Below are positions 1 to 64,000 of a DNA stretch of 64,000 bases, piece after piece (position 1 is the first letter of the stretch; the number at the start of each line of letters is the position of its first letter). The notes beneath the pieces are model-generated. The model searched no databases and was not told the origin of the DNA. It worked only from the letters and a program-made list of their open reading frames with translations. The position numbers and the translations under genes are program-made. Source of the stretch: Aquisphaera giovannonii. GTDB taxonomy: Bacteria; Planctomycetota; Planctomycetia; Isosphaerales; Isosphaeraceae. The stretch is taken from positions 6,262,001 to 6,326,000 of the forward strand of contig NZ_CP042997.1 in assembly GCF_008087625.1 (NCBI RefSeq), written 5' to 3'.

Positions 1-126
1 GAAGGAATTGCCGACCCAGCTCGTGCGATAGCCGCCCGGCGGCGGCTTGACCTCGTCGCGGCGGTCGGCGCCCGCGGCCAGCAGGGCCGCCGCGAGCAGC
101 AGGCCCATCGTCCCCGTCGTCCCCAT
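1..126 (-). CDS. Secreted protein, 5' end only
   Basis: Only the first 42 codons lie in the window. They encode a start Met, a hydrophobic Leu/Ala-rich segment (about residues 7-19) that looks like a signal peptide, then a charged stretch and PPPGGYRTSWVGNSF. The start is supported by a strong GGAGGGGG ribosome site directly upstream. The post-signal motif is reminiscent of planctomycete secreted beta-propeller proteins, but too little is visible to assign a family. The gene diverges from the GntR regulator, and the palindrome at 166-179 lies in the shared control region, so regulation by that protein is plausible. Confidence 0.6.
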   Translation of the reverse strand, partial: MGTTGTMGLLLAAALLAAGADRRDEVKPPPGGYRTSWVGNSF

Positions 127-165
127 GGCCCCCTCCGTCTCCAGAAGGCAAGTCTTTGACATGCC

Positions 166-179
166 ACTGGTATACCAGT
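166..179. promoter_or_regulatory. Perfect TGGT-ACCA palindrome, likely GntR/FCD operator
   Basis: ACTGGTATACCAGT is a perfect 14-bp palindrome with a TGGTATACCA core. Established knowledge: FadR and many FCD-type GntR proteins bind TGGT-Nx-ACCA or TNGTATACNA palindromes. It lies between the divergent secreted-protein gene (start 126) and the regulator gene (start 238), 40 bp from the former, as expected for an autoregulated shared operator. Confidence 0.6.
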
Positions 180-237
180 AAGATTCCAGACATCGTAGTT
201 GCCTCGGCGAGGCGTGGGCAAGTGGGGATCCGGCGAC

Positions 238-921
238 ATGGTGTGGGACCACGAGTCATCGAGGCCGGGCCCGGTCCCGGACGAGCCCGGCTCCCTCGCG
301 CACCGGGCCTATGAGGACCTGAGGGGCCGGATCCTCTCCGGGCGGCTGGCCCCGGGGGCGATGCTCTCGGAGCGCCGGCTCGCCGCCGAGATGGGGATGA
401 GCAAGACGCCGGTGCATGCCGCGATCGAGCGGCTGGCGGCGGACGGCTTCCTCTCCGTCGCGGCCCAGCGGGGCATCGTGGTGCGGGAGGTCTCGGTCCG
501 GGAGATCGCCGACCATTTCGAGGTCCGCGAGGCGATCGAGCCGTTCCTCGTCGCGAGGCTCGCGGGCCGCCTCGGCGCCGACCATCGGAAGCGGCTCTCG
601 TGGAACGCGAGGGAGCACCGCCGCGTGGCCCGGGCCGGGGACGTCGCGGCCGTCGTGGATCGCGACGCCGAATTCCACCTCCTGCTCGCGGAATTCCAGG
701 GGAACCGCGAGTTCGCCCGGCTGATGGCCCAGGTCCGCGACAGGGTGCGCGCCTCGATCCACGAGCTGTCGACTCGGCATCCCGAGCGGATGTTGCAGTC
801 GGTTGAGGAGCACGACCGGATCGTCGAGGCCCTCGTCGCGGGGGACGGGGCCGCCGCCGCGGAGCGGATGAGGGAGCACATTCGGTGGGGGATGCAGCGG
901 CTCTGCGACCGCGGCTCGTGA
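238..921 (+). CDS. GntR family transcriptional regulator, FCD (FadR-like) subfamily
   Basis: A 227-aa DNA-binding repressor or activator. Roughly residues 19-85 form the GntR winged helix-turn-helix (AYEDLRGRILSGRLAPG, then LSERRLAAEMGMSKTPVHAA, then the wing GIVVREVS). The remainder is an all-helical FCD effector domain with acidic and His residues (DAEFHLLLAEFQGN, EEHDRIVEAL) typical of metal and carboxylate binding. The ATG at 238 is preferred; an in-frame TTG at 199 would add 13 residues that do not match the fold. The gene precedes two glycosidase genes on the same strand but is 302 bp away from them. The ligand is unknown; FCD members usually sense sugar acids or organic acids. Confidence 0.85.
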   Translation: MVWDHESSRPGPVPDEPGSLAHRAYEDLRGRILSGRLAPGAMLSERRLAAEMGMSKTPVHAAIERLAADGFLSVAAQRGIVVREVSVREIADHFEVREAIEPFLVARLAGRLGADHRKRLSWNAREHRRVARAGDVAAVVDRDAEFHLLLAEFQGNREFARLMAQVRDRVRASIHELSTRHPERMLQSVEEHDRIVEALVAGDGAAAAERMREHIRWGMQRLCDRGS

Positions 922-1223
922 CATCGAAGGCCACCCCGGCGGGCGACGCGCCTGCCACCGTCGCGGTGCTACGTCACGGCTCGGATCTCCTGCCTCGCCC
1001 TCCCGGAATCATGTCGCCACGAGACGCCGGCCACGCGGGGGTTTGCCATGGCCCGTGCCGGAGCGCATGGCCCCCTCGTCGTCAGGGGGCATCCCCTTCC
1101 GCAGCCCCCCGACACAAGCTTTAATGTGGGGGCCGGCCCAGGTCGGCCACCCGCCCCCCGCGCCGAGCTTCCGGACGATCCCGGGGCGCGTCGCGACGAT
1201 GCCACGGAAAGGACGATCCTCCC
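922..1223. other. Intergenic stretch before the GH127 gene
   Basis: 302 bp between the regulator stop and the GH127 start. No supported gene, repeat or hairpin is seen. It presumably holds the promoter of the glycosidase pair, but no clear -35/-10 pair can be named. Confidence 0.4.
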
Positions 1224-3593
1224 ATGCGAGCCCACCGAAGCGGAATGATCCATGCGCAGGCCTGTGCGGCCTTCTTCGGCCTGGCCGCCTGGGCGTCCCT
1301 CACCTTCCCGGCCGGGGGCGCCGCGGACCTCCCCACGCCGGACGCGGTGAAGCCCGCGGTGGGCCTGAAGGCCGTGCCGTTCCCGCTCGAGGAGGTCCGC
1401 CTGCTCGACGGACCGCTTCACCATGCGATGGAGCTGGACGAGAAGTACATCCTGGCCCTCGACGTCGATCGGCTCCTGCACGCCTTCCGGGTCAACGCGG
1501 GCCTGCCCAGCGCGGCGAAGCCGCTGGGAGGGTGGGAGGCGCCGAAGGTGGAGGTCCGCGGCCATTTCGTGGGCCACTACATGAGCGCGTGCGCCCTCCT
1601 CTACGCCAGCACGGGAGACCCGCGGTTCAAGGAGAAGGGGGATAGGCTCGTCGCCGGCCTCGTCGAATGCCAGGAGAAGATGGGCACCGGCTATCTCGGC
1701 GCCTTCCCCGAGGAGTTCATCGACCGCGTCGAGGCCCGCAAGCCGGTCTGGGCTCCCTATTACACGCTGCACAAGATCCTCGCCGGGTTGCTCGACATGA
1801 ACACATACTGCGGCAATGCCGAGGCGCTCGGGGCGGCGAGGAAGTTCGCCGACTGGATCAAATCTCGATGCGACCGGCTGAGCGACGCCCAGATGCAGGG
1901 GATGCTGGGCAATGAGCACGGCGGGATGAACGAGGTGCTCGCCAACCTCTACGCCCGCACCGGCGAGAAGAAGTACCTGGAGCTGTCCGAGCGGTTCAAC
2001 CACAGGGCCGTGATCGACCCGGCCGCCGTGGGCCAGGACAGGCTGACCGGGCTGCACGCGAACACGCAGATCCCCAAGTTCATCGGCACGGCGGAGGAGT
2101 ACGAGCTGACTGGGAACCCCGCCTACGCCTCGGCGTCGCGGTTCTTCTGGGACACCGTGGTCAAGGAGCGGTCCTACGTCATCGGCGGCCACAGCGACGG
2201 CGAGATGTTCTCGCCCAAGGAGACGCTCTCGAAGGCCTTCGGCCCGAGCACGACCGAGACGTGCAACACGTACAACATGCTGAAGCTGACGCGGCACCTC
2301 TTCGAGTGGGAGCCGAAGGCGGAGTACGCCGACTATTACGAGCGGGCCCTGTTCAATCACATCCTCCCGTCCCAGAACGACCAGACGGGGATGATGGTCT
2401 ACTACCTGCCGCTCCGGCCCGGCATGAGGCGCGTCTTCAACGAATTCGACGACAGCTTCTGGTGCTGCACCGGCACGGGCGTGGAGAACCACGCGAAGTA
2501 CGGCGACAGCATCTACTTCCACGACGGCGGCGGGACCCTGTACGTGAACCTGTTCGTGGCGTCGGAGCTGGGGTGGAAGGAGAAGGGGCTGACGCTGAGG
2601 CAGGAGACGGGCTTCCCGGCGGAGCAGGGGACCCGCCTGGTGCTCTCGTGCAAGTCGCCGACGACGCTGGCCCTCAGGCTGAGGCATCCGTCGTGGGCGG
2701 GCGCCGGCTTCGCGATCAAGGTCAACGGCCGGGCCGTCGCGGCCGAGAGCCGGCCGGGGAGCTACGCGGAGGTCTCGCGAGAATGGAAGGACGGCGACGC
2801 GGTGGAGGTCTCGCTGCCGTTCGCGCTCCGCACCGAGGGCTTCCGGGACAACCCGGACCGCCTGGCGTTCCTGCACGGCCCGCTCGTCCTCGCCGCGCCG
2901 TTGAAGCAGGGGCAGGCCATCCCGGCGATCGTCGGCGACCGCTCGGCCACGCTGTCGGCCCTGAAGCCCGTCGAGGGGCAGCCCTCGACGTTCGCCGCCT
3001 CGCCGGAGCTGTTCCGGACGTCGTCCGCGGGCGCGGACGAGCCGCTCAGGCTCATGCCCCTCTATCGGATCCCCGCGGAGAGCCATTACACGGTCTACTT
3101 CGACCGGTTCACGGCCGACGGGTGGAAGGCGAAGGAGGCCGAGTACGCGGCCGCCCAGGCCCGCCTCCGCGAGCTGGACGCGAGGACCGTGGACCGCGTC
3201 CACCCCGGCCAGGACCAGAGCGAGCGCGACCACCGGTTCGAGGGCGAGAAGTCGAACGCCGGCCTGTTCGGCGATCGGCCCTGGCGGGACGCCAGCGACG
3301 GCGGCTTCATCCGGTACGTCGTCAAGGTGCTCCCGGACCGCCCGCAGGTGCTGAGCGTCACCTACTGGGGGAGCGACTCCAACGGCCGGGTCTTCGACGT
3401 GGTCGTGGACGGCACGAGGATCGCCACCGAGAAGCTCGAACGCAATCACCCCGAAGAATTCTACGACCAGGCGTACCCCATCCCGCAGGACCTCACCCGG
3501 GGCAAGGACCAGGTCACCGTGACCTTCCAGGCACACCCCCGCAACTTCGCCGGCGGGCTGTTCGGGCTCCGCGTGCTCCGGCAGGAGAAGTGA
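1224..3593 (+). CDS. Secreted GH127-family (DUF1680) glycosidase, putative beta-L-arabinofuranosidase
   Basis: A 789-aa protein with an N-terminal hydrophobic signal (AFFGLAAWASLTFPAGGAA, about residues 14-33). The (alpha/alpha)6-barrel region starts at LLDGPLHHAMELDEKYIL and contains ETCNTYN (Glu345, Cys347) and FWCCTGTG (Cys414, Cys415). These match the Glu/Cys zinc site and the catalytic Cys of characterised GH127 enzymes such as HypBA1 (established knowledge). The C-terminal 140 residues form an extra beta domain (VDRVHPGQDQSERDH to FGLRVLRQ) like the DUF6805 domain often attached to this family. It acts outside the cytoplasm on plant-type polysaccharide. A GH16 gene follows after 77 bp, so the two are likely co-transcribed. 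GH127 also includes other specificities, so arabinofuranosidase activity is a family-level guess. Confidence 0.88.
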   Translation: MRAHRSGMIHAQACAAFFGLAAWASLTFPAGGAADLPTPDAVKPAVGLKAVPFPLEEVRLLDGPLHHAMELDEKYILALDVDRLLHAFRVNAGLPSAAKPLGGWEAPKVEVRGHFVGHYMSACALLYASTGDPRFKEKGDRLVAGLVECQEKMGTGYLGAFPEEFIDRVEARKPVWAPYYTLHKILAGLLDMNTYCGNAEALGAARKFADWIKSRCDRLSDAQMQGMLGNEHGGMNEVLANLYARTGEKKYLELSERFNHRAVIDPAAVGQDRLTGLHANTQIPKFIGTAEEYELTGNPAYASASRFFWDTVVKERSYVIGGHSDGEMFSPKETLSKAFGPSTTETCNTYNMLKLTRHLFEWEPKAEYADYYERALFNHILPSQNDQTGMMVYYLPLRPGMRRVFNEFDDSFWCCTGTGVENHAKYGDSIYFHDGGGTLYVNLFVASELGWKEKGLTLRQETGFPAEQGTRLVLSCKSPTTLALRLRHPSWAGAGFAIKVNGRAVAAESRPGSYAEVSREWKDGDAVEVSLPFALRTEGFRDNPDRLAFLHGPLVLAAPLKQGQAIPAIVGDRSATLSALKPVEGQPSTFAASPELFRTSSAGADEPLRLMPLYRIPAESHYTVYFDRFTADGWKAKEAEYAAAQARLRELDARTVDRVHPGQDQSERDHRFEGEKSNAGLFGDRPWRDASDGGFIRYVVKVLPDRPQVLSVTYWGSDSNGRVFDVVVDGTRIATEKLERNHPEEFYDQAYPIPQDLTRGKDQVTVTFQAHPRNFAGGLFGLRVLRQEK

Positions 3594-3670
3594 TCCGGCG
3601 TCGTCGGCCCCGGCGAATCGGCCCCATCCCCCGGACTCCCTCCCCCCGGTCGTTGACCAAGGACCTCGAC

Positions 3671-4495
<825 letters not shown>

Positions 4496-4516
4496 CGGCG
4501 ACGGCCCGGCCCGGCC

Positions 4517-8684
<4,168 letters not shown>

Positions 8685-8713
<29 letters not shown>

Positions 8714-9362
8714 ATCTCAAAGATCCCCCCGGGGGGCCCTCGAGGGTCCGCCTCAGCCGCTTCAAACCGCGGGCCCAGATGCCGCGGACCGACTTGCGGC
8801 TCAACCCCACCCGCTCGCCGATCGCCTCGAAGGAGAGCCCCTCCGCGTGATAGAGCCAGAGGATGTCGGCCTCCTCCACCGGCAGCGCCCCGACCGCGTC
8901 GGCCAGGAGGACGACGAGCTCGCGGCGGCTGGCCACCTCGCTCGGGCTGGTCTGGCTGAGCGCCAGCATGTCCAGCAGCCGGCCCCCGCCCCCGTCCGCC
9001 GAGAGGTGCCCGGGCCCCTCGAAGTCGAGGGGGGCCTCCAGCGCCAGGGTCCGCGTGCCCCCCGTCCGCTTGGAGCGGCTGTGGTAGCGGCCGAGGTCGG
9101 CCAGCTTCTGGCCGACGAGCCGCCGCAGCCAGCCCACCAGCGCCGCCTCGTTCTGGCCGGTGAACTGGGGGAATTGCCGGACGACCTCGATCAGCGTCTC
9201 CTGGACCACGTCGGAGAGCTCCAGCCGCTCTCGCAGCCGGGGGCCCAGGCCGGTCCTCACGATCATCCTCAGGTAGTTGCGGTACAGCGCGCAGAGCTCG
9301 CCCAGCGCCTCGGTCTCGCCGGCGCGCGCCCTGGACAGGAGTTCGATCGGACCGTCGGCCAT
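8685..9362 (-). CDS. ECF-type RNA polymerase sigma factor (planctomycete group)
   Basis: A 225-aa sigma-70 family protein. Region 2 is seen at about residues 20-95 (ALGELCALYRNYLRMIVR, LELSDVVQETLIEVVRQF, GWLRRLVGQKLADLGRYH). Region 4 lies at about 155-210 (LPVEEADILWLYHAEGLSFEAIGERVGLSRKSVRGIW). A Gly/Leu-rich linker separates them. The stop lies inside the 5' end of the WD40 kinase gene (29-bp overlap). No anti-sigma factor gene is adjacent, fitting ECF groups thought to be controlled by the linked kinase (inference). The ATG at 9362 gives the usual length for this group. Confidence 0.9.
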
Positions 9363-9582
9363 CGGCGTCGGCTCTACTTTCAGGCTGCCGCCCCGACGGC
9401 TGCCCCGGCGCCCCGGGGGCCCGTCGCCCTCCCCTGGAGATAGGCGTCAGTCGGGCTCGACATGGACCCGGGTCGCCGGAAAACCCGCGGATCGCCCCGC
9501 CGGGCCGTCGGACGACGTCTCCCCCCATGATCCGGGGCACCGCCCCCGGTGGCAAGGCCGGTCGCACCGGGGCCGGCGCGCG

Positions 9583-9615
9583 AAAGGGCCCCCCGCGCGG
9601 TCGCGCGGGGGGCCC
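9583..9615 (-). terminator. Hairpin terminator after the PEP-CTERM gene
   Basis: A perfect 13-bp stem (GGGCCCCCCGCGC at 9586-9598 pairing with 9603-9615) with a 4-nt loop starts 37 bp after the stop of the PEP-CTERM gene. Read on the minus strand it is followed by TTT (9585-9583). The stem is very strong but the U tract is short. Confidence 0.65.
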
Positions 9616-9651
9616 TGCATCCCGGAGGGGCGGTCGCGGCGGCCGGGGCGC

Positions 9652-10317
9652 TCAGGCGGCGGCCCGGCGGCGGTTCTGCACGTGGCGGCGGAGGCCCAGC
9701 CCGCCGATCGTCGTCAGGAACATGGCCACCGTGCTCGGCTCGGGCACGGCCGGGGGCGCCACGTTGTTGGAGACGAGCTGCGTCTCGATGGTCGTCTGGC
9801 CGCCGTTGCTGGAGGACGGGACCAGCAGCTTCGGATTGTCGACCAGGCTCAGGTTGGCGGTCCCGTTGCCCAGCTTGAACGACGACGCCGAGAGGGAGTC
9901 GAAGGTCGCCTCCACGGTCGAGTGGAAGTTCCCGCTCACCTTGCCGTTCAGCACCCCGGTGATCTTGATCGGGGCGACGTCCGACAGCGAGGTGTCGCCG
10001 ATCGACGTGGGGATCAGGGTGATGCTGAACGGGGTGTTCTTGTAGGTCGTCGTGCCCCCGTTGTTGGCGGCGATCACGAACGTGCCCAGGGCCAGGTTGT
10101 CCTTCCCGGTGATCTCGATGCCCGAGTTGGTGGCCGGCGTGATGCTGATGACGTTGTTGCCGGTGATCCCCGTGGAGTCGATCTGCACGGCGGTCGAGTA
10201 CTTCATGATGGGGTCGCTGCTGATCGCGGCGGCCGACGCACCCGTGGCGGCACAGCCGGCGAAGCTCAGGGCGAGGAGCGCGTTCCGCAGCCCGGTCCAC
10301 CCTCTAGTTCTGCGCAT
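9652..10317 (-). CDS. PEP-CTERM sorting domain protein, exported
   Basis: A 221-aa protein. An N-terminal signal peptide (ALLALSFAGCAATGASA, about residues 13-30) is followed by a Thr/Ser/Asn-rich beta-strand domain. The tail is VPEPSTVAMFLTTIGGLGLRR plus a basic cluster: the VPEP motif, hydrophobic helix and Arg-rich end of a PEP-CTERM signal. Established knowledge: such tails are processed by exosortase during export, usually in species that make exopolysaccharide. No exosortase is in the window. The start is fixed by an AGGAGG ribosome site just upstream. It has its own terminator (9583-9615) and a leader hairpin (10338-10357), so it is probably monocistronic. Confidence 0.88.
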   Translation of the reverse strand: MRRTRGWTGLRNALLALSFAGCAATGASAAAISSDPIMKYSTAVQIDSTGITGNNVISITPATNSGIEITGKDNLALGTFVIAANNGGTTTYKNTPFSITLIPTSIGDTSLSDVAPIKITGVLNGKVSGNFHSTVEATFDSLSASSFKLGNGTANLSLVDNPKLLVPSSSNGGQTTIETQLVSNNVAPPAVPEPSTVAMFLTTIGGLGLRRHVQNRRRAAA

Positions 10318-10762
10318 CTTTTCCTCCTGAAAAGCTGGGATTGTGTCCTCACAATCCGTTCACGTCGCGATGGTCACCGTCTGGACTCGAGGTGTGACGT
10401 CCCCTCCTGGACGGCTCTACTCCGGGCCGTCACACCGGGCATCCCGGTTCGGACCAGGTGGTCGCAGGGTGGATGAACGACACGAGACATCGGGTCACAT
10501 CCCGCGGAGCCCGGACGCAACTCGGGCGGACCGGCGACCTCGCGGCAGACATGGCCTCCCGGAAGGGGATTCACGAGATGGGATGCAGGGCATCCTAGCC
10601 CCCCTTCGCGGACTCAACCATGAATTCCGTTGTCGCCTGCCCCGGGTGTGAGCGAACGGGCGGGAAGATACACGGAACGGCGGGGGGTGTAAACGCGACT
10701 TTGGCGGAACTTGAGCCTTTCTTCGTCGATTTCCCCGGAATCCGGAGGCGGGCTCGGGAGCA
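10318..10762. other. Intergenic region between priA and the PEP-CTERM gene
   Basis: 445 bp lying upstream of the PEP-CTERM gene and downstream of priA (both minus strand). It contains the hairpin listed at 10338-10357. No supported gene is seen. Confidence 0.4.
10338..10357 (-). promoter_or_regulatory. Perfect stem-loop in the PEP-CTERM gene leader
   Basis: GGATTGTG, 4-nt loop, CACAATCC: a perfect 8-bp dyad 20 bp upstream of the start codon and just before the AGGAGG site. It could be an operator or an mRNA hairpin that affects ribosome access. It is AT-richer than its surroundings. Confidence 0.4.
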
Positions 10763-13150
10763 TCAGAGCATGCTCGTCGGATCCACGTCGATGGCCAGCT
10801 CCACGCCCCCGGGGGCGGGCACCCGGCCGGGCACGTCCCGGAGCAGGACCTGCAAGGGCCTCGCGGTCGGGCAGCGGGCCTGGAGGTGGAAGCGGTACAG
10901 GTTCCGGATCTTGAGGATGGGCGCCGGGGCCGGGCCGAGGATCCGGACGGAGGGCTCCGCGGCGCCGCGGAGCTCCACGCCGAGGCGTTCCATGTACTTC
11001 GCGACGACCGACTCCTCCGGCCCCCGGGCGATGACCCGGACGATCCGGTGGAACGGGGGCGTCCCGTGGCCCTCCCGCTCCGGCAGCTCGACGGCGACGA
11101 AGCCTTCGTAGTCGTGCCGGACCGCGTGCACGATGGCCGGGGCGTCCGGGCAGTACGTCTGCACGAGGACGCGGCCCGGCTTGTCGCCGCGGCCGGTCCG
11201 CCCGGCGACCTGGGCCACGAGCTGGAACGTCCGCTCCGCGGCCCGGAAGTCCGGCAGGTGGAGCGCCGTGTCGGCGTTCACCACGCCCACGAGCGTCACG
11301 TTGGGGAAGTCCAGGCCCTTGGCGATCATCTGCGTGCCCAGGAGGATCTGCACGTCGCCCGCCTTGAAGGCCGCGAGCACCTCCTCGTGGCTCCCCGGCC
11401 TCCGCATCGTGTCCGAGTCCATCCGCCGGACCACGCGGTCCGGGAACGCCCCGATGACCTCCTTCTCCAGCCGCTCGGTGCCGATGCCCCCGTAGTGCAG
11501 CCCGGGCTTGCCGCAGGAGGGGCAGGCCGGCGGGCACGGCCGCTCCGCGTCGCAGGTGTGGCAGAGCAGGAGGCGCCGGCCCTTGTGGTGGGTCATCGCC
11601 ACGTCGCATGCGTGGCACTTCACCACATCCCCGCAATGCGGGCAGATCACGAACGTGTGGTAGCCGCGGCGGTTCAGCAGCAGGATCACCTGCCCCCCGT
11701 CGTCCACCGCCCGGTGCACGGCCTCGCGGAGGCTCTCGCTCAGCCCGCCGGTGAACTTCTTCTCGCGGCGGAGGTCGATGACGTCCACCGCGGGCATGGG
11801 CCGGCCCTCGACCCGGCTGGCCATCGCGAGCTTGACGTAGCGCCCGCGATCGGCGTTCCGCCACGTCTCGAGCGCCGGCGTGGCGGAGCCGAGCAGCACC
11901 GGAACCCGCTCGAGCTGGGCCCGCTTCACGGCGACGTCCCGCGCGTGGTAGCGGGGGACCGTCTCCTGCTTGAAGGTGCTCTCGTGCTCCTCGTCGATGA
12001 CGATCAGCCCGAGCCGCCGCGCCGGCGCGAAGATGGCGGATCGCGCCCCGACCACCACCTGGACCTCGCCCTCGGCGATGCTCTGCCAGTGGCGGTGCCG
12101 CTCCACGTCGCTGAGGTGGCTGTGCAGGACGGCCACGCGGTCGAACCGCCGTCGGAACCGCCGGATGGTCTGCGGCGTCAGGCTGATCTCCGGGACCAGG
12201 ACGATCGCCTCCCGCCCCCTCGCCACGACCTGCTCGATCGCCGAGAGGTAGACCTCGGTCTTGCCGCTGCCGGTCACGCCGTGGATCAGGAACGGGGCGA
12301 AGCCGTCGCCGGCCAGCGCGGGCCGCAGGGCGGCCATCACGGCGTCCTGCTCCGGCGTGAGCGTCAGGCGGGCCTTCGCGGGCCCCACCCCGCCGGGAGG
12401 CCCCGGCGGCCGCGCCAGGTCCGGGAGGTCCGACTCGCCGTCGCCCTCGTCCGCGCCGAAGGCCTCCCCGAGCCCGACGCGACGCTTCACCGAGTGGATC
12501 AGCCCCTGCCGCCGCAGGGCCAGGATCGGCGCGGCGGTGCACTTGGCCCGCCGGCAGACGTCGGAGATGGTCAGCGGGCCGGTCGCCCGGCAGAGCGTCT
12601 CCATGGCCGCGGCCTGCTTGGGGGAGAGCCTCGGCTTGAGCGTCTGGTCCTTCAGCGCCTGGCGCGTCTCCTCCGGGACCAGCAGGAACGTGCCGACCCG
12701 CGTCCCCGCCTGGTTGCGCACCCCCGCGGGCACGGCCGAGTCCAGCGCCTGGCCCCACGAGCAGACGTAATACTCCGCCATCCAGCGGGTCAGCTCGAGC
12801 ATCCGGGAGTCGATCAGCGGGGCCGGGTCCAGGACCTCGGCGACCTCCTTGAGCCGCCCGGGATCGAGGCCCTCGGGCGGGGCGTCCTCGACGCCCACGC
12901 AGTAGCCGACGGCCAGCCGGTTGCCCTTGCCCAGCGGCACGCGCACCCTCTGGCCCGGCCGGATCGCCGCGGCGACCCTCGGGCCGCAGCGGTAGGTGAG
13001 CACCTGGTCGATGGGCCGGTTCACCACGATGCCGGCGTACGGCCCCGCGGCCGCCCGCGGTGGCACGCGATCCGCCCCGAACCACGCCCCGGGACGCTCG
13101 TCCGGGGCCGATTCGCCAGCCTGATCGTCGCCGTCAAACATGGTTGACAA
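10763..13150 (-). CDS. priA: Primosomal replication-restart helicase PriA
   Basis: A 795-aa superfamily 2 DNA helicase that reloads the replisome at stalled forks. After a non-conserved 35-residue lead comes the 3'-DNA-binding domain (GIVVNRPIDQVLTYRCG, VRVPLGKGNR), a winged-helix region, then the helicase core: Walker A GVTGSGKT (291-298), DEEH box (386-389), GSATPALET, RRGYHTF. Eight zinc-ligand Cys are present (503, 506, 512, 515, 530, 533, 543, 546), then the motif V/VI region and the C-terminal domain. Length is normal to slightly long. It diverges from nadD with 194 bp between. The start at 13150 is uncertain because the first 35 residues are not family-conserved. Confidence 0.95.
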   Translation of the reverse strand: MSTMFDGDDQAGESAPDERPGAWFGADRVPPRAAAGPYAGIVVNRPIDQVLTYRCGPRVAAAIRPGQRVRVPLGKGNRLAVGYCVGVEDAPPEGLDPGRLKEVAEVLDPAPLIDSRMLELTRWMAEYYVCSWGQALDSAVPAGVRNQAGTRVGTFLLVPEETRQALKDQTLKPRLSPKQAAAMETLCRATGPLTISDVCRRAKCTAAPILALRRQGLIHSVKRRVGLGEAFGADEGDGESDLPDLARPPGPPGGVGPAKARLTLTPEQDAVMAALRPALAGDGFAPFLIHGVTGSGKTEVYLSAIEQVVARGREAIVLVPEISLTPQTIRRFRRRFDRVAVLHSHLSDVERHRHWQSIAEGEVQVVVGARSAIFAPARRLGLIVIDEEHESTFKQETVPRYHARDVAVKRAQLERVPVLLGSATPALETWRNADRGRYVKLAMASRVEGRPMPAVDVIDLRREKKFTGGLSESLREAVHRAVDDGGQVILLLNRRGYHTFVICPHCGDVVKCHACDVAMTHHKGRRLLLCHTCDAERPCPPACPSCGKPGLHYGGIGTERLEKEVIGAFPDRVVRRMDSDTMRRPGSHEEVLAAFKAGDVQILLGTQMIAKGLDFPNVTLVGVVNADTALHLPDFRAAERTFQLVAQVAGRTGRGDKPGRVLVQTYCPDAPAIVHAVRHDYEGFVAVELPEREGHGTPPFHRIVRVIARGPEESVVAKYMERLGVELRGAAEPSVRILGPAPAPILKIRNLYRFHLQARCPTARPLQVLLRDVPGRVPAPGGVELAIDVDPTSML

Positions 13151-13344
13151 GGCTCGTGGCCCGCCCCTATCGTCGAGGATCGCCGCCGGCCATCAATGCG
13201 GCCCGGCCCCGGGCGTCTCGCCCGGGCGGGCAGGGCTCGACCCCTGCCAGTTCATCGGATTTCTGCACGTTTGTCCACAGGAATGTGGGGGGTGCGGGCG
13301 GATGTCCGGGGCGATTGTGCGGGTTGTGCGGGAGTCATGCGGAC

Positions 13345-13938
13345 ATGCGGCTCGGACTATTCGGGGGGACCTTCGACCCGATCCACCTCGGCCACCTGAT
13401 CCTGGCGGAGCACTGCCGGGAGGCCTGCCGCCTGGACCGCGTCTGGTTCGTGGTCGCCGGCGAGCCCCCGCACAAGCGCGGGGACCGGACGCCCGTCGCC
13501 CACCGCCTGGAGATGGCCCGGATCGCGGTCGCCGGGAGCGAGTCGTTCGAGGTCTCGGACATCGAGGCACGGCGGCCCGGCCCGCATTACAGCGTGGACA
13601 CGCTCGAGGCGGTCCGCCGGGAGCGGCCGGAGGACGAGCTCTTCTTCCTCATCGGCGCCGACAGCCTCGTGGACCTGCCCACCTGGCGCGACCCGGCGGG
13701 CATCGCGAAGCGGGCGACCATCGTGGTCGCGAATCGGCCGGGCTCGACGCCCCCCGACGGCGGCAAACTGCCGGACTTCGGGCCCGGGAGCAAGGCGCTG
13801 GAGGCCGTGGCGATCCCGTCCGTCGGCATCGCCTCCACGGACCTCAGGGCGCGGCTCGCGGCGGGGCGGAGCGTCCGCTACATGATACCCCGGGCGGTCG
13901 AGGCCTACATCGAGGCCCACGGCCTCTACCGGGCGTGA
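13345..13938 (+). CDS. nadD: Nicotinate-nucleotide adenylyltransferase
   Basis: A 197-aa enzyme joining ATP and nicotinate mononucleotide to make deamido-NAD in the cytoplasmic NAD pathway. It begins LGLFGGTFDPIHLGHL, the nucleotidyltransferase GxFDPxHxGH signature, and continues with PPHKRGDRTPVAHRLEM, HYSVDTLEAV, FLIGADSLVDLPTWRDP and the C-terminal IASTDLRARLAAGRSVRYMIP, the ISSTxIR-type motif. The ATG at 13345 is chosen because the conserved domain starts three residues later; upstream in-frame codons encode nothing conserved. The usual partner rsfS is not adjacent. It is divergent from priA. Confidence 0.93.
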   Translation: MRLGLFGGTFDPIHLGHLILAEHCREACRLDRVWFVVAGEPPHKRGDRTPVAHRLEMARIAVAGSESFEVSDIEARRPGPHYSVDTLEAVRRERPEDELFFLIGADSLVDLPTWRDPAGIAKRATIVVANRPGSTPPDGGKLPDFGPGSKALEAVAIPSVGIASTDLRARLAAGRSVRYMIPRAVEAYIEAHGLYRA

Positions 13939-13995
13939 ATCGGGCCCGGGGGCGGGGCCGTGCGGCGAGGGCAGGGGGGCGGGCCACGCCGGCGG

Positions 13996-14766
13996 TCAGA
14001 AGACCTTCGCCAGGCAGCCGCCGTCCACGACGAGGACGCTGCCGGTGATGTAGCTCCCGGCGTCGCTGGCCAGGAGGAGGACCGGGCCGACGAGCTCGTC
14101 CGGGCGGCCCCAGCGGAGCAGGGCGGTGCCCTGGGCGAACTCGTCCTGCTTCTCCTTGGACAGCACGCTCATGGGCATGTCGGTCAGCATCGGCCCCGGC
14201 GCGATGCAGTTGACGGTGATGCCGAAGCTCCCCAGGTCATTGGCGCTGGCCCGGGCCAGGCCGAGCAACGCGCTCTTCGTGGCCGAGTACGGGTTCCGCG
14301 CGGCGGCCGAGGTGAGCCCCATGATCGACGAGAGGTGGACGATGCGCCCCCACTTCCGCTCCTTCATGTAGGGCGACAGCGCGCGGGTCAGGGCCATGCA
14401 CGAGGTGAGGTTGAGCTCGAGGACGCGGTCCCAGACCTCGTCCTTCATCTCGTCGATCGCCTGGGGGGTGTTCACCCCGGCGTTGTTGATGAGGATGTCC
14501 ACGCGGCCCATGGCCTCGATGGCCTTCTGCGCGAGCGTGTCGGCCTCGCCGCGTAGGCTGAGGTCCGAGACGACGTACTCGACGCCCGCCGTCCCCGCCG
14601 AGCGGATCTCGCGGGCCGCGGCCCGGAGCTCCTCCTCGTGCCGGCTGGCGATGACCACCCCGGCGCCGGCCTCCGCCAGCCCGATCGCCATCGCCTTCCC
14701 CAGCCCCTTCGACCCCCCGGTGACCAGCGCCACCCGCCCCGTCAGGTCGAACAGCTTGCTCAGCAT
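13996..14766 (-). CDS. Short-chain dehydrogenase/reductase (classical SDR)
   Basis: A 256-aa NAD(P)-dependent oxidoreductase. The Rossmann motif TGGSKGLG is at 16-23, NNAG at about 94-97, catalytic Ser146/147 in HLSSIMG, and Tyr160-x-x-x-Lys164 (YSATK). The C-terminal part (IAPGPMLTDM, SYITGSVLVVDGG) matches the glucose/gluconate dehydrogenase or 3-oxoacyl reductase branch. The ATG at 14766 has GGGAGG 7 bp upstream; a start 7 codons earlier lacks one. It is downstream of trpS on the same strand but separated by a 253-bp repeat-bearing gap. Substrate unknown. Confidence 0.88.
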   Translation of the reverse strand: MLSKLFDLTGRVALVTGGSKGLGKAMAIGLAEAGAGVVIASRHEEELRAAAREIRSAGTAGVEYVVSDLSLRGEADTLAQKAIEAMGRVDILINNAGVNTPQAIDEMKDEVWDRVLELNLTSCMALTRALSPYMKERKWGRIVHLSSIMGLTSAAARNPYSATKSALLGLARASANDLGSFGITVNCIAPGPMLTDMPMSVLSKEKQDEFAQGTALLRWGRPDELVGPVLLLASDAGSYITGSVLVVDGGCLAKVF

Positions 14767-14828
14767 CGCGGCCTCCCGGCTATCCACGGAAGAGAACGGT
14801 CATCCACGGAGTAAGATAAAATCCAATA

Positions 14829-14991
14829 CAAATACATTTAACCACGGAAAACACGGAAGGGGAGGGAGTGTGGTGCGGCCAGCATGCCGGCAACGGTCGA
14901 TGACTCGACCAAGCCGCAGCACCCTTCAATCTTCTCTTGATTTGTGTATTCTTCCGTGTTTTTCCGTGTTTTCCGTGGTTAAATGTATTTG
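14829..14991. repeat. 30-bp perfect inverted repeat, CCACGGA family
   Basis: Positions 14829-14858 and 14962-14991 are exact reverse complements (30 of 30), 103 bp apart. Each arm holds ACCACGGAAAACACGGAA. An extra TTCCGTGTT copy precedes the right arm and further CCACGGA copies lie at 14786-14812 and 15011-15016. The arms are much AT-richer than the genome. It sits between trpS and the SDR, both on the minus strand. Confidence 0.8.
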
Positions 14992-15019
14992 CATTTTTCT
15001 CTTTGCCGCCTTCCGTGGA

Positions 15020-15988
15020 TCACGCCATGCCGCAGGCCTTCCGCACGCGGTCCAGGATGGGGCGGGCCGTGGCGTGGGCGCGTTCGGCGCCCTCGGCGCG
15101 GACCTTCGCGACGCGGTCGGGGTTGGCGATCCACTCGGCGCGGGCGGCCCGGGGGGCGTCGAAGCGGGCGACGATGGCGTCGGCCAGGCGGTTCTTCATC
15201 TCGCCGTAGCCGATGCCCCCCTCGCGATAGCGCCGCTCCACGTCCGAGAGCTCGTCGGGCGTGGCGAAGAGCCGGTAGAGGGCCATCAGCGAGCACTTGT
15301 CCGGGTCCTTGGGCGCCTCCACGGGCAGGCTGTCGGTGACGATCTTCTTGACCTTCTTGCGGATGACATTGGGCTCGTCGAAGATCTCGATCGTGTTGCC
15401 GTAGCTCTTGGACATCTTCCGCCCGTCGAGCCCGGGCACGATCGCGGTGTCGTCCAGGATGTACGGCTTCGGGAGCCGGAAGACCTCGCCCGGGCCGTAG
15501 ACGTGGTTGAACCGCTCGGCGACGTCCCGGGTGATCTCCAGGTGCTGCCGCTGGTCCTGGCCCACGGGGACGAGGTCCGCGTCGTACAGGAGGATGTCCG
15601 CGGCCATGAGCACCGGGTAGGCGAACAGCCCGTGCTCCGCCGGGAGCCCTTGCTGGATCTTGTCCTTGTAGCTGACGCACTTCTCCAGCCAGCCCATCGG
15701 CGTGACCGTCGTCAGCAGCCAGGCCAGCTCCACGGTCTCCGGCACGTCCGACTGGACGAACAGCGTGGCCTTCGCCGGGTCGAGCCCCAGCGCCAGGAGG
15801 TCCACGAAGGCGTCCAGGGTGTTCTGCCTCATCTGCGCCGCGTCGCGCAGCGAGGTCAGCGCGTGGTAGTTGGCGATGAAGTAGAACGCCTCGTGCTCCT
15901 CCTGCAGCGCGATGTACTGCCGGATGGCCCCGAAGTAGTTCCCGATGTGCAACGCGCCCGAAGGCTGGATACCGGACAGGATCCGCAT
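15020..15988 (-). CDS. trpS: Tryptophanyl-tRNA synthetase
   Basis: A 322-aa class I aminoacyl-tRNA synthetase charging tRNA-Trp. The N terminus is MRILSGIQPSGALHIGNYFG, with the HIGH-type motif HIGN at 14-17 and the TrpS-specific SGxQPSG motif. PVGQDQRQHLEITRDVAERF forms the tryptophan/ATP pocket, and KMSKS is at 191-195. Length is that of compact bacterial TrpS. The start lies exactly at the conserved N terminus. Confidence 0.96.
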   Translation of the reverse strand: MRILSGIQPSGALHIGNYFGAIRQYIALQEEHEAFYFIANYHALTSLRDAAQMRQNTLDAFVDLLALGLDPAKATLFVQSDVPETVELAWLLTTVTPMGWLEKCVSYKDKIQQGLPAEHGLFAYPVLMAADILLYDADLVPVGQDQRQHLEITRDVAERFNHVYGPGEVFRLPKPYILDDTAIVPGLDGRKMSKSYGNTIEIFDEPNVIRKKVKKIVTDSLPVEAPKDPDKCSLMALYRLFATPDELSDVERRYREGGIGYGEMKNRLADAIVARFDAPRAARAEWIANPDRVAKVRAEGAERAHATARPILDRVRKACGMA

Positions 15989-16214
15989 GGCCGGGAGGAC
16001 TCTCTCGAATCGATCGTACGTTCGCGTCGGACGGCGCCCTGATCTCGACCGCGGTGCGCGCCCGACCGAACGTCCGGCCCCGCGACCCCGGCCGCCGTCG
16101 CCGGCCGGTTCGCGTCCATTCTAGCAGCTTCGCCAAGCCCCTTCCAACCGGACCGGCGGCGGCGACCGCTCCCGTCGCCCGCCGCCGGCCGGCCCGTTGC
16201 GGGCGCGACCCCCG

Positions 16215-19160
16215 TCAGGACGAATAGTCGATCCCGCGGGAGCCGCTCAGGTCCACGTCGCCCCCCTCGTTGGCGACGATCGTATTCGACGCCACCGTGG
16301 AGCCGGCGCAATTGCCGGTCGCCCGCAGGCCCACGGCCCGGTTCCGGTCGATCGTGTTGCCCACGACCCTCGCCGCCCTCGTGGACTTCATCGTCAGGCC
16401 GTTGCCGAGGTTGTACCGGACCAGGTTCTGGAGGGGGATCGAGGCCCCGCCGACCTGGGTCGAGGACGTCCCGGCACTCAGGTAGATCCCGCCGAGCCCG
16501 TTCCCCAGCGGGTCGGTCCCCAGGGCGGACGTGCCGATCTTGGCGTGGACGATCCGGTTGTCGCGGGCCCGGCCGGCGACCTCGATGCCGTACCGCCGGT
16601 TCGCCGAGACCGTCACCTGCGGCTCGATCGAGGGCTGGAACCCGCCGATCGCGTTGCCGTGGGCGGAGCCGGTGATGAGGATCCCGTCGCCCCCGTTGGG
16701 GAGTGCCGTGTTGATCGCCGTGTTCGTCCCGACCGCGGTCTCGGTCACCTGGACGCCCGTGGCGTGGCCCCCGATCTCGATGCCGTTGCCGAGGTTGCCG
16801 GAGACGATGCACGTGCGGATCAGGTTGTTCCCGCCGGTCGAGGTGATCAGGATGCCGTCCTTCCTGTTGGGCGCGGCGGTCGAGAAGGCGAAGAGCCCGG
16901 CGAACGTGTTGAAGGAGACGAGGCCGCTGGCCCTGTCCTTCACCTCGATGCCGTTGCGGTTGTTCCCCGAGATCACGTTGCCCAGCGGGATCACGCCGCC
17001 GACCTGGGTGTTCGCCGACGTGCCGGAGACGAGGAGCCCGTCCCCGCCGTTGGCCACGACGGTCGCGTTGTTGGCACCCACGCCCAGGAAGTTGGCCTGC
17101 ACGGTGGTGTCGTTGGAATTGGTGATCCGCAGGCCGTTGCCGCCGTTGCCGCTGATCACGTTGTAGAAGACGAACGGATCCTGCTGGAACGTGCAGCCGA
17201 GCAGCGAGTTCCCGCTGGCACCGTCGATCGCCACGCCGTCGAGCCGGTTGCCCAGGGCCCAATTGCCGGAGGCCGAGGTCCCGACGAAGTTCCCGCTGAG
17301 CTGGTTCCGCGTGGCCCCGCCGGTGATGAGGACGCCGTTGCCGCCGTTCCCCGAGATGAGGTTCCCCATGGGGGGCCGGACGAAGACCCCGCCGGTCGGG
17401 TCGTTGCCGCCGGTCGCCTCGCCGCCGATCCTGTTGCCGCTCGCGCCGGCCGTGATGAGGATGCCGTTCTTGGCGTTGCCGCGGCGGACCGTCCCGCTCG
17501 CGTCGGTGCCGATGAAGTTCATCGCGACGACGTTGTCCGAGCCGCCGTAGATGCCGACGCCGTTGCCGCCGTTGCCGCTGATGACGTTGGAGAGCCGGAA
17601 TCCCGTGTGCACCTCCGCCTGATACGAGGCCGCGCCCGAGGCCGCCGCGACGAAGCCGACCACCGCGTTCCCGGCCACCGAGTCGACGCTGGTGATCGAC
17701 TTGCTCGGGTCCACCCCGGGGGCGTTCAGGTCGACCCACACGCCGCTGCCGAACGAGCCGTCGGTGTTGCGCCGGACGCTCACCCAGGAGCCCTGCGCGG
17801 GGTCGGCCGTGCCCCTCTGGGCGGAGTCCGCGGCCAGCGTGTAGACGCCCTTCTCCTCGCCGCTGATGCCCTGGAAGTGGGTGACGTAATCCTTGCCGAC
17901 CACGCCGTTGGGGTAGTCGAACGGGGTCCAGTGGGAATACGCGCCGGTCGAGGCGTCGTAGTCCACCATGAAGGCGTGGCTGAGGCCGTCCGGCGTCTCG
18001 CCCGGTGCGCTGAAGCCTCCGACGATCGTGAACTTCGACTGCCCATTGCTCCAGATGCCATACGCCGTGGTCGTCGTCGAGCCCGGGTAGACGATGTCCG
18101 TGATCGCGGCGGTCGCGATGTCGTACACGAAGGCGTGGCCGGTGCCGAGCGGCGCGTCGCCCTCCGGGCCGTCGGCGTTGCCGACCGCGAGGCCGCCCAT
18201 CGTGCTGTGGACGTAGGTGTACTGGGCCCCCGGGTAGTCGATCGTCGTGTAATTCGCCGACTGGGAGAGCTCGGAGGTCGTCCCCTGGAACAGGAACCCG
18301 TTGACGACGTCGGACCCCGCCCGGTAGGTGCCGACGAGCTGGAGCGAGCCGTCGGAGAGCAGGTTCGGGCCGTAGAGGCTCGAGGACGTCCCCCAGGGCA
18401 CGTTCACCGCATAGCTCGTCCCGCCGACGCCCGAGATCGGGCCGACGTAGAGGAGCCCGTTGCTGCCGGAGGTCCCGGTCATGAGGTATTGCCCGGGCAG
18501 GCTGCCCGCCCGGATCCCCTGCCAGCCGGACACGGGGTACGTGGGCACGGAGTCGGCGCTGTAGTAGGAGATGCCGGCCACCGGGTCGGCCTGGCCGACG
18601 AGGTCGCCGTGCGACGAGGCGTTGATCCGGACGCCGTCCCCGCGATTGCCGGCGACCTGGCCGTTGGGCCGGATGCCGATCATGTTGCCCTGGACGGTGA
18701 CCCGCGAGGCGTCGAGCGTGACGCCCGCGTTGCCCGCGCGGACCAGGGACAGCCCCGTCAAGGTCGACCCGTCGGAGCCGCTCGCGAACCTCAATCCCCG
18801 GGTCCCGCCGAAGTCCACCGTGACGACGGGCGCGCCGGCGAAGGTGGGCGCCGACGAGCCGTCGATCGTCACCGCCCCCGTGATCGCGGGCAGGGAAGGC
18901 CCGCCGACCCGGATGGTCCCGGAGACCCCGAAGCGGATGGTGTCGGCGCCGGGGCTGGAGTTGGACGAGACGATCGCCCAGCGGAGCGAGCCGTCGCCGG
19001 AGTTGTGCCGATTCGTCACGGTGAACGTCGAGAGGAGCCGCCGGTCCTCCAGGACCTCCACCGCCCGGCCGACGTGCCGGCGGGGCCTGCGGCGGGACGC
19101 GAGGGAGGGGGCGGCCTGGTGGCCGGGACTCGGACGGCGGGCGGGCAGGTGGGGTTTCAT
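16215..19160 (-). CDS. Large surface/secreted parallel beta-helix protein with LEDRRLLS N-terminal motif
   Basis: A 981-aa protein. A basic N-terminal region is followed by VEVLEDRRLLSTFTVTN (LEDRRLLS at 37-44), the short N-terminal signature found on many planctomycete surface proteins. Right-handed beta-helix repeats (ISGNGGNGV.I.GG, NxIGGF, VxGNxIG) occupy about 50-190 and 520-981. Between them, about residues 195-520, lies a different, Ser/Gly/Tyr-rich segment (SGWQGIRAGSLPGQYLMTG, HAFVYDIATAAITDIVYPG, HAFMVDYDASTGAYSHW) with propeller-like HAF repeats. No catalytic polysaccharide-lyase residues were identified, so adhesion or matrix roles are as likely as carbohydrate binding. The first half of the sequence after the motif resembles DUF-type NosD/copper-binding beta-helices. 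Confidence 0.85.
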   Translation of the reverse strand: MKPHLPARRPSPGHQAAPSLASRRRPRRHVGRAVEVLEDRRLLSTFTVTNRHNSGDGSLRWAIVSSNSSPGADTIRFGVSGTIRVGGPSLPAITGAVTIDGSSAPTFAGAPVVTVDFGGTRGLRFASGSDGSTLTGLSLVRAGNAGVTLDASRVTVQGNMIGIRPNGQVAGNRGDGVRINASSHGDLVGQADPVAGISYYSADSVPTYPVSGWQGIRAGSLPGQYLMTGTSGSNGLLYVGPISGVGGTSYAVNVPWGTSSSLYGPNLLSDGSLQLVGTYRAGSDVVNGFLFQGTTSELSQSANYTTIDYPGAQYTYVHSTMGGLAVGNADGPEGDAPLGTGHAFVYDIATAAITDIVYPGSTTTTAYGIWSNGQSKFTIVGGFSAPGETPDGLSHAFMVDYDASTGAYSHWTPFDYPNGVVGKDYVTHFQGISGEEKGVYTLAADSAQRGTADPAQGSWVSVRRNTDGSFGSGVWVDLNAPGVDPSKSITSVDSVAGNAVVGFVAAASGAASYQAEVHTGFRLSNVISGNGGNGVGIYGGSDNVVAMNFIGTDASGTVRRGNAKNGILITAGASGNRIGGEATGGNDPTGGVFVRPPMGNLISGNGGNGVLITGGATRNQLSGNFVGTSASGNWALGNRLDGVAIDGASGNSLLGCTFQQDPFVFYNVISGNGGNGLRITNSNDTTVQANFLGVGANNATVVANGGDGLLVSGTSANTQVGGVIPLGNVISGNNRNGIEVKDRASGLVSFNTFAGLFAFSTAAPNRKDGILITSTGGNNLIRTCIVSGNLGNGIEIGGHATGVQVTETAVGTNTAINTALPNGGDGILITGSAHGNAIGGFQPSIEPQVTVSANRRYGIEVAGRARDNRIVHAKIGTSALGTDPLGNGLGGIYLSAGTSSTQVGGASIPLQNLVRYNLGNGLTMKSTRAARVVGNTIDRNRAVGLRATGNCAGSTVASNTIVANEGGDVDLSGSRGIDYSS

Positions 19161-19473
19161 GGGCGTGGTCTCGTCTCGGATCGGCCCGCGCGAGGCGGGG
19201 CGTGATGCGGCCCTTCAGGAGCAAGCTAGGACACGGATTGCGCCGTGCAACTCCGGCGGCCCGGTCGGGCCCGCCGGGGACGCCGTTGCGGCGGGCCGGC
19301 CTGGGTGGACGCGGGCCGCCGATCCTTGGCCGGGCCGAGGGCGGATGCTACGATGGCGGTCCAAGGGCGACGGCGTGCGAGGCGGCGGCGGCCCCGAGGA
19401 TCGGGGGACGCCGAGGGCCCGCTCGGCCGGCCGGGATGCGCCGCGGGACGGAATTCGGGAGGGGAGGCACGCC
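19161..19473. other. Divergent intergenic region
   Basis: 313 bp between the beta-helix gene start (minus) and the small plus-strand gene at 19474. It holds the candidate promoter listed at 19326-19354. Nothing else is supported. Confidence 0.4.
19326..19354 (+). promoter_or_regulatory. Candidate sigma-70-like promoter
   Basis: TTGGCC (19326-19331), 17-bp spacer, TACGAT (19349-19354), followed 120 bp later by the GTG start at 19474. Each hexamer matches the consensus in four positions. Confidence 0.35.
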
Positions 19474-19908
19474 GTGACGATCGAGACCTTCGAGGACCAT
19501 GGATTGCGGTTCGAGTACCCGGCCGGCTGGGAGCTGGACGTCACCGACCACGGCCAGGTCCTCACCGTCGCCGTGCAGGAGCCCGGCGGCCTGGGCTTCG
19601 CCCTGATCACCACCGACGGCACCCGCCCGGACCCGAACGATGTCGCCGAGGCCGCGCTCGAGGCCATGCGCGAGGAGTATCCGGACCTCGACGCCTCGCC
19701 CGTCCTGGAGACGATCAACGACCATTGCACGACGGGCCATGACGTGGAATTCTTCGCCATGGACATGACCAACGCGGCCACGATCCGATGCTTCCGCACC
19801 CCCCGCCACACCGTCCTGGCCTTCGGCCAGTGGTCCGACGCCGGCGAGGACCGCCTCCCCGACCAGGTCCGCGACGTGCTCCGGTCCATCGAGGACCTCG
19901 ACGAGTGA
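19474..19908 (+). CDS. Small DUF1795/PsbP-like domain protein
   Basis: A 144-aa acidic protein without signal peptide or membrane segment. The pattern LRFEYPAGWELD...TVAVQEPGGLGFALITTDG and the C-terminal RTPRHTVLAFGQWSDAGEDRLPDQVRDVLRSIE resembles the DcrB/DUF1795 (Mog1/PsbP-like) fold, where a hydrophobic xYPxGW start is followed by strands and a final helix. The GTG at 19474 has GGGAGGGGAGG just upstream and begins at the conserved region. Function unknown. It lies 247 bp before the TPR protein gene on the same strand. Confidence 0.7.
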   Translation: MTIETFEDHGLRFEYPAGWELDVTDHGQVLTVAVQEPGGLGFALITTDGTRPDPNDVAEAALEAMREEYPDLDASPVLETINDHCTTGHDVEFFAMDMTNAATIRCFRTPRHTVLAFGQWSDAGEDRLPDQVRDVLRSIEDLDE

Positions 19909-20155
19909 GGCCCGTCGTCCAGCCGTCCGAAGCGTCCCATCCGGCCCCACGCCACCGGCCGGCGCCCCGCGCCTTTTGAGGCCCCTCGCGCCGTCGGGCA
20001 CGTCCGGAAGGACCGGCCCGCGAGGCCGGTCCGGCCCAGGCTGGATGTCCATCAAGTCCGTCGCGCCGCGGCGTCGGATCCGGCGAATCCGCCGCTCGCC
20101 CCGGACGAATCAAGGAGGAGGACACCGCACCGAATCACTTGCTCAAGGACGGGCC

Positions 20156-22126
20156 ATGGCGCTGCCGCGCATCCGGGTCGGGCTCGGGATGATGGTCCTG
20201 CTGGTCGCGAGCGGCTCGCCGTCAACGCCGGCCGGGTCCGTCAATGACGATCGCGACCGGGCCTTCCGGCTGTACGACGCCGGCCGCTTCGCGGAGGCGA
20301 TCCCGCTCCTGGATCGGGTGATCGAGGCGCACCACCGGGACGTCCAGGGCCGCATCAAGCGGGGCAACTGCTACCTCCGGCTCGACCGGCCGGAACGCGC
20401 CGTCCCGGACTTCGAGTTCGTGGCGCGGTTCAGCCCGTTCAACCCGAGTGCGCAGACCGACCTGGGCATCGCGCTCCTCATGATCGGGCGGCACCAGGAC
20501 GCGCAGGCCTGCTTCGAGCAGGCGATCCGCTACTGGTCCAACCCGCTGAACGGCGCGGGCGCGCTGAACCGCAGGAGTGCCCGGGAGATCCGGCAGGGCC
20601 GGGGCGCGTCGCATTGCGGGCTGGCCCAGGTCTACCACCGGACCGGCCGGAACGAGGAGGCCATCGCCGAATACAACCGCGCCCTCGCGATCTTCGCGGA
20701 GGATCCCAACACCTACATCGGCCGCGGCGACGCGCACGCGTCCCTCGGCGAGGAGGACGAGGCCTTCGCGGACTACGCGGAGGCCATCCGCATCGGCCCG
20801 GCCTACTCGCGGGCCTACGTCTCCAGGGCCACGCTCCTCGCGAGGCTCGGCCGGGCCGACGAGGCGCTCGCCGACTACGAGCGGGCCCTCGCGATCGACC
20901 CCAATGACGCCCTCGCCCTCGGGCTGCGCGGCGGCCTGCTGTCGCAACGCGGGCAGAACGACCGGGCGCTCGCGGACTTCGAGGCCGTCCTGGGGATGCG
21001 GCCCGAGGACGCGGGGGCGCACAAGGATCGCGGCGGGCTCCTGGTGCGGATGGGCCGCAACGAGGAGGCGATCGCGGACCTAGACCGGGCGATCTCGCTC
21101 AACCCCCGGAGCGCCGCCTCGTACCTGAACCGGGGCGCCGCGCACAGCAACCTCGGCCACTACGAGCAGGCGATCGCGGACCTGGAGAGGGCGATCGACC
21201 TGGATCCGAAGGACCCGAAGTCGCACACGAACATCGGCCTGGCGCTCTTCATGGTCGGCAGCTACGACCGGTCGATCGAGGAGCTGAGCGAGGCCGTCCG
21301 CCTGGCGCCCCGCAACGCGATCGTCCGCATGAATCGCGGCAACGTCTACGCGAAGCTCGGCTTCCGCGAGCAGGCGATCGCCGACTACGGCGAGTCGGAG
21401 CGGGCCGACCCGCGGCTGATGGCGAGCCTGGGCGGCCCGTCGCGGCTCCTGGAGACGATGGGCCGCCAGAGCCTGGCCATGCTGGACCAGAAGCGCGTGA
21501 CCCTGTCGAAGCCGGGCGCCGGCGAGGCGTCCGCGGCGCTGGAGCGGGGCCATGCCCTGCGGGCCCGCGGGGACTGGAAGGCGGCGATCGCCGAGTTCGA
21601 CCGGGCGATCGGGCTCGACCCGGGCCGGCCCGAGGCCTACGTGGCCCGGGGCTGGTCGCGGTTCTGCGCGGGGGAGCCGGACGCCGAGGCGGACGCGCAG
21701 GCGTACCTGAAGCTCCGCGGCTGGGACGACCGCTTCTCGCCCTACATGGCGCTCCTGGGCGTCCTCTCCGCCCGTCGAGCCGGGCACGAGGAGGAGGGCC
21801 GCCGGGCGCTCGACGAGGCCATCGCCGGGGTTCCCCCGGGCCTCTGGCCGCTGCCGCTGCTCCACTACCTCCGCCACGACATCACCGGCACGGCCGTCCT
21901 CGAGAAGGCGAAGGGGGAGACGCAGCAGGCCGAGGCCCATGCCGTCGTGGGCCTGGACCTGCTGCGCCGGGGCGACCGCAAGGGGGCGATCGAGCACCTC
22001 CGGTGGGTCCGCGACCACGGCCCCTCGAAGTCGGTCTTCTTCGACGTGGCCGGCGCGACGCTCCGGGACCTGGACACGCCCCTCGACCCGCTCTCCCGGG
22101 CCATCCGGGCCCGCCGGGCCAATTGA
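20156..22126 (+). CDS. Exported tetratricopeptide repeat protein
   Basis: A 656-aa protein. A signal-peptide-like start (MALPRIRVGLGMMVLLVASG) is followed by about ten TPR units with the usual W/L-G-Y-A-P pattern, for example NRALAIFAEDPNTYIGRGDAH, YERALAIDPNDALALGLRGG, DRAISLNPRSAASYLNRGAAH and ERAIDLDPKDPKSHTNIG. A linker near 470 is followed by two more units. The C-terminal 150 residues are TPR-like but irregular (QAEAHAVVGLDLLRRGDRKGAIEHL). Such repeats are protein-binding scaffolds; no partner is evident. The ATG at 20156 places the signal peptide at the N terminus. Its stop is 20 bp from the stop of the convergent kinase-macro gene. Confidence 0.85.
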   Translation: MALPRIRVGLGMMVLLVASGSPSTPAGSVNDDRDRAFRLYDAGRFAEAIPLLDRVIEAHHRDVQGRIKRGNCYLRLDRPERAVPDFEFVARFSPFNPSAQTDLGIALLMIGRHQDAQACFEQAIRYWSNPLNGAGALNRRSAREIRQGRGASHCGLAQVYHRTGRNEEAIAEYNRALAIFAEDPNTYIGRGDAHASLGEEDEAFADYAEAIRIGPAYSRAYVSRATLLARLGRADEALADYERALAIDPNDALALGLRGGLLSQRGQNDRALADFEAVLGMRPEDAGAHKDRGGLLVRMGRNEEAIADLDRAISLNPRSAASYLNRGAAHSNLGHYEQAIADLERAIDLDPKDPKSHTNIGLALFMVGSYDRSIEELSEAVRLAPRNAIVRMNRGNVYAKLGFREQAIADYGESERADPRLMASLGGPSRLLETMGRQSLAMLDQKRVTLSKPGAGEASAALERGHALRARGDWKAAIAEFDRAIGLDPGRPEAYVARGWSRFCAGEPDAEADAQAYLKLRGWDDRFSPYMALLGVLSARRAGHEEEGRRALDEAIAGVPPGLWPLPLLHYLRHDITGTAVLEKAKGETQQAEAHAVVGLDLLRRGDRKGAIEHLRWVRDHGPSKSVFFDVAGATLRDLDTPLDPLSRAIRARRAN

Positions 22127-22146
22127 CCGGGCCGGACCCGGCCGCT

Positions 22147-23910
22147 TCAGCGGGCGGGGCGGCGCCCCCAGTCCGGGGCTTCCTCGGGGAAGATGACGAT
22201 GCGGGCCTCGCGGAGCGGGCCCAGGCCGCGGAGGAAGGTCCGGGCCAGGGACTGGAACATCGTGTCGAGGCAGATCTCCCGGGAGAACCCCATCGCGCCG
22301 GTGCCCAGCAGCGGGAAGGCGATCGTGCCGACCTGGAGGGAGTCGGCGTGGTAGAAGCAGCTCGCCATGATCTCGGCGATGAGGTCGCGGCTCGGCTCGA
22401 CGATGCCGTCCCCGGTGATCCCGACGGTCACCCCGTGGAAGACGTACCGCGCCGGGAGCCGACCGCCGGACGTGACCACCGCACGGCCGGGGCGGACCGG
22501 CCCGTAGCGCGCGAGCTCGTCCACCACCTGCCGGCCGCCGGCCTCGCCGATCGCGAGGGAGACGCCGAAGTTGTGCGTGAGCCGGTGGGTGTCCGAGCTG
22601 ACGACCGCGTCCACGTCCTGGCGCGTGATGTCCCCCCTCAGGATCACGACCCTGCGGCCGCCCGGGAAGGCGTGGGCCTCGCCCTCGGCGGGCAGGTCGG
22701 ACTCCGGGTCCAGGTACGCGTCGCGGCGGGCCCGGTACCGCTCGAGGTGGGCCAGGAGCTCGGGATCCTCGGTCATGTCCCAGGGCGAGAACGGCCCGGG
22801 CGCCGTCGTGAGCTGGCGGCGGAGCTCGGCGAACGAGGGGAAGCGATCGCCGGGCGCCTTGGCCAGGCACCGCTCGAGGACGGCGCCGATGCGCTCCGAG
22901 ATGTCCGGGTTCCGCGAGCGGGGAGAGGCGAGCGGCTCGGACTTGTGCTTGCAGAGGATCGAGAAGGCGGACGCCCCGTCGAACGGGGGCGAGCCGGTCA
23001 GGGCGTGATAGAAGGCGGCCCCGAAGCTGTAGATGTCGGCCCGCGTGTCCACGCCCCGGGGGTCCTCGGCCTGTTCCGGGGCCATGTACTGGGGCGTCCC
23101 CATGACCGTGTCGGCGGTGGTCACGTCGGGGAGGACGCCCTCGCCGCGGGCCAGCCCGAAGTCGGCGACGAGCGCGCGTCGCCGGTCGTCGATGAGGATG
23201 TTCTGCGGCTTCAGGTCGCGGTGGATGATCCCCCGCTCCGCGGCGGCGATCATCCCCTCGCAGACGTCCGCCATCCAGCGGACGGCCTGCTCCTCCGGGA
23301 TCCTCCCCCCGTTGGCCCGCATCACCGCCCGCAGGTCGCTGCCGTCCACGAGCTCCATGACGAGGGCGAACCGGCCGTCCGCGAGGCCCCGGAAGTCGTG
23401 CACGGCGACGACGTGCGGCGAGCGGATGGCCGCGACGAGCGTGGCCTCGCGGCGGAACCGGTCCGTGCTCCGGCCCGGTAGGATGACCTTGATGGCGGCG
23501 GGCCTGCCGAGCGTCCGATGTCGCGCCCGGTAGACGACGCCCATCGCCCCCTCGCCGAGGACGTCTAGCACCTCATACTCCGGCAGCTCCGCGAACGAGA
23601 CCGAGGCCGCCGAGGGCGGTGGCGGCGCGGCCTCGACGGTGTTCAGCCGGTCGATCGTCGCGGAGATCGTTGAGGCGTACCCGGGGAGCCGGGACGCGTA
23701 ATCCTCAACGCGAGGGCAGTCGCCCGCGGCCCTGCGGTGGCGGATCTCGATCTCCAGCAGCGCAAGGAGCAGCTCGTCACGCCCGGGGCCCGGGGGGACC
23801 TGCGAGAGGAAGAGCTCCAGCCGCGGGGGCTCCCCCTCGCGCCAGGTCGTCGCGAACAGGTCCACCAGGGCGTCGATCCGGCTGCGATCGACGGGCGTCG
23901 GCGTCTCCAT
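22147..23910 (-). CDS. Ser/Thr protein kinase fused to a C-terminal macro domain
   Basis: A 587-aa protein without a clear membrane segment. Residues 1-105 are a helical N-terminal region. The kinase domain (about 110-370) has LGEGAMG, Lys in AAIKVI, HRDLKPQN, DFG in VADFGLA and GTPQYMAPEQ, so it looks active. After a linker rich in charged residues, about 415-585 form a macro domain: RVVILRGDITRQDVDAVV, GVSLAIGEAGG, GRAVVTSGGRLPARYVFHGV, and the glycine loop FPLLGTGAMGFSREI. The usual NAAN asparagine motif reads SSDTH, so ADP-ribose hydrolysis may be lost while binding is kept (inference). The ATG at 23910 is preferred over a TTG 30 codons upstream. Kinase-macro fusion joins phosphorylation to ADP-ribose recognition in one chain. 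Confidence 0.85.
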   Translation of the reverse strand: METPTPVDRSRIDALVDLFATTWREGEPPRLELFLSQVPPGPGRDELLLALLEIEIRHRRAAGDCPRVEDYASRLPGYASTISATIDRLNTVEAAPPPPSAASVSFAELPEYEVLDVLGEGAMGVVYRARHRTLGRPAAIKVILPGRSTDRFRREATLVAAIRSPHVVAVHDFRGLADGRFALVMELVDGSDLRAVMRANGGRIPEEQAVRWMADVCEGMIAAAERGIIHRDLKPQNILIDDRRRALVADFGLARGEGVLPDVTTADTVMGTPQYMAPEQAEDPRGVDTRADIYSFGAAFYHALTGSPPFDGASAFSILCKHKSEPLASPRSRNPDISERIGAVLERCLAKAPGDRFPSFAELRRQLTTAPGPFSPWDMTEDPELLAHLERYRARRDAYLDPESDLPAEGEAHAFPGGRRVVILRGDITRQDVDAVVSSDTHRLTHNFGVSLAIGEAGGRQVVDELARYGPVRPGRAVVTSGGRLPARYVFHGVTVGITGDGIVEPSRDLIAEIMASCFYHADSLQVGTIAFPLLGTGAMGFSREICLDTMFQSLARTFLRGLGPLREARIVIFPEEAPDWGRRPAR

Positions 23911-24076
23911 GGCCCCCCCCGCAACGGTTGTCCCCGCGGCCCCGCCCCCGTGCTCCTGCTCCCGTGCGACTATTCGATCACACGGGCGGGGAGACGCCAA
24001 GGGCGTGGGCCGGCGGCGGGCCGGGCGGGCCCGCCTCAGGGGCGGGCCGTCGCGTCGGGGGGCGCCTCGCGAAGGA

Positions 24077-26752
24077 TCAGGCCCCCATCACGCTCGTGAT
24101 CTTCTCGAGCGTCGCCTCCGAGGGCTCCTTCGTGCCCTTGCACTTGGGGTAGCCCTTGCAGCCGAGGAAGTAGCCGCGGCGGCCCCGGCGGACGGTCATG
24201 GCGCCGCCGCAGTCGTCGCAGGTCTCGTCCACCTCGATCGTCTTCAGGTCGGGCCCGGCGGCCGCGGCCGGCGCGGGGGCCATGGCGGCGACCTGCTCCA
24301 TCTTGTCCTCCGGGATCGGCGCCGTGCCGCGGCACTTGGGGTAGCCGGTGCAGCCGAGGAACGGCCCGCGGCGGCCCTGCCGGACCTTCATCGGCTTGCC
24401 GCACTTCTCGCAGTTGATGCCCAGGTCCACCACCTGCACGGGCTTGCCCTCGGCGTCCACGTCCTGGACGTTGCGGCACTTGGGATACCCGGTGCAGCCG
24501 AGGAACGGCCCGCGGCGGCCCTGTCGCAGGGCCATCGGCTTGCCGCACTTCTCGCACTTGTACTCGGTCTCCTGCCGCGACGGGACGGGGTTGCCGTTCT
24601 CGTCGATGTTGAACGACTCCTTGCACTCCGGGTAGCCGGAGCAGGAGAGGAACTTCTCGCCCCGCTTGTTCTCGCGGATGAGCAGCGGCTTGTGGCACTT
24701 CGGGCAGGCGTGACCGCTCTCGACGGCCTCGGCCCGCGGCTGCCCGCCGAGCGGCCGCGTGGCCTTGCACTCGGGGTACTTGGAGCAGCCCAGGAACTGG
24801 CCGGTGCGGCCGAACTTCAGCACCATCGGCGCGCCGCAGACGTGGCAGACCTCGTCGGTCGGGATCGACACCCGCTCCATCTGGGTCTGGGCGGTCTTCA
24901 GCGCGTCCTGGAACGGGTAGTAGAACTCGTCGAGGACCTTGACCATGTCCTCCTTGGCCGTGGCGATGTCGTCGAGCTCGTCCTCCATGTGGGCCGTGAA
25001 CTTCAGGTCCAGGATCTTGGGGAAGTGCTTGACCAGGAGGTCGGTCACCACCATCCCCAGGTCGGTCGCGAAGAACCGCCGCTCCTTCTGCTCCACGTAC
25101 ATCCGGTCCTGGATCGTCTGGATGATCGGGGCGTAGGTGCTCGGGCGGCCGATGTTCTCCTTCTCCAGCGCCTTGATGAGCGTCGCCTCGCTGTACCGCG
25201 GAGGCGGCTGGGTGAAGTGCTGGGTGGGGGCCAGCTCGTGGAGGTCCAGCTCCTGGCCCGCCTTCAGCGGGGGCAGCAGCGCATCCTCCAGCTTGCCGCC
25301 GGGGGGCCAGACCCGCTTGTGGCCGTCGAACTTGAGCACCTTGCCCTGGGTCTTGAACAGGCCGGGGCCGGCCGCGATGGCGACGTCGGTCACCGTGAAG
25401 ACGGCCGGGGCCATCTGGCTGGCGACGAACCGCCAGTAGATGAGCTGATAGAGGCGGAACTGGTCGTGGGAGAGCTTACCCTTGATCTTGTCGGGCGCCA
25501 GCTTCAGGTCGGTCGGCCGGATGGCCTCGTGGGCCTCCTGGGCGTTCTTGCCGGCGGCGTAGCGGATCGGCTTGGCGGGCAGGTACTTGTCGCCGAAGTC
25601 GTCGTGGATCAGGCCGCGGACCGCCTCCATGGCCTCCTGGGAGACGCTCAGGCTGTCGGTACGCATGTAGGTGATCAGGCCGACCGGGCCGGAGCCGTCG
25701 ACGTCGATGCCCTCGTACAGCTCCTGGGCGATCTTCATCGTCTTCTTGCCGGAGTAGCGGAGGCGGATGGCCGCCTGCTGCTGGAGGGTGCTGGTCTTGA
25801 ACGGCGGGTCGGCGCGGTCCTGCTTGTCGGCCTCGTCCACCCTGGACACGAGGAACCGCTCGGAGGCGAGGACGTCGCGGACCTTGTGGGCGTCGGCCTC
25901 GTTGTTGGCCGCGAACTTGGCCCCCTCGTACTCGACGAGCCCGGCCTCGAAGCGGTCGGCCTCGGCCGTCGCCCCGGCGGGGCTGACCGTGGCGGTGATC
26001 TTCCAGTACTCCTCGCTGACGAAGGCCCGGATCTCCTTCTCGCGGTCGGCGATCAGGCGGACGGCCACGGACTGGACGCGGCCGGCGCTCAGGTTGCGGG
26101 CCACCTTGCTCCAGAGCAGCGGGCTGAGCTGGTAGCCGACGAACCGGTCCAGGAACCGGCGGGCCTGCTGGGCGTTCACCATGTCGACGTTGATCGGCCC
26201 GACGTGGGTGAAGGCGTCGCGGACGGCGCGCTCGGTGATCTCGTGGAAGGTCACGCGGCGGACCCGGTCGTCGGGGAGCTCGAGCGCCTGCTGGAGGTGC
26301 CAGGCGATGGCCTCGCCCTCGCGGTCGGGGTCGGTCGCGAGGTAGACCACGCCGGCCCGGGCCGCCTCGCGCTTCAGGTCGGTGACGGTCTCCTTCTTGG
26401 CGGGCACCACCTCGTAGGACGGCGCGTAGCCGTCGGCCACGTCCAGGCCGAGCTTCCGCTTGGGGAGGTCGCGGACGTGCCCCATGCTCGCCTTGACGAT
26501 ATACTTCGATCCGAGGAACTTGTTGATCGACTTGGCCTTCTTGGGGCTCTCCACGATCACCAGCGCCCGGCCGCCGCCCGACGCCGGCGCGGCGTCCTCG
26601 GGGGCGGCCGCCTTGCCGCGGGCCGCCTTCGCCTTCGTCGCCTTCGGGGCCGCGGCCTTCGTCGCCGCCGCCTTGCTCGCACGCTTCGGGGAGGCGGACT
26701 TGGGGGTGCCGCCGTCGTCGCCCGGCGAGGCTCCTGGGGACTTTCTAGCCAC
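24077..26752 (-). CDS. topA: DNA topoisomerase I (type IA)
   Basis: An 891-aa enzyme that relaxes negatively supercoiled DNA. A Lys/Ala-rich tail (about residues 1-55, KAAATKAAAPKATKAKAARG) precedes the TOPRIM domain (ALVIVESPKKAKSINKFLG, DPDREGEAIAWHL). The active-site tyrosine is in LITYMRTDSLSVS. Five CxxC...CxxYPxC zinc ribbons follow (starting CHVCGAP, CPKCHKP, CEKCGKP, CEKCGKP, CDDCGGA), more than the usual three. The GTG at 26752 is chosen: it has AGGAAG five bp upstream, and the only upstream ATG (26920) overlaps the -10 of a good promoter. It diverges from the PpiD-like gene. Confidence 0.92.
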   Translation of the reverse strand: MARKSPGASPGDDGGTPKSASPKRASKAAATKAAAPKATKAKAARGKAAAPEDAAPASGGGRALVIVESPKKAKSINKFLGSKYIVKASMGHVRDLPKRKLGLDVADGYAPSYEVVPAKKETVTDLKREAARAGVVYLATDPDREGEAIAWHLQQALELPDDRVRRVTFHEITERAVRDAFTHVGPINVDMVNAQQARRFLDRFVGYQLSPLLWSKVARNLSAGRVQSVAVRLIADREKEIRAFVSEEYWKITATVSPAGATAEADRFEAGLVEYEGAKFAANNEADAHKVRDVLASERFLVSRVDEADKQDRADPPFKTSTLQQQAAIRLRYSGKKTMKIAQELYEGIDVDGSGPVGLITYMRTDSLSVSQEAMEAVRGLIHDDFGDKYLPAKPIRYAAGKNAQEAHEAIRPTDLKLAPDKIKGKLSHDQFRLYQLIYWRFVASQMAPAVFTVTDVAIAAGPGLFKTQGKVLKFDGHKRVWPPGGKLEDALLPPLKAGQELDLHELAPTQHFTQPPPRYSEATLIKALEKENIGRPSTYAPIIQTIQDRMYVEQKERRFFATDLGMVVTDLLVKHFPKILDLKFTAHMEDELDDIATAKEDMVKVLDEFYYPFQDALKTAQTQMERVSIPTDEVCHVCGAPMVLKFGRTGQFLGCSKYPECKATRPLGGQPRAEAVESGHACPKCHKPLLIRENKRGEKFLSCSGYPECKESFNIDENGNPVPSRQETEYKCEKCGKPMALRQGRRGPFLGCTGYPKCRNVQDVDAEGKPVQVVDLGINCEKCGKPMKVRQGRRGPFLGCTGYPKCRGTAPIPEDKMEQVAAMAPAPAAAAGPDLKTIEVDETCDDCGGAMTVRRGRRGYFLGCKGYPKCKGTKEPSEATLEKITSVMGA

Positions 26753-26916
26753 GTTGTCTTCCTGCCTATCCTCTTCGCTCTCCCACGCTTGGGTCGATCC
26801 GTCGGGACCTTCTCGAACGCGGCGCAGCGGGTTGTTTGAGGTTGCCCTGGGGGAGATTCCTGATACGATGAAGGTTGGTCGGTCGTCGCCTGCACCCCGA
26901 ATCCAACCCCTTAGCG

Positions 26917-26945
26917 ACATAAGCCAGGGTATCGGGGCCTGTCAA
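26917..26945 (-). promoter_or_regulatory. Candidate sigma-70 promoter of topA
   Basis: On the minus strand TTGACA (26945-26940), 17-bp spacer, TTATGT (26922-26917). The -35 is a perfect consensus match. The predicted start near 26910 leaves an mRNA leader of about 158 nt to the GTG start, and lies downstream of the far ATG, which argues against that ATG as the start. Confidence 0.5.
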
Positions 26946-27002
26946 GAGGGGGGCGGTGAGGAACGAGCCCCCCGAAGCCCGTCGTCAGCACTGAGGGACC
27001 CC

Positions 27003-28901
27003 ATGCCGTTCGCCGTATTCCGCCGCCACCAGAAGGTGCTGCTCGTGACCTTTGGCATCCTGGCCATGGGGGCGTTCGTCCTCTCCGACAGCGTGCCGCG
27101 GCTGCTCAGCTCCAACGCCGCCACGCGCGACCAGAAGATCGTCGAGCTCCACGGCAAGTCGGTGTACCAGAGCCAGCTCAACGAGCTGGCCCGGCAGCGG
27201 AACCGGGCCAACCTGTTCGTCTCCGGCATGATCCCCTACCGGGGCGGCATGGAGTTCTTCGGCACGCTGAAGCAGCGAGACCTGGTGGACGCGCTGATCC
27301 TCCAGGAGGAGGCCGAGCGGCTGGGCATCCCGGCCACGCCGGAGATGGCCCGCGAGTGGCTCAGCCAGTTCGCCCTGCGGAGCCGCACCCGGATGACCAA
27401 CGAGCTGTTCAACGCCCTCTACGCCCGGTTCAGCAACGACGTGAGCGAGGAGCACCTCCTCTCCGACATCGCCAACCAGGTCCGGATCCTGAAGGTCCGC
27501 GACCTCCTCGGCTCGCCGGTCGTCACGCCCTACGACGTCTTCCGCACCTACCGGGAGCAGAACGAGCGGGTCGCCGCCAAGCTCGTGGAGGTGCCCGTGG
27601 ACTCCTTCCTGGGCAAGGTGGGCGAGCCCTCCGACGCCGACGTCCGCTCGCTGTACGACAAGTACAAGGACGTGCTGCCCGACCCGGCCAGCGAGACGCC
27701 CGGCTTCAAGGTCCCCCGCGAGGTCCAGGTCGAGATCCTCAGCATCGACGGCGACGCCCTGGCGCGGGAGCTCCGCTCCAAGGTCGGCGAGTCGGACCTC
27801 CGGACCTACTACGAGAACCACAAGGCGGAGTTCCCCGTCCCCTCGGAGTTCCCGACCAACCTCTTCGCCGGGCGGCCCGAGCTGACGCCGCCGATCCTCC
27901 AGCCGTTCTCCTCGGTGCGCGAGATCCTGGCCCCCACCCTGGCCGGCGACCGCGCCGCCCAGGAGATCCAGGACAAGTTCGACCGCCTCAAGGAGGACGT
28001 CATGATCCCGTTCGTCGACAAGTACCTGGCGGCGATCGACGAGCAGGGGGAGGCCAGGAAGCAGGGGGGGACGCCCGCCTCCAAATCGCTGCCCACGCCC
28101 GAGGACCTGAAGGACGTGGCCGCCCGCGAGGGCATGACCTACGAGAAGACCGGGATGCTCACGAAGGAGGCCGCCGGCCAGCTCGGGCAGGTCTCCACCT
28201 CCGAGGTCGGCCAGAAGTACCAGGGCGGCGGCCACTCCTTCGTCGACGAGCTCTTCGACCCCAAGGCCGGCCTGTACGAGCCGATCGAGCTGGTGGACTA
28301 CGCCAACCGCCATTACCTCGTCCGCAAGGTCAAGGACGAGGCCCCGCACGTCCCGGCGCTCGACCAGGTCCGCGGCGAGGTCGTCCGGGCGTGGAAGATC
28401 GCCAAGGCCCGCCCCCTGGCGGAGAAGGCGGCCGAGGAGATCGCCAGGAAGCTGGGCGCGGCGGGCGGGGCCATCAAGGACTCGAAGGTGGAGGACTACC
28501 GGGTCGTGACGGTGCCGCCGATCACCCGGTCCACGTCCGGCCTCATGCCCAACTCGTACTTCGATCCCAGGCCCGTGGAGTCCGACATCCCGGGCGTCCC
28601 GCTCGTCGGCCCGGCGTTCCGGAACGCCTATTTCAGCCTGCGCCCCGGCCAGGTGTCCGTCGCCCCCAACGAGCCGAAGACCGTCTACTACGCGATGGGC
28701 CTGGACCGCCAGGAGCCGGCCAAGTTCGCCTCCCTCTACGCCCCCAACAGCGACCTCTTCCGCTACCGGCAGACCGCCTACATGGAAGCCGCCCGCAGCC
28801 AGGATGAGCGCTGGATGAACAGCCTCCGCGAGAAGGCCGGCCTGAAGCCCGATTGGGTCCCGCCCGACGAGCAGAAGAAGGACGACTCGGCCCGCGGCTG
28901 A
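27003..28901 (+). CDS. Membrane-anchored PpiD/SurA-like periplasmic folding factor
   Basis: A 632-aa protein with one N-terminal membrane anchor (VLLVTFGILAMGAFVLSD, about 12-29) and a large exported part. The segment KIVELHGKSVYQSQLNELARQ through LIDALILQEEAERLGI corresponds to a SurA_N/PpiD N-terminal domain (here LVDALILQEEAERLGIPAT). Later segments (VSEEHLLSDIANQVRI, DVFRTYREQNERVAAKLVEV, LRTYYENHKAEFPVP) repeat the layout of PpiD. No obvious parvulin catalytic core was recognised; the region around 370-470 (TYEKTGMLTKEA, PHVPALDQVRGEVVRAWKIAKARPLAEKAAEEIA) is typical of the end of PpiC-containing chaperones. Likely a chaperone for exported proteins. It starts at the ATG 27003, divergent from topA. 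Confidence 0.75.
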   Translation: MPFAVFRRHQKVLLVTFGILAMGAFVLSDSVPRLLSSNAATRDQKIVELHGKSVYQSQLNELARQRNRANLFVSGMIPYRGGMEFFGTLKQRDLVDALILQEEAERLGIPATPEMAREWLSQFALRSRTRMTNELFNALYARFSNDVSEEHLLSDIANQVRILKVRDLLGSPVVTPYDVFRTYREQNERVAAKLVEVPVDSFLGKVGEPSDADVRSLYDKYKDVLPDPASETPGFKVPREVQVEILSIDGDALARELRSKVGESDLRTYYENHKAEFPVPSEFPTNLFAGRPELTPPILQPFSSVREILAPTLAGDRAAQEIQDKFDRLKEDVMIPFVDKYLAAIDEQGEARKQGGTPASKSLPTPEDLKDVAAREGMTYEKTGMLTKEAAGQLGQVSTSEVGQKYQGGGHSFVDELFDPKAGLYEPIELVDYANRHYLVRKVKDEAPHVPALDQVRGEVVRAWKIAKARPLAEKAAEEIARKLGAAGGAIKDSKVEDYRVVTVPPITRSTSGLMPNSYFDPRPVESDIPGVPLVGPAFRNAYFSLRPGQVSVAPNEPKTVYYAMGLDRQEPAKFASLYAPNSDLFRYRQTAYMEAARSQDERWMNSLREKAGLKPDWVPPDEQKKDDSARG

Positions 28902-29006
28902 CGTCCGCGGCCAACGCCCGAAACTCAGGCGGGCTCGCGCGGCGCCGGATGGCCCCGCGCGAGCCCGCTCGCTTTGACTCCGCGCGGGGGAATTGCTGGG
29001 GAGGGC

Positions 29007-29034
29007 TTGACTTCTCGTCCGAATGGAGTAGCAT
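29007..29034 (+). promoter_or_regulatory. Candidate promoter of the 72-aa gene
   Basis: TTGACT (29007-29012), 16-bp spacer, TAGCAT (29029-29034), about 51 bp before the ATG at 29085. It lies after the stop of the PpiD-like gene, so the small gene may be transcribed on its own. Confidence 0.35.
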
Positions 29035-29084
29035 CGGCGATTCAGGGATGAGGTCCTTCCTGTTCTCAAGGACGAGGAATTGAG

Positions 29085-29303
29085 ATGGACAGCCACTCGT
29101 ATTTCGAGCGTCTCATCGCGTCCGTCGAGCGCATCGCCCGTCACGCCTACTACCCGGGCATCGAGCAGACGATCAACCTCGTCCTCCAGGACGTGGAGGA
29201 TCTCGGCATCGCCGGCCAGATCTCGGCCGAGCAGTGCGAAGCCCTCCGCTTCATCCTCCTCGGCATGACCATGAACGTGCCGAGCGCCGCCAACGCGGCC
29301 TGA
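29085..29303 (+). CDS. Small conserved-looking protein of unknown function (72 aa)
   Basis: A 72-aa, mostly helical protein (MDSHSYFERLIASVERIARH, QTINLVLQDVEDLGIAGQIS, EQCEALRFILLGMTMNVPSA) without signal or membrane segment. A GGACGAGG ribosome site and its own candidate promoter support it. Codon third positions are mostly G/C as in neighbouring genes. I do not recognise the family. It lies 183 bp after the PpiD-like gene. Confidence 0.6.
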   Translation: MDSHSYFERLIASVERIARHAYYPGIEQTINLVLQDVEDLGIAGQISAEQCEALRFILLGMTMNVPSAANAA

Positions 29304-29490
29304 TGGCCCGCCCGGGCCCTCGAATCGCCGCGGCCCCGCGGCGCCCTCGATCGCGATCCGCACGCGGGATCGGCGACCGCCGAGCACTCTCCCTCCCCTA
29401 CCTTCCCCTGCCATCGCGCCAGTCGATCCGGTCGGCACGCCCGGCCTGCGCCTCAAGGTCGCGGCCGCATCGATGTCGGCGGGATCGTGC

Positions 29491-29496
29491 TATAGT
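29491..29496 (+). promoter_or_regulatory. Extended -10 element before the DUF4912 gene
   Basis: TGCTATAGT (TATAGT at 29491-29496) fits an extended -10 and lies 66 bp before the ATG at 29562. No good -35 is seen. Confidence 0.3.
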
Positions 29497-29561
29497 CGTG
29501 ACGATGGGTCGGGCGGGGTCGACGGCCGCACCGGGATGAGGGGCGATCGGGAGGCGGCTTC

Positions 29562-31061
29562 ATGAGAGTAGCCCTGGTCGGATGGGACATGGACGCCCAG
29601 GTCGCCGGGGAGCTGGCGAGGCTGGGCGCCGAGGTCGTCGGGTTCACGCGATGGTTCCCGGACATGCCGGTCCACGAGGTCCGGGACGGCTGGACCCTGG
29701 TCCGTTGCCCGCACCGGATCGGCGGGATGGATCGGGATGAGGCGGGGGCCTTCGCCATCGCGGTGGTCCGGGAGGCGAGCACATCGGGGACGGGATTCGC
29801 CTCCGACGTGGTGCACGCGCTGGATCGTCGATCGAGGGCCGCGGCGGCGGAGCTGGCCAGCCGGATCCCCGGGGCCGCCCTCCTGGCGTCCCTGGGCATC
29901 GCCGAGGAGGGCCTCGAGGACGAGTCCGGATTCGGCCGCCGCATGCAGCCGCGAGGCTGGATCTGCGACCATCCCTGGGTGGCGGACCGCCTCCGCGACC
30001 GCGTGCCCCCGGGCGTGGCGGTCCGGCTGGCCCTCCGCGGCGAGGTCGACGGGGAAGCCGAGGCCGGGCGACCTGCGACGGAGGAGGGGGCCGCGGGCGG
30101 TGCCGGGCCCAGGATCTTCGTCTCGATTTCGAGGCGGCCGGGGGTGTCTCCTCGCCTCGCGGCCCTGGCGTTCGACGAGCTGCGGCGGTCGATGCCCGGG
30201 CTGTCCGTCGCCGTCTTCGGCGTCGGCCCGCGGGCGGAGCTCGTGCGGCGAGCCCTCGACCGGATCGGCGTGCTCGCGGGGGAGTCGTCCGGATCCGCGA
30301 CCGGGTCCGCGGCGGCGTGGGGCCGCGCCCTCCACGCGGCGGACGTGGTCGGCGTCGATGCGCGGAGGCCGTCGGAGGACGGGGCGGCGCGGCTCGCCTG
30401 GCTGGCGGGCCGTCCGGTGGTCCGGCTCTCCGGGCTGGACCGGCAGGCGTTGGTGCGGGCCCTCCACCGGGCGATCCGGGAGCCCGGGCGATTCGCCGAG
30501 GACGTGGAGGCCGGCCGGGCCCTCGCCCTCCGCGACCTGGAGCCCTCGGCCGTGGCGGCCCGGTGGCTGGGGGCCTATCTCGACGCCGTCGCCGGCGGCC
30601 CCGCCGCGCCGCGGGTACCGGGGCGGGCCGTCGGGCGAGGGCCGCGCCTCGCGTTCCCCGAGCTGCGGTCTCGCCTTGCCCTGACGCCGATCTCGCCGCG
30701 CGAGGTCCTCGCGTCGTGGTCGCTCCGCAGGGAGGACTGGGAGGTGGCCCTGGAGTGGGCGGGGCCGGAGGCCGTCCGATCGCGCCCGGCCCTCCGCCTC
30801 TTCGACGTGACCGACCTGTCGTTCGACGGGCGCAACGCCCACTCCTCGTGGGACGTCGAGCTCGGCTATGGCGAGGGCCATCGCGCCATCCCGGTCCCCA
30901 GGGACGGGCGTTCGCTGGCGGCCTGCCTGGGGCTGAAGACCCGGTCCGGCCATTTCCATCCGCTCGTCCATTCCAGGCTCTGCCACCTGCCGAGGGAGGG
31001 GCTCGCGCCCGCCCTGCCGACCCGCCGGATGAAGGTGGTGCCCCGGCGAGACCCGCCCTGA
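29562..31061 (+). CDS. GT-B-like protein with C-terminal DUF4912 domain
   Basis: A 499-aa cytoplasmic protein. The N terminus (MRVALVGWDMDAQVAGELARLGAEVVGFTRWF) and the middle (PRIFVSISRRPGVSPRLAAL, GLSVAVFGVGPRAELVRRAL, RRPSEDGAARLAWLAGRPVVRL, then an ALHRAIREPGRFAEDVEAGR helix) follow a glycosyltransferase group 4/GT-B layout, but the donor-binding E-x7-E motif is not evident. Residues about 385-475 are a DUF4912 domain (ALRLFDVTDLSF, SSWDVELGYGEGHRAIPVP, GRSLAACLGLKTRSGHFHPLVHS). DUF4912 proteins usually neighbour GH57/DUF1957 glucan-branching genes, and here the next gene (59 bp later) is a GH57 relative. A role in glucan metabolism is inferred; the transferase part may be inactive. Confidence 0.7.
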   Translation: MRVALVGWDMDAQVAGELARLGAEVVGFTRWFPDMPVHEVRDGWTLVRCPHRIGGMDRDEAGAFAIAVVREASTSGTGFASDVVHALDRRSRAAAAELASRIPGAALLASLGIAEEGLEDESGFGRRMQPRGWICDHPWVADRLRDRVPPGVAVRLALRGEVDGEAEAGRPATEEGAAGGAGPRIFVSISRRPGVSPRLAALAFDELRRSMPGLSVAVFGVGPRAELVRRALDRIGVLAGESSGSATGSAAAWGRALHAADVVGVDARRPSEDGAARLAWLAGRPVVRLSGLDRQALVRALHRAIREPGRFAEDVEAGRALALRDLEPSAVAARWLGAYLDAVAGGPAAPRVPGRAVGRGPRLAFPELRSRLALTPISPREVLASWSLRREDWEVALEWAGPEAVRSRPALRLFDVTDLSFDGRNAHSSWDVELGYGEGHRAIPVPRDGRSLAACLGLKTRSGHFHPLVHSRLCHLPREGLAPALPTRRMKVVPRRDPP

Positions 31062-31120
31062 CCGTCGCGGCCGCGACGGCCGTCCCGCACCCCGCACAAC
31101 CTCGAACCCCGGCCCGCTCC

Positions 31121-32488
31121 ATGCTCAGCCTGGCATTGATCCTCGAGCTCCACCATCCGCTGCCGGGACCGGACGACGTGCCCGGGCTCGACTGGGCATC
31201 GGCCGCGATCGACGGCTACTGGCCGCTGCTGCGGGCCGTCTCGGACTTCGCGGGGCGCCCGGCCGGCGCCGCGATCACGATCGCGGTCAGCCCGAGCTGG
31301 ACGGCCCTGGCGGCCGATGCCGGGGCTCGCAATGCGGTCGAGATCGAATGGAGGCGACGCGACCAGGAGGCGCCTGGGTGGGGCTCGCGGGGGCCGGTGC
31401 GGGACCTCATCGATCGGTGGGACGGGGACGCCGTCGCGCTGCTCCGCGAGCTCGGCGAGTCGGGCGCGGTCGAGCTCATCGCGACGACCTCGACCTTCGC
31501 CTGGCTGCCGAGCCTGGCCGGGGAGCCCGCGGCGGCCAGGGCCCAGGTGTGCCTCGCCGCGGCGGACCACGCGCGGCGGTTCGGCAGCAAGCCGGCGGGG
31601 ATCTGGCTGCCGTTCCTCGGCTATGCGCCGGGCCTGGAATCGTACGTCGGCGAGGCCGGCGCCCGCTACTTCGGGGTCGCCGGCGACGCCCTGGTCCGGG
31701 GCACCGTCCTGCCGCCCGCGTCGCTGTCGGCGCCGCTGATCACGCCCCCGGGCGTGGCGGCCTTCGGCGTGAATCCGGCCCCCGCGGAGTCGGCCCTGGA
31801 CGCGGCCTCCGGCTATCGCAGAGACCCCCGATACGCGGACGCCGCCGCGGCCGGCCGGGCCGCGGAGGAGCAGGCGGAGCACTTCGTCTCCACCTGGACC
31901 TCGCTGGCGATGCGAGACCGGGGGGCGTCCGCGGCGTCGGACGGGCCCGTCTCGGTCGCGGCCCTGCCCGCGCACGACCTCGGGCGCGACTGGCCGGCCG
32001 CGGCCTGGCTCGGGGAGGTCCTCTCGCGGCTTTCGAGCTCGCCCGACGCCCGCGCCGTCTGCCTGGGGCGTCATCTCGACCTCCATCCGACCGGGGTGGT
32101 CGGCCGTCCCGGCCCCAGCGCGGGGGGGATGATGGCGGCCCGCCCCGGGGATTCCGACCTGTACGACCGGTGCCGGGTCGCCGCCGAGATGCTCTCCCAC
32201 GCGGTGGAGCATCGCGGGGACCTCGGCCCGACGGGCCGCCGGGCCGTCGCCCACATGGCCCGGGCCCTGCTCAGGGCCCAGCAGGTGGACTGGTCGCTCC
32301 CCCCCGGGCTGGGCGTCTCGCCCGAGGTCGGCCTGCGCCGGGCCTTCGAGCAGCTCGATCGGTTCCACGCGCTCGCCGGCATGCTCATGACCGGCCGCCC
32401 GGACCGGGACCTGCTGGACCGGCTCGACCGCGGGCCGGCCTTCCTGCCTTCCATCGACCTGGATCACCTCGCCGGGGCGAGGCTGTAG
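31121..32488 (+). CDS. GH57/DUF1957-like protein lacking the catalytic residues
   Basis: A 455-aa protein with the layout of GH57 1,4-alpha-glucan branching enzymes: an N-terminal strand (LSLALILELHHPLPG), a middle block FGSKPAGIWLPFLGYAPGLESYV, and a C-terminal helical domain with QVDWSLPPGLGVSPEVGLRRAFEQLDRFHALAGML. In active enzymes the middle block reads WLPECxYxPG or WAPEMAYYPG with the Glu as nucleophile; here that position is Phe-Leu. The second catalytic block (FDTELFGHWW type) reads AHDLGRDWPAAAW, without the expected Asp. It is therefore probably a pseudoenzyme, perhaps glucan-binding. The ATG at 31121 begins at the conserved strand. It follows the DUF4912 gene by 59 bp and is likely co-transcribed. 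Confidence 0.7.
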   Translation: MLSLALILELHHPLPGPDDVPGLDWASAAIDGYWPLLRAVSDFAGRPAGAAITIAVSPSWTALAADAGARNAVEIEWRRRDQEAPGWGSRGPVRDLIDRWDGDAVALLRELGESGAVELIATTSTFAWLPSLAGEPAAARAQVCLAAADHARRFGSKPAGIWLPFLGYAPGLESYVGEAGARYFGVAGDALVRGTVLPPASLSAPLITPPGVAAFGVNPAPAESALDAASGYRRDPRYADAAAAGRAAEEQAEHFVSTWTSLAMRDRGASAASDGPVSVAALPAHDLGRDWPAAAWLGEVLSRLSSSPDARAVCLGRHLDLHPTGVVGRPGPSAGGMMAARPGDSDLYDRCRVAAEMLSHAVEHRGDLGPTGRRAVAHMARALLRAQQVDWSLPPGLGVSPEVGLRRAFEQLDRFHALAGMLMTGRPDRDLLDRLDRGPAFLPSIDLDHLAGARL

Positions 32489-32497
32489 CGGGGGCCG

Positions 32498-33076
32498 TCA
32501 GAGGATCGCCTGGCCGACCACGATCAGGCAGAGCCACGCGAACGGCCAGGTCACGATGAGGGCCACCGCCGCGAGGTGCGTCCAGGCCTCCGCGGACGCC
32601 GGGAGGACGGGCCGCCTCCCGAACATCCGGAACGCGACGGAGGCGACCAGCGGCATGGCGCCGAAGAGGATCGTGTCGCCGAACCGGAAGGCGTGGAGGC
32701 GTCCGGGGAGGACCAGGGCCCCCATGATGATCCAGTAGACCCCGATGACCAGCCAGGCGTTCTCCGCCCAGGTCCGCCGGTCGGCGGCCGAGGCCGCGGC
32801 CCCGGCCCGGGCGGGGCCCTCGGGGGCCGCCTCGCCCCGGCGCCGGAACAGGAGGAGCGGCCCGCTCATCGCCATCCCGAGCCAGAGATAGAAGCCCGAG
32901 GCGAAGGCCACCAGGTGGGGCGAGACCTGGCTCCGCGGCCAGAAGGCGCGGAAGAGGACCGCGGCCAGGCTGTAGCCGACGACCACCGCGGCGAGGTCGA
33001 TCAGCTGCAGCCGGGCCTCGGGCGGCGCCGCGGGCCGGCCGGGCGGGGGGCTCGGGGCGGGCTCCGGGCGATGCAT
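32498..33076 (-). CDS. Small integral membrane protein, four predicted segments
   Basis: A 192-aa protein with a Pro-rich cytosolic start and four hydrophobic segments: about 31-45 (VVVGYSLAAVLFRAF), 55-75 (LVAFASGFYLWLGMAMSGPLLLF), 105-130 (AWLVIGVYWIIMGALVL) with an adjoining ILFGAMPLVASVAFRMF, and 165-190 (LAAVALIVTWPFAWLCLIVVGQAIL). The ATG at 33076 has GGGAGG eight bp upstream. It follows the other membrane protein by 41 bp on the same strand, so the two form an operon. Family not recognised. Its stop is 9 bp from the stop of the GH57-like gene. Confidence 0.7.
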   Translation of the reverse strand: MHRPEPAPSPPPGRPAAPPEARLQLIDLAAVVVGYSLAAVLFRAFWPRSQVSPHLVAFASGFYLWLGMAMSGPLLLFRRRGEAAPEGPARAGAAASAADRRTWAENAWLVIGVYWIIMGALVLPGRLHAFRFGDTILFGAMPLVASVAFRMFGRRPVLPASAEAWTHLAAVALIVTWPFAWLCLIVVGQAIL

Positions 33077-33117
33077 GGCATGCCTCCCTTTCGCTCGCGA
33101 CGCGGCCCGCGGGCCGG

Positions 33118-33639
33118 TCAGTTCAGGGCGGCCATCCCGAGCCCGCACTGGATGGGCCAGGCGACCGCCAGGAAGAGGCCGACGCGGTTGGTCCAGGGCC
33201 CGGACTCGAACGCCTCCGCCCGGTGCGGCGGGGCGACGACCCACTTCCCCCAGATGATGGCGAGGGCCCCCGTGCACGCGAGCGCCAGCCCGACGGTCAG
33301 CGTGGAGAAGAAGAGCGGGTTCTGCCGCGGATCCTCGTCGGACATCGCCGCCTGGAGGAGGGCGGAGACGACCCAGGGGAGCCCCAGCATCGCCCAGAGG
33401 ATGTCGCCGGTCCGCGGGTAGCCGGGCAGCCGCCTGGAGTACTTCCGCTCCATGAAGACGAAGGGGCCCGCCGCGGTCAGGCTCACGTAGGCGAACATCA
33501 GGCAGGCCATGACCCAGCCCGCCGAGGACAGCCCGCCCCGCATGATCCGCAGGACGTGGACGCAGGCGATCGCCGATCCCATCACCAGGGCCAGGACGTC
33601 CAGCACATTGAGGTCTCGGCCGTCGTTGATGCCTTGCAT
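33118..33639 (-). CDS. Small integral membrane protein
   Basis: A 173-aa protein with about four membrane segments (LDVLALVMGSAIACVHVLRI, GWVMACLMFAYVSLTAAGPFVF, DILWAMLGLPWVVSALLQAA, TLTVGLALACTGALAIIWG, and a final VGLFLAVAWPIQCGLGMAAL). A cytosolic loop MERKYSRRLPGYPRTGD is basic. The ATG at 33639 has a GAGGAGG site. It is the first gene of the two-gene minus-strand operon and diverges from der. Family not recognised; a channel, carrier or assembly subunit cannot be told apart. Confidence 0.7.
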   Translation of the reverse strand: MQGINDGRDLNVLDVLALVMGSAIACVHVLRIMRGGLSSAGWVMACLMFAYVSLTAAGPFVFMERKYSRRLPGYPRTGDILWAMLGLPWVVSALLQAAMSDEDPRQNPLFFSTLTVGLALACTGALAIIWGKWVVAPPHRAEAFESGPWTNRVGLFLAVAWPIQCGLGMAALN

Positions 33640-33709
33640 GCCTCCTCGCCGTCTTCCCGCGCCCCGCGGCCCGGCCGCCGGCGCCGGGCGGGCGCCCCGA
33701 TGACCCCAT

Positions 33710-33739
33710 TTGCCGAGGCACCGGCCCTTGCAGTATAAT
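33710..33739 (+). promoter_or_regulatory. Candidate promoter of der
   Basis: TTGCCG (33710-33715), 18-bp spacer, TATAAT (33734-33739). The -10 is a perfect consensus match, rare in DNA this GC-rich. It lies 166 bp before the ATG of der and 71 bp from the divergent gene start. Confidence 0.45.
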
Positions 33740-33905
33740 CAAGCATCTCCCGCAATTGGAAAGGCGACCGCCTGGGACTGCTCGGCTTCGAGGCCGGGGG
33801 GCCGGTCCCGAAAGCTCGCCGGCGCCCGCCGCCTGAACGCTGCCCGGATCACGCGACCCCGCTGCCGGCCCCTCGACCCGTGATCCTCCTGGTGGTATCA
33901 AGCTC

Positions 33906-35414
33906 ATGCCCCTCCCAAAGGTCGTCATCGTGGGCCGGCCGAACGTCGGCAAGTCGTCGCTCCTGAACTGGCTGGCCGGCCGGCGGATCTCCATCGTCGA
34001 TGACGTAGCCGGCGTCACCCGCGACCGGATCGGCGCCCTCGTCCAGCTCGCCGAGGAGCCCGAGCCCCGGTTCTTCGAGCTGGTGGACACCGGCGGCGTC
34101 GGCATGGTGGACCGGGACGACCTCAGCGACGACGTCGATCGCCAGATCGACACCGCCATGTCCGAGGCCGACCTGATCCTCTTCGTCGTGGACATCCGGG
34201 AGGACCTCATGCCGCTCGACGAGGAGGTCGCCCAGCGGCTGCGGTACCTGAAGACGCCCGTGATCCTGGTCATGAACAAGGCCGACTACCCCGACCTGGA
34301 CCAGCGCGGGGGCGAGTTCTACAAGCTCGGCCGCGGGAAGCCGATCCCGATCTCCACGCGGGAGAACCGCAACCGCAAGGAGCTGCTCAAGCTCATCGAC
34401 AAGATGCTGCCGGACGTCCACGACGCCCTGAAGCCGGCCGACGCCGCGATGAAGATCGCCGTCGTCGGCCGGCCGAACACGGGGAAGTCCACGTTCATCA
34501 ACACCCTGGCGCGGGCCGAGCGGATGATCGTCTCGGAGCGGCCCGGCACCACGCGGGACTCGGTGGACGTCCACTTCGACCTCGACGGCCTGCCGTTCCT
34601 CGCCATCGACACCGCGGGCGTGAAGCGCAAGGCCAAGATCAAGGAGAGCCTGGACTTCTACTCCATCCACCGCGCCGAGCGGTCGGTCCGCCGCGCCGAC
34701 GTCGTGCTGATGTTCCTGGACCCCACGCAGGGCATCACCCGCCTGGACAAGCAGCTCGCGGACTACGTCGCCAAGGAATACAAGCCCTGCATCTTCACGA
34801 TCAACAAGTGGGACCTCATGCTCGCCGACCGCGACGACCCGTCGCAGGCGAACATGGCCCGGTTCGCCAACGTCGTGCAGCACGCCTTCCGCAACATGAG
34901 CTACATGCCGCTCGCCTTCATCACGGCGCAGACGGGCAAGAACGTGAAGGCGGTGCTCAACCTCGCCCAGTCGCTGTTCAAGCAGGCCAACCGGCGGATC
35001 AGCACCGGCACGCTCAACCGCGTCCTCCGCGAGGCCGTCGCCGCCCACGCGCCGGCCATGCGCGAGAACCGCGCGCCGCGGATCTACTACGCCACCCAGG
35101 TGGGCACGGCGCCGCCGACCATCGTCCTCTTCGTCAACAGCCCGCGCCTCTTCGAGGGGACGTATCAGCGCTACCTGCTGAACACCTTCCGCGAGAAGCT
35201 CCCGTTCCGCGACATCCCGATCAAGCTCTACCTCCGGGCCCGCAAGCAGGCCGAGCCCGGCTCGCCGCGCCCGAGGGCCGACGGGGACGGCGCGGCCGTC
35301 GACCCGGATGACCTGGACCTGGACGTGATGGGCGACGAGGGTGGCCACCCCGGCCAGGGCGTGCGATACCTGGACCACGAGGTCAACGAGCTCCTTTCCG
35401 ACCTGGACGGCTGA
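33906..35414 (+). CDS. der: Ribosome-assembly GTPase Der (EngA)
   Basis: A 502-aa tandem GTPase needed for 50S subunit assembly. First G domain: GRPNVGKSS (10-18), DTGGV, NKAD. Second G domain: GRPNTGKST, DTAGV, NKWD. A C-terminal KH-like domain follows (IYYATQVGTAPPTIVLFVNSPRLFEGTYQRYLLNTFRE). Typical Der is 440-490 aa; here about 50 extra acidic residues follow the KH domain (DPDDLDLDVMGDEGG, HEVNELLSDLDG). The start is at the conserved G1 domain. The Tat-exported TIM-barrel gene follows after 10 bp, so the two are probably co-transcribed. Confidence 0.96.
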   Translation: MPLPKVVIVGRPNVGKSSLLNWLAGRRISIVDDVAGVTRDRIGALVQLAEEPEPRFFELVDTGGVGMVDRDDLSDDVDRQIDTAMSEADLILFVVDIREDLMPLDEEVAQRLRYLKTPVILVMNKADYPDLDQRGGEFYKLGRGKPIPISTRENRNRKELLKLIDKMLPDVHDALKPADAAMKIAVVGRPNTGKSTFINTLARAERMIVSERPGTTRDSVDVHFDLDGLPFLAIDTAGVKRKAKIKESLDFYSIHRAERSVRRADVVLMFLDPTQGITRLDKQLADYVAKEYKPCIFTINKWDLMLADRDDPSQANMARFANVVQHAFRNMSYMPLAFITAQTGKNVKAVLNLAQSLFKQANRRISTGTLNRVLREAVAAHAPAMRENRAPRIYYATQVGTAPPTIVLFVNSPRLFEGTYQRYLLNTFREKLPFRDIPIKLYLRARKQAEPGSPRPRADGDGAAVDPDDLDLDVMGDEGGHPGQGVRYLDHEVNELLSDLDG

Positions 35415-35424
35415 GGGTTACGTG

Positions 35425-36342
35425 ATGGCAAGACTCGATCGTCGGGCCTTCCTCGGGCGGGGCGCCCTGGCGGCCGTCTCCGCATCCGCGGCGGGCATCC
35501 TGGGGCCCTCGGGCCGCGCGTCCGCCATCCCGCCGATCGGCCGGACGCGCCCCAGCCACATGAAGCTGAGCCTTGCCGCCTACTCCTACCGCGACCTCCT
35601 CACCGCGAAGCCGCCGAGGATGGACCTCTTCGGCTACGCCGACCTCGCCGCGGACATGGGCCTGGACGCCATCGAGCCGACCTCCTACTACTTCCCGGCG
35701 GATGCGGCGGCCGAATACCTGCGCCGGCTCCGACGGCACGCCTTCCTGCTGGGGCTGGACATCTCGGGCACGGCCATCGGCAACAACTTCTGCCTCCCGC
35801 CCGGCCCGAGGCGCGACGCGGAGCTGGCCCACGCCCGCCTCTGGATCGACCGGGCGGCCGAGCTGAACGCCCCCGTCATCCGCATCTTCTCCGGCAGCGT
35901 GCCGAAGGGATCGACCGAGGACCAGGCCGTCGACTGGGCCGTCGCCGGGATCAAGGAGTCGCTCGCCTACGCCGCCGGCAGGGGCGTCATGCTCGCGCTG
36001 GAGAACCACGGCGGGATCACGGCGACGCCCGCCCAGCTCCTCCGCCTGGTCAAGGCCGTCGACGCCCCGAACTTCGGCGTCAACCTGGACACCGGCAACT
36101 TCCACGTCGAGGACCCCTACGCCGCCATCGCCGAGCTCGCGCCCTTCGCGATCAACGTCCAGGTGAAGACCGAGGTCCAGCGCCAGGGCAAGGGCAAGGA
36201 GGAGGCCGACCTCGCCCGCATCGTCGCCATCCTCCGCGAGGCCCGCTACTCCGGCTACGTCGCCCTCGAATACGAGGCCGACGAGGACCCCCTCGCCGCC
36301 GTGCCTCGCCACATCAAGACCCTTCGCCAGCTCATCGGCTGA
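35425..36342 (+). CDS. Tat-exported sugar phosphate isomerase/epimerase-like TIM barrel
   Basis: A 305-aa xylose-isomerase-like TIM-barrel protein (AP-endonuclease 2 fold). The N terminus MARLDRRAFLGRGALAAVSA carries a twin-arginine motif (RRAFLG) and a hydrophobic stretch ending near ASA, so it should be exported folded. The barrel has FGYADLAADMGLDAIEPTSYYF, then metal-ligand positions in ALENHGG, NLDTGNFHV, QVKTEVQR and LEYEADED. Planctomycetes have many such exported members; substrates are unknown, with keto- or inositol-type sugars as candidates. The start at 35425 is the only one giving the Tat motif. It begins 10 bp after der. Confidence 0.85.
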   Translation: MARLDRRAFLGRGALAAVSASAAGILGPSGRASAIPPIGRTRPSHMKLSLAAYSYRDLLTAKPPRMDLFGYADLAADMGLDAIEPTSYYFPADAAAEYLRRLRRHAFLLGLDISGTAIGNNFCLPPGPRRDAELAHARLWIDRAAELNAPVIRIFSGSVPKGSTEDQAVDWAVAGIKESLAYAAGRGVMLALENHGGITATPAQLLRLVKAVDAPNFGVNLDTGNFHVEDPYAAIAELAPFAINVQVKTEVQRQGKGKEEADLARIVAILREARYSGYVALEYEADEDPLAAVPRHIKTLRQLIG

Positions 36343-36469
36343 GGCCCGGCCGGCACGGCAGGGCACGCAACGCCTCCGGACTGCCGGCGGGATTCCTCGT
36401 CTCGATGTTCGGGGGCTCCTACCATATGCGAGCCCCGACTCGACGCTCGACCCGGGAATCCATGAACAC

Positions 36470-36654
36470 GTGACCACCCGCGTGAGCCGGTGGTTCGGAC
36501 GGGCGAAGCCTCCAGCCTCGGGCGTGAGCCCGACAGCCATGTGATGGTGCCAGCTCGACGGCCGCGGAGGCCACCCCTCGCGGCCCCGGATCGCACTGAC
36601 GTGCGAGGCTGGAGGCTCCGCCCGTCCGAACCACGATCTGACGATCGTGGTCAC
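36470..36654. repeat. Dispersed inverted-repeat element, copy A
   Basis: A 185-bp palindromic element. Internal arms 36490-36519 and 36605-36634 are complementary in 29 of 30 positions, and CCACGATC/GATCGTGG (36631-36650) forms a smaller hairpin with a 4-nt loop. The first 65 bp (36470-36534) match the reverse complement of 57871-57935 in 62 of 65 positions. No transposase is present, so it looks like a MITE- or REP-like element. Confidence 0.85.
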
Positions 36655-37267
36655 CCGTGCATGCGGGGCGGTGCCAACCGTCGACCTCCCCGTGAAGGCT
36701 CCACAGTCATTCGGGACGATGCCTCTCCTTGTCGCGTTATAGTCTGGATTTACCTGCTCGATGGCCGGGGCTTTTGCCTTTCGCCTGCCGACCGATCGGG
36801 ACGGACGATTCCTCATCTCAGCGACGACCAATCCTGGAATGCATGCGGGCGTGTTGGCGCCGTGCGATCGCCTTTTCCCGGATACCCGTGGGTTTGGTTG
36901 TCGCTGTGCCAACAAAGCCAATTGGCCATTAGTCCCTGCCTGGGAATCGATTGTGGATGGTGCTTGGCTTTGATCTGCCGCCGGTACATCGTCTTTTCAG
37001 CCGCCCGGACACATCATTTGCGTCGCGGCTCGACTCGATGCGCAACGGACCTGTGCTCAAGAAAGTAGGCCCCCATCATAGGGTCCGCGCCAGGAGCCTT
37101 TCCGTTTCACGCCGGGGACCGCGAACGGCCGGCCGAATCTTTACCGGCCTCCTCGTGCAATCGACCCTCTATAGGGACAATGCGCCATGTTGCCCGGTTT
37201 ACGCCTGGGTCCTCCCGTTCGGTTCCCCATGAGTTCGCGTAAGCCAATTGAGAATAAGGGATTCGTC
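36655..37267. other. AT-richer non-coding stretch
   Basis: About 610 bp after repeat copy A and before the DUF952 gene. Base composition is visibly less GC-rich than the surroundings (for example GAATGCATGCGGGCGTGTTG, TTATAGTCTGGATTTACC). Several short open frames exist but none has a ribosome site, GC-rich third positions or a recognisable product. TATAGT at 36738-36743 resembles a -10 without a clear -35. Confidence 0.5.
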
Positions 37268-37597
37268 ATGGCCGAAATTCTGAGGATCACGCCGCGAGAG
37301 ATGTGGGAGCAGGCCGTTGCCGCCGGCGAGTTCCGCAGCGACGACCTGGCCGCGGAAGGCTTCATCCACTGCGCGACGCTCGAGCAGTTGCCGTTCGTCC
37401 GCGGCAAGTTCTACCGGGGGCGAACCGGGTTGGTGGTCCTCCGCATCGACGCGGAGAAACTGTCCTCGCCCCTCGTCTGGGAGAACCCGCACCCCGTGAT
37501 GAAGCTCTTCCCCCACGTCTACGGCCCGATCAACCTGGATGCCGTGCTCGAAGTGGTGCCCCTCGAAGAACTCGCGTCGGGGGATGGCGACGGGTGA
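37268..37597 (+). CDS. DUF952 domain protein
   Basis: A 109-aa cytoplasmic protein that fits the DUF952 family throughout: ILRITPREMWEQAVAAGEF, then AEGFIHCATLEQLPFVRGKFY (the family FIHCST motif, here FIHCAT), LVVLRIDAEKLSSPLVWEN and FPHVYGPINLDAVLEVVPL. Family function is unknown; the fold is ADP-ribosyltransferase-like according to general knowledge of the family, which I cannot confirm here. The ATG at 37268 gives the usual length; an ATG at 37229 would add 13 residues. It stands alone between non-coding regions. Confidence 0.8.
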   Translation: MAEILRITPREMWEQAVAAGEFRSDDLAAEGFIHCATLEQLPFVRGKFYRGRTGLVVLRIDAEKLSSPLVWENPHPVMKLFPHVYGPINLDAVLEVVPLEELASGDGDG

Positions 37598-37730
37598 GAT
37601 GGCCTGCGCCGCCTGCCCTGGCGCACCGCCACTCCGCGCCCCCGCGTCCGAGGATACTCTCCGGGACACGCCGAAGCAGTGGACGCTTCGTTCGCGACGG
37701 ACTCGAACTCGCCGGATGCGAGAGGACGCC

Positions 37731-37910
37731 ATGCCGGCTCACCATGGTCCCCGGCCCGAAACGCCCGGCGAGGCGATTCATTCGGTGCACGGGTGGTTGG
37801 GCGTCCACGGTGCGAGCGACGTCATCAGGCTGAGGGATTCGCTTTCCGTGGGCCCCTGCGATGCGGATCCTGAATTGACCATCGACGGCGGGGAGGCGGC
37901 CGAGCTCCCT
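37731..37910 (+). pseudogene. Possible fragment of a DUF1835-like gene
   Basis: In one plus frame the translation reads AIHSVHGWLGVHGASDVIRL followed by RDSLSVGPCDADPE, which resembles the start of DUF1835 domains (IHVVxGDS...V...DxLSxGPxD). After about residue 60 the frame stays open but becomes Gly/Pro-rich and matches nothing. There is no ribosome site. The rest of 37598-38124 (527 bp) holds no supported gene. This is a weak call; it could be chance. Confidence 0.25.
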
Positions 37911-38124
37911 CGAGGACCCGGCGGGAATGAAGCGGACGGTCCTGGGGGCGACGGCCGCCCTGTCGCTTCCCGGCCGGGGGCGTGTATCCTGGAGAAAGCC
38001 CGGAGGGCCATGCAACGGCCCGGTGACGGGGAGACCATCGCGACCTACGTCCCTGCTTGCTTGCATCCCGCTCGCGGCCGGCGCGAAGCCTGGGGCCGTG
38101 GTCGCGGGCCTGGGGGGAGGAGCC

Positions 38125-38952
38125 ATGGCGACGCACCTCCAGGATCGCCGGGACCCGGAACTGGACGGCTGGGCGAAGCCGCCGCGGTGGACCTCCCGTT
38201 CGGCCGGCTGGGTCGAGGTCCTCGTCGGGGTCGCCGCCCTCAGCCTGGGATGGGCGGTCGTCTCCGTGTATTCGTTCTTGCGTGTGGAGGCGCCCCACCT
38301 TCGCCCGAGCGAGGGGCCCGCCCCCGCCGAGAGGCCGTCCCCCCTGAGGCCGCTGCTCATCCTCGTGCCCCCCTCAATCCGGGCGAAGGGCTTGCCGGCC
38401 TCGGAGCTCAGCCTGGCCGCCGACGTGAGGGCGGCCGAAGAACGGGGCGGGGAGATGCTGTGGGGAACATCCTATGCAACAGGTGATGGGCCGGGTTCGG
38501 CCCACGGGTCGGCGACGGACAGCCTGGGGTTTCAAGCTCCGCCGGGGCGGAAGATGGACGGCTGGTTGATGCGAGTGGGCTGGGCCAACTGGCTCGACAC
38601 CGGGGGGATCCCAAGGTATCTCACGACCCCCGCCCCTCCGGGCCGTGAACTGCTCCTGGAATTCCCCGATTCGCTGGCTGGACACCCGGTCTATTTGATG
38701 GGCTACAACTTCGACTTGCCGTCCCGGCGGTTCGCCTGTGACGATCGGCAGTTCGAAGCGATCGAGCGGCATGATTGGGTCAAGGTATCCGGAGTGATGC
38801 GGACCGGCTCGCGGATGCGGTGGGAGGCGGGCAAGCCCGATGAGGCGTTATGCCTTGGCGACATGACCATCACCGGAATAGAAAAGGTGGGGGCGGACTC
38901 GCCGCAGCGACATGACCGGCCCGAGGGCAAGCCACGCCCGTTGCCCCCGTGA
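38125..38952 (+). CDS. Single-pass membrane protein of unknown function
   Basis: A 275-aa protein with a short cytosolic start, one membrane segment (VEVLVGVAALSLGWAVVSVYSFL, about 32-54), a Pro-rich linker and an extracytoplasmic domain with strands such as GRELLLEFPDSLAGHPVYLMGYNF, HDWVKVSGVMRTGSRMRW and DMTITGIEK. No motif is recognised; the C-terminal pattern could be a beta-sandwich. A GGGGGGAGGAG ribosome site lies directly before the ATG at 38125. The gene at 39005 follows 52 bp later. Confidence 0.6.
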   Translation: MATHLQDRRDPELDGWAKPPRWTSRSAGWVEVLVGVAALSLGWAVVSVYSFLRVEAPHLRPSEGPAPAERPSPLRPLLILVPPSIRAKGLPASELSLAADVRAAEERGGEMLWGTSYATGDGPGSAHGSATDSLGFQAPPGRKMDGWLMRVGWANWLDTGGIPRYLTTPAPPGRELLLEFPDSLAGHPVYLMGYNFDLPSRRFACDDRQFEAIERHDWVKVSGVMRTGSRMRWEAGKPDEALCLGDMTITGIEKVGADSPQRHDRPEGKPRPLPP

Positions 38953-39004
38953 TCGGCCGGTTCGGCCGCGGAATGACCGGGTCTTCCTGGCGAAGGATGT
39001 CGGA

Positions 39005-39943
39005 ATGGACGCGATGAATCCGCCGCCGGGCTCGCCCCCGCCTCGGCCTGAGGCCGATCCGACCCCGGGCCTGGCGCGTCGGATGGTGGAGGAGGCTCGT
39101 CGCAAAGGCGACCGCGCGGGGGAGGCCGCCGCCCTGGTCGATCTCGGGGTGTTCGCCACAAACGACAGCCCGCAGGGGGCCGCGGCGGCGGTCGGCTTCC
39201 TCCAGCAGGCGGCGAGGATCTTCCGCGACCTGGGCGACACGCGACGCCAGGCCGATGCGCAGGGCAACCTCGGGCTCGCCTACCTCGGCCTCGGCCGCCC
39301 GGCGGACGCGGCCCAGGTGCTGGCCTCGGCGATGGACCTCGCCGACCGTTCCGGCGACTCGTATTTGAGGAAGATCATCCTGGAACGCCTGGCCATGGCC
39401 CGCACGAACCTCGGCGACCCGGCCTCCGCGCTCGGGATCCTCGACGAGGCGGTGCAGTCCTCGCGGGCGGTGGGCGACCGCCAGCACGAGGCCCGCCTCC
39501 ACTGGCTGCGGGCGATCGCCCTGGCCGACCTGGGCCGTCGCGACCTCGCCGCGGCGGCCGCGGAGGAGTCCGCGTCCCTCATGCGGGCGCTCGGCAAGCC
39601 GGAGGCCGCCTGGTACGAGGAGCAGTTACGCCGATTCCGCGACGAGGCCGCAGCCCTCCCGGCGGCCATGGCCCCGGGGGCGATCTTGGCCGGCGCCGGC
39701 CCCCCCGTCGCCCCGGCCGGGCCGGGGCTGCTGCGCATGGCCATCTCCGCGACGCGGGCGATGGCGGCGTTCGTGGCCTCGGGCATGAAGGCCACGCCCG
39801 CGGAGGTCCGCGACGACCGACTGGCGACCTGCCGGGCCTGCGAGCACCACACCGGCCTGCGCTGCCGCGTCTGCGGCTGCTTCACGGAGGCCAAGAGCCG
39901 CATGGCGCACGAGCGCTGCCCGCTCGGCAGGTGGCCCGGCTGA
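39005..39943 (+). CDS. TPR protein with C-terminal Cys-rich zinc-ribbon-like tail
   Basis: A 312-aa protein. About four TPR-like helical pairs (AALVDLGVFATND, AVGFLQQAARIFRDLGDTRRQ, ADAQGNLGLAYLGLGRPADA, ALGILDEAVQSSRAVGDRQH) fill residues 20-210. A hydrophobic Ala/Pro/Gly region follows, then a compact Cys cluster CRACEHHTGLRCRVCGCF plus a final Cys in ERCPLGRW, which could bind zinc. Similar Cys tails occur on phage and cyanobacterial small proteins; I cannot name this one. The ATG at 39005 precedes the conserved region. It lies 52 bp after the membrane protein gene. Confidence 0.65.
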   Translation: MDAMNPPPGSPPPRPEADPTPGLARRMVEEARRKGDRAGEAAALVDLGVFATNDSPQGAAAAVGFLQQAARIFRDLGDTRRQADAQGNLGLAYLGLGRPADAAQVLASAMDLADRSGDSYLRKIILERLAMARTNLGDPASALGILDEAVQSSRAVGDRQHEARLHWLRAIALADLGRRDLAAAAAEESASLMRALGKPEAAWYEEQLRRFRDEAAALPAAMAPGAILAGAGPPVAPAGPGLLRMAISATRAMAAFVASGMKATPAEVRDDRLATCRACEHHTGLRCRVCGCFTEAKSRMAHERCPLGRWPG

Positions 39944-40154
39944 GGCCGCCGCCCGCCGAGTCCCATCGGATCGCCAGGGGGCCGGCCGGGCCGTCGGCGG
40001 GGGGCATCAACGCGCCGGGTAGAATGGCCCGCGGGGCGTCGGTCGCCTTGCATCCGGAAGCCCCGTCTGATCGAATGTGACGAGCCGGGGATTGGAGCCT
40101 GCCGGTCGTTATTCCTTGCGACGAGCGGGTTTTCCATCGTGGAGTGTTGCTTCG

Positions 40155-41270
40155 ATGATTGTGGGTGTGCCGAGAGAGGTGAAGGATGACGAGTACCGCG
40201 TGTCGATGCTCCCGGTGGGTGCCGAGGAGCTGACGGCGCTGGGCCACGAGGTCCTCGTGGAGGCCGGCGCGGGGCTCGGCAGCGGGATCGTCGATTCCGA
40301 GTACGCCGCGGCGGGGGCCACGATCGTCGAGGACGTCCGCGAGATCTGGGCCAAGTCGGACCTGATCATCAAGGTCAAGGAGCCGATGCCGAAGGAATGG
40401 CCGCTCTTGCGGAAAGGGCAGGTGCTCTTCACCTATTTCCACTTCGCCGCCGACGAGAAGCTCACGCGGGCGGTCCTGGAGAGCGGCATCACGGCCATCG
40501 CCTACGAGACGCTCCGCGACGCCCGGGGCAGCCTGCCGCTGCTCACGCCCATGAGCGAGGTCGCCGGGCGGATGAGCATCCAGGAGGGGGCCAAGTACCT
40601 GGAGCGGCCTCAGGAGGGCCGGGGGATCCTGCTGGCGGGCGTGCCCGGCGTCGCCCCGGCCGAGGTGGCGATCCTGGGCGGCGGCATCGTCGGCTCGAAC
40701 GCGGCCAAGGTCGCCGCGGGGCTCGGGGCCAACGTCCGGATCCTGGACATCAACCTGGACCGGCTACGCTACCTCGACGACATCATGCCGCCGAACGTCA
40801 CCACCCTCTATTCGGATCGCCACACGATCCGCGAGTCGCTGGAGCGGGCCGACCTGGTCGTCGGCGCGGTGCTGATCACCGGGGCGCGGGCTCCCCGGCT
40901 CGTCCGCCGCGAGGACCTGCCCCGCATGAAGCACGGCGCGGTCATCGTGGACGTCGCCATCGACCAGGGGGGATGCATCGAGACGAGCCGGCCCACGACC
41001 CACCGGGCGCCGACCTACGTGGTGGATGAGGTCGTCCACTACTGCGTCACCAACATGCCCGGCGCGGTGGGACGCACGAGCACCTATGCCCTCTGCAACG
41101 TGACCCTCCCCTATCTCCTCCAGGTCGTCAAGCATGGCTGGAAGGCCTGCGCGGCGGCCGATCTGGGGTTCGCCGAGGGGGTCAACATCGACGCCGGACG
41201 CGTGACGAACAAGGCCGTCGCGGCGACCTTCGGGCTGCCGCTCGCACCCCTCGAGCCCGCCTCGGCTTGA
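40155..41270 (+). CDS. ald: Alanine dehydrogenase
   Basis: A 371-aa NAD-dependent enzyme interconverting L-alanine and pyruvate plus ammonia. Substrate residues are where the family has them: Arg15 (DEYRVSMLP), Lys75 (IIKVKEP) and His96 (TYFHFAAD). The NAD Rossmann motif is AILGGGIVGSNAAKVA; later motifs are ILDINLDRLRYLD, DVAIDQGGCIETSRPT and NMPGAVGRTSTYAL. The length equals typical Ald and the ATG at 40155 begins at MIVGVPRE. The gene stands alone. Confidence 0.96.
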   Translation: MIVGVPREVKDDEYRVSMLPVGAEELTALGHEVLVEAGAGLGSGIVDSEYAAAGATIVEDVREIWAKSDLIIKVKEPMPKEWPLLRKGQVLFTYFHFAADEKLTRAVLESGITAIAYETLRDARGSLPLLTPMSEVAGRMSIQEGAKYLERPQEGRGILLAGVPGVAPAEVAILGGGIVGSNAAKVAAGLGANVRILDINLDRLRYLDDIMPPNVTTLYSDRHTIRESLERADLVVGAVLITGARAPRLVRREDLPRMKHGAVIVDVAIDQGGCIETSRPTTHRAPTYVVDEVVHYCVTNMPGAVGRTSTYALCNVTLPYLLQVVKHGWKACAAADLGFAEGVNIDAGRVTNKAVAATFGLPLAPLEPASA

Positions 41271-41379
41271 GCCGAAATCCCGGGGCGGGCGGGCCCACCG
41301 GAACGAGGCTCGCCGGGTCCCCGTCGCCGACGAGACGCCCCGCTTCCCACCGAACATCCCCTTTCCAGGAGACGATGCC

Positions 41380-41712
41380 ATGGCCCATGAACACGAACAC
41401 GACCACGACCACGATCATGACGAGCACGAGCACGAGCACGAGCACCACATCGACGAGGCGCTCGAAGAGGCCCTCGAGATGGATACGCAGAGCGAGATCT
41501 TCCTCGAGATGCGGCGGCAGAACCTCGAGCTGCTGAGGATCGCCACCGACGTCGCCGGCTACAGCGGCGAGCACGGCCCCCTGAAGACGGGCGACGTGAA
41601 GAACGCGATGAGGACGATCTGGGAGGTCTTCTCGGAGTTCTACGCCTGGATCGACCCCGAGGAGGAGGACGAGGACGACGAGGAGGAGGACGAGGACGAC
41701 GACGAGGAATGA
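41380..41712 (+). CDS. His/acid-rich small protein, possible metal-binding
   Basis: A 110-aa protein. The first 23 residues are almost only His, Glu and Asp (MAHEHEHDHDHDHDEHEHEH...). The middle (EALEMDTQSEIFLEMRRQNLELLRIATDVAGYSGEHGPLKTGDVKNAMRTIWEVFSEFYAW begins here, about 27-90) is helical and ordinary. The last 20 residues are nearly pure Glu/Asp. Such His stretches bind Ni, Zn, Co or Cu in chaperones and stores (general knowledge); here the role is inferred. The DNA encoding the start is a GAACAC/GACCAC triplet repeat, so length may vary between strains. It lies between ald and mtnA with a GGAGACG leader. Confidence 0.65.
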   Translation: MAHEHEHDHDHDHDEHEHEHEHHIDEALEEALEMDTQSEIFLEMRRQNLELLRIATDVAGYSGEHGPLKTGDVKNAMRTIWEVFSEFYAWIDPEEEDEDDEEEDEDDDEE

Positions 41713-41872
41713 GCCGTCGACGCCCGAATCTCGGCCATCGCGGACATCCCAGCCTCCCACGTTGACGGGACGGCCACCCCGGCGAACGCACCGCATCAAT
41801 GCGGTCGCCTCGCCGGGCGCCCCCGCCCCCCCCTCATCATCGCCCCACCGAGATCACCGAACGGGCCCGTCC

Positions 41873-42946
41873 ATGCCTCGAAGGGAAGAGAGCGCGAGCT
41901 ACCGGACGCTGGGCTGGGTCGGCGACGAGCAGACCGGGCACCTCCGCCTGATCGACCAGACCCGCCTGCCGACCGAGTTCATCGAGATCGACTGCCGCGA
42001 CGTCCCCACCGTGTGGGAGGCGATCAAGCTCCTGCGCGTCCGGGGCGCGCCGGCGATCGGCGTGGCCGCGGGATACGGGGCCGTCATCGGGGCCCGCTCC
42101 CAGGGGGTCAAGGACGAGGGGACGGTCCGCAAGGCCCTGGCCGAGGCCACCGCCTACCTGCGGACCAGCCGGCCGACCGCCGTGAACCTCTTCTGGGCTC
42201 TCGACCGCATGGACGCCGCGGCCGCAGCCACCCCGCCCTCGAACGGGCCCGCCCTCCTGAAGCGGTTGCTCCACGAGGCCGACGCCATCGCCGAGGAGGA
42301 CCGGGCCATGTGCCGGTCGATCGGCAAGTTCGGCGCGGAGCTCGTCCAGGCAGGCGAGGGAATCCTCACCCACTGCAACGCGGGCGGCCTGGCCACGGCC
42401 GACTACGGCACGGCCCTGGCCGTGATCTTCTCGGCCCAGGAGCAGGGCAAGCATGTCCATGTCTTCGCCGACGAGACCCGGCCACTCCTCCAGGGAGCCC
42501 GGCTCACGGCCTGGGAGCTCCAGCGGAGGGGCGTGCCCGTCACCCTCATCTGCGACAACATGGCCGCGCAGGTGATGAAGGAGCGGAAGATCCAGAAGGT
42601 CGTCGTCGGCGCCGACCGGATCGCGGCCAACGGCGACGCCGCGAACAAGATCGGCACCTACGGCGTGGCGCTGCTGGCGAAGGCCCACGGCATCCCGTTC
42701 TACGTCGCGGCCCCTTCCAGCACGTTCGACCTCTCGATCGCGGACGGCTCGGCGATCCCGATCGAGCAGCGCGACCCCCAGGAGGTCACCCACGGCTTCG
42801 GCAGGCAGACGGCGCCGGCGGGCGTCTCCGTGTACAACCCCGCCTTCGACGTCACGCCGGCCGAGCTGATCTCCGGGATCATCACCGAGAAGGGCGTCAT
42901 CCGCCCCGTGAACGCCGGGACCATCCGCGAAGTCCTCGCGGGCTGA
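41873..42946 (+). CDS. mtnA: Methylthioribose-1-phosphate isomerase
   Basis: A 357-aa enzyme of the methionine salvage pathway that turns methylthioribose-1-phosphate into methylthioribulose-1-phosphate. The N-terminal VPTVWEAIKLLRVRGAPAIGVAAGYG (read in pieces: RVRGAPAIG) and the catalytic motifs CNAGGLATADYGTAL (Cys) and GADRIAANGDAANKIGTYG (Asp) are intact, followed by FYVAAPSSTFDL and NPAFDVTPAELI, all diagnostic of MtnA rather than eIF2B subunits. The other salvage genes are not in the window. The ATG at 41873 is the family start. Confidence 0.93.
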   Translation: MPRREESASYRTLGWVGDEQTGHLRLIDQTRLPTEFIEIDCRDVPTVWEAIKLLRVRGAPAIGVAAGYGAVIGARSQGVKDEGTVRKALAEATAYLRTSRPTAVNLFWALDRMDAAAAATPPSNGPALLKRLLHEADAIAEEDRAMCRSIGKFGAELVQAGEGILTHCNAGGLATADYGTALAVIFSAQEQGKHVHVFADETRPLLQGARLTAWELQRRGVPVTLICDNMAAQVMKERKIQKVVVGADRIAANGDAANKIGTYGVALLAKAHGIPFYVAAPSSTFDLSIADGSAIPIEQRDPQEVTHGFGRQTAPAGVSVYNPAFDVTPAELISGIITEKGVIRPVNAGTIREVLAG

Positions 42947-42979
42947 CCCGACCGGCCCTCCCTCAACGACGAGGCCCCC

Positions 42980-43282
42980 ATGCTCGCCCACAGCGTCTTC
43001 TTCACCCTGAACGACAACTCGCCGGCCGCCGTCCGGGCGCTCGTGGACGCGGGCAACAAGTACCTGCGCCATCATCCGGGGGTCGTCTTCTTCGCCATCG
43101 GCACCCTGAACCCCGATCTCGCCCGCCCCGTCAACGATCGCGCCTTCGAGGTCGCGCTCCACGTCGTGTTCGACTCGAAGGCCTCGCACGACGCCTACCA
43201 GGTCGCGCCCGATCACCTCAAGTTCATCGAGGAATGCAAGCCGAACTGGAAGCAGGTCCGCGTGTTCGACGCCGACGCGTGA
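42980..43282 (+). CDS. Stress-responsive alpha/beta barrel (Dabb) domain protein
   Basis: A 100-aa protein with the Dabb layout: MLAHSVFFTLNDNSPAAVRALVDA, an IGTLNPDLARPVNDRAFEVAL stretch, ALHVVFDSKASHDAYQVAPDH and a final KQVRVFDADA strand. These proteins form small dimeric barrels; most roles are unknown. It begins 34 bp after mtnA and is probably co-transcribed. Confidence 0.85.
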   Translation: MLAHSVFFTLNDNSPAAVRALVDAGNKYLRHHPGVVFFAIGTLNPDLARPVNDRAFEVALHVVFDSKASHDAYQVAPDHLKFIEECKPNWKQVRVFDADA

Positions 43283-43448
43283 TTCCTTGCAGGGGCCGCC
43301 TCCGTGCGGCGACCGCGCGGGCGACGTCGGCCCATCGGGGCGAGGCCGGGCGGGCCTGGGCCGCGGGTGCCGTTTCGATCCCGGGCCCGCCCCCAGTGAC
43401 GCGGCGATCACGGTGAGTCCACGCCGCTCTAGACGCATGCGCATCAGG

Positions 43449-43629
43449 TTGAGCGGCCGGGAATGTGACGTCGGCGATGAGCGAGCTCCGTGGGAGCCGG
43501 CTCCGTCCGGCGACTTGAGCGGCCGGGAATACGACGTCGGCGATGAGCGAGCTCCGTGGGAGCCGGCTCCGTCCGGCGACCGCGCGAGCCGAGGCCGGCG
43601 CGGTCGCCGGACGGAGCCGGCTCCCACGG
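43449..43629. repeat. Two 66-bp tandem repeats with an inverted third part
   Basis: Units 43449-43514 and 43515-43580 differ at only two positions. The last 27 bp of each (ending CCGTCCGGCGAC) recur as an exact reverse complement at 43603-43629, so the second unit can fold into a 27-bp perfect stem with a 22-nt loop. The element fills part of a 480-bp gap (43283-43762) between convergent gene ends. No gene is supported in the gap. Confidence 0.85.
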
Positions 43630-43762
43630 GGTTTGCCCTCATCCCCAACCCTGGGGAGACGCTCCCCTGGGGAGACGCTCCCCCAACTCATGCCCAGGCG
43701 TCCGGGCCACGCCTGATGTGCCCTGCCAGGGATGATGAGTCAATATGCTCCCCTGGGCCCGA

Positions 43763-44005
43763 TCAGATGTCGGGGCCGGCGGGCTCGCTGCGCGGATCGA
43801 CGATGCCGGGGGACGCGGCGACCGGGGAGCCTTCCTCGCGAGGCGGTGCATCGGATCGGTCGGCCGACTCATCCACCGCGGGCATGGCCGGGTCGTCGAA
43901 AATGTCGTCCGGCGAGGGATGGATGGTCCGCGGATCCTGGAGGCCCCTCTCGGGGTCGAAGGCGGGCAGCTCGTCGGTCGGGGGCGGCGTGGCGAAGTCG
44001 ATCAT
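43763..44005 (-). CDS. Small acidic Pro/Asp-rich protein
   Basis: An 80-aa acidic protein (MIDFATPPPTDELPAFDPER, then PSPDDIFDDPAMPAVDESAD) that looks disordered. A strong GAGGAGG ribosome site seven bp before the ATG at 44005 supports translation. It lies 35 bp after the DUF6582-like gene on the same strand, so both are likely one operon. No family recognised. Confidence 0.6.
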   Translation of the reverse strand: MIDFATPPPTDELPAFDPERGLQDPRTIHPSPDDIFDDPAMPAVDESADRSDAPPREEGSPVAASPGIVDPRSEPAGPDI

Positions 44006-44040
44006 CTTGATTCCTCCTCGGGGGTGGTCGTTTGCGGGAG

Positions 44041-44292
44041 TCAGTCCTCGCTGATCTCCACGCCGTGCCGCGTCGCGGCCTTCTTGATTCGGGCCTTGAT
44101 CCGTTCCACCTCGTCGGCGGAGTACTTGGAGGCGTTGTCCTTGTGGTTGATGTAGCTCCACGCGGCTCGGACGTGCTTGGGCGAGTCGATGGGGTATTTG
44201 TTGTTCACGGGGTCGGCAAATTCGACGTCGCCGTACTCCTTCTCGCCGCGCCCGGGATCCGCGTCCTGCCTCCGGTGGATCTGCTCGGACAT
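44041..44292 (-). CDS. DUF6582-like small protein
   Basis: An 83-aa protein with KEYGDVEFADPVNNKYPIDS, then HVRAAWSYINHKDNASKYSA and RIKARIKKAA. This pattern (YGDVxFADPxNxKYPIDxxxHxRAAWSYI) is the conserved core of DUF6582, found both in small stand-alone proteins and in phage-associated proteins. Function unknown. No phage genes are nearby. Confidence 0.7.
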   Translation of the reverse strand: MSEQIHRRQDADPGRGEKEYGDVEFADPVNNKYPIDSPKHVRAAWSYINHKDNASKYSADEVERIKARIKKAATRHGVEISED

Positions 44293-44855
44293 GACTCATC
44301 CCCCGTCGCGGCCATGGGAAAGATCGGAGGCCGATCGGCACAGGCCGCCGCGTTGCCCGCCCCGTGTGCTCTTTTTTGGAAAAGCAAATCACGCGCCGCC
44401 CGGGCACTCGGCCGGCCGTGCCTCCCGGGCGAGCGTCCCCTCCGCCGCGGCCCGCCCCTCGGTGGCGCCGCTGCGCTTCGCCACAGCCACCCATGGCCCG
44501 CGCGGCAACCGAGGATCGGGCCTCCCTCCGGGTGGCTGCGGCAGAGCCGGAGGCGATGCCGCGGGATCGCCGGGGCTTGCGGTCGAGCCCGCGCCTCTCG
44601 CGCCGGCCTCGGCGATCCCGTGGCGTCGCTGCGCTTCCGCCACAGCCACCCGAAGAGGTTCGCCGGCCCTCGCTCGGGGTGGATGCGATAGAGCAGGCGA
44701 TGCCGCGGGATCGCCACGGCCCCCGAGCGAGGCCTTGCTCATGGCAGGGGCCGGCCCGACCGTGGCGGCGCTGCGCTCTGCCGAGGACGCGCGAGACACG
44801 CCCTCGATCGGAGGAGTCGAGCGGGAGATACCCTCCGTCGAGGCGGCCCGATCGG
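44293..44855. repeat. 563-bp non-coding region with scattered short repeats
   Basis: The module GTGGCGxCGCTGCGCTT, then CCACAGCCACCC, occurs at 44461-44492 and 44620-44651, with a partial copy at 44761-44782. GATGCCGCGGGATCGCC occurs exactly at 44555-44571 and 44699-44715. The two modules alternate, suggesting a decayed tandem unit of about 150 bp. No gene is supported. The region separates the DUF6582 gene from the membrane-fusion gene. Confidence 0.65.
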
Positions 44856-45881
44856 TCAGTGTCGCTCGGATCGGTCCGATGATCCGCGGCCGACGCGCGG
44901 GGTCGTGGTCGGCGGGAGGATCGGGCCCGGCGTGGCGGAGGCGCCGGCGGACTCCGTGATCGCGACTTCGACGCGCTGGCCGAGCTTCAGGGGCGTCAGC
45001 GGGTCGAACCCGATCCGGACGGCGAGGACCCGCGTGTCGGTGAGCCGGCCGGGGTCGTCGGGGCGGATCCGGCGCGGGGTGAGGAAGTCGGCGATGTCCT
45101 CCACGGTGCCGCGCCAGGAGCGGCCCGCGTGTCCCGGCGCGGTGATCGCGACGGCGCAGCCGGGGGCGCACCTCGGGATGTCGTACTCGTCGATCTCCGC
45201 GACGATCCGCAGGCGGTTCAGGTCCGCGATCTTGAGCAGGGGGGCCCCCAGGCTCACCGTCTCGCCGGCGTCGACGTGCCGGGCGATGACCGTGCCGTCG
45301 ATGGGCGCGTGGATCTTCGTCCTGGCGAACTCGGACTCGATCCGGCGGTAGGCCGCGACCGCCCCGGCGCGGCGGGCGCGGGTGGCCTCGCGGCGGGTCC
45401 TCAGGCGGTCCTTCGCCTCGTCCCGCCCCGGCTGCTTCTCCGGGAGCTTGTCCACGCGGGCCTGCTCGCGCTCGATCCCGGCGAGCTCCGCGTCGATCTC
45501 GCTGACCTTGGCCACGGCCTCCTCGGCGGCGGCCTTGATCTCGGCGCCGCGGAACTCGACCAGGAGGTCGCCGGCGCGGACCGCGGACTTCTCCTGCACG
45601 AGCACGCGGGCGACCGTGCCGGCCATCTCGGCGCCGACGACGATCTCGGCGCCGGGCCTGGCCGCGACGTGGCCCTCGGCCAGGATCCGCGTCGTGTCGG
45701 GGGCGGTCGCGGGCGGCGAGGGCGACGGGTCGCCCCCCGCGTTCGCCGACAGGGAAGCCGGCAGGGCCTTCCACCGGGGATCGGCGTCCGCGCCGCCGAA
45801 GGCGCGGATGAGCAGCCACCCGGCGATGAGCAAGCCCGCGGCCGGGAGGGCGACGCGCCCCAGGATCATGGTCGGGGACAT
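44856..45881 (-). CDS. Membrane-fusion (HlyD/DevB-like) subunit of an ABC exporter
   Basis: A 341-aa periplasmic adaptor. It has one N-terminal membrane anchor (ILGRVALPAAGLLIAGWLLI, about 6-25), the first half of the lipoyl-like domain (AEIVVGAEMAGTVARVLVQE), a coiled-coil hairpin of about 80 residues (AEEAVAKVSEIDAELAGIER, RTRREATRARRAGAVAAYRR), the second lipoyl half (IHAPIDGTVIARHVDAGETV) and beta-barrel strands (LRIVAEIDEYDIP). The ATG at 45881 is 2 bp after the ATPase stop. It is the last gene of the six-gene operon. Ser/Pro-rich C-terminal end. A DevBCA/MacAB-type role in exporting lipid-like products is inferred. Confidence 0.85.
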   Translation of the reverse strand: MSPTMILGRVALPAAGLLIAGWLLIRAFGGADADPRWKALPASLSANAGGDPSPSPPATAPDTTRILAEGHVAARPGAEIVVGAEMAGTVARVLVQEKSAVRAGDLLVEFRGAEIKAAAEEAVAKVSEIDAELAGIEREQARVDKLPEKQPGRDEAKDRLRTRREATRARRAGAVAAYRRIESEFARTKIHAPIDGTVIARHVDAGETVSLGAPLLKIADLNRLRIVAEIDEYDIPRCAPGCAVAITAPGHAGRSWRGTVEDIADFLTPRRIRPDDPGRLTDTRVLAVRIGFDPLTPLKLGQRVEVAITESAGASATPGPILPPTTTPRVGRGSSDRSERH

Positions 45882-45883
45882 CG

Positions 45884-46573
45884 TCAGGCCTCCACGCCCG
45901 CAAGGGCCCCATCGCGGATGGAGACGACGCGGTCGGCGATCGTCCGGACGCTCGGGTCGTGGGTCACGATGAGCAGGGCTCGGTCCTCCTCGCGGGCCAG
46001 GCGGCGGAACATCTCCAGGACGTGCGCCGTGGCCTCGGCGTCCAGGTTCCCGGTCGGCTCGTCGGCCAGGATCAGGGGGGCGGATCCGGCCAGCGCCCGG
46101 GCGATGGCCACCCGCTGCTTCTGCCCGCCGGAGAGGTCGCGCGGGCGGAAGTCCTTCCGCTGCGAGAGCCCCACCGCGTCGAGCACCCGGTCCGCCTCCC
46201 GTCGCGCCTTGGCCCCTCGCCAGCCGCGGATGTTGAGCGAGTACACGACGTTCTCCCTCGCCGTCAGCGAAGGGAACAGGTTGTACTGCTGGAAGACGAA
46301 GCCGATCGACCTTCGGCGGATCTGCCACATACGGCCGGGTCGCCTCGGATCCACCTCGCGGCCGTCGATCCGGACCGCGCCGCCGCTGGCGCCCAGCAGG
46401 CAGCCCAGGATGCAGAGGAGCGTCGTCTTGCCCGAGCCGGACGGGCCCTCCATCGCCACGACCTCGCGGCGCGAGAGGGCCAGGGAGACCCCGCGCAGGA
46501 CGGGGACCTCGTGGGGACCCTCGCGATAGGTCTTTCGGACGTCCTGCGCCTCCAGCACCAGCATCTTCGTCAC
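45884..46573 (-). CDS. ABC exporter ATP-binding subunit (LolD/MacB/DevA type)
   Basis: A 229-aa ATPase with Walker A GPSGSGKT (43-50), the Q-loop in GFVFQQYNLFPSLTARENV, signature LSGGQKQRVAIARAL, Walker [13 protein letters not shown] and the H-loop VTHDPSV. The DEPTGNLD form marks the LolD/MacB/FtsE/DevA branch that works with FtsX-type permeases and moves substrates across the envelope by mechanotransmission. It lies 28 bp after the permease gene and 2 bp before the membrane-fusion gene. Confidence 0.93.
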   Translation of the reverse strand: MTKMLVLEAQDVRKTYREGPHEVPVLRGVSLALSRREVVAMEGPSGSGKTTLLCILGCLLGASGGAVRIDGREVDPRRPGRMWQIRRRSIGFVFQQYNLFPSLTARENVVYSLNIRGWRGAKARREADRVLDAVGLSQRKDFRPRDLSGGQKQRVAIARALAGSAPLILADEPTGNLDAEATAHVLEMFRRLAREEDRALLIVTHDPSVRTIADRVVSIRDGALAGVEA

Positions 46574-46601
46574 CGCCCTCGAAGATTCGATCTCGGCCCC
46601 C

Positions 46602-47729
46602 TCAGCCGCGGAAGACGATCGCCGGGTCGATCGCCGCCACCTTGCGGAAGGAGAGGAGCGCCGCGGACAGGCAGAGGATCTGGGTCCCCACGAATACGGT
46701 CGCGCCCATGGCCGGCGTGATGGCCATCTTCATGTCGAGCGTCTCCAGGAACGGCCCGAGGCCCAGCGAGAGGGCCAGCCCCACCCCGAAGCCGAGCGCC
46801 GCGGCGAACATCGCCTGCTCCCCGATCAGGCCGCAGACGTCCAGGTCGCGGCCCCCCAGCGCCTTGATGGTGCCGAACTCCGGGAGGTGCTCGGCCGTCG
46901 AGGCGTACAGCGTCTGCGCCACGATCACCACGCCGACGAGCGCGCCCAGGAAGACGGTCAGGAAGATCGTCATCCCGAGCCCGGTGCTCTCGATCCAGTA
47001 CTTCCGCGAGATCTCCGCCCACTCCGCCTTCGTGTGCACGTCGTTGTGGGGCAGCCGCGCGCGGATCTCCCGGCGGACCTCCTCCACGCTCGCCCCCTTC
47101 GCGACCTTGACGAGGATGAACGTCGTCTGGCCGCCGAGCTCCTCCGGCGAGAGCTGCTGCGCCAGCCGGTAGTCGAGGAACGCCATCGGGTTGGTGGTGA
47201 ACGAGCGGGCGTCGCGGGTGCGGCCGATGATCTTGAGCCGGCGGCCCTGGAACTCCCGCTCGTCCCCGGCCGCGAACCGGCCGAACCGCCGCTCGGCGGA
47301 CTCGTCGAGGATCACGAACCGGCCGCGCCGGAGGTCCGCCGTGTCGCCCTCGGACACGTTCCACGGGAAGCCCCAGCGGCGGAAGTCGTCCAGGCCGTAG
47401 TAGATCACCGACTCCTTCGCCCCGGTCGGCAGCGAGACGACCGCGTACCAGACGATCAGGTTGTCCGCGAGCTCCACCCCCGGGACCGACCGCACGCGCT
47501 GGACCTGCGTCTCCGGGAACGGGTTGCCGAAGTCCACGTTGGGCGTGTTCCGGGCCATCACCCAGAGGTCGGCGTCCAGCTTCTCGATCGTGATGCTCGC
47601 GTTCTCCAGCAGGCCGAAGAAGAGCCCCACCTGGACGAGCACCAGCGCCACCGAGAACCCGACGCCCAGCACCGTGGCGAGGAATCGCGCCTTGTCGTCC
47701 AGCAGCATCTTGATCGCGAGGTCCACCAC
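46602..47729 (-). CDS. FtsX-type ABC exporter permease (DevC-like)
   Basis: A 375-aa permease with the DevC/MacB four-helix plan: an N-terminal segment after a short helix (FLATVLGVGFSVALVLVQVGLFF, about 16-38), a large extracytoplasmic domain with IEKLDADLWVMARNTPN and IIGRTRDARSFTTNP, and three C-terminal segments (GMTIFLTVFLGALVGVVIVAQTLYA, FAAALGFGVGLALSLGLG, FVGTQILCLSAALLSF). The phrase DADLWVM near residue 53 is typical of the DevC family that exports heterocyst glycolipids in cyanobacteria (established). It starts 6 bp after the SDR stop and belongs to the operon. Confidence 0.88.
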   Translation of the reverse strand: MVDLAIKMLLDDKARFLATVLGVGFSVALVLVQVGLFFGLLENASITIEKLDADLWVMARNTPNVDFGNPFPETQVQRVRSVPGVELADNLIVWYAVVSLPTGAKESVIYYGLDDFRRWGFPWNVSEGDTADLRRGRFVILDESAERRFGRFAAGDEREFQGRRLKIIGRTRDARSFTTNPMAFLDYRLAQQLSPEELGGQTTFILVKVAKGASVEEVRREIRARLPHNDVHTKAEWAEISRKYWIESTGLGMTIFLTVFLGALVGVVIVAQTLYASTAEHLPEFGTIKALGGRDLDVCGLIGEQAMFAAALGFGVGLALSLGLGPFLETLDMKMAITPAMGATVFVGTQILCLSAALLSFRKVAAIDPAIVFRG

Positions 47730-47735
47730 GGCGGC

Positions 47736-48548
47736 TCAGCCCCCCCCCGCGCCCGGGGCCAGCGAGCCCGCCGCGTCCGCGTGTCCCGCCGGCATCTCCG
47801 GCCCGTGGCCGACGAGCCTCGCGACGAGCCGGTCGGGCAGCCTCGCGATCAGGCCCATGAGGAGGGCCATCGGCCAGGGGAAGCGGACCAATCCGGATTT
47901 CCGCCGGGCGATCACGCGGGCGATCCGCCGCGCCGCGGCCTCGGCCGAGATCTCGAACGGGGCGGCCGAGTCCATCGGCGTGATCGAGGTCGCCACGAAC
48001 CCCGGGCAGACCGTCGCCACGGCCACGCCCTTCTTCCTCAGGGCGATCCTCAGCCCCTCCGCGTAGGCGTTCACCGCGGCCTTGCTGGCGCAGTAGGCCG
48101 ACTCGCCGGGCAGCCCCTTGAACGCCGCCAGGCTGGAGATCGCCACGAGCTGCCCGCGGCCCCTGGCGATCATCCCGGGGAGCACGGCCTCGATCGAGTA
48201 GACCACGCCCAGCACGTTGACCCGGAATGTCTCCTCGACGTCCCGGACGTTCAGCGGGTCCAGCCGCGTCGGCACGCCGACGCCCGCGTTGGCGACCATC
48301 ACGTCGACCGGGCCCAGGGCGGCCTCGATGGCCCCGATCGCCTCGCAGAGGGCCTCGCGGTCGGCCACGTCGGCCGCGGCGGCGAAGGCGGCCCCGCCTC
48401 GGGAGGCAATGCCCTCGGCCAGCTCCCGGAGGGCCTCCCGGCGGCGGGCCACCAGGCCGACGCGGTAGCCCCCGGAGGCCAGCTCCAGGGCCAGGGCCCG
48501 GCCGATGCCGCTCGACGCGCCGGTGATCACCGCGACGGGTGCCGTCAT
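47736..48548 (-). CDS. Short-chain dehydrogenase/reductase in the lipid-like operon
   Basis: A 270-aa NAD(P)H-dependent reductase. It has TGASSGIG (9-16), NAG at 87-89, Ser139, Tyr152 and Lys156 (YCASK). A C-terminal extension beyond the Rossmann domain (PWPMALLMGLIARLPDRLVARLVG) contains a hydrophobic, possibly membrane-associated helix, as in the DltE/3-ketosphinganine-reductase-like SDRs. The ATG at 48548 overlaps the ketosynthase stop in ATGA (4 bp), a sign of translational coupling. A natural substrate would be the 3-keto intermediate made by the ketosynthase or by the oxoamine synthase (inference). Confidence 0.87.
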   Translation of the reverse strand: MTAPVAVITGASSGIGRALALELASGGYRVGLVARRREALRELAEGIASRGGAAFAAAADVADREALCEAIGAIEAALGPVDVMVANAGVGVPTRLDPLNVRDVEETFRVNVLGVVYSIEAVLPGMIARGRGQLVAISSLAAFKGLPGESAYCASKAAVNAYAEGLRIALRKKGVAVATVCPGFVATSITPMDSAAPFEISAEAAARRIARVIARRKSGLVRFPWPMALLMGLIARLPDRLVARLVGHGPEMPAGHADAAGSLAPGAGGG

Positions 48549-49774
48549 CGCCCGATGGGCTCCTCGACTGCCTTGAGGACGAGGCAACTGTTGCTGCCGC
48601 CGAAGCCGAACGAGTTCGACACGGCCACCTCCACGGCATGCTCGCGGGGGACGTTGGCCACGACGTCGAGCGGGGCGTCGATCTCGTCCAGGTTGATCGT
48701 CGGGGGGATCGCGCGGTGCCTCATCGCGGCGATGCACGCGACCGCCTCCACCGCGCCCGCGGCCGTCAGCAGGTGTCCGGTCATGCTCTTGGTGGACGTG
48801 ACCGGGATGCGGCCCAGGTCCTCGCCGAAGACGAGGCGGAGGACGGCGGCCTCCGCCGCGTCGCCGACCGGCGTGCTCGTCGCGTGGGCGTTGATGTGGT
48901 CCACCTGGTCGGGCCTGAGCCCCGCGTCGGCCAGCGCCCGGGCCACGGCCCGGCCGGCGGACGACGGGTCCGGGCTGGGGATGACCGGGTGGTGGGCGTC
49001 GCTGCTGGACCCGCAGCCGAGGACCTCCGCGTACGCGCGGGCCGACCGCCGCCTCGCGTCGGCCGCCCGCTCGAGCACGAACACGCCGCCCCCCTCGCCG
49101 AGCACGAAGCCGTCGCGGGCCCTGTCGAACGGCCGAGAGGCCCGCGCCGGCTCGTCGTTCCGCCTCGACAGGGCCTTCAGGTTGCCGAAGGTCGCCAGGC
49201 CGATCGGCGTCACGGCCATCTCGCAGCCCCCAGCGAGGCAGGCGTCCGCGAGGCCGCGGCGGAGCCAGTTGCGGCCGATCTCGATGGCGAAGTTGCTCGC
49301 GGCGCAGGCGGCCGAGAGGGTGATCGCCGGGCCGCTCAGCCCGTAGGCCCGGGCCACGCGGTCGAGCGTCGTCTCACGATCCCGCGCCGGCTCGCGGACG
49401 CGATCGCCCCCCTCGCGATGGTCGTCCTCCCAGGCCTCCATCCACTCCGCGCCGATCCCCAGCACCAGCCCGATCCGCAGGCCGCGATGGCGGCCCCAGA
49501 GCCCCGAATCGCGGAGGGCCGACTCCACGCACCAGGCCGCGGCCTGCTCCACCCGGGGCAGGCGGCGGAAGGCGGAGGGCCCCATGCCGGCGGGGCAGGG
49601 GACCTCGACCACCTGGCCGGCGATGCGGCTCGGGTAGTCGTCGGTGCCGAAGGTCGAGACCCGCGCGATCCCGGACCGGCCGGCGAGGAGCGCCGACTCC
49701 ACGGCCCCCGCGTCGTGGCCCAGGGGCGTGGCCAGGCCCACGCCGGTGATCCAGACCGGTTCATTCTCACTCAT
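48545..49774 (-). CDS. Beta-ketoacyl-ACP synthase (FabF-like), catalytic
   Basis: A 409-aa condensing enzyme with the complete triad: Cys157 in SAACAASNFAIE, His297 in NAHATSTPVGD and His334 in KSMTGHLLTAAGA (with Lys329). The C-terminal NSFGFGGSN motif is intact. It would extend an acyl chain on an acyl carrier protein using malonyl-ACP. The ATG at 49774 overlaps the stop of the degenerate ketosynthase by one base (TGATG), and its own stop overlaps the SDR start, so three genes are translationally linked. As a second, dedicated KAS paired with a KAS-like partner and an ACP, it looks specialised, not a housekeeping FabF. Confidence 0.92.
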   Translation of the reverse strand: MSENEPVWITGVGLATPLGHDAGAVESALLAGRSGIARVSTFGTDDYPSRIAGQVVEVPCPAGMGPSAFRRLPRVEQAAAWCVESALRDSGLWGRHRGLRIGLVLGIGAEWMEAWEDDHREGGDRVREPARDRETTLDRVARAYGLSGPAITLSAACAASNFAIEIGRNWLRRGLADACLAGGCEMAVTPIGLATFGNLKALSRRNDEPARASRPFDRARDGFVLGEGGGVFVLERAADARRRSARAYAEVLGCGSSSDAHHPVIPSPDPSSAGRAVARALADAGLRPDQVDHINAHATSTPVGDAAEAAVLRLVFGEDLGRIPVTSTKSMTGHLLTAAGAVEAVACIAAMRHRAIPPTINLDEIDAPLDVVANVPREHAVEVAVSNSFGFGGSNSCLVLKAVEEPIGR

Positions 49775-50718
49775 CACGATGTCTCCGCGTGCGGGCCCCG
49801 CCCGGCCAGGATGTCGAGCTCGACGACCATCCGCCCGGCCGCGTCTGCGAGGATCGGGACCGCGGGCCCGGCGCCTCTGGGGCGTGCCTCGCGGGCGAGG
49901 TGCGGCCGCGGGACGGCCTCGTCGTGCGGGCCGTGCGCGATGATCCGGGCCCTCGCGGGTCTTGCGTCGACCCGGTCCAGGAGGCCCGCGATTTCGGCGG
50001 GGCCGTGCGAGGGCGGGCGGGCCGAGGCGTCCCGGGAGACGACCCCGAGGCGAGCCGCCGGGCCGCCGGCCGCCCCCGGCGGCACGAGGACCAGCGCCAG
50101 GGCCTCGCATGCCAGCCCGGGCGGGGCCTCGCCCCGGTCGTCCGGGACGAGCTCCGGATCCCAGCCCGTGATCGCCAGCAGGACCGCGGGGACGACCCCC
50201 GCGTCGAGCCACGAGAGCGCGGCGAGGACCCCCTCGAAGGCCGCGCAATGCCCGCCGCCGATCCCCAGGTTCGGCCCGCGGATGCCCAGGGCCAGGCTGA
50301 GCGTCCCGGAGGGCGAGTGGAGGGCGAAGTGCGGGATCAGGTGGGGCGAGACGCCCCAGACGTTCTCCTCGTCGAATCGGGCCAGCGCCTGGGCCAGCTT
50401 CGCGCGGCCGAGGTAGCGGGGGGCGGCGAGCAGTCCCCAGTCCCGGGCGTAGCCCGGGGCGCAGCCGTCGATCCGCCGGATCGCGTCGGTCGCCGCCGCG
50501 ATCGCCGCGACGGTCTGGTCGTCCGACTGCCTGAGCAGTCCGGCCGGCATGGGAGGCCAGCCGGGCGCGGGCTCCGGGCGCCGCCGGTAAGCCGCGAGCT
50601 CCTCGACGGTCATCCGGCGGAACGCATGCGAACGGACCTCCGCCTCGAGGCCCCCCCGCACGCGGCGCTCGCCATGGATGCGGAGCCCCGGCGGCCCTGT
50701 CGTGCCGACGTTCGCCAT
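49774..50718 (-). CDS. Degenerate ketosynthase-like partner protein
   Basis: A 314-aa protein with the N half of the thiolase/ketosynthase fold: SPHLIPHFALHSPSGTLSLA, then LGIRGPNLGIGGGHCAAFEG (Cys158 at the nucleophile position) and LSWLDAGVVPAVLLAITGWD. The C-terminal half is short and lacks the KSxxGH and NSFGFGG blocks, so the active site is incomplete. It resembles coronafacic-acid-type or chain-length-factor-like KAS partners and may form a heterodimer with the next gene product. It is the first gene of the operon (ATG 50718), with an overlap of one base to the KAS gene. Divergent from the oxoamine synthase across 226 bp. Confidence 0.75.
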   Translation of the reverse strand: MANVGTTGPPGLRIHGERRVRGGLEAEVRSHAFRRMTVEELAAYRRRPEPAPGWPPMPAGLLRQSDDQTVAAIAAATDAIRRIDGCAPGYARDWGLLAAPRYLGRAKLAQALARFDEENVWGVSPHLIPHFALHSPSGTLSLALGIRGPNLGIGGGHCAAFEGVLAALSWLDAGVVPAVLLAITGWDPELVPDDRGEAPPGLACEALALVLVPPGAAGGPAARLGVVSRDASARPPSHGPAEIAGLLDRVDARPARARIIAHGPHDEAVPRPHLAREARPRGAGPAVPILADAAGRMVVELDILAGRGPHAETS

Positions 50719-50944
50719 CACGCGGTCATCCCTTACCTTGCGGATTCTTGCCGGTCGCACGTTGAGGAGGAGAGCCGTGCGCCGGGGGCGAAATCCTTTT
50801 CGGCAACCCGGTCGCGGATCCTTTGCAGGATGAGGGTGACTATTTACGGTTTCCCGGATAATCTGACCAGCCCGATCAGGATGCCACGCCGATCGGCGGC
50901 GGAACCGGACGTTCCGACCCCGGCCTCGACAGCAAGGAGAGCCC

Positions 50945-52270
50945 ATGGCCGCTCCCTCCCCCTCGCCACGCGCCATCGACAAGCTCACGGCCGCCCTGAA
51001 GGGCAACACCCTGGTCCGCATCCTCGAGGACTTCGAGGCGAGGTTCCCGGACGCCCACATGAAGGACCTCGTCGTGGACGACGTCCGCGGCGAGCGCGAG
51101 GTCCTCATCGAGGGGAAGTGGGTCACCAACTTCGGCTCCGACAGCTTCCTCGGCCTGGACCGCGACCCGCGGGTCCTCGCGGCGATCCGCTCGGGCCTGC
51201 ACCGATGGGGGAGCCACAACGGGACCTCCCGCGCCTTCTCCAGCGTCCGGTCGAACGCGGACGCCGAGGACCGCCTGGCGGACTGGCTGGGGATCGAGGC
51301 GACGCTCATCTATCCGTCGGTCACGCTCGCCAACCACGGGGCCATCCCCGGCCTGGTCGGCCGCAAGGACGTGATCGTGCTGGACGAACTTGCTCATAAC
51401 TCCATGCAGGAGGGGGCGAAGCTCGCCCAGGCCGGCGGGACGCGCGTGGCCACGTTCCCGCACAGCAACCCGGAGGGGCTCGAGGCCGCCCTGAGCAAGT
51501 TGCGGCCCTACCGCCTGGCCCTCGTCTGCGTGGACGGCGTCTACAGCATGGGGGGCGACCTCGCGCCCCTGGCCGCGCTCCGCGAGGTCGCCTCGGCCCG
51601 CGACGGCGTCCTCTACGTGGACGACGCCCACGGCAGCGGCGTCCTCGGCCCGCACGGCCGCGGCACCGTTAGGGACGCGCTGGGCAATTACGACGACGCG
51701 ATCGTCGTCGGATCGCTCTCCAAGGCCTTCTCGTGCGCCGGGGGCTTCGTCGGCTGCACGGCCGCGCTCAAGAAGCTGCTCAAGATCCGCTCCAACACGT
51801 ACATCTTCGGCGGCCCGGTGGTCCCCGCCTACCTGGAGGCCATCGGTCAGGTGCTCTCGATCCTCGAGTCGGCCGAGTACGACCGGCTCCGCTCCCGGCT
51901 GGACGGCCACATCGATCGGCTGACCCGGGGGCTCGAGGCGCTGGAACTCGTCGTCAGCGGCGGCGCCGCGCCGATCGTCTCCATCCTCGTCGGCGACGAG
52001 GCGGACACGCTGAAGGCGGGCCGGTTCCTCTTCGACCGCGGCTATTACGTCCAGTCCGTCCTCTTCCCCGCCGTGCCCTACCACGGGGGCGTCCTGCGCG
52101 TGCAATGCAACGCGAACCACTCCGACGACGCGATCGACGGCCTGGTCTCGGCCTTCGACGCCCTGGCCCATTCGCGGATCAAGCTGCCCCGAAAGGGCGA
52201 CCGCCGGGGCTGGGGCACCGCGGTGCTCGACAAGGTGGCGGCCTACTGCGCCGAAAAACTGGTGGGCTGA
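50945..52270 (+). CDS. Alpha-oxoamine synthase (SPT/BioF/KBL-like, PLP-dependent)
   Basis: A 441-aa fold-type-I PLP enzyme of the family that condenses an acyl thioester with an amino acid, losing CO2. It has the PLP-stacking His151 (DELAHNS), Asp226/227 (YVDDAHGSGVLG) and the Schiff-base Lys260 (GSLSKAFSCAGGF). The N terminus has about 50 residues before the core, longer than BioF and like serine palmitoyltransferase-type members. Its divergent KAS/SDR/exporter operon and the nearby ACP point to a lipid-like amino ketone, not biotin. The ATG at 50945 follows an AAGGAGAG ribosome site. Amino-acid and acyl specificity cannot be read from sequence. Confidence 0.88.
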   Translation: MAAPSPSPRAIDKLTAALKGNTLVRILEDFEARFPDAHMKDLVVDDVRGEREVLIEGKWVTNFGSDSFLGLDRDPRVLAAIRSGLHRWGSHNGTSRAFSSVRSNADAEDRLADWLGIEATLIYPSVTLANHGAIPGLVGRKDVIVLDELAHNSMQEGAKLAQAGGTRVATFPHSNPEGLEAALSKLRPYRLALVCVDGVYSMGGDLAPLAALREVASARDGVLYVDDAHGSGVLGPHGRGTVRDALGNYDDAIVVGSLSKAFSCAGGFVGCTAALKKLLKIRSNTYIFGGPVVPAYLEAIGQVLSILESAEYDRLRSRLDGHIDRLTRGLEALELVVSGGAAPIVSILVGDEADTLKAGRFLFDRGYYVQSVLFPAVPYHGGVLRVQCNANHSDDAIDGLVSAFDALAHSRIKLPRKGDRRGWGTAVLDKVAAYCAEKLVG

Positions 52271-52340
52271 GGGTAACTCGATCGGGCGGCGAACTCCGTC
52301 GAACAGGCTCCCCCTCGGCAGGGCGAGCCGGATCCGGTTC

Positions 52341-52432
52341 TCCCCCTTACCAAGGGGGAGTTAGAGGGGGTGGATTGGACTGGCCGAGGTCGTCGAAAGC
52401 ACCCCCCTGTATCCCCCCTTGGTAAGGGGGGA
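52341..52432. repeat. Paired hairpins at convergent gene ends
   Basis: TCCCCCTTACCAAGGGGGA (52341-52359; 8-bp stem) and a related hairpin at 52412-52432 (9-bp stem, 3-nt loop) lie in opposite orientation, with GTTAGAGGGGGT-type flanks, so the 92 bp also fold as one larger inverted repeat. It lies between the stops of the oxoamine synthase (plus) and the ACP (minus) and could end transcription from both sides. The TCCCCCTT-AAGGGGGA hairpin is a widespread bacterial repeat type. The rest of 52271-52533 holds nothing else. Confidence 0.75.
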
Positions 52433-52533
52433 ATCGAATTGGGGCACGCCCATGCCAGGGGAAAGTGGGCCGGCGGCCCGGTCGGTGGATTCGCTGCCTC
52501 GCGAAGTCCCGCCGGGCGCTCGCACTTCATTCC

Positions 52534-52827
52534 TTACGCCGCGTGTGACTGCGGACCCCGGGCGCCGGCCTCCTCGCCGCGGCCGTCGAGCTTGGACTGG
52601 ACCAGGTCCAGGAGCTGGGCGAACTGCCGCACGTCCATCAGCTCTTCCATCGCCAGGCGGATGCGGAAGTGCCGCTCCACCCGCATGACGAGCCCCACCA
52701 CGTCCACCGAGTCCAGGCCCAGGCCCTCGCGCAGGTCGGCCTCCTCGTCGATGGGCCCGAAGTCTTCGCCCATCTCCTCCTCGAGCAGCTCCAGCAGGGT
52801 CGCCCTGAGTGCGTCGCGTCCGTTCAT
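52534..52827 (-). CDS. Acyl carrier protein
   Basis: A 97-aa acidic four-helix carrier. GLGLDSVDVVGLVMRVERHF gives the phosphopantetheine attachment site Ser40 in the DSVD motif. It differs from housekeeping AcpP (DSLDxVEL) and has a 15-residue Gly/Ala/Arg tail. It stands alone, convergent with the oxoamine synthase. A GGGAGAG ribosome site precedes the ATG at 52827. It is the likely carrier for the KAS/oxoamine synthase pair (inference). Confidence 0.88.
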   Translation of the reverse strand: MNGRDALRATLLELLEEEMGEDFGPIDEEADLREGLGLDSVDVVGLVMRVERHFRIRLAMEELMDVRQFAQLLDLVQSKLDGRGEEAGARGPQSHAA

Positions 52828-53187
52828 GTTCTCTCTCCCAATCCCTGGGTGAGTGCGCCCCGACCTTTCCCTGGTCGACCGGCCCTGCGGGCGCGGAGTG
52901 GCCTCGCCGCGGGGGCGGAACCGAGGACTATACCGCGTTGCTCGATCCGATCAACGGCAGTCTGATCTGGCCCGATCGACGGGATCGGCGTGCCGGCGAT
53001 CCGAACCCGTCCCGGAGGACGACCCGGCGGATCGCGCGCGAGAAGGTCATGGACGTCCCGCGACCGACGGCCGGATGGCCTTCCTCGACGCCACCCACGC
53101 GCTTCTGATAGGATGGCGGTCCGCCGATCCGACCTCACCCCGGCGGGCCGTTGGCCCGGCCCGAGATTCCACCTAGGACGCACCGCC
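52828..53187. other. Divergent intergenic region before the TIGR03067 gene
   Basis: 360 bp between the ACP start (minus) and the TIGR03067 gene start (plus). No repeat, gene or convincing -35/-10 pair is seen. Confidence 0.4.
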
Positions 53188-53634
53188 ATGTTCGCTCGCC
53201 TCGCCGCCACGATCGCGGGACTCGCCACCCTCCTGGGCCCCTCGGCCACGCCCGCGGCCGACGAGCCCAAGCAGGTGCTGAAGATCGAGGGCGACCTGAA
53301 GAAGATGCAGGGCGACTGGGTGACCATCGACGAGAAGACGTCGAGCGAGAGCATCTGGAAGTTCGACGGCGAGCACGTGACGCTGAAGACGCCGACGCGG
53401 GCCTACGACATGCGGATCAAGGTGGACTCCGAGGGCAAGCCGGAGAAGAAGATCGACTTCGACGTCTCCGACAGCTCGCCCAACGCCAAGGGGTACAAGG
53501 CGCAGGGGATCTACAAGTTCGACGACGACGGGACGTTCAAGATCTGCTTCAGCGACGGCGAGGCGGGCCGGCCGAAGGAGTTCAAGACCGACTTCGGCAA
53601 GTCGTTCGCCTTCGACCTGAAGCGGAAGAAGTGA
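53188..53634 (+). CDS. Secreted TIGR03067-like planctomycete protein
   Basis: A 148-aa protein with a signal peptide (MFARLAATIAGLATLLGPSATPAAD) and a small beta-rich domain: DLKKMQGDWVTIDEKTSSES, WKFDGEHVTLKT, KIDFDVSDSSPNAKGYKAQGIYKFDDDG (in part) and FKICFSDGEAGRPKEF. The LxxxQGxW opening and the later GIYxFDGDxLxxC pattern match TIGR03067, a family largely limited to Planctomycetes. Function unknown; likely periplasmic. It lies 92 bp before the large membrane protein gene. Confidence 0.8.
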   Translation: MFARLAATIAGLATLLGPSATPAADEPKQVLKIEGDLKKMQGDWVTIDEKTSSESIWKFDGEHVTLKTPTRAYDMRIKVDSEGKPEKKIDFDVSDSSPNAKGYKAQGIYKFDDDGTFKICFSDGEAGRPKEFKTDFGKSFAFDLKRKK

Positions 53635-53726
53635 CCGTCGGCCCTCCCGACGGGGCGGGCGCGTCCTGACCCACATCGGCACGCCCGGGCCCGGACGCCC
53701 GGGTCCTGGATCCCACCACCACGACG

Positions 53727-56700
53727 ATGGCCGACTCCGACCCGAAGAAGCTGACCGACGCCCTGAAGGGGGGCACCGGCCAGGCGCCGATGATCACCCT
53801 CGTCCTGCTCCTGGCCACGACGGTGAGCGTCTTCAACCTGTCGTCGGGCAAGCCCGCGGGGTCGGCGTCCGGCACCCAACCGGCCGAGGCCCCCGCGCCC
53901 GCCGCCCCGCCGACCGCGGCCGCCCCGGCGGTGGACGACGCCGACGCCCTCGAGTCGCTCGACCCGCTCATCCGGTTCCTCAACCTGGGCTCCACGCCGC
54001 CGACGCTGGAGGCCCTCGGCAATGCGCTGGACGGCTACCGCGTCACGACGCTGATCGCCACGCTGTCGGATCCGAAGGACTCGCGGCTCGGCTACGACTT
54101 CGACATGGCCACGGAGGCCATCCAGCGGGCCATCGAGTCCGAGGGCTACAGCCTGGACCGCTTCCGCTACCCGTGGCTGGACCCGGGCCCCGCGCCCGCG
54201 GCACCGGCCGTGGCGGCGGTCCCGGCTCCGGCACCCGCCGCGCCGGCGGCGACCCCGGCCCCCTCGCCGACGCCCGCGACGCCGAAGGCGGCTACCCCGG
54301 CGGCGGCACCCGCGCCGGCCCCGGCGACGGTCCATCCGGTCGCGGTCATCGTGGCGCCCCCGGCGGCCCCCGCCAAGGGGCCGAGGTACGAGCGGCAGCC
54401 GGGCGTGATCCTCTTCCGGATCGACCGGCCCGCGCCGGAGCCGGACAAGGCCCCGGCGCCCCAGGAGCTGCTCCTCCTGCTCCTGGTCGGCGAGACCCCG
54501 ACCTGGGGCATCCAGCAGCAGGCGCTCTCCACCAGCCTGGACATCGCCTGGGAGCTCGACTTCAAGCGGAACCTCAAGGACTTCGACCGCGACCCGGCCA
54601 TCCGCATCCTCGCCCCGACGTACTCCGGCACGGCCGACTCCATGACCCGCGTCTTCCGGGCCTGGGGGGCCCGGCCCGGCCGCGAGCTGGCCCGCATCTG
54701 GGTCTGCTCCGGCGCGGCGACGACCGTGGACAAGGTCGCGTTCGAGCGGAACAGCCTCCCCGCGAAGGTCCTCTACGCGGCCACCGTCATCCCGGACGAG
54801 ATCCTCCTGCGCTCGCTCTTCCGGTACATGGCCCACCCCTCCGGCCACGAGGACCCGACCGCCCCGCCGCTGCCGAGGGGGAAGATCGCCCTCCTGGTCG
54901 AGTCGGGGTCCGGCTACGGCATCTCGGTGGGGCAGGGCTACGGGACCAGCGGCAAGACCGAGCAGTCCCGGCAGATCATCTCGATCCCGTTCCCGTCCCA
55001 GATCGCGCAGGTGCGGGCCAGCCAGGCCGGCGCCGACGCGGCGGCCGCCAAGGGCCGGGTGAGCATCCCCTTCGACCCGCCGACCGGCCGGCAGAACGAC
55101 CGGCTGCCGGCGCTCTCGCCCAAGATGACGATCGCCACGGACAGCCTGATCCTGGCCAACATCCTGGCGACGATCTCCAGCGAGGACATCCGCTACCTGG
55201 GGATCGTCGCCACCGACATCCTGGACGTCATCTACCTCACGCGGCTGATCCGGGAGAACTGCCCGGACGTGCAGATCTTCCTCGTCGGCAGCGACCTGAG
55301 GTACACCGACCCGTCGTTCACGCTCGACTTCCGCGGGACGATCATCGCGTCGTCGTACCCACTGGACGCCAGGGCCCAGGTCTGGTCGTTCCCGTTCGAG
55401 GGCTCCACCGAGCGGCGGCTCTTCGCCAACGAGTTCGACCTCGGGCGGTACAACGCCGGGCTCGTCCTGCTCAACGGCGTGAAGGACCCGAACCACGAGG
55501 ACCGGCTGGTCGTCGATTCGAGCAAGGCGGAGGACCTCCTGATCTACGGCCGCCCGTTCGTGGCCACGTTCATGGACTCGGTCAACCGGCGGCCGCAGGT
55601 CTGGATCAACCAGGTGGGTCAGTTCAACGTCTGGCCGCTCCAGGTCCTCTCGCTGAACGAGTGCGACACGACGCTGAGGGCCCAGGCGGAGGACCTGATC
55701 CCGGCGGTCGCCAGCCTGGACCCGATGGCCGAGTCGAAGAAGGACCTGCACTTCCGCTACGACTTCCCGCTCGTCTGGAAGCTCTTCTTCTGCGCGGGGA
55801 CGTTCCTCGTCTACGCGATGGTCGGGCTGTTCCTCTACACGCACACCCGGGGCGGCCGGGCCTCGAGCCGGACGAGCGTGTTCGACCCGCTGCTCCAGCG
55901 CCTCGACGCGACGCGCGACGACCGGCCGAGGAAGCGCGGGTTCCTGGTGGCCCTGGCGCTGACCTCCGCCGCCATCCCGTACTGCCTGCTGGCGGCGCCG
56001 GTGGACGTGGCCCTGCCGCCGAGGGTCGCGCCGGCCGGCGAGGGCGAGGTCCGCCTGGTCGTCGGCATGGACATCTACGCCCTGGCTGCCGTCGGCGTGC
56101 TGACGATGCTGGGCATGCTGGTGCCGCTGTCCCTCTGCGCCTACGAGTCGCTCCGGCGGCGCAGGGGAGGGCGGCCGGAGGGGGCCGCCGATCCGTCGGC
56201 GACGCCCCCGGCGCAAGCCGCACCCCCGGCCCGGGACGGCGACCGCTGGCTGACGGCGGAGGGGGGCGCCTACCGCGGGATGACGTTCCTGGTCGCGGCC
56301 ACGGGGATCGCCTGCATCCTGTATCGGCTCTACCAGTTCGCGGTCCTCCGGCCGAGCATGCCCAACGACTGGATGGCCCTGGACCGCAGCGCCCACCTGC
56401 TGGGGGGCATCTCGCCGATCGTGCCGGTCGGCTGCCTCGGCGCGGCGATCTTCTGGTGGGCGTACCTGGAGCTCAAGCGGATCTACTCGTACCCGCTCCT
56501 GCGGCGGGGCGTGGACCTGCTCTCGCTGGAGGGGATGAAGTTCAGCAAGGATTCGCCCTGGCGGCAGATCATCCCGCGGATGAACGCGCGGTTCCGGTTC
56601 TGCGTGGACCTGCTGGAATACCCGGTGAGCATCCTGATCTCGAAGAACCTGCCGCTCGCCGGGCTCATGCTCGCGGCGGCCGGGGGGATCCTCGCCTTCG

Positions 56701-57692
56701 TCTGGGGGGTCGTCTGGCCCCGATTCATCACGACGCCCGACGGCCGCCTCTTCGACCTGCTGGTCATGCTCGGGTTCATGGGCTACCTGCTCCTGCTGCT
56801 GTACTCGCAGGTGCGCTACCTGTGGCTCTGGAAGTCGCTGATGCAGCTGTTCCGGCAGGTGTCGCTGCTGCCCATGGCCGACGCCTTCGGCTCGATCCCG
56901 CCGCGGGTGGCCGCGAAGTTCGGCCGGTTCCTGCGGACCTCGCTGCACGACGACGCCGACCTGGAGATCCCGCTCCAGCAGTGCCGGCTCCTCCTGGGGA
57001 CCTCCGGGGGCGCCGCCGGGACGCCGGGGAACTCGTCGGCCCAGGAGGCGCTGCGGGCGCTCGTGGCGATCCACGAGCCGGGGACGGACATGGAGCGGTT
57101 CGAGATCGTCTCCACCGGCTGCGTCCGCCCGGTGATCTCCATGGCCTGGCCGCACCGGACGCTCGAGCAGTCCTACGGCGGGTCGATGGGCGGCCCGGCG
57201 GCGCCCGCGCCGCCGGCCTCGGCGGACGAGAAGGCCGACGAGAAGGCGGCCACCGCCGGGCTCGACCCGGCCACCATCCAGTGGCTGTCCGCCGCGGAGG
57301 GCCTCCTCGCGCTCCGGATCGTGTACCTCGTCAGCCAGTTCGCGGCGCCGCTGCGGAGCATGTCCTCGCAGCTCATCTACGGCCCGATCCTCCTGCTCCT
57401 GGCGATCGCCTGGTACCCGTTCCACCCGCAGTCGCTCATGGCCATCATGATCTGGGTCTTCATCATCTGCGGGGTCCTGGCGACGCTTTTGGTCCTCTTC
57501 CAGATCGAGCGCGACGATTTCGTCAGCCGGGTCTCCCGGACCGCGCCCAACGCGCTGAAGCTCGACCAGAACATGATCTCCAACCTGGCCCCCTACGTCG
57601 TCCCCGTGGCCGGCTTCCTGTTCACCGCGTTCCCCTCGCTGGGCTTCTGGATCGGCTCCCTCCTCGAGCCCATCGGCCGGGCGGTGAAGTGA
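53727..57692 (+). CDS. Very large multi-pass membrane protein of unknown function
   Basis: A 1321-aa protein. A single N-terminal membrane segment (about 22-37), Ala/Pro-rich low-complexity linkers (about 45-75 and 150-215), and a large soluble domain (about 225-670) with alternating strands and helices such as VILFRIDRPAPEPDK, LARIWVCSGAATTVDKVAFE, IRYLGIVATDILDVIYLTRLIRENCPDVQIFLVGSDLRY (read in pieces). This resembles a periplasmic-binding-protein type I fold. About ten membrane segments follow (near 686, 740, 785, 855, 900, 978, 1012, 1217, 1240 and 1292), with another soluble loop at about 1040-1210. No catalytic motif was recognised. It might be an envelope sensor or transporter. Confidence 0.7.
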   Translation: MADSDPKKLTDALKGGTGQAPMITLVLLLATTVSVFNLSSGKPAGSASGTQPAEAPAPAAPPTAAAPAVDDADALESLDPLIRFLNLGSTPPTLEALGNALDGYRVTTLIATLSDPKDSRLGYDFDMATEAIQRAIESEGYSLDRFRYPWLDPGPAPAAPAVAAVPAPAPAAPAATPAPSPTPATPKAATPAAAPAPAPATVHPVAVIVAPPAAPAKGPRYERQPGVILFRIDRPAPEPDKAPAPQELLLLLLVGETPTWGIQQQALSTSLDIAWELDFKRNLKDFDRDPAIRILAPTYSGTADSMTRVFRAWGARPGRELARIWVCSGAATTVDKVAFERNSLPAKVLYAATVIPDEILLRSLFRYMAHPSGHEDPTAPPLPRGKIALLVESGSGYGISVGQGYGTSGKTEQSRQIISIPFPSQIAQVRASQAGADAAAAKGRVSIPFDPPTGRQNDRLPALSPKMTIATDSLILANILATISSEDIRYLGIVATDILDVIYLTRLIRENCPDVQIFLVGSDLRYTDPSFTLDFRGTIIASSYPLDARAQVWSFPFEGSTERRLFANEFDLGRYNAGLVLLNGVKDPNHEDRLVVDSSKAEDLLIYGRPFVATFMDSVNRRPQVWINQVGQFNVWPLQVLSLNECDTTLRAQAEDLIPAVASLDPMAESKKDLHFRYDFPLVWKLFFCAGTFLVYAMVGLFLYTHTRGGRASSRTSVFDPLLQRLDATRDDRPRKRGFLVALALTSAAIPYCLLAAPVDVALPPRVAPAGEGEVRLVVGMDIYALAAVGVLTMLGMLVPLSLCAYESLRRRRGGRPEGAADPSATPPAQAAPPARDGDRWLTAEGGAYRGMTFLVAATGIACILYRLYQFAVLRPSMPNDWMALDRSAHLLGGISPIVPVGCLGAAIFWWAYLELKRIYSYPLLRRGVDLLSLEGMKFSKDSPWRQIIPRMNARFRFCVDLLEYPVSILISKNLPLAGLMLAAAGGILAFVWGVVWPRFITTPDGRLFDLLVMLGFMGYLLLLLYSQVRYLWLWKSLMQLFRQVSLLPMADAFGSIPPRVAAKFGRFLRTSLHDDADLEIPLQQCRLLLGTSGGAAGTPGNSSAQEALRALVAIHEPGTDMERFEIVSTGCVRPVISMAWPHRTLEQSYGGSMGGPAAPAPPASADEKADEKAATAGLDPATIQWLSAAEGLLALRIVYLVSQFAAPLRSMSSQLIYGPILLLLAIAWYPFHPQSLMAIMIWVFIICGVLATLLVLFQIERDDFVSRVSRTAPNALKLDQNMISNLAPYVVPVAGFLFTAFPSLGFWIGSLLEPIGRAVK

Positions 57693-57757
57693 CCGGGGAT
57701 CGGACGGGACCGGCGCGGGAGCGGGGAACGGCGCCGGCGCCGCAGGCGCAGGTGCAC

Positions 57758-57935
57758 GTGACCACGGGCGCCGCCCGTGATTCGGACGGAGCGACGCCCC
57801 TCAGCCTCGTACGTGAGTGAGATCCGATGCCTCGCGGCGGGGCTCGCCGGGCCGGCGTCGCCGCACGGAGGTCGGGCTCACGCCCGAGGCTGGAGGCTTC
57901 GCCCGTACGAGCCACCCGCTCACGCGGGTGGTCAC
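57758..57935. repeat. Dispersed inverted-repeat element, copy B
   Basis: A 178-bp copy in opposite orientation to copy A at 36470. Its last 65 bp match copy A in 62 of 65 positions (reverse complement). The left part (57758-57820) is a diverged inverted partner. It fills about half of the 365-bp gap between the large membrane protein gene and the ABC genes; nothing else is supported in the gap. Confidence 0.85.
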
Positions 57936-58057
57936 TTGCTTGTCGATCCTTCGATGGGGGCGCTTTCACGAGGCCGGCCCTGGCGGGCTCCGGGTGACAA
58001 GTGTAAGATGGCCGGCCGCTAGGGCTCGTCGGGCGGGCGGATGGGGGTAGGACCGAG

Positions 58058-58771
58058 ATGGGATCGGATCGCGAGGCGGGGGACGACGTGGCGATCCGGG
58101 CGGTCGAGGTGCGGAAGATTTACGGCATGAAGGATGCCCGGGTCGAGGCCCTGCGGGGGATCTCCGCCGAGGTCGCGCACGGCGAGCGGGTGGGCCTGCT
58201 GGGCAAGTCGGGCTCGGGGAAATCGACCTTCCTGAACCTCCTGGGCGGGCTGGACCGGCCCAGCTCCGGCGGGCTGCACGTCGGCGGGAGCGACCTGCAC
58301 GCGCTCTCGAAGCGCGAGATGGCCCGCTTCCGGTCGACGACCGTCGGGATCATCTTCCAGTCGTTCAACCTGATCGCCTCGCGGACGGCCGTCGAGAACG
58401 TCGAGCTGCCGATGGTCTTCGCCGGCGAATCCCCTCGCCGTCGCCGGGCCGCCGCCCTGGCTGCGCTGGAGGCCGTCGGGCTGGGGGGGAGGTTGGATCA
58501 CCGGCCGCACCAGATGAGCGGGGGCGAGAACCAGCGGGTGGCCGTCGCCCGGGCGTTGGTCAACCGGCCCCGAGTGATCCTGGCCGACGAGCCGACGGGC
58601 AACCTGGACAGCCAGACGGCGAGGCAGGTCATGGCCCTGATCCTCGACTACGTCCGCGAGCACGACGCCACGCTCGTCCTCGTCACCCACGACGAGGAGC
58701 TCGCCGCGGCCTGCACGGACCGGATCGTGCGGCTGGTCGACGGCCGGATCGCCGCCGAGGGCATCGTCTAG
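58058..58771 (+). CDS. ABC transporter ATP-binding protein (MacB/LolD type)
   Basis: A 237-aa ATPase with Walker A GKSGSGKS (49-56), Q-loop [16 protein letters not shown], signature [15 protein letters not shown], Walker [13 protein letters not shown] and H-loop VTHDEEL. Like the other ABC gene in the window it belongs to the DEPTGNLD branch. It is followed 22 bp later by its permease. No membrane-fusion subunit is adjacent, unlike the 44-48 kb system. Confidence 0.93.
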
Positions 58772-58793
58772 GGATCGAGAGGAGGATCGCCGC

Positions 58794-60338
58794 GTGCGCT
58801 GGATCGACCTGTTGCGGTTCCCCCTGGCCTCGCTCGGCCAGCAGAAGATGCGGACGTGCCTGACGACCCTGGGCGTGGTCTTCGGCGCCTTCGTGCTGGC
58901 CGCCAGCCTGTCCATCGACGAGGGGGTGCAGCGGACGATCGAGCGCGAATCGAGCCGAGGGGACGTCGCGCGGAAGGTGACCGTCAGCTCCGGGTGGAAG
59001 GAGGCCGAGGCGAAGCCCGCGGACGACGCGAAGGTCTCCGGTCGGATGTCGCCGGATCGCCGCGAGCGGATCCGCAAGGTGCTGGCCCAGCGGCCCCGGC
59101 AGGGCGGGGCGGCGGCGGAGCTGATCGGCCTGACGCCGGGGCGGCTGGATTCGCTCTCGCGGCTCCCCCACGTCGAGCGGGTCATCCCGGTCGTCGGCGA
59201 GGGGGGCGTCGCGACGCTCGGCAACCGGCCCGAGGGGGCGAGCGTCTCCTCCGGCGCCGGGGAGGCCCCGGAGTTCCGCAAGCGGCTCATCGCGGGCCGG
59301 GCCTTCGAGTCGGACGACGAGCGCTCGGTCCTGCTGTCCGAGATGTTCGCCTACCGGATCGGCCTGGTCGACGACGCGGACCTGGACCAGGTCCTAGGCA
59401 GGCCGCTGCGGATCGAGCTCCGGGGCCGGGAGGACGGGCCGAGCTTCTACGTCTCGCTCGCCGACCGGTCGAAGTCCGGCGGCGGCCGGGAGGAGCAGTC
59501 GGCCCTCCGCCAGCTGGCCTGGCAGATCCCGGGCGTGCTCGACCGGTTCAGCCTGACCGGCGAGGAGGCCGCCTCGCTGCGGAAGGCGATCCGGCCGGGG
59601 TCGACGCACGTGGACCCGGCCGTCGTCGCCGACGACTTCCGCGTCGTCGGCATCTTCCGAGGGATGACCGACGAGGAGCGGAAGGAGGCCTGGGCCCAGT
59701 TCGCCGCCAACTCCGACCTCGTGCTGCCCCGGCGGACGGCGGCCGACCTGGCCTTCCGCGACCCGACGCGCCGCGAGCAGGGGATCGATCAGGCCGTCCT
59801 CCTCGTGGATGACATGCGGAACGTCAAGGAGGTCGTGGACAGGGTCGAGGCCCTCGGCCTGAGGAGCCATTCGATCGTCAACTTCATCGAGCGCGAGCGG
59901 CTGACCTACCTGCTGATCTTCGGCGGCATGACGTGCGTGGCCGGCGTGGCCCTGCTCGTCTCGTCGCTGGGGATCGCCAACACGATGCTGATGAGCGTCC
60001 TGGAGCGGCGCCGCGAGATCGGCATCATGAAGGCCGTCGGGGCGGCGGACTGGCAGCTCCAGGCCGTCTTCGTCCTCGAGGGGGGCCTGATCGGCCTGGT
60101 CGGCGGGGCGCTCGGCCTGCTCCTGGCCTGGTCGATCTCGTTCCCCGGCGACGCCTGGGTGCGCTCCATGGTCCACAGCGACATGAAGATCCACCTCTCC
60201 GGCTCGATCTTCGCCTTCCCCGCCCGGATCGGCGTGACGGTCCTCCTCTTCACCGTCGCCGTCACCATCGTCGCGGCCCTCTACCCGGCCCGGCGCGCCG
60301 CCAAGGTCGACCCGGTCTCGGCGCTCCGGCACGATTGA
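58794..60338 (+). CDS. FtsX/MacB-type ABC permease
   Basis: A 514-aa permease. After an amphipathic start come one membrane segment (RTCLTTLGVVFGAFVLAASL, about 21-40), a large extracytoplasmic domain, and three C-terminal segments (LLIFGGMTCVAGVALLVSSLG, LEGGLIGLVGGALGLLLAWSI, GVTVLLFTVAVTIVAALYPAR) ending with the MacB-type YPARRAAKVDPVSALRHD. The motif ANTMLMSVLERRREIGIMKAVGA is typical of MacB/LolCE. The GTG start at 58794 has AGGAGG eight bp upstream. It pairs with the ATPase before it; the substrate is unknown (lipoprotein, peptide or lipid are all possible). Confidence 0.9.
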   Translation: MRWIDLLRFPLASLGQQKMRTCLTTLGVVFGAFVLAASLSIDEGVQRTIERESSRGDVARKVTVSSGWKEAEAKPADDAKVSGRMSPDRRERIRKVLAQRPRQGGAAAELIGLTPGRLDSLSRLPHVERVIPVVGEGGVATLGNRPEGASVSSGAGEAPEFRKRLIAGRAFESDDERSVLLSEMFAYRIGLVDDADLDQVLGRPLRIELRGREDGPSFYVSLADRSKSGGGREEQSALRQLAWQIPGVLDRFSLTGEEAASLRKAIRPGSTHVDPAVVADDFRVVGIFRGMTDEERKEAWAQFAANSDLVLPRRTAADLAFRDPTRREQGIDQAVLLVDDMRNVKEVVDRVEALGLRSHSIVNFIERERLTYLLIFGGMTCVAGVALLVSSLGIANTMLMSVLERRREIGIMKAVGAADWQLQAVFVLEGGLIGLVGGALGLLLAWSISFPGDAWVRSMVHSDMKIHLSGSIFAFPARIGVTVLLFTVAVTIVAALYPARRAAKVDPVSALRHD

Positions 60339-60361
60339 TCGACGCCCGCGGGAATGATCCA

Positions 60362-60866
60362 CCACCGATGGCACGGATAACACGGATGAACACGCGAGGA
60401 AACGGGATTGAATCCCATCCGTGCTATCCGTGCCATCCGTGATAGTGAGGGCCTTCCGGGCGTGCGGCTCGGGCTGCGGAGTGAACTACCACGGATGGCA
60501 CGGATAGCACGGATGGAGAGACGAAATGACGGATTGGAATTCATCCGTGATATCCGTGCCATCCGTGGTGGAGAAGGCCTTCCGGGCTACGGCATGGGCT
60601 GCGAAGTGATCTACCACGGATGGCACGGATATCACGGATAAAGACGAGAGGAAACGAGATTGAATCCCATCCGTGTTATCCGTGCCATCCGTGGTGGTGA
60701 AAGCCTTTCGTGTGTGCGGCTCGGGCTCGGGAGTGAACTACCACGGATGGCGCGGATAGCACGGGTGGAGAGACGAGGAGGAGGGATTGAATCCCGTCCG
60801 TGTTGTCCGTGCCATCCGTGGCGGCAAACGCCGCCTATCCGAACGATCCGCGGCATCCGCGGTGGT
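60362..60866. repeat. Four tandem palindromic units, CCACGGATGGCACGGAT family
   Basis: Units start at 60362, 60489, 60614 and 60741 (period 125-127 bp). Each begins CCACGGATGGCACGGATA and contains its near-perfect reverse complement (TATCCGTGCCATCCGTGG) about 60 bp later, joined by a variable centre, and ends with a less conserved GC-rich spacer (GCCTTCCGGGC type). The array fills the gap between the convergent ABC permease and redoxin-fusion genes. No spacers or cas genes suggest CRISPR. It is related in sequence to the 14829/14962 repeat (CCACGGAAAACACGGA). Confidence 0.9.
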
Positions 60867-60874
60867 TCAAGGTT

Positions 60875-62884
60875 TCACGGCAGCCGGATCACGCTGTTGC
60901 GGAAGAAGCCGGCCGAGTGGGGGTTGCCGGGATCTTCGCGGAAGGTCTCGCCGTCGATGAGGAACTTGTACTCGTGCGCCCCGGGGGCGAGCTCGACGGT
61001 CGCGGCGTAGGCGCCGCTCGCGTCAGGGCCGGCCATGGCGAGCGGACGCTCCTTCCAGTCGGTGAACGTGCCGACGACGGCGACCGCCTTCGCCGGCCCG
61101 GCGGGGCGGTGGCGGAAGGTGACCTCGTACCGGCCGCTCTCCAGCCGCTTCGCGGCGGGCATGCCGAGGGTCAGGTCCTGGTCGGCGAGGGTGAAATTGA
61201 TGTAGCCGACGTGCATCTCGTCCCACGTCTGCTCGCCGAAGGTGACGGCACGCCTGGGGTCCGGGTTGTTGGGGTTCTCCGCGGAGTTGTCGAAGTGGGC
61301 CTCGGTGTGGAGGATCGTCCCCTCGGGCATCGGCTTCGGCCGGTCCAGGACGTAGAGGTTCTGCCAGTCGAATTCGTACCGGGGGACGTCGAGGAGGACC
61401 TCGCGGCGGCCGTCGGGATACTCGGCGACGAACGTCATCGACCTGCCGCGCAGGTGCATGTGCGGCAGGAGCGAGAGGAGCAGCGAGGGGCGCGAGAACC
61501 GGAACTCGGCCCGCGAGACGTAGTCGCGCGTCCCGGGCGGGATCTGGAGGCGGACGTCGAGGGCCATGCCCGACATGAGCTCCTTGCGGACGGTCGCCGG
61601 GTCGGCGAAGACGAGCCCGATCCGGCTCCGGTCCACCTGCTTCGTCCCGCGGGGTGTGTAATGGAGCTGGAGGGCGATCCTCGACCCGGCCGGGATGCGC
61701 TTGGCCACGCCGTCGGCCAGGATGCGTGGCGGCATCCCGGGGGCGTACGCGGCGAGGAAGTCGCCGCCGGCCTCGTCGATCTTCTCGACGCCGGGCGGCA
61801 GCACGTAGACCACGACGTGGTGGACGACCGACGGATTCCCGGGCCGGACCTGCGAGGCCCGGACCCACACATCGCGCGTCAGCTTCGGGTCGAGCTCGAC
61901 GACCTGGTAGGGCATCGAGCCCTCGGCCGGGATCTCGAGCTCGCGGGGCATTTCCAGCACGAGGTCGGGCCGGGGGATCTGCCAGCCCTCGACGAACCGG
62001 GGCGGGGGCGGCAGGTCGGCCGGATTCCCCTCGGGTGCGCCGGCGGCGGCCCACTCGCGGATCGCCTTCTTCTCGTCGGCCGAGAGCCGGGCGTCGTTGG
62101 CGAACGTGCCGTGCTCGGGCGAGGCGTGCCACGGGGGCATCCGCCCCTCGTCGACGACCTCGGCGATCATGCTCGACCAGCCGGCCGCCTGGCGGTAGTC
62201 CATCAGGGAGAACGGGGCGATCTCGCCCGGGCGGTGGCAGGCGACGCAATGGGACTGGAGGATGCGGGAGACCTGCTTCGCGTACGTCACGCCGGCGTCC
62301 TCGGCCGGCTTCGCGGCCCGGCCGATCTTGCAGCCGGGGGCCTCCGTCCTCGGGGCCGCGACCGGCCGCCCCGCGAGTAGAGCGTCGAGGGCGTCGATCA
62401 GGTCGTTCCGCGTGGGCGAGGGTCGATGCACCCCGATGGCGTACTGGTCGTCGATGCGGCCCCGGTAGGCGACCGACCTCGATCCATCCAGGACGAAGAC
62501 CTCGGGCGTCCGCTCGGCCCCGAGGCGATCGGCCAGCTCGCCCCCCGTGTCCTTGAGGATCGGGAAGGGCAGCCCGTGCTTCTCGGCGAATCGGCCGATC
62601 GCCACCGGCCCGTCCTGGGGGTTGGCGTCGATCCCGAAGAAGGCCACGCCCCGCGCCTCGAAGTCGCGGGCCACGCCGGCCAGCCGGGGCGCGTACGCCT
62701 CGGCCAGCGGGCACTCGGTCCCCAGGAACGCCAGGACCACGACCTTCCGGTCGCGGGCCTCGTCCAGGGTGTGCCAGGCACCCCGATGGTCCTGGAGCCG
62801 GAAGCCGGCCGCCGGCGTCGTCGGCTGTCCCGCCCCGCCGAGGCCCACCGCCGCCAGGATCCCGATCCACCCCATGACTCCCAT
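60875..62884 (-). CDS. Redoxin, cytochrome-c-like, PHM-like and CBM48-like fusion protein
   Basis: A 669-aa exported protein. A signal peptide (MGVMGWIGILAAVGLGGAG) is followed by an AhpC/TlpA-like redoxin domain (about 25-175) with a single Cys58 in GTECPLAEAY. A heme-binding CVACH (213-217) with a later MPPWHA gives a monoheme cytochrome-like segment (about 195-290). A copper type II monooxygenase-like region (about 300-545) has VVHHVVVYVLP, LQLHYTP and LPHMHLRGRSM. The C terminus (about 575-669, AVAVVGTFTDWKERPLAMAG, GAHEYKFLIDGE) is an E-set/CBM48-like domain. The ATG at 62884 (GGGGG upstream) is preferred over 62938. Three of these domains occur together in planctomycete and acidobacterial oxidoreductases; the CBM48-like end is unusual. 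Confidence 0.85.
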   Translation of the reverse strand: MGVMGWIGILAAVGLGGAGQPTTPAAGFRLQDHRGAWHTLDEARDRKVVVLAFLGTECPLAEAYAPRLAGVARDFEARGVAFFGIDANPQDGPVAIGRFAEKHGLPFPILKDTGGELADRLGAERTPEVFVLDGSRSVAYRGRIDDQYAIGVHRPSPTRNDLIDALDALLAGRPVAAPRTEAPGCKIGRAAKPAEDAGVTYAKQVSRILQSHCVACHRPGEIAPFSLMDYRQAAGWSSMIAEVVDEGRMPPWHASPEHGTFANDARLSADEKKAIREWAAAGAPEGNPADLPPPPRFVEGWQIPRPDLVLEMPRELEIPAEGSMPYQVVELDPKLTRDVWVRASQVRPGNPSVVHHVVVYVLPPGVEKIDEAGGDFLAAYAPGMPPRILADGVAKRIPAGSRIALQLHYTPRGTKQVDRSRIGLVFADPATVRKELMSGMALDVRLQIPPGTRDYVSRAEFRFSRPSLLLSLLPHMHLRGRSMTFVAEYPDGRREVLLDVPRYEFDWQNLYVLDRPKPMPEGTILHTEAHFDNSAENPNNPDPRRAVTFGEQTWDEMHVGYINFTLADQDLTLGMPAAKRLESGRYEVTFRHRPAGPAKAVAVVGTFTDWKERPLAMAGPDASGAYAATVELAPGAHEYKFLIDGETFREDPGNPHSAGFFRNSVIRLP

Positions 62885-62980
62885 CGCGCGACCCCCTGTG
62901 GCCAGGCCCGACTCACTCGCCGACTCCCTGACGATCATACCACAGGTGTCAGAGGGCTTCCACAGAGCCGCCGGCCGGTC

Positions 62981-64000
62981 TCATGACGACTCGCCCTCGG
63001 AGACCCGCACGACGATCGGCTCGCCTCCGCCCCCGCCTTCGCCCGCGGCCGGGGGAGGGAGCGGGGGGAGGTCCCAGTCGAGGCCCATCTCGGCCAGGTG
63101 GCGGCGGAGCCGACGCAGGTCCCAGATGGCGACGGCGCGGCCGTCGGTCGCCACCGCGAGCCGGCCGCCGTCGGGGGCGAAGCAGAGGGCGTGGACGCCC
63201 TCCGGCTCGGGGCTCTCCAGGGCGGCGACGGCCCGGCCCGTGGCGGCGTCCACCAGCCGGACCATGTCGGAGGTCGGCGTGATCGCCGCCAGGCGGCCGT
63301 CGGCGGCGAAGGCGACGGGCCCCGGCCGCTCGTGCAGGCGGCCCCGGTCGGACGTCCAGAGGAGCTGCCAGGTCCCGGCCCGCCAGCAGCGGTAGTCCGC
63401 CTGGAGGCCGGTGATGAGCGACCCGCCGTCGGGGCTGAACGCGAGCCGGACGCCGGACGCCCCCTCCACGCCGCCGGGGAGCGTCGTCACGAGCCGGCCG
63501 GTCTCCCGCTCGCGGATCCGGATCCCGGGCTCGCCCCGGCCGCCGAGGGCGATCCAGCGCGCGTCGGGGCTCAGCGCCACCGCGTCGACCCCGGGCCGGT
63601 CCGGGATCGGACGGCAGTCATCGGGCCGTCCCAGCTCCAGCACGATGGCCGGCTGGCGAGGGCGATGGGCGGCCGTCAGCCAGGACCCAGCGAGGCTCAG
63701 GCAGGCGAAGGGGGTGTCGGATCGGTCGGCCGGCCTCGGGACCTCGACCGGCGGGCCGAGCCGGATCGCTGCCGCGGTGCCCTCGGATTCGGGGCGGATC
63801 GGCCAGATCTTCAGGCCGGGGGCCCCGTCGGTGATCAGGCTGCGGCCCCGCTCGTCGAACAGGACGGCCCCGCTCCCGGCCAGTGGCAGGTGGGCGACCT
63901 CCCGGGACGTCGCGAGGTCCCAGAGGCGGACGCCCTCGTTCCCGGCCGTCGCCAGGAGGCGGCCTTCGGGGTCCACATCGACCCCCAGGACGCGGGCCGG
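62981..64000 (-). CDS. WD40 repeat protein, C-terminal part (cut by window edge)
   Basis: The frame runs off the right edge, so only the last 339 codons are seen. The repeats follow the WD40 pattern (GRLLATAGNEGVRLWDLATS, ALCFAPDGGRLAVATDGRAV, AIWDLRRLRRHLAEMGLDWD), about six blades. The C-terminal signature WDL.....L..MGLDW resembles the end of the WD40 kinase at 4517-8713, so this is likely also the tail of a kinase/WD40 protein (inference). It ends 96 bp before the redoxin-fusion start on the same strand. Confidence 0.8.
   Translation of the reverse strand, partial: PARVLGVDVDPEGRLLATAGNEGVRLWDLATSREVAHLPLAGSGAVLFDERGRSLITDGAPGLKIWPIRPESEGTAAAIRLGPPVEVPRPADRSDTPFACLSLAGSWLTAAHRPRQPAIVLELGRPDDCRPIPDRPGVDAVALSPDARWIALGGRGEPGIRIRERETGRLVTTLPGGVEGASGVRLAFSPDGGSLITGLQADYRCWRAGTWQLLWTSDRGRLHERPGPVAFAADGRLAAITPTSDMVRLVDAATGRAVAALESPEPEGVHALCFAPDGGRLAVATDGRAVAIWDLRRLRRHLAEMGLDWDLPPLPPPAAGEGGGGGEPIVVRVSEGESS

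Follow-up and report, generated by a model that had tools for sequence, protein, structure and literature searches.

A Hanks-type Ser/Thr kinase fused to a macro domain in Aquisphaera giovannonii, a candidate sensor of an ADP-ribose-type ligand

The kinase-macro gene and its surroundings

The window we analyzed is a 64,000-nucleotide stretch of the Aquisphaera giovannonii genome (assembly GCF_008087625.1, contig NZ_CP042997.1, positions 6,262,001 to 6,326,000), and it contains, at 22147..23910 on the minus strand, a gene that joins a protein kinase to a macro domain. The two domains lie in a single uninterrupted frame of 587 amino acids (P0001), which opens with an ATG at 23910 and has an alternative TTG start at 24000. 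Both domains score far above their curated Pfam cut-offs, bearing out an earlier note, made from the letters of the window alone, which had placed kinase and macro domain in one frame. From its N terminus, the protein consists of a region predicted to form helices (residues 1-110; 23581..23910) that is not conserved in every orthologue of our alignment (A4), a Hanks-type Ser/Thr kinase domain (residues 112-357; 22840..23577), a linker (residues 371-415; 22666..22800), and the macro domain (residues 416-575; 22186..22665), all encoded on the minus strand. The linker carries a predicted helix at residues 383-400 and a conserved motif, SPW..ED..L..HL.RY, that is common to the Planctomycetota and Polyangia rows of the A4 alignment and in part to Sorangium. 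No membrane helix was found across the whole protein (the top 19-residue hydropathy was 1.17, which is not membrane-like), and P0001 is predicted to be a soluble protein. An AlphaFold model of the whole protein, built from an alignment of 11 sequences, reached a pLDDT of 79 and a pTM of 0.71. A scan of the gene for promoters and terminators returned nothing.

The DNA topoisomerase I gene (topA; 24077..26920, minus strand) lies 166 bp upstream on the same strand, and a TPR protein gene (19976..22126, plus strand) is convergent with the kinase-macro gene. Each of these is a neighbor within the genus only; beyond the genus we found no conserved neighborhood, and other kinase-macro loci have unrelated neighbors. 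At one such locus (L040:9145-14172), the gene directly after the kinase-macro gene combines a kinase, DUF4062, nSTAND1, and an FGE-sulfatase domain in one 1675-amino-acid frame. No NAD-consuming partner gene adjoins the kinase-macro gene, and no TIR domain in the A. giovannonii genome scored above the Pfam cut-off, with one TIR_2 match below it. The genome does hold candidate sources of a ligand, namely two sirtuin-like genes and a DarT gene paired with a DarG-like macro gene, none of them linked to the kinase-macro gene. In that pair (C1:242131-243162; L001, L230), the DarT gene is followed at once by the DarG-like macro gene.

The kinase domain and the macro domain

The kinase half matches the Pfam Pkinase family (PF00069) over residues 112-357, with an E value of 1.6e-44 and 152.8 bits against a cut-off of 31.7. 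Its catalytic motifs are located where the earlier note had claimed them, with K141 (in AIK), HRD at 230-232 (as HRDLKPQN), and DFG at 250-252, and these motifs are complete in every orthologue row of the A4 alignment. Judging from the profile match and the catalytic residues, the kinase appears intact. The nearest solved fold to the modeled domain is that of Mycobacterium tuberculosis PknB (38% identity), and PknB-type kinase models of NCBIfam match the N-terminal part of the protein, all below their equivalog cut-offs. PknB itself carries a membrane helix and a PASTA sensor, whereas the accessory domain of P0001 is a macro domain and a membrane helix is missing.

The earlier note had also called the C-terminal part a macro domain, and profile, motifs, and model agree with that call. 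Pfam Macro (PF01661) matches residues 442-550 (E 1.4e-17, 64.1 bits against a cut-off of 22), GDIT is found at 426, and GTGAMGF, the phosphate-binding loop by alignment and motif check, occupies residues 536-542 (22285..22305, minus strand). The C-terminal 175 residues that had been singled out for a profile search proved the correct region, with a folded unit of approximately residues 408-578. NCBIfam models for ADP-ribose binding and OAADPr deacetylase also match here, all below their equivalog cut-offs. A profile built from stand-alone macro proteins only recovered P0001 at an E value of 4.6e-35, while 500 shuffled versions of the C-terminal part scored no better than 0.11. Modeled alone, the macro part attained a pLDDT of 89.7 and a pTM of 0.86, and its best structural match was the ADP-ribose-bound macro domain of Capsaspora macroH2A (7ny7; Z 24.1 over 166 residues, 2.8 A). 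On the strength of the model, we regard the predicted macro fold as certain.

The fold comparison is less informative about the kind of macro domain that is present. Within approximately 1.5 Z of the best match come YmdB, human macroH2A1.1, TTHA0132, and the Oceanobacillus MacroD (OiMacroD), followed by PARP14 macro 1, and many macro domains score above a Z of 20. In a profile search of the PDB, the best sequence match was PARP14 macro 1-2 (E 2e-37). The nearest solved structures are thus macroH2A by fold and PARP14 by sequence, although hydrolases lie within 1-2 Z and the Z score does not separate macro classes. Readers of the macroH2A, PARP14, and PARP9 type differ from P0001 in that they share only approximately 25% identity with its macro domain and are not fused to a kinase.

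MacroD-type hydrolases such as MACROD1 and YmdB share with P0001 the fold and the general layout of the ADP-ribose cleft, and their activity has been tied to the NAAN motif, a glycine-rich loop, and an Asp/His pair (PMC11490716). Where MACROD1 has NAANSSLLGGGGVDGCIH, P0001 aligns with SSDTHRLTHNFGVSLAIG, so that none of NAAN, the glycine run (GGGG), and the Asp/His pair is retained. By alignment and motif check, SSDT (residues 438-441; 22588..22599, minus strand) stands at the NAAN position, and HNFGVSLAIG takes the place of GGGxDx3H; the MacroD-type motif is therefore missing. Across the 11 rows of the A4 alignment, the NAAN positions read S, S/A, D/E, and D/T, and the MacroD Asp and His positions read S/A and G/S/R/L/N. 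The earlier note had read the change from NAAN to SSDTH as the mark of a reader instead of an eraser; the motif loss is real and conserved, while the functional half of that statement holds as a preference only. Because NAAN has become S-[SA]-[DE]-[DT] and the Asp/His pair is lost, these residues favor a reader over an eraser, and macroH2A-like domains are known to bind ADP-ribose without hydrolyzing it (PMC11204291).

The same residues say less about what might be bound. In the phosphate loop, PLLGTGAMGF in P0001, the outer glycines and the Phe are kept among the A4 rows and the middle varies, with GTG reading GAG or GSG in the Sorangium rows. The adenine-contacting Asp is present in P0001 and is N or S in 6 of the 11 rows. 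Since both of these positions shift, the ligand may differ among orthologues or may not be ADP-ribose, and the residue pattern appears to constrain the ligand weakly, leaving room for one other than ADP-ribose. Loop 1 of P0001 includes three unusual residues (T441, N447, and F448), and C518, Y520, H521, and C547 are invariant among the aligned fusions. The SSDD..L.M..GVS form of the loop, together with D at the adenine position, is retained in three further loci (L095, L096, and L042).

Conservation of the fusion and related macro domains

Within the class, 10 of 348 genomes gave matches (11 genes, whose macro parts are 39-79% identical to that of P0001), and all 10 homologous loci that were retrieved encode kinase and macro domain in one frame. 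A scan of named genomes located the fusion in Aquisphaera insulae, in two Polyangia genomes, and in several strains of Sorangium cellulosum, with the domains arranged alike and joined by a similar linker. By their macro halves, 13 fusions from two phyla fall into one clade (100/96), which persists when the motif columns are removed (100/100). The kinase halves likewise form one clade (100/97) against 29 other kinases of the A. giovannonii genome, in a tree that used the best 30 of that genome's own kinases and in which the L215 row, probably another kinase of that locus, was disregarded. The clade of each half had 100% bootstrap. Because each half forms a single clade, the tree topologies argue for a single ancient fusion: kinase and macro domain were probably joined once, long ago, and then co-inherited over two phyla. 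Relative to the A. insulae orthologue, the kinase has a dN/dS of approximately 0.26 and the macro domain one of 0.28, indicating similar purifying selection on the two halves. The genome encodes at least 105 kinases, and one of them has the kinase and macro pair. Two scans of viral contigs returned no relative of the kinase-macro protein, and plasmid records gave generic kinase matches only and no kinase-macro copy.

A second, divergent kinase-macro clade occurs in Myxococcota, with 12 loci (L208, L209, L211, L212, L214-L218, L220, L222, and L116) whose loop reads SSAN/NSAN..M.MR.GVG.AL; in two of its members, L209 and L216, the kinase has HCD in place of HRD. Both kinds occur together in the Sorangium genome of L099, and a further divergent kinase-macro protein (L084) comes from another class of Planctomycetota. 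A single origin of the two clades is unsupported by the macro tree but is not rejected by it either (AU p 0.25, or 0.03 with L084 added).

The loop type also recurs with other partners. Macro domains fused to TIR (L102) and to DUF4062 (L103, L104, L105, and L182) share the loop VSSDD..L.MGGGVS.A[IL], and the kinase-, TIR-, and DUF4062-linked macro domains together form a clade (98/92). This SSDD clade is not recovered once the motif columns are left out, though it is not rejected either (p 0.29), and it thus leans partly on the motif. In L102 (1180-2613), the TIR domain matches the Thoeris ThsB1 model with an E value of 7e-44, and from its domain content this TIR-SSDD macro protein is a candidate for a sensor, or for self-limiting control, within one protein. 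The DUF4062 fusions come from Chloroflexota and Elusimicrobia and were found by profile (L103-L105) and by similarity (L182). A sister variant of the loop, NSEN/SSEN..SVS.AI, is fused to CHAT in other Planctomycetota families (L079-L082, L086, and L087). One locus encodes a kinase-macro-SpoIIE triple fusion (L042:7406-9736, minus strand; the same as L093:3927-6257), in which the kinase and a PP2C-type phosphatase flank the SSDD macro domain and which adjoins a caspase-WD40 gene. Stand-alone NAAN macro proteins, considered as members of the same group, were set aside; they are abundant in these genomes yet separate in the tree.

What the macro domain might do for the kinase

One macro type, probably non-hydrolytic, is reused with several unrelated outputs and therefore resembles a ligand sensor. 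Our best reading takes the macro domain as an exchangeable sensor of an ADP-ribose-type ligand that here steers a kinase. We lean, by a modest degree of confidence, toward P0001 being a Hanks-type sensor-kinase whose macro domain binds such a ligand and whose kinase is gated or targeted by that binding. The macro domain, its hydrolase residues lost, would bind an NAD-derived nucleotide in free form or else protein-linked ADP-ribose, and binding would turn the kinase on or off or carry it to its substrate; a change in NAD or ADP-ribose signaling would in this way become Ser/Thr phosphorylation. In the targeting version, the macro domain would tether the kinase to ADP-ribosylated proteins.

We infer ligand binding, ligand identity, and the control or targeting of the kinase by analogy, and the closest analogy is the macro-type Thoeris effector ThsA. 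The membrane-bound ThsA binds ADPR and imidazole adenine dinucleotide through its macro domain and oligomerizes upon binding, and histidine adenine dinucleotide has been reported as the signal of a related system (PMC11204291). In ThsA the macro domain thus acts as receptor for an NAD-derived nucleotide and switches the effector part to which it is fused (PMC11204291), the role we propose for P0001, where ligand on the macro domain could dimerize, release, or position the kinase. The two differ in that ThsA has transmembrane helices, a TIR-domain ThsB alongside, and no kinase, whereas P0001 has no N-terminal transmembrane helices and its adjoining genes encode topA and a TPR protein, not a TIR protein. 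ThsA did not appear among the PDB profile matches listed for P0001, though the two may be distantly related. The kinase-macro fusion is a real, conserved architecture among macro-domain sensor-effector fusions such as ThsA.

Four other explanations deserve consideration. That the fusion arose by chance or through faulty assembly has next to no probability. We found nothing in favor of this idea apart from the rarity of the domain pair, which a single kinase among the at least 105 of the genome carries, and sequence comparison has already refuted it: domain order, linker motif, and frame are shared by independent genomes of two phyla, and both halves are under purifying selection. Orthologues and selection also rule out a chance kinase and macro frame arising from high-GC DNA. 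The macro domain could instead be a protein-protein or dimerization module without a nucleotide ligand, which dimerizes the kinase or recruits its substrates. The varying adenine Asp and the unusual residues T441, N447, and F448 fit this idea, and the invariant C518, Y520, H521, and C547 could make an interface. However, the outer phosphate loop and G449-V450 are kept in two phyla, L095, L096, and L042 retain both SSDD..L.M..GVS and the adenine D, and the recurrence of the loop type with several unrelated effectors is more easily explained by a common ligand than by a common partner; we consider such a module unlikely, if worth keeping in mind.

That the macro domain still works as an ADP-ribose-removing enzyme through a non-MacroD mechanism, so that kinase and hydrolase share a pathway, strikes us as improbable, and more so than a dimerization module. 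Certain MacroD-type enzymes without the catalytic Asp remain active and ALC1-like hydrolases rely on other residues (PMC7050489), but in P0001 all three features tied to MacroD activity are replaced, and no activity has been reported for GDAP2-like macro domains in which features of this kind are lost (PMC11490716). The kinase might also be the output of an infection signal, for example a TIR-made nucleotide, in a defense system. Such a role would be one particular form of the sensor idea and overlaps our best explanation, and we rate it only slightly below the dimerization module and likewise as unlikely. The fusion of an SSDD macro domain to a ThsB1-like TIR in L102 points in that direction, as do the kinase-DUF4062-nSTAND1-FGE gene next to L040, the caspase-WD40 gene next to L042, and the use of CHAT, which is caspase-like, as another fusion partner. 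Against it, most loci have unrelated neighbors, and viral contigs and plasmid records yielded no phage or plasmid copy. PADLOC matches P0001 to PD-T4-6, mad6, and other generic kinases over the kinase part only, and we rejected assignment as a defense gene on that basis.

If the macro domain of our favored sensor-kinase does gate the kinase, a single protein would link ADP-ribosylation or NAD signaling to Ser/Thr phosphorylation. The bacterial groups concerned have many kinases, most of them with no known input, and the macro domain points to a concrete set of ligands, making the ligand hypothesis directly testable. We found no description of a bacterial kinase-macro fusion in the open-access papers searched, and subscription papers may hold an earlier mention. 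A published survey of Ser/Thr kinases in planctomycetes counts 105 accessory domains, and its main text makes no mention of a macro domain (PMC11032199). Domain databases would display the architecture automatically, which makes a prior mention possible there as well.

More tentatively, and with rather more doubt than belief, we suggest that the non-hydrolytic SSDD macro clade, so far undescribed and set apart by its loop (SSDD..L.M..GVS.AI versus NAAN..GGGGVDGAIH), may be a general bacterial sensor of NAD-derived signals. Its outputs would include Ser/Thr kinase, SpoIIE phosphatase, TIR, DUF4062, and, as a sister variant, CHAT protease, with P0001 as the kinase branch that connects ADP-ribose signaling to phosphorylation. 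If the kinase is indeed gated by its macro domain, finding this loop type again beside TIR, DUF4062, and CHAT would also offer a way into several uncharacterized fusion proteins together. Two further proteins (L219:1798-4464 and L223:1-1848, minus strand) begin with an SSDD macro domain, and their other 450-650 residues match no Pfam family. At L117 (NAAK) and L119 (NAAN), the macro domain is followed in frame by a putative ADP-ribosylglycohydrolase, judged by eye from a GDTDTTAA motif.
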